NCBI GenBank assembly: GCA_002282555.1
Contig: NCJR01000029.1
Span: 1-15,312 of the forward strand
Reading direction: 5' to 3'
Length of the DNA: 15,312 bases
From: Rhodobacterales bacterium 34-62-10
GTDB taxonomy: Bacteria > Pseudomonadota > Alphaproteobacteria > Rhodobacterales > Rhodobacteraceae
The position numbers and the translations under genes were made by a program. The notes under the pieces were generated by a model. The model was given only the letters and a program-made list of their open reading frames with translations, did no database searches and was not told where the DNA came from. Below are positions 1-15,312 of this stretch, piece by piece. Each line of letters starts with the position of its first letter. Position 1 is the first letter of the stretch.

Positions 1-2
1 TA

Positions 3-185
3 CTGATCACGCTGGATCAGCTGTGGCTGGCGCTGATCATCGGCAAGGGTGTGTCGCTGCCCTACAATCTGCTGGTGGTGGTCGGGGTCTGGCGGTCTGC
101 GGCGCGCTATGCGGGGCCGGGCTTTCATGCGGATCTGGCGCGCGTCTCGGTGTTGCTCATGATGACGGTGCTGAGCCTGCTATGA
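3..185 (+). CDS. C-terminal end of an unrecognised membrane protein (truncated by window edge)
   Basis: An open frame runs in from the window edge and stops at TGA 183-185, leaving about 60 residues. The piece has two hydrophobic stretches, one around ITLDQLWLALIIGKG and a C-terminal one around VLLMMTVLSLL, separated by a short basic segment containing WRSAARYAG. This looks like the last two membrane segments of an inner-membrane protein. Codons are strongly G/C-ending, as in secDF. The start and most of the protein lie outside the window, so I assign no family. It lies 74 bp upstream of the arrest-peptide gene on the same strand. I see no strong terminator between them, only a GC-rich 7-bp hairpin at 187-211 without a T-run. 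Confidence 0.6.
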   Translation: MITLDQLWLALIIGKGVSLPYNLLVVVGVWRSAARYAGPGFHADLARVSVLLMMTVLSLL

Positions 186-229
186 CGCGGCGGGCCGCCT
201 GTTGCCGCCGCCCGTTACAGCCAATTGTC

Positions 230-250
230 ATTCCACCCGAAGGGTGGGAT
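230..250 (+). promoter_or_regulatory. Hairpin just upstream of the arrest-peptide start codon
   Basis: Bases 230-238 pair with 242-250 across a GAA triloop, giving about 9 bp with one G-T wobble. The 3' arm is the only purine-rich, Shine-Dalgarno-like stretch (GGGTGGGA, 242-249) before the ATG at 260. If it folds in RNA it would partly hide the ribosome binding site of that gene, or it could be a remnant terminator of the upstream gene. No T-run follows. Confidence 0.35.
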
Positions 251-259
251 ACTGCGGCA

Positions 260-631
260 ATGAACCCGGCCCGCCTTATCACAGGATTGACCCGACAGGT
301 GCTGGCCGCCTGGACCGTGGTCTTGTCGCTGCTGCTGGTCTGGTCGGTTGGCGCCACCGCGCCGCAGACAGGGTCGGGGCCGTCGGTCCGCAGCGAAGCG
401 ATCAGCCTGTCGGGTTCGCCGGAACTGGCGGCGGTGCAGGTCACGTCAGGCGCAGCGCTGCGCGCGACGGATGACCGCCACAGCGCGGGCCCCGATCCCT
501 TTGTGCCCGAGACCCGGACCGCGCCGGCCTCTGCCGCCACCCCGACCCAGGGCCTGACAGCGCCGGATGCGGGCTTGCGGATCACGCGCGCGCATGGCCC
601 GCACAGCCCAAGGGCACCCCCCGCCGCCTGA
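260..631 (+). CDS. Putative RAPP-type (ApdP-like) translation-arrest peptide, regulator of secDF
   Basis: This 123-residue protein starts at ATG 260; the frame is open further upstream, but this start gives a proper export signal. Residues 1-12 are basic. Residues 14-31 form one hydrophobic helix (VLAAWTVVLSLLLVWSVG). The rest is a low-complexity Ala/Pro/Ser/Thr-rich tail without recognisable enzyme motifs. The last residues are RAPPAA, with Arg118-Ala-Pro-Pro121 encoded at 611-622. ApdA/ApdP-type arrest peptides have an N-terminal targeting segment, a variable middle and a C-terminal RAPP or RAPG stall motif, and are encoded upstream of secDF genes. Here the next gene downstream is secDF. 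In that family nascent-chain export relieves stalling, so weak Sec activity prolongs the stall and raises SecDF synthesis. Family membership is inferred from motif and context; stalling is not shown. It could otherwise be an unrelated small secreted protein. Confidence 0.72.
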   Translation: MNPARLITGLTRQVLAAWTVVLSLLLVWSVGATAPQTGSGPSVRSEAISLSGSPELAAVQVTSGAALRATDDRHSAGPDPFVPETRTAPASAATPTQGLTAPDAGLRITRAHGPHSPRAPPAA

Positions 632-820
632 GGCACGACCGACCCCCTGATGCGGCGCGGGCACAGCTGCGATCCGACACCGTTGCCGCCGCGGACCCTT
701 CCGCGGCCCGGCACGGCGGATCGGCCAGGCCACCGGGCCGCATATCCCCCCTCTGTTGCAGCCGACCCTGCCGGGCCGGGCCCCGCGCCCCGCCACCAGC
801 GTCGGTCCAAGGACATGATC
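632..820 (+). promoter_or_regulatory. GC-rich structured leader of secDF with its ribosome binding site
   Basis: This 189-nt spacer separates the arrest-peptide stop from the secDF start. It holds a 7-bp hairpin (688-694 with 701-707, loop ACCCTT). A perfect 7-bp long-range complementarity joins GACCGAC at 637-643 to GTCGGTC at 801-807. The first arm begins 5 nt after the stop codon, in the downstream footprint of a ribosome stalled at Arg-Ala-Pro-Pro. The second arm ends one base before the secDF Shine-Dalgarno (AAGGA, 809-813). Melting of this stem by a stalled ribosome would free the initiation region. The base pairing is visible; the mechanism is inferred. Confidence 0.5.
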
Positions 821-3451
821 ATGCCGCATACTGTCATCTGGAAACGCCTCCTGATCTGGAGCGTTTGCCTTTTCGGGCTTGTCTTCGCCCTTCCCAACGC
901 CTTCTACCCGCAGGTCGAGCGGTATAACGATGCCCTTGCCGTGCAGACCGAAGCCGGCAGCCTGCCGCCCGCGCAGGCCCCCGATCTGGAGCTCTGGCCC
1001 GCATGGTTACCCTCCGGGCTGGTCAACCTTGGGCTTGACCTGCGCGGCGGCGCGCATCTTCTGGCCGAGGTGCAGGTCGAGGATGTCCATGCTGCGCGCA
1101 TGGATGCGTTCTGGCCGCAGATCCGCGATGCGCTGCGCGATCAACGTGACGCGGTCGGCACCATAAAGCGGCAGGATGCGGCCCCCGGCGAATTGCGCAT
1201 CGCCCTGTCGGATCCCGCCGGGCACGCGGCGGCAATCGCCGCGGTGCAGGCGCTGGCCTCGCCCGTGTCGTCGCTGACCGGTGCCGGACAGACCGACATC
1301 GAGGTGCGCATCGCTGGCGATGTGCTGATCGTGACCCTGTCCGAGGCGGAACGTGCCGCATCGGATCAGCGCACGCTGCAACAAAGCCTCGAGATCATCC
1401 GCCGCCGCGTCGATGAGGTGGGCACGCGCGAACCCACCATCCAGCGTCAGGGCGAGAACCGGATCCTGATCCAGGTGCCGGGGATCGGATCGGCCTCGGA
1501 GTTGAAGGCGCTGATCGGCACCACCGCCCGGCTGGGCTTTCATCCGGTCATCGGGCGCGCCGCCAGTGCCGAGACGGTCGCCGAACCCGGCACGCTGATC
1601 CTGCCCTCGCTGGACGAGGCGGGGGTGTTCTACATCGTCGATCAAAGCCCGGTGGTCAGCGGCGACAACCTTGTCGATGCCCAGCCCGCCTTTGACCAGA
1701 ACAACCGTCCGGCGGTCAATTTCCGCTTTGACCCCACCGGCGCGCGGGCCTTCGGCGATTATACCGCCGCCAATATCGGCAGCCCCTTTGCCATCGTGCT
1801 GGATGATGAGGTGATCAGCGCCCCGGTGATCCAGAGCCATATTCCCGGCGGATCGGGCATCATCACCGGGCAGTTCACGGTCGAGCAAAGCACCGATCTG
1901 GCCGTGCTGCTGCGCGCGGGCGCCCTGCCTGCGGGGATGACATTTCTGGAAGAACGTACCATCGGGCCGGAACTGGGGCAGGACAGCATCGACGCAGGCC
2001 AGCGGGCCGCCGCCATCGGCATGGTGGCGGTGATCGTGTTCATGGTCGCCTGTTACGGCACATTCGGCGTGATGGCGGTCGTGGCGCTGGGGATCAACAT
2101 GACCCTGCTGATGGCGGCGCTGTCGCTGATGGGGGCGACCCTGACCCTGCCGGGGATTGCGGGGATCGTGCTGACCATGGGCATGGCGGTGGATGCCAAT
2201 GTCCTGATCTTCGAGCGGATCCGCGAGGAGTTGCGCCAGGACCGCCCCGCCGGGCGCGCCATCACGCTGGGCTTCGAGAAGGCGCTGTCCGCGATCATGG
2301 ACAGCAACCTGACCGGGCTTCTGACCGCGCTGATCATGTTCGCCATCGGATCGGGCGCGGTGCGCGGCTTTGCCGTGACGCTGGGTCTGGGCATCCTGAC
2401 CTCGATGTTCACGGCCGTCTATGTGACGCGGCTGATCATCGAGACATGGATGCGCTGGCGCAAACCGGCGCGGATCACCCTCAAGGGCTGGATCAAGCTG
2501 ACGCCGGACAAGACCACGATCGACTTCTTCCGCGCGCAATGGGCGACCTTCGGCGTGTCGGTCCTTGCGGTCGTGGCCTCGCTGGTGCTGGTGGCGACGA
2601 TGGGGCTGAACTTCGGGATCGACTTCAAGGGCGGCACCACCTTCCGCACGGAATCGGTGCAGCAGGTCGATCTGGGGGCGTATCGCGCGGCGCTGTCGGC
2701 CCTGCAACTGGGCGATGTGGCGATCTCCGAGGTGTTCGATCCCGCCTTCCGCGCCGATCAGCATGTGGCGATGATCCGTATTCAGGCGCAGGACGGGGTC
2801 GAGGCGATCTCGGCCGAGACCATCGCGCAGGTGCAGGCGGCGCTGCGGGCGGTCGATCCGGCCATTGCCTTCACCGCGGTGGATTCGGTCGGCCCCAAAG
2901 TGTCGTCCGAGCTGATCTGGCTGGCGCTGGCGGCGGTGGGCGCGGGGGCCTTCGGCATCCTCGCCTATGTCTGGATGCGGTTCGAATGGCAGTTCGCGGT
3001 GGGCACCGTGGCGGCGCTGGCGCATGACGTGATCGTCACCATGGGCGTCTTTGCGCTGTTCCAGCTGCGCTTCGATCTGACCATCGTGGCGGCCCTGCTG
3101 ACGATCCTGGGCTATTCGGTCAATGACACGGTGGTGATCTTTGACCGGCTGCGCGAGAATCTGGCGAAATATAAAACCATGCCGCTGCGCGATCTGATGA
3201 ACCTGTCGGCGAATGAAACGCTGAGCCGGACCCTGATGACGGCGGTGACCACGCTGATCGCCCTGCTGGTGCTGCTGGTGTTCGGCGGCGACGTGATCCG
3301 CGGCTTTGTCTTTGCCATGGTCTTTGGCGTGATCATCGGCACATGGTCCACGCTCTATGTCGCCAAGAACATCGTCCTGTTCATGGGCCTGGACCGCAGC
3401 GACAAACCCAAACGCGCCCTCGACCACGAGTTCGCCAATATCGACGCCTGA
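821..3451 (+). CDS. secDF: Protein translocase subunit SecDF (fused SecD-SecF)
   Basis: This 876-residue inner-membrane protein is SecD and SecF in one chain. It uses the proton-motive force to help SecYEG pull exported proteins across the membrane. The SecD half has a first membrane helix near residues 5-22, the LGLDLRGG motif at 70-77, a large periplasmic P1 region, and a membrane block with VDANVLIFERIREE from Val457. The SecF half repeats the pattern, with NFGIDFKGG at 597-605 and the NDTVVIFDRLREN segment from Asn768. The conserved acidic residues of both halves (Asp458, Asp769) are present. I chose ATG 821 because AAGGA at 809-813 sits 7 nt upstream; an in-frame ATG at 815 is too close. 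The frame is open back to 650, but that stretch is leader. Many relatives have separate yajC-secD-secF genes. Here no yajC is visible, and an arrest-peptide gene takes the upstream place. Confidence 0.96.
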   Translation: MPHTVIWKRLLIWSVCLFGLVFALPNAFYPQVERYNDALAVQTEAGSLPPAQAPDLELWPAWLPSGLVNLGLDLRGGAHLLAEVQVEDVHAARMDAFWPQIRDALRDQRDAVGTIKRQDAAPGELRIALSDPAGHAAAIAAVQALASPVSSLTGAGQTDIEVRIAGDVLIVTLSEAERAASDQRTLQQSLEIIRRRVDEVGTREPTIQRQGENRILIQVPGIGSASELKALIGTTARLGFHPVIGRAASAETVAEPGTLILPSLDEAGVFYIVDQSPVVSGDNLVDAQPAFDQNNRPAVNFRFDPTGARAFGDYTAANIGSPFAIVLDDEVISAPVIQSHIPGGSGIITGQFTVEQSTDLAVLLRAGALPAGMTFLEERTIGPELGQDSIDAGQRAAAIGMVAVIVFMVACYGTFGVMAVVALGINMTLLMAALSLMGATLTLPGIAGIVLTMGMAVDANVLIFERIREELRQDRPAGRAITLGFEKALSAIMDSNLTGLLTALIMFAIGSGAVRGFAVTLGLGILTSMFTAVYVTRLIIETWMRWRKPARITLKGWIKLTPDKTTIDFFRAQWATFGVSVLAVVASLVLVATMGLNFGIDFKGGTTFRTESVQQVDLGAYRAALSALQLGDVAISEVFDPAFRADQHVAMIRIQAQDGVEAISAETIAQVQAALRAVDPAIAFTAVDSVGPKVSSELIWLALAAVGAGAFGILAYVWMRFEWQFAVGTVAALAHDVIVTMGVFALFQLRFDLTIVAALLTILGYSVNDTVVIFDRLRENLAKYKTMPLRDLMNLSANETLSRTLMTAVTTLIALLVLLVFGGDVIRGFVFAMVFGVIIGTWSTLYVAKNIVLFMGLDRSDKPKRALDHEFANIDA

Positions 3452-3459
3452 AGCTTGGA

Positions 3460-3490
3460 CACACCGGCCACCCCGCCGGTGTGCCTTTCC
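3460..3490 (+). terminator. Probable terminator after secDF
   Basis: A perfect 9-bp stem (CACACCGGC at 3460-3468 with GCCGGTGTG at 3475-3483) and a 6-nt loop begin 8 bp after the secDF stop. It is followed by CCTTTCC, a weak pyrimidine tail with only three consecutive T. It is a plausible intrinsic terminator or 3'-end-stabilising hairpin. Confidence 0.6.
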
Positions 3491-3495
3491 CACCA

Positions 3496-3568
3496 CAGTC
3501 CGATATCTCTCGGGACAGTCACAGCCCGGGCCCCTCTGACGATGCTCAACCATTGTGATGTCGGACTG
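3496..3568 (+). promoter_or_regulatory. Long stem-loop in the leader of the TerC-family gene
   Basis: CAGTCCGATATC (3496-3507) is complementary to GATGTCGGACTG (3557-3568): 12 bp with one G-T wobble, enclosing 49 nt. The enclosed segment contains the palindrome GCCCGGGC. It lies 90 nt before the TTG start of the TerC-family gene. Genes of this family in other bacteria are often controlled by the yybP-ykoY manganese riboswitch, but I cannot match that motif here. The structure could also be an operator or part of a separate leader RNA. Confidence 0.4.
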
Positions 3569-3657
3569 CCACCTATGCGCCTGTGATTTGCTTGGTTCGG
3601 ATACTTTTCCGACCGGGCACGTTCAGGGCGTCAACCAACACACATGAGGGTCCTGCA

Positions 3658-4671
3658 TTGGAAATCCTGTTACTGCTCTTTTTAGGCAAGCCGCTTTGGA
3701 TGTGGCTTGTCTTCCTCTTGATCGTCGTGGCGCTTCTGGCCTTTGACCTTGGCGTTCTGCACAAGGACGACCACGAGATCGGCGTTGCCGAAAGCCTCAA
3801 GCTGTCGGCGATGTATATCACGCTGGGTCTTTGCTTTTCGGGCTTCATCTGGTGGCAGATGGATGCCACCGCCACAGCGCAATACCTGACCGCCTTTGTC
3901 GTGGAAAAGACGCTGGCGATGGACAATATCTTCGTCATCGCGCTGATCTTCGGCTTTTTCGCGATCCCGCGCGAATATCAGCACCGGGTTCTCTTCTGGG
4001 GTATTCTGGGTGTGATCGTGCTGCGCGGCATCATGATCGGCCTTGGGGCCACGATCGTGGATCAGTATCACTGGGTTCTGTATATCTTCGCCGCTTTCCT
4101 GATCTTCACCGGCATCAAGATGCTGTTTGTTGCCGACAAGGAGCACAAGATCGAGGAGAACGGCCTGCTGCGTTTCCTCAAGCGGCGCATGCATGTGACC
4201 GAGGAACTGCACGGCCACAGCTTTTTCGTGCGCAAGCCACATCCCGAAACGGGGCGCATGGTGCGTTACGCGACGCCGCTGTTTCTGGCGCTGATCATGA
4301 TCGAAATCGCGGATCTGGTCTTTGCCGTCGATTCCGTGCCGGCCGTGTTCACCATCACGACCGATCCCTATATCGTCTACACCTCGAACATCTTTGCCAT
4401 CCTTGGTCTGCGCGCGCTCTATTTCGCGCTGGCCGCGATCCTGCACCGCTTTGCCTATCTGAAATACGCGCTGTCGATCCTGCTGGTGTTCATCGGTTCC
4501 AAGATCTTCATCGCCGATCTGATGGGATGGGAGAAGTTCCCGCCCGCATGGTCGCTGGGCATCACCTTCGCCATTCTGGGGGCCGGTGTCGGGTTCTCGC
4601 TCTGGAAGACGGTCACACCCAAGGGTGATCCGGTGGCGGTCACCGTGACCGACAGCCCGCCGCGCATCTGA
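3658..4671 (+). CDS. TerC family membrane protein (Alx-like metal exporter)
   Basis: This 337-residue polytopic membrane protein, a usual length for the family, has eight or more hydrophobic helices. Family hallmarks are the early FDLGVLHK segment with Asp30, EKTLAMDNIFV at 83-93 with Asp89, and the signature EIADLVFAVDSVPAV at 216-230 with Asp219 and Asp225. These membrane-embedded acidic residues are typical of TerC/Alx proteins, which are linked to manganese efflux and metallation of exported proteins. I chose TTG 3658 because GAGGG at 3646-3650 lies 7 nt upstream and the protein then begins MEILLLLFLGKPLW, as in relatives. An in-frame GTG at 3583 would add 25 unlikely residues. It has its own leader and a strong terminator, so it is probably monocistronic. 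Confidence 0.92.
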   Translation: MEILLLLFLGKPLWMWLVFLLIVVALLAFDLGVLHKDDHEIGVAESLKLSAMYITLGLCFSGFIWWQMDATATAQYLTAFVVEKTLAMDNIFVIALIFGFFAIPREYQHRVLFWGILGVIVLRGIMIGLGATIVDQYHWVLYIFAAFLIFTGIKMLFVADKEHKIEENGLLRFLKRRMHVTEELHGHSFFVRKPHPETGRMVRYATPLFLALIMIEIADLVFAVDSVPAVFTITTDPYIVYTSNIFAILGLRALYFALAAILHRFAYLKYALSILLVFIGSKIFIADLMGWEKFPPAWSLGITFAILGAGVGFSLWKTVTPKGDPVAVTVTDSPPRI

Positions 4672-4694
4672 CCGGCACCAACCGAACAAAACCC

Positions 4695-4726
4695 AAGGGG
4701 GCGCAATCCGGTTGCGCCCCCTTTTG
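4695..4726 (+). terminator. Strong rho-independent terminator after the TerC-family gene
   Basis: GGGGGCGCAA (4697-4706) pairs with TTGCGCCCCC (4712-4721) around the loop TCCGG, and two A-T pairs extend the stem. TTTT follows at 4722-4725. It sits 25 bp after the stop codon, between convergent genes. On the other strand the stem is followed by GGGTTTTG, so it may also stop transcription from exoD. Confidence 0.9.
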
Positions 4727-4786
4727 CACAGATCAACTGGCATGGCTGCAATCACGGCAAGGTCGCAAAGGACGCGCCCGGCCTCC

Positions 4787-5497
4787 CTATGAAAACGCGT
4801 TCATCAGCAGGAACAGGCTTGATTTGACGACCGCATAGATCACCCCGCCCGCCATGAGAATTGCACCAAAACCGATCAAGACCCCCACAATGACCCAGAC
4901 CCCGTCACGCTCAAGAATACCAAGCGCGATGACACACATGGCAAACGAGGGAAGCATGTTGCCAAAGGGGATCGGCAAGGACAGAACAACCGCCAGCACC
5001 AGAAACAGGATACCCAGAACCTGTTCCGCCCGGTGGTTGACAAAAAACGCCCATCGCGGCCTCAGCAGCCTCTCAGCGCGTGCCAGAATGGGGGCAAGAC
5101 GCGTGATGAACTGCGCGAACCTGTCACGCGGTACGGATCTGTCGGCGATCATGCGTGGCAGCCACGGGATACGCCCTGCAATCATCTGCAATGACAGATA
5201 GATCAGCGGCACGCCCAGAACGCCCGCAAGACCGGGTGGGGAGGGCAGGATGTTCGGAAAGGCGAAGATCAGGATCAGTGCCGCGCGCCCGCGACCGCCC
5301 AGTGTCGCAATCAGATCGCTGACAGCCACGACATCACGCGCGCTGTCCTCGCTGATCTCGGTAAGGATCTCGGACAGCGTTTTCCTGCGAACACGCCTGT
5401 CTGAACCGCCAATCGGCTCCGCGCTCCGGTCAAGTCCTGCCTGACCAGAATCGTCCCGGATCGCGTCAACGGGTCTGGTGTCTTCGGGGTCCGTCAT
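4787..5497 (-). CDS. exoD: ExoD family exopolysaccharide synthesis protein
   Basis: This 236-residue protein has a hydrophilic N-terminus of about 60 residues rich in Asp, Arg and Ser, followed by the ExoD-type membrane region. The recognisable core is GGRGRAALILIFAFPNILPSP followed by GVLGVPLIYLSLQM, with IPWLPRMIADRSV next. The C-terminal half has three more hydrophobic segments, including the LSLPIPFGNMLPSFAM stretch. ExoD was found in rhizobia as a membrane protein needed for normal exopolysaccharide production; its biochemical activity is unknown. The start is ATG at 5497-5495. The Shine-Dalgarno is weak (TGGAAA), within the TTCCATGGAA palindrome at 5506-5515. The gene is convergent with the TerC-family gene and otherwise stands alone. 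Confidence 0.88.
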   Translation of the reverse strand: MTDPEDTRPVDAIRDDSGQAGLDRSAEPIGGSDRRVRRKTLSEILTEISEDSARDVVAVSDLIATLGGRGRAALILIFAFPNILPSPPGLAGVLGVPLIYLSLQMIAGRIPWLPRMIADRSVPRDRFAQFITRLAPILARAERLLRPRWAFFVNHRAEQVLGILFLVLAVVLSLPIPFGNMLPSFAMCVIALGILERDGVWVIVGVLIGFGAILMAGGVIYAVVKSSLFLLMNAFS

Positions 5498-6190
5498 GTG
5501 TCGGTTTCCATGGAATGATTTCTATCGCCAGTATGATCGCTTGAATACGTCGCAATGCCCGAACCGATCCGAAAGACAGCAAAAAAAAGCTCAGGCATCT
5601 TGCCGCGCGGAGGATGAGAAAGGGCAGCAACCCCAGATGCCGCGGACTATCGCAGTTCCGTTTGTATCAATGACGACACTCATGACGCAATTTGGATCAA
5701 ACATAGCGGACATCAAAGGGGTCTTGTCAGGCGCGCAGACCTCTTGATTGCGCAGGTCACCCGTCATAACAGGTCCTGCGCGGTGGCAATTGCTGTCGCA
5801 GACTCCGGCAAAACGCGGTATCACCCGCCGGAACCCCCTGTCTGCAAACGACCCATGTTTGCGAATGTCCCATGCTTGCGAGATTTGAATGATCCACCCC
5901 GAAACACCAAAGCCCAGCATGGCGGCCCGGCTTTCCGTGGCGCCCATGATGGACTGGACGGATTTCATATAAAAAACAATGCATTGGCGGGTGGCGTGTG
6001 CACTGGATGTTCCCGTTTTGATCGCAGAATTTCGCGCCCTGGCGTAGGCCAGAGTAGGTCCTTTGGATGACTGGACCGACCGGCATTCGGGGCCTTCAGT
6101 TATGTTGCTAGCCGCGACGGAGTTGCTCCTGACAGCGACGACGCAGGCCCGGTCTTGGGTAGTCGTCTCCGTTGCGTAGGTAGGTGCGGC
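5498..6190. other. Long gap without a recognisable gene
   Basis: About 690 bp separate exoD from the hipB operators. Base composition is visibly less GC-rich and codon patterns are less biased than in neighbouring genes. Two overlapping frames are open: minus strand 5968 to 5591 (125 residues, ATG, no Shine-Dalgarno) and plus strand 5744-6070 (108 residues). Neither resembles a known protein, and they overlap each other, so at most one could be real. A 14-bp imperfect direct repeat (CCCATGTTTGCGAA at 5852, CCCATGCTTGCGAG at 5869) is present. I see no tRNA, insertion sequence end or att-like repeat. It may be the decayed edge of the accessory block. Confidence 0.5.
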
Positions 6191-6193
6191 GCT

Positions 6194-6316
6194 TGATGCA
6201 GAAAAATGCATCATTTGGTTTCTTTGATGTTCTAATCTGCATCGCGCTTGAGCTCCCATGCCGCGTGATGTAGAAAAGCACATCAAGAATCGTGTTTGAT
6301 GCAGAAAAGAACATCT
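6194..6316 (+). promoter_or_regulatory. Array of four HipB-type operators
   Basis: Four 20-bp sites share the form TGATG-N10-CATCA. O1 is 6194-6213 (TGATGCAGAAAAATGCATCA, 7-bp perfect arms). O2 is 6225-6244 and matches best when read on the minus strand. O3 is 6266-6285 (TGATGTAGAAAAGCACATCA). O4 is 6297-6316 (TGATGCAGAAAAGAACATCT). Centres lie 31, 41 and 31 bp apart, near 3, 4 and 3 helical turns, so all four would face the same side of the helix. They directly precede hipB. In E. coli, HipB also binds four operators upstream of hipBA, with a different sequence (TATCC-N8-GGATA). HipB as the binder is inferred. Confidence 0.82.
6248..6276 (+). promoter_or_regulatory. Candidate hipBA promoter
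   Basis: TTGAGC (6248-6253) and TAGAAA (6271-6276) are separated by 17 bp. The -10 lies inside operator O3 and the -35 just right of O2, so a bound repressor would block polymerase. Initiation near 6283 would leave a leader of about 37 nt before ATG 6320. A perfect TATAAT at 6316-6321 overlaps the hipB start codon and has no good -35, so it is a less likely alternative. Confidence 0.45.
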
Positions 6317-6319
6317 ATA

Positions 6320-6913
6320 ATGAACTACGCTACGCAAGCTATCGCCGCTAGCCTCCGGGAGGCCCGAACCGCGAAGGGGATGAGCCAGCGCGATCTGAGT
6401 GCCCTTGTAGGTGTCCCGCAGGCTCAGATTTCGCGCATCGAGGCGGGGACCGTCGATCCGCGCGTCACGAGCCTCATTGCTATAGCGAATGCACTCGATC
6501 TGGAACTGACCCTCGTTCCACGGAAGGCCGTCCCGGCCGTGAAGTCCATCGTGCGCCAGTCCGGCGGGCAGGCGGACCCAACGCGCGGCCCGTCGCAGAA
6601 GGAGATCACCCGCATCGCGGAAACTCTGAGCAGGCTGCAGGTGGCGATGCCGAACCTTGATGGGGTCATGCGTCTGCAGAAGACCTTTGCTGACCTTCAG
6701 CGCTTTCAGCTCCCCACGATTGAACCTGAAACCCTCAGAGCCCTGCGCAAGTCGCTGGAGCGCATCGAGGTGCCGAGCTTCCAGATAGAGGCTCTTACGC
6801 GGAGCCAGGATGCGATGCAGAAGCTGCGCAACCAGTTGGCGCACCAACCGTTTGTTCCGTCGCAGGACGCGAGCCCAAGGCCAGCCTATTCGCTGGACGA
6901 AGACGATGCCTGA
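6320..6913 (+). CDS. hipB: HipB-like antitoxin, XRE-family DNA-binding protein
   Basis: The protein has 197 residues. Residues about 7-65 are a helix-turn-helix of the XRE/Cro type: LREARTAKGMSQRDLSALVG, then VPQAQISRIEAG and VDPRVTSLIAIANALDLEL. It should repress its own promoter through the four operators just upstream and neutralise HipA. Residues 95-197 form a long, mostly helical extension rich in Leu, Arg and Gln, ending acidic (SLDEDDA). Classical HipB is only about 90 residues, so the extension is unusual. ATG 6320 fits the normal XRE N-terminus; in-frame starts at 6296 and 6299 would lie inside operator O4. No strong Shine-Dalgarno is visible (AGAAAAGA at 6303-6310). The 3' end overlaps hipA by 8 nt, which indicates translational coupling. 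Confidence 0.88.
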   Translation: MNYATQAIAASLREARTAKGMSQRDLSALVGVPQAQISRIEAGTVDPRVTSLIAIANALDLELTLVPRKAVPAVKSIVRQSGGQADPTRGPSQKEITRIAETLSRLQVAMPNLDGVMRLQKTFADLQRFQLPTIEPETLRALRKSLERIEVPSFQIEALTRSQDAMQKLRNQLAHQPFVPSQDASPRPAYSLDEDDA

Positions 6914-8138
6914 TGTCTCGGTCCTCAACGTCCTGCTTCATGGCCATAAGATTGGGACCCTGACCTATCTGGGCGGGGAGAGGACCGTCTTTGCCTTTAC
7001 TGACGACTACATCGCCAACCCGCAGCGGCAGACCCTGAGCCTGAGTTTCAAGGACCAGAGCGGCGATCTGATCACTGACCATCGGCCATATAAAATCAAA
7101 CTGTTACCGTTCTTTTCTAATCTTCTTCCTGAAGGTCATCTGCGCAGATATCTGGCCGAGAGGGCCGATATCCACCCCGACCGTGAGTTCTTCCTAATGT
7201 GGGTGCTGGGGCGTGATCTGCCCGGCGCGCTTGTCGTCGAGCCGGCGGATGGAGACGCATGGCCACCGGTGACGGACGAGGACCTTGACGCGGCGGAGCC
7301 GGTCGGCGCGCATGACGACGTCTTACGGTTCTCGCTGGCCGGTGTGCAGCTCAAGTTCTCAGCTGTCAGCGACAAGGCTGGCGGCCTGACCATCCCCGCC
7401 AGCGGGGTCGGCGGCGACTGGATCGTCAAGCTGCCGTCCCAGGAGTATCGCGGCGTCCCCGAGAACGAATTCTCGATGATGACCCTTGCCCGCATGATCG
7501 GCATCGCCGTCCCGGCTGTCGACCTGATTGACGTGACGCGGATCGGCAATCTTCCAGCAGGGGTCGACAGGCTCGGCGACAAGGCCTTCATCATCGAACG
7601 GTTCGATCGCACACAAGAGAAGGCTGCGGTCCATATCGAGGATTTCGCGCAGGTCTTTGGGGTCTTCGCCGAGGACAAGTACAAACGCGCAAGCGCAGCG
7701 AACATCGCCCGCGTCATTGCGACGGAGTCGGAGGTCACCGACACCGCCGAGTTCATCCGGCGGCTGACCTTCACGGCGCTGATCGGTAATGGTGACATGC
7801 ATCTCAAGAACTGGTCGTTGATCTACCCGAATGGCCACCATGCCCGCTTGGCGCCGGCCTATGACTTCGTGTCGACGATTCCCTACATCCCGGGAGACCG
7901 GGCGGCGCTGAACTTCAGCCGCACGAAGGATTTCGAAGGCTTTACGCTGGACGAGCTGGAGCACCTCTCGGCAAAAGCAGCGCTGCCGACAGCCCTTGTT
8001 CTTGCCACGGCGCGCGAAACCGTCGCTCTCTTTCTCGAGAAATGGGCGTCCGAAAAGCATCATCTGCCCATGCACCAAGAAGTCGTCACGGCGATCGATG
8101 CACACCTGCGACGCATGCCCATCGTGACGGCGGGATGA
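6906..8138 (+). CDS. hipA: HipA family serine/threonine kinase toxin
   Basis: This 410-residue kinase toxin begins at ATG 6906, overlapping the hipB stop by 8 nt. The N-terminal subdomain (about 1-100) includes LNVLLHGHKIGTLTYLGG and the LLPFFSNLLPEG motif. The HipA core begins with FSLAGVQLKFS at 142-152, a hallmark at the nucleotide-binding loop. Next come DWIVKLPS with the catalytic lysine candidate and ENEFSMMTLA. The catalytic loop is GNGDMHLKN at 294-302 with Asp297, and the metal-binding motif is YDFVST with Asp320. All expected kinase motifs are present, so the toxin looks intact. E. coli HipA phosphorylates glutamyl-tRNA synthetase and stops translation; other family members have other targets, and this one cannot be told from sequence. 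Use of ATG 6906 is supported by homology to MPDVSVLNVLLHG-type N-termini. Confidence 0.94.
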   Translation: MPDVSVLNVLLHGHKIGTLTYLGGERTVFAFTDDYIANPQRQTLSLSFKDQSGDLITDHRPYKIKLLPFFSNLLPEGHLRRYLAERADIHPDREFFLMWVLGRDLPGALVVEPADGDAWPPVTDEDLDAAEPVGAHDDVLRFSLAGVQLKFSAVSDKAGGLTIPASGVGGDWIVKLPSQEYRGVPENEFSMMTLARMIGIAVPAVDLIDVTRIGNLPAGVDRLGDKAFIIERFDRTQEKAAVHIEDFAQVFGVFAEDKYKRASAANIARVIATESEVTDTAEFIRRLTFTALIGNGDMHLKNWSLIYPNGHHARLAPAYDFVSTIPYIPGDRAALNFSRTKDFEGFTLDELEHLSAKAALPTALVLATARETVALFLEKWASEKHHLPMHQEVVTAIDAHLRRMPIVTAG

Positions 8139-8186
8139 TGACCGCCCCGAAGGTAGCCACTTCGTTGGTCGCGCCCGTTGCTTTGC

Positions 8187-9490
8187 CTAGGCCGGCTCTG
8201 CAGCCGGCAACATCCCGGCAAACAGCTTCTTCAGCGCATCGACATGCGATCCCGAGGGACCGGTCATGACGAGCGTCGCGACTTGCAGGGTCTCGTCGGC
8301 GCCTTCACGTGCAATGGCGTAGCGGGTGCAAATCGGTTCGGGCGAGAGATCGCCGTGATGGGGGTAGAGCAACATGACGTCCCGGCAGCCATACAGTTGG
8401 CTAAGGCCATCAACTGATACACGTCAGCTTGGCTGATCCCCTGTTTGGGGTCGTCGATGCGAGGGGCCATCCGCTTCCACTTGGTGTCGACGACGAGGAC
8501 GGCTTGATCCGCGTGTCGGATGATGAGGTCCGGCTTGGTCCGAAACCGCCCCGTATCGGCTTCGAACAGGCAGTCCCGATGGCCGCCCTGTGCTGAAACC
8601 CGGTATCCGCTTCCGGCCAGAGCGCGGGTGACCAGTCTGGCGACGTATTGCTCGAACAGGGCATTCATCTCGAACAAAAGCGCATGACCATCCATAGCCC
8701 CCGCGCTGGTCTGCTGGTGCCGATCGCCGAGAAGAAGACGCGCGAAGGAAAGGAGCTCGCGCCACCGCTGATTGGTCCTATCCAGAGTGATCTGGTCCCA
8801 TCGCAGCGCTGGGACGGGAACCTCGGTCACATCCGCATAGGCGAAGCCCAGCTCGCGTAGGATACGCTGATTGTCGGGGGCCTGGGCCACGCGCTGCAAA
8901 CGGCTGACGGCGGCGCGCATCACCTGGTTGAGCGCGATGTCGGAGGACAGCTCGTCGTACCGACAGGCAAGCCGCTGCGGCGCAACCGCATGGCGGGAAA
9001 ACTGTCGGGTGACGTCGAGCCTGCCGCGCAGGGCGGGGAGGTCGTCTGCATGGTCCACATAGCGGCGCGGCAGACCCATCCGCACCGCTTCCATCAGGCG
9101 GGCGCAAAACAGGCGGATCAACAGTTCCAGAATAGTGTCCTTCTGCCATCCGAGCTGCGCCATCGATCCTGCATCGATCCGCAGATCGTGAACCACCGCC
9201 AGCATGTGGATGAGACGGCGACGAAGGGTTTCGTCAGAAGCGTCGTGCTCTCCAAGACCTTCGATCTTGGGGAGGATCTCCAGCTGACATCCCGGCGCGG
9301 CGATCACGCCGACCACGCCGCGGGCCCGCAGGCCTTTGCGGCCGTGTTCGAGCACGCCTTCGCCGCCTCGGCCCGCGAAACTGGAACGCGCCGCGACGGC
9401 GGCAATCCGATCAGCCTCGGCGGTCGGGATGGTCGTGTCGTCATCCCCGTAACCGATGCGCTGCCATTCGCGGAGCGTGCGGCGGATCAT
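8187..9490 (-). pseudogene. mcrC: McrC nuclease subunit, frameshifted near the 3' end
   Basis: McrC is the nuclease partner of the McrB GTPase. The start is ATG 9490, overlapping the mcrB stop as ATGA (9490-9487). The 5' frame gives an N-terminal beta-rich region, then a PD-(D/E)xK nuclease: TKPDLIIR with Asp321, VVDTKWK with Asp335 and Lys337, and GISQADVYQLMA up to residue 362. Near 8399-8405 the conserved sequence moves to the -1 frame. It resumes as QLYGCRDVMLLYPHHGDL and ends at 8187, for a reconstructed length of 434. The uninterrupted 5' frame instead runs to 8264 with an unrelated 44-residue tail (408 total). One missing base, for example a C in GCC(C)AACTG, explains this. Catalytic residues lie upstream of the lesion, so partial activity is possible. 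A sequencing error is also possible. Confidence 0.85.
8191..8208 (-). terminator. Hairpin at the end of mcrC
   Basis: GCCGGCT (8191-8197) pairs with AGCCGGC (8202-8208) over a CTGC loop, covering the last McrC codons. hipA and mcrC converge here with 48 bp between their ends. There is no T-run on either side, so terminator function is uncertain. Confidence 0.25.
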
Positions 9491-12294
9491 GAGCCGAGAA
9501 GCCGCGCGTAATCGAAGCCGTCGTCGCGCACGTCCCACCGGAAGCGCGGCATCGCCTCACCATTGTCGAGCCCCGGTGGCGCCTTCAGGACCGACCTGTT
9601 CAGAAAGCCCCCCTTGATCGGCCTGTCATGCGTTTCCAGATCGCCGAGTACCGCGGCGATCTTGCCCCAGTCCTCGAAGAAGTACTCGGCCAGCAGCGGG
9701 ATCACCTTGTGCCGCATCACCGCGTCGACATCCGCGCGGGTGTTGCAGCCGGTGAAATAGGCATGACCGATCTGGTGATCGCGATCGTAGAGATACTCGA
9801 TGCGTTCATTGATGATCGTCAGAAGGTTCGGCAGATCGATGCCCGTGCGGGTCGCGGCCTTCTTGAGGACGGCCGGATCGGGCATCATTTCCCGGAATGT
9901 GAACCGCCGCCGCAGTGCCGTATCGAGCAGAGCGATGGAGCGGTCTGCCGTGTTCATCGTGCCGACGATATGCAGGTTCGACGGAACACCGAACTCATCC
10001 CCCGAGTAAGGCAGGCGCACCTTGAGCTGGTTGGGCTGGCCGAGCCGCTTGTCCGGTTCCAAGAGCGTGATCAGCTCGCCGAACACCTTGGAGATATTGG
10101 CCCGGTTGATCTCGTCGATGATCAGGACGAAGGGTTCGGGTTCGGACGGCCCCTCGTTTTGCTGGCTGTTCATGTAGCGCTCAAGGGCCGGGACGTTGAG
10201 CTCGGCGTCATAGAGGGCGTAGATCGACTTCTGGGAGAACTTCCGGGAATAGATCTCGCCGACAGGCACGCCGTCCCGATCGATCCAGAGCCAGCGGACG
10301 GCGCGGCGATGGGCATACCCGCCTTCGGGGCGGGGGGCAAACTCGTACCCGCCCGTGAATTCCCCGATGGCTCGAAACAGTCCATTGCCTTTGGACACGA
10401 TGACGATGTCGCCCTTTCGGACCCAGTTCCGGAAGATGAAGGGCATTTGCACCATGCCGGATCTGGCATCCACAGTGCCGTTCTGGCTGCCCTGGGCTTT
10501 GCAGGCTTCGATGATCGCCTCTCGGCTTTCGAACTTGTCGTCCGACCAGTCAATGTCCTCGAAGCCGAGGAGGGCATAGTTGCCCTTGATCGCTTCTTCG
10601 AAGAGATGCGCGTCCTCGGGGTTGTTCGCTTCGCCAATCGACATCTTGAAGACCTGGCGGCCTTCAACACGTGTCGACTCCTCCTCGGAGGAATGCCCAC
10701 GGCTGGTCTCGGCGCGTTTCGCGATGCGCCGGAAGATGCCGGGCACCGTCTCCAGCCGGAAGCCGGCCGAGGATGTGTCCTCGCCATCATCTGCACCGGT
10801 CATGGGCTGTCGGCCCTCGACGAACTCTTCATAGGCCATCGACTGATGGAAGGTGACGAATTCGATCCGACCGGCGGCCAAGAGGCGTTGGTAGGAGGCC
10901 ATCAAAGCGGTGCGGTCATCCGGGACAGATTCGCCGCACAACCGAACGGCCTCCTCAGCGGTGCGGTAGGTCTTTCCGGTACCGGGAGGGCCGTAAAGGA
11001 TGATGTTGTGAGAGGTTGATCCCATGATCGGCACGGCCTTTTCGACGTCTGTTTTCGCGGGTTCCGCGTTTTCCCAAAGCTTTTCCAGCGCCCGCGCTGC
11101 TGCGGGCTTGATCAGAATTCCGGAAGACTGAGGGCTCCAGTCCTGCCCGCTGATCTTGCTCGTCAAGACCGCATGCGGGATGTAGGCATCCTTCCCTGGG
11201 TCCCGTATGTCCTCGAATTCCACATCGATGAAATCCGTGGTCTCACCCGCGGCGGCCTGCTCTTTGTCCCAGTGGAGGTCGGAGTAGGCGGCCTTCGCAA
11301 CCCGTCCCCTTGCGATGATGCCACGGAAATCGTCGCCGGTTCGGATCAGGAAGACCTTGTCGTCAGGCTTTGGCTTCTTCGAACTCGTGCGCCAACGATG
11401 GACTACAGTGCCTCCGGACGCGGTCTGCTGGCGGTCCTGCGCGAAAGTCTCCCAGTCCCAGCGTGACGGATTCCAGCTGATCAGATAGGTCGCGTCGCTG
11501 TCGCGCCAGCGCTGTTCAATGTCCGGCTCATAGAAATCGATCTCCCGGCCGAGCTCGGTCTCGAGCCTGCCGCGCAGGGCAAGAAGATGTGAATCCAGCT
11601 CGGAAATCCGCATCTTCCGGATGTCCTTCCGCGTTGCCACCTCAAAGCCTTCGAGGATCTCGCGCTTGTGCCGCGGGCTCGAAATCCGCTCATAGTGTTC
11701 GGGAAACAGGAGATGCGGAAGGATCTGACGCAGTTGGCGGCCATCGACACTGGGCACCTTGTCCAGGAACGCGCAGAACGCTTCATGGTCCTTGCGCTGT
11801 TGGGCCTGCAGCTCAGGCGGCAACTCCTTCCAGTCACGAACCAGGGCAATCAGGAAGCTCAGCTCCCGCCATCTGTGCGTGTTATAGGCCGTGCCCGCGT
11901 GGCCGATGCCTTCCAGAACCTCCGGGCTCAAGGCCGCAACGTCCTCGGGAAGCGGGGTGCCCGACCAGGACCAGATCTCTCTGACTCTCTGCGCTTTGGT
12001 CGCCGCGCCCATGTCGCTCGGAAAGTTGAACAGGATCCAGTGCAGCTCAGCCATCAGCTGGCGGCTTTCCGGTGTGCCTGAGGACATCTGCTGTTCGAGC
12101 TTCAAGTAATAGCTGTCCGTGCCTTCATCGGGATTCTGGACAAAGGTGCGGTCCAGCTCCGAGAGGTTTTCGGCCGTCCAAAGACGAAGGTCGGGCTGAA
12201 GGATAGAGCCATCCTGCAGCAAGCAGCGGTCGGCGAAGTCCGAGACCACAGGATACAATGCGGCGCTTTTTTCGTGCGGGTTGAATCTCGCCAT
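9487..12294 (-). CDS. mcrB: McrB-type AAA+ GTPase of a modification-dependent restriction system
   Basis: The protein has 935 residues, about twice E. coli McrB (459). Residues 1-265 are mainly helical, with the conserved HLLFPEHYERISSPRHKREI segment seen in large McrB relatives. Residues 268-395 look like an EVE/PUA-type modified-base reader: TYLISWNPSRWDW, then KVFLIRTGDDFRGIIARGRV. The AAA+ motor begins with Walker A GPPGTGKT at 435-442. Between Walker A and B, residues about 548-700 hold a second PUA/EVE-like insertion (GDIVIVSKGNGLFRAIGEFTG). Walker B is VLIIDEINRA with Asp727-Glu728, and the McrB signature MNTADRS is at 780-786. The family uses GTP to translocate and activate McrC. The start at ATG 12294 has AGGA (12306-12303) 8 nt upstream. 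It lies 85 bp after fic on the same strand and overlaps mcrC by ATGA, so co-transcription is likely. Confidence 0.93.
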   Translation of the reverse strand: MARFNPHEKSAALYPVVSDFADRCLLQDGSILQPDLRLWTAENLSELDRTFVQNPDEGTDSYYLKLEQQMSSGTPESRQLMAELHWILFNFPSDMGAATKAQRVREIWSWSGTPLPEDVAALSPEVLEGIGHAGTAYNTHRWRELSFLIALVRDWKELPPELQAQQRKDHEAFCAFLDKVPSVDGRQLRQILPHLLFPEHYERISSPRHKREILEGFEVATRKDIRKMRISELDSHLLALRGRLETELGREIDFYEPDIEQRWRDSDATYLISWNPSRWDWETFAQDRQQTASGGTVVHRWRTSSKKPKPDDKVFLIRTGDDFRGIIARGRVAKAAYSDLHWDKEQAAAGETTDFIDVEFEDIRDPGKDAYIPHAVLTSKISGQDWSPQSSGILIKPAAARALEKLWENAEPAKTDVEKAVPIMGSTSHNIILYGPPGTGKTYRTAEEAVRLCGESVPDDRTALMASYQRLLAAGRIEFVTFHQSMAYEEFVEGRQPMTGADDGEDTSSAGFRLETVPGIFRRIAKRAETSRGHSSEEESTRVEGRQVFKMSIGEANNPEDAHLFEEAIKGNYALLGFEDIDWSDDKFESREAIIEACKAQGSQNGTVDARSGMVQMPFIFRNWVRKGDIVIVSKGNGLFRAIGEFTGGYEFAPRPEGGYAHRRAVRWLWIDRDGVPVGEIYSRKFSQKSIYALYDAELNVPALERYMNSQQNEGPSEPEPFVLIIDEINRANISKVFGELITLLEPDKRLGQPNQLKVRLPYSGDEFGVPSNLHIVGTMNTADRSIALLDTALRRRFTFREMMPDPAVLKKAATRTGIDLPNLLTIINERIEYLYDRDHQIGHAYFTGCNTRADVDAVMRHKVIPLLAEYFFEDWGKIAAVLGDLETHDRPIKGGFLNRSVLKAPPGLDNGEAMPRFRWDVRDDGFDYARLLGS

Positions 12295-12379
12295 TACTGC
12301 TGTCCTGTGCTTTCGAGGGCCGTCAAATTGGATGTTTGCGCGTCTTTGGGTAGGGTGCCGTGCGGGGTGCGGGTTGAAT

Positions 12380-13942
12380 TCAATTCGAGAACGCCGTCGT
12401 CACGATCTCCTCCAGATCGGCGATCTCGGCGTCGGTGAGTTTGACGAAGGGGTCGCGGTCTCGCCTGCGCTTCGGGAACCGCCCGTCATTCTGGGTGACG
12501 AACAGGATCACCTGTCGTGCCAGAGCGTCCGGCATCTCGATGCGGTTCATGATGCCGCGCATCGCTGCATCGTGACGCTTGAGATAGGTGATCTCGCGCG
12601 GGAGATCCTCCTCGATGGTCTTGCGCACGCAGTCATAGAGGAATTCGGCCTCCGCCGTGCAGTCGTAGAAGCGGTAGAGATCGGCCGTGTCGTTCAGCAC
12701 CTCGACATTGCCGGTGGGCGTTGCACGCCACGTGATGTGCTCCATCAGCGGGCCGGAGTGGCCTTGCAGAACCGCCCGGTAATCGTCGATGCGGTCGAGC
12801 ATCACGGACGAGACCGGGAAGACCATCCCGGGTGGGGTGAACTTCCGCTCGGCGAGAACGTGATGGATCAGGCAGCGGTGCAGGCGGCCATTCCCGTCTG
12901 CCAGCGGATGGATGTAGACGAAGCCGAAGGCGATGATGGCCGCCTGCAGGACGGGATCGACCTCTTCGGCATCTGTCAGCCGCAGCCGGTTGTTGCAGGC
13001 GTTCAGCGCCGTCATGAGCTGGGGAACATCCTCGGGCCGCGCGCCGATGAACTCCGGCAAGGGGTCGTTGCTGTGGTCCCGTTCGCCCAGAAAGACCCCG
13101 TCGTCGCGATAGCCGATCGGGGTCAGGCGATCGTCGCCGATCAGGATCCGGTGCAGGCGGTAGATCTCGGTCTGATTGAGGGGGCGCTTGCCGGCCTCGA
13201 GCACGGCGCGTCCCCAGCGCTCCAGGCGGTTGACGGGCGGGCGCTCGCCTTCGATCTCGAAGCTTGCGCGGCTGTCGGCCAGCAGCATGAAGCTCGCCGC
13301 GCGCGCCACGACATGGCCGCCCGTCTTGCCGATGGTCTCCTTGGCCCGAGCGGCCAGATCGAGCGCGATCAACGCCTCGAGCTTCTCGGTGCGCCGGATC
13401 ACCGGGCAGAGGGCGCCGGTGCCGAGCAGGTTGTCCCGGACACGGTGGCGCTGCGAGAAGCGCTCCTTGCCGGTGAAGTATTGGGTGGGGTCCAGAGCCG
13501 GGACCGCCGTGACGGTTGGCGCATCCTCGAGATCGAGCCTGCGTCCTGTCAGGGTCTCGAAGAAGAACCACAGCCGCCGGGAGAAGGCGCCGGTCGGTGT
13601 GGCGCGGACGATCGCTTCGATGTCCTGTTGCGGAACGGCGTCAAAAACACGCTTGAGGATCAGGAGGTCGATGCTCTCGTGCCGCAGGGCAAAGCCGAGA
13701 TGGCCCTCCAGCGTCGCCTCGGGCAGGTATCGCTTGTCATAGACCTGCCAGATCCCATCCGCGCGGACATTGCCGCGCACATGGCGCTCCGAAATGCAGG
13801 TGGGGTTGCGCACCGGCGCAGGGATGCCGAACGCGGACACCAGCGCGGCCCACCCCGCGAGGTGGGCGCCCTCGGGAAGGGGCTCATCCTGAAAGAAGGG
13901 GGGCGTCAGGCTGTCGGGTCTCATGCGTCGAAAAGGCCTCAT
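12380..13942 (-). CDS. fic: Fic family AMP-transferase
   Basis: This 520-residue Fic protein has the catalytic motif HPLADGNGRLHR at 345-356 (His345, Asp349, Asn351, Arg353), in the sequence FGFVYIHPLADGNGR. Fic enzymes usually transfer AMP from ATP to a hydroxyl on a target protein. An inhibitory motif (S/T)xxxE(G/N) is built in upstream at Ser227-FEI-Glu231-Gly232. This suggests an autoinhibited enzyme (class II-like) that needs no separate antitoxin. The N-terminal 170 residues and the C-terminal 90 residues are not recognised; the C-terminus could be a winged helix (ARQVILFVTQNDGRFPK). The start may be ATG 13942 or ATG 13924; neither has a good Shine-Dalgarno. The promoter region carries an unusual repeat array. 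mcrB follows on the same strand, so the gene may lead a fic-mcrB-mcrC operon. Confidence 0.92.
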   Translation of the reverse strand: MRPFRRMRPDSLTPPFFQDEPLPEGAHLAGWAALVSAFGIPAPVRNPTCISERHVRGNVRADGIWQVYDKRYLPEATLEGHLGFALRHESIDLLILKRVFDAVPQQDIEAIVRATPTGAFSRRLWFFFETLTGRRLDLEDAPTVTAVPALDPTQYFTGKERFSQRHRVRDNLLGTGALCPVIRRTEKLEALIALDLAARAKETIGKTGGHVVARAASFMLLADSRASFEIEGERPPVNRLERWGRAVLEAGKRPLNQTEIYRLHRILIGDDRLTPIGYRDDGVFLGERDHSNDPLPEFIGARPEDVPQLMTALNACNNRLRLTDAEEVDPVLQAAIIAFGFVYIHPLADGNGRLHRCLIHHVLAERKFTPPGMVFPVSSVMLDRIDDYRAVLQGHSGPLMEHITWRATPTGNVEVLNDTADLYRFYDCTAEAEFLYDCVRKTIEEDLPREITYLKRHDAAMRGIMNRIEMPDALARQVILFVTQNDGRFPKRRRDRDPFVKLTDAEIADLEEIVTTAFSN

Positions 13943-14060
13943 ACTCGCGGATTATGGCCGCAAATCATGGGCCAGTGTCGAAAATCCTTATACGCCCATC
14001 GCGCCGAAAATCAATCACGGATGTCGAAAATGCGTCATGTGGGTGGGGACTGTCGAAAAT
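13926..14060 (-). repeat. Five copies of a TTTTCGACA-type repeat around the fic promoter
   Basis: Read on the minus strand, ATTTTCGACA occurs at 14060-14051, 14031-14022 and 13985-13976. ATTTTCGGCG is at 14011-14002 and CTTTTCGACG at 13935-13926. All five point the same way, with spacings of 29, 20, 26 and 50 bp. One copy overlaps the -35/spacer of the candidate promoter, one lies at the expected transcription start, two are upstream, and one is inside the first codons of fic. A directly repeated operator for an unidentified regulator is the simplest reading. Confidence 0.7.
13987..14014 (-). promoter_or_regulatory. Candidate fic promoter
   Basis: On the minus strand, TTGATT (14014-14009) and TATAAG (13992-13987) are spaced by 16 bp. 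Initiation near 13980 would leave a leader of roughly 38 nt to ATG 13942. It lies within the TTTTCG repeat array. Confidence 0.55.
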
Positions 14061-14168
14061 GCCATGACGCCAGGCGCTTGGTAAGCCCCGTGTCCGGTGG
14101 GAAGGACCGGCAGCGCGCCTTTGCACCCCGCGCAGAGAGCGGGACGGTCGATTGCCTTTGCCCTGCGT

Positions 14169-14399
14169 TCAGCCGGGCGGCGCATCGCGCCTCTTTTCCC
14201 GCGCCAGTCGCAGCTCCTCTTCATAGCACTCGCGCGCCGCCTGCTGTGCGAGAAGACGGACAAGGCGCATCAATCTGGGGTCGGGCGACCCACGGGGGGT
14301 GAAGGTCAATTCAGGCCCTTCGAAGACCATGCTTTCGCGAAGCGCCTCGAATTCGCTTGCCTTGGTCGGGCCTTCTTCTGGGCGGTCTTGCTTTGTCAT
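14169..14399 (-). CDS. Small protein of unknown function, 76 residues
   Basis: The start is ATG 14399, with AGGAG about 9 nt upstream. An in-frame ATG at 14462 would add 21 residues across the Shine-Dalgarno, so I reject it. The N-terminus is charged (MTKQDRPEEGPTKASEFEAL). The middle, SMVFEGPELTFTPRGSPDPRL, looks like a structured turn region. The C-terminus is a basic/acidic amphipathic helix (LVRLLAQQAARECYEEELRL). There is no signal, membrane segment or DNA-binding motif. It is divergent from the 247-residue gene and upstream of fic on the same strand. A role as regulator or accessory of the cluster is speculative. Confidence 0.65.
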   Translation of the reverse strand: MTKQDRPEEGPTKASEFEALRESMVFEGPELTFTPRGSPDPRLMRLVRLLAQQAARECYEEELRLAREKRRDAPPG

Positions 14400-14476
14400 C
14401 GCGGAAAACTCCTGAATCAAGGCGTTGAACGGGGGGAACCCGTGGTTGAGCCTATGGCGCATTCAAGGAGGAAGAC

Positions 14477-15220
14477 ATGTTCATGAACCAGCGAACCCAA
14501 GTCGTTTACAGCCTTCTGGCCGAGTATGTGCGCAGCCCCTCCTTGCGTCACATGCGGGAGGAGCGGTCCCTCGCCAAGCAGGCGCTCGAGATCGTCACGA
14601 AGCTCGATCGGGAAAGTTCCATCTGGAAGAAATGGGAAGGGCCGCGCGACAAGATCCTCGGCGCTGCCATCGAGTGCTGGATCCCTAAGGCGGACATGCT
14701 CGACTTCCTCAACAGCCTGCCCGGACCGGCCCTGACGATGACGGATCTCGAGCAGCGCATGAAATCGATGATCGAGGAGGAGTATCTCGGGGATCCCGAA
14801 CCGACGCTCGAGGCGGAATGCCTCGAGATCTATCAGGCCGAGAAGGAGGCGGGCACGGAGATGCCTGCGATCATCGGGCGGCTGTCGGATTACACCAGCG
14901 CGCAGTTCCAGCGGTTGCGTGATGAGAAGCGGGCGGAGGACGAGCGCCGTTCGGAAGAGGCGCGGCTGGAGCGGGAGCGGCGGCTCCTCTCCTATGCCGA
15001 TTGCCCCTGGACCCAGATCAAGGGCTCGAAATTCGTCTATTGCCGCAAGAACGGTCGGGTCTTCCAGCTCAAACCCAATAGCGACAAGAGCCTGACCCTC
15101 TACCGCGTGCAGGCGGTCGATGATGCTGCCGTCGGTGAGATGATCGGGCGATACCGATCGCGTGGGGATGCCAGCAAGGTCGTGGCCAAGGCCGCCTATG
15201 AGCCGGAGCCATGGCGGTAG
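14477..15220 (+). CDS. Coiled-coil protein of unknown function, 247 residues
   Basis: The start is ATG 14477, with a near-perfect Shine-Dalgarno (AAGGAGG, 14465-14471) 5 nt upstream. Residues 1-130 are helical and hydrophilic, including SPSLRHMREERSLAKQAL and SSIWKKWEGPRDKIL. Residues about 145-175 form an Arg/Glu-rich coiled coil (RDEKRAEDERRSEEARLERE). The C-terminal 70 residues look like a small compact domain with one Cys-Pro-Trp and one Tyr-Cys-Arg motif, a KNGRVFQLKPNSDK strand-turn, and then LTLYRVQAVDD. I recall similar proteins of this architecture in alphaproteobacteria without an assigned role, but I cannot name a family. It is divergent from the 76-residue gene. Confidence 0.8.
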   Translation: MFMNQRTQVVYSLLAEYVRSPSLRHMREERSLAKQALEIVTKLDRESSIWKKWEGPRDKILGAAIECWIPKADMLDFLNSLPGPALTMTDLEQRMKSMIEEEYLGDPEPTLEAECLEIYQAEKEAGTEMPAIIGRLSDYTSAQFQRLRDEKRAEDERRSEEARLERERRLLSYADCPWTQIKGSKFVYCRKNGRVFQLKPNSDKSLTLYRVQAVDDAAVGEMIGRYRSRGDASKVVAKAAYEPEPWR

Positions 15221-15312
15221 GATCCAGAGAAGCGCTGGTACCGGGCCGTGATGAGGAGGAAGGTGGCACAGTTTTCATAGGATGAGGGTCGAGGATGTTT
15301 GTGGGGGAAGGC
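15221..15312. other. Right edge, possible start of a further gene
   Basis: After the previous stop there are purine-rich stretches (GAGGAGGAAGG near 15252, GAGGGTCGAGG near 15284) and ATGs at 15282 and 15295 whose frames run off the edge. Either could begin another gene on the plus strand; too little is present to decide. Confidence 0.25.

Follow-up and report, generated by a model that had tools for sequence, protein, structure and literature searches.

The open reading frame at 260-631 of the window, i.e. of the whole stretch of 15,312 nucleotides that was analysed from Rhodobacterales bacterium 34-62-10 (contig NCJR01000029.1), is very probably an ApdP-type arrest leader of the secondary secDF gene that follows it, in which ribosome stalling would result in more secDF. 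Judged from its sequence and by the definition in PMC10987492 this upstream open reading frame (uORF) is an ApdP, and the class is already known, not new; here and below, statements on published systems refer to the passages covered of each paper. If the reading is right, the peptide would let the cell sense failing export and respond by producing more of a spare export motor. What the locus adds is a clean orthologous clade that lends itself to comparing arrest motif, spacer length and SecDF partner.

The uORF and its SecDF partner

The uORF is the first complete gene of the window and its stop lies 189 nt ahead of the secDF start at 821. The features of the region are:

225-253, plus strand: promoter-like element TTGTCA-17-GATACT, the second hexamer being preceded by TG; 6 nt separate its end from the uORF ATG
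260-631, plus strand: uORF of 123 codons from ATG to TGA, assigned as an ApdP-type arrest peptide from conservation and a chance control
299-349, plus strand: hydrophobic signal or signal-anchor segment, codons 14-30, from hydropathy
452-499, plus strand: conserved patch, codons 65-80, in the window AALRATDDRHSAGPDP, from a BLOSUM62 profile
500-595, plus strand: hypervariable stretch of near-constant length, codons 81-112, from the alignment
611-622, plus strand: RAPP codons, with P120 at 617-619 and P121 at 620-622; stall site predicted by analogy (PMC10987492)
761-806, plus strand: predicted hairpin, from folding; 2 nt lie between its 3' arm and the secDF Shine-Dalgarno
809-813, plus strand: secDF Shine-Dalgarno AAGGA, from the sequence
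821-3451, plus strand: fused secDF, secondary SecDF2 with no yajC upstream, from SecD_SecF_C, SecDF_P1_head and the SecD tree

The peptide ends in ...G-P-H-S-P-R118-A-P-P121-A-A-stop. Its hydrophobicity over 17 residues peaks at residues 14-30 (mean Kyte-Doolittle 2.32), which two basic residues precede; by hydropathy these residues supply the N-terminal localisation signal of the ApdP definition. Searches of Pfam and NCBIfam with the peptide gave no real match, the best Pfam E being 7.7. An earlier note on this DNA had described a hydrophobic N-terminal segment, a RAPP followed only by AA and the stop, and the absence of an enzymatic domain, all of which is borne out by the 123-residue frame and the family searches. 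It had also placed the codons of P120 and P121 correctly and named secDF as the next gene, where a fused SecDF is indeed found, with Pfam matches to SecD_SecF_C (3.7e-85) and SecDF_P1_head (9.1e-41).

At one of its contig ends, the assembly of the window (2.66 Mb, 72% complete) includes a portion of a split secD-secF pair as well (secF 57% identical), and the primary secD-secF pair is present in the six other genomes of the window's genus. As a primary pair is also present, the SecDF of the window is a spare copy. The uORF thus has the position that the ApdP definition gives it, directly upstream of a secondary secDF. The host is alphaproteobacterial, as the definition also has it, according to the closest records (Rhodobacteraceae/Roseovarius) and the SecD tree.

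Further downstream in the window there are other recognisable elements. A cis-regulatory terC RNA at 3518-3573 (Rfam RF03067, 48.5 bits, cut-off 39.9) precedes a TerC gene at 3661-4671. At 6296-8138 the genes of an HTH protein and a HipA-like kinase follow each other in overlapping frames and form a HipBA-type toxin-antitoxin pair. On the minus strand, a McrC-like protein (PF10117) and a McrB-type AAA ATPase make up a McrBC-like restriction system at 8264-12294, adjoined at 12380-13942 by the gene of a Fic family protein that matches the candidate defence model PDC-S24 (5.5e-183).

Conservation of the leader

The main set consisted of 110 loci, namely the window, 80 secDF loci and 29 more of the same family (149 genomes searched). 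A leader with R[A/G]PP inside its last 11 residues is found at all 22 of the yajC-less SecDF2-type loci, in 21 as RAPP and in one as RGPP, and in 17 of them exactly two residues follow the motif. At the yajC-linked loci of this set the number of arrest leaders adjoining secDF is 0 out of 85; in 82 of these yajC lies within 420 nt, and in three (L038, L041, L043) it lies 305-529 nt upstream. L046, L060 and L067 are uninformative, as they are at contig ends. In L094, which is yajC-linked, an RGPP frame lies 363 nt ahead of secDF; we count it as chance because yajC sits between the frame and secDF.

The association can be compared with what chance produces in the same DNA. Six-frame ORFs of at least 60 codons from 113 loci number 6,837. 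In 16 of them the stop comes exactly two residues after a RAPP, and each of these is on the same strand as a secDF, 98-225 nt upstream of it. The remaining 33 RAPPs within the last 40 residues of these ORFs are scattered, with 0-3 per position. A protein search of 5.8 billion sequences gave 12 matches, including the window's own, and 12 of 12 end in RAPP plus two residues. The association of leader and secDF exceeds chance.

Across the 22 loci, each of the four third positions of the RAPP codons shows all four bases; first and second positions do not vary except for the choice between AGR and CGN for Arg and for one Gly. With the variation of these codons otherwise confined to third positions, it is the peptide that is under selection. 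For ten near-relative pairs, pN/pS is 0.47-0.76 for the uORF versus 0.17-0.21 for SecD, so that the peptide is under loose constraint outside the fixed RAPP. The expectation of the earlier note that orthologous loci upstream of secDF would keep the motif while much else drifts is thus confirmed at the 22 loci. The likeness to the ApdA/ApdP class that it had proposed also holds, with a secondary, yajC-less secDF downstream, a hydrophobic segment at the N-terminus, a conserved C-terminal RAPP and a drifting remainder.

Some individual loci deserve a comment. In L022 the SecDF2 frame is broken after 224 codons by a frameshift, either of the gene or of the assembly, and the RAPP leader is intact. 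The secDF genes of L054 (titled Nocardioides marinus) and L021 (Exiguobacterium profundum) fall among Rhodobacteraceae, and both records are probably mislabelled or contaminated. In two loci of Tropicimonas type (L052:2700-2900 and L054:2700-2880) there are two motifs 16 residues apart near the end of the leader, RAPP...RGPP and RAPP...RAPP, a possible double arrest site; L112, the third member of this branch, has a single RAPP-like motif.

Anatomy of the peptide

The conservation profile was calculated from 19 of the 22 leaders, leaving out L052, L054 and L112. In the numbering of the window, four zones can be distinguished in the alignment: a hydrophobic zone (17-32), the patch (65-80), a variable zone (81-112) and the tail (113-123). 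In the patch, the mean BLOSUM62 is 1.57 and 1.07 in two blocks of eight residues, compared with -0.69 in the shuffled null. The block means of residues 81-112, from -0.11 to -0.68, are near this null. RAPP is the sole stretch that is identical in all nearest relatives. The middle of the protein, which had been called generic in the earlier note, is therefore so at residues 81-112, where the drift is near-random, but not at residues 65-80. A conserved segment at this place is unreported for such leaders.

The length is nearly fixed. The spacing from the column of R73 to R118 is equal in 16 of 19 leaders, one residue longer in two and two residues longer in one. Each of the six leaders in the window's subgroup has 123 residues without any internal gap, at an identity of 0.23 over residues 76-112, and the intergenic gaps are 184-225 nt. 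Six of eight leaders in the second subgroup have 122 residues, and the others 121 and 117; as the intergenic gaps vary little too in the six compared there (167-174 nt), common descent may explain part of this constancy. Exceptions to the length rule are P0009, which has four internal residues fewer, P0010, a short entry, and P0012, with a longer N-terminus. Further, the hydrophobic segment is 84-88 residues from R118 in 16 of the 20 loci with a trusted start and 91-93 residues in the other four, the starts having been inferred from hydropathy; for L006 the ATG giving 123 was chosen among three in-frame candidates, and for L008 the automatic choice was overridden by hand.

The ribosome tunnel holds some 30-40 residues. 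At the stall, residues 81-112 would therefore fill the tunnel, and the patch would be at its mouth or just outside, where it could be gripped by Sec components or by the ribosome surface. In the published view the spacer of Sec-monitoring peptides is free to vary in length (PMC10987492, section 12), so that a near-fixed length was not to be expected.

Transcript start and the region before secDF

Two promoter-like sites are found within 1-900, compared with 0.1 expected, and one of them is the element that ends next to the uORF start. A TTG is present at -35 or -36 from the uORF ATG in 19 of the 22 loci, versus 25 of 1276 other positions. Transcription usually starts 6-8 nt past the -10 box. 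With the element 6 nt from the ATG, the mRNA of the uORF would therefore be leaderless or nearly so, provided that the start is a usual one, and the uORF could be translated from such a leaderless or near-leaderless mRNA.

At the other end of the intergenic region, a hairpin directly before the secDF Shine-Dalgarno is predicted for all 15 inner-clade loci, for 1 of 7 other SecDF2 loci and for 15 of 85 control loci. Its mean z is -1.72 in the 15 inner-clade loci versus -0.26 in the controls (Mann-Whitney p 7e-5); individually, p is below 0.05 in only 5 of the 15, and the hairpin of the window is not significant alone (p 0.07). Pair changes were read from the predicted fold of each locus itself and are biased towards pairing. 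We regard the hairpin as an anatomical feature and not as the mechanism, because it is too far (more than 100 nt) downstream of a stalled ribosome to be opened by it directly.

A switch of the SecM type, in which the end of the leader pairs with the secDF Shine-Dalgarno, is unsupported by the folding tests. The modelled openness of the Shine-Dalgarno with and without a stalled ribosome shows no consistent gain over the 22 loci, and the change in the window is small (0.57 to 0.64). Duplexes of the tail with its own Shine-Dalgarno have a mean of -12.9 kcal/mol versus -11.7 kcal/mol for swapped ones, an advantage confined to one subgroup of eight, where the own Shine-Dalgarno ranks 0 to 7 among the 22 for each tail. 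When set against shuffles, this subgroup has a mean z of -0.80 with no locus at p<0.05, and the window's subgroup has +0.19. In L052 and L054, 8 bases within the last leader codons are complementary to the secDF start region, and the duplexes of these loci are no better than shuffles. The same is true for a special fold of the whole leader region (z -0.63 and -0.98), which we reject.

From a predicted stall to secDF

In the arrest-leader reading, the N-terminal hydrophobic segment would send the nascent chain to SecYEG. With R118-A-P120 on the P-site tRNA and prolyl-tRNA in the A site, formation of the peptide bond would stop. When export is fast, pulling on the chain would free the ribosome; when SecDF/Sec capacity is short, the stall would persist and expression of the downstream secDF would go up.

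The two halves of this scheme are not equally firm. In published toeprints the third residue of the motif is in the P site (PMC10987492), and cryo-EM explains the RAPP block (PMC10951233); by analogy with these relatives, a stall at the RAPP of the uORF, and its position, may be expected. RAPP and RGPP function in several contexts (PMC12992588). RAPP alone is not sufficient, and of the RAPP-bearing proteins of E. coli and B. subtilis that were tested, most failed to stall efficiently (PMC7897499, PMC10987492). In the passages covered of PMC10987492, induction of secDF by a uORF of this kind was shown for uDF_RQH_Enterobacterales and not for ApdP. The step from the stall to a higher secDF expression is the weakest one, because the model of pairing between leader end and Shine-Dalgarno did not stand out in the folding tests; a less direct unmasking structure, or relief of Rho termination, is a possible link.

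Control could also be transcriptional altogether, with a ribosome stalled near the stop altering how far the C-rich 190-nt leader is exposed to Rho. In tnaC, ribosome stalling alters the Rho exposure of the leader in this way. The leaders here are long (93-225 nt in the 22 loci), 20 of 22 have more C than G, an intrinsic terminator was not found in 1-900, and the pairing of tail and Shine-Dalgarno is unsupported. In addition, with the stop two codons past RAPP in 17 of 22, the region of the stop would lie under a stalled ribosome. On the other hand, a rut site is not recognisable from sequence alone and the C-richness may merely mirror the composition of the genome, and we consider this explanation unlikely, though worth keeping in view.

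The remaining explanations deny that there is an arrest peptide at all. That the uORF codes for an ordinary small exported protein which ends in RAPP by chance is very improbable: a patch such as 65-80 might well be conserved in a protein with a function of its own, but here RAPP is the only stretch identical in the nearest relatives, the adjacent 32 residues are near-random and the link to yajC-less secDF is complete. It is hardly conceivable that the uORF is untranslated and that DNA or RNA is what is conserved. The region is rich in GC and has several open frames, which would suit this idea, but the RAPP codons vary at third positions with Arg as both AGR and CGN, and the length of the peptide changes codon-wise while that of the intergenic region changes freely (184-225 nt in the window's subgroup). 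An ApdP-type leader of the secondary secDF is the best explanation.

Origin of the leader

The first SecD tree contained 106 of the 110 rows, leaving out L022 (frameshifted SecDF), L038, L046 and L067. In it, a single branch separates the leader-bearing loci from the rest (21 rows, SH-aLRT 99). A class-wide search of 337 genomes gave a match in 122; among the best 30 loci of this search, nine have an R[A/G]PP uORF without yajC, 20 have yajC without such a uORF and one has neither. The second tree, a quick search on 84 SecD sequences with 30 primary loci hand-picked for spread and L176 (partial) and L194 dropped, places the SecDF2 of the window inside the primary SecD group of Rhodobacteraceae, with a support of 100 for the joining branch. 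The other arrest-leader SecDFs are in two other places, giving three changes of state in all. A single clade for the 34 arrest-leader rows is rejected (p-AU 2.5e-106), also with the 32 rows that remain without the most distant L186 and L187 (p-AU 1.4e-74).

In these AU tests, in which the S. medicae ApdP locus was not included, the SecDF partners of ApdP do not form one clade; they belong to at least two, probably three, separate lines. From the trees, "ApdP" probably arose several times, and the lineage of the window seems to have evolved its arrest leader separately. The leaders are too diverged for alignment across groups. Either the leader arose repeatedly beside separately made copies of SecDF, or leaders passed from one copy to another. 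The result bears on a question of the 2024 survey, whose authors favoured a repeated origin of RAPP peptides but could not prove it (PMC10987492).

Among seven genomes of the window's genus, SecDF2 is present in three (the window's own, G151 and G152), each time with a RAPP leader. A third SecDF, 42-44% identical, is present in five (G149, G150, G152, G153 and G154; loci L123-L127), with leaders that end in HGPPLV, QGPPLV, RGPPAV, RGPPAV and HGPPAV. G152 has both, i.e. SecDF2 with its RAPP leader and the third SecDF with a leader of its own. One genome with two ApdP-SecDF sets, that of Nitratireductor soli, appears in the 2024 survey (PMC10987492).

All this may be brought together in one picture, which we offer as a tentative and rather doubtful possibility: a duplicated SecDF without yajC, an independent RAPP sensor built of handle, tether and trigger, a leaderless mRNA, and two sensors (RAPP and HGPP) in one strain of the genus, each for a different spare SecDF. 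In Rhodobacteraceae, a duplicate of the primary SecDF would have lost its yajC neighbour and gained a RAPP force sensor apart from the other alphaproteobacterial lines. The handle would be the patch 65-80, some 40-55 residues from the P site, the tether would be residues 81-112, free in sequence and fixed in length inside the tunnel, and RAPP would be the trigger.

Comparison with known systems

VemP and SecM are nascent chains that monitor Sec upstream of secDF2 and secA, respectively. The leader described here resembles them in the monitoring of Sec by a nascent chain, as proposed for it. However, their arrest sequences are different, and unmasking of the Shine-Dalgarno, which was shown for them, is unsupported by folding here. 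A spare SecDF beside a primary one is also found in the published cases of ApdP and VemP (PMC7897499, PMC10987492).

ApdA of Actinobacteria shares RAPP and the position upstream of secDF, but it belongs to another phylum, has a cleavable signal and was published as probably of independent origin (PMC7897499, PMC10951233). The RQH family (uDF_RQH) also consists of secDF uORFs with a RAPP-like C-terminus, and RGPP, HGPP and QGPP occur among the relatives studied here as well; its authors, however, keep the name for groups other than ApdP and claim no sequence homology (PMC10987492).

The closest system is ApdP. It was reported in 2021 (PMC7897499), and the 2024 survey counts 293 of its uORFs in Alphaproteobacteria, with Rhodobacterales among the named orders (PMC10987492). 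Like ApdP, our uORF precedes a secondary secDF in Alphaproteobacteria, has a signal-anchor-like N-terminus and carries a C-terminal RAPP (PMC7897499, PMC10987492). In contrast, two residues follow RAPP here and six in S. medicae (RAPP 131-134 of 140), and the five residues before it are GPHSP here, of PEP/PEA types in the relatives and QSKCI in S. medicae. The leader also differs by a SecDF partner on a different branch (AU test), by its near-fixed length and by the conserved patch 65-80.
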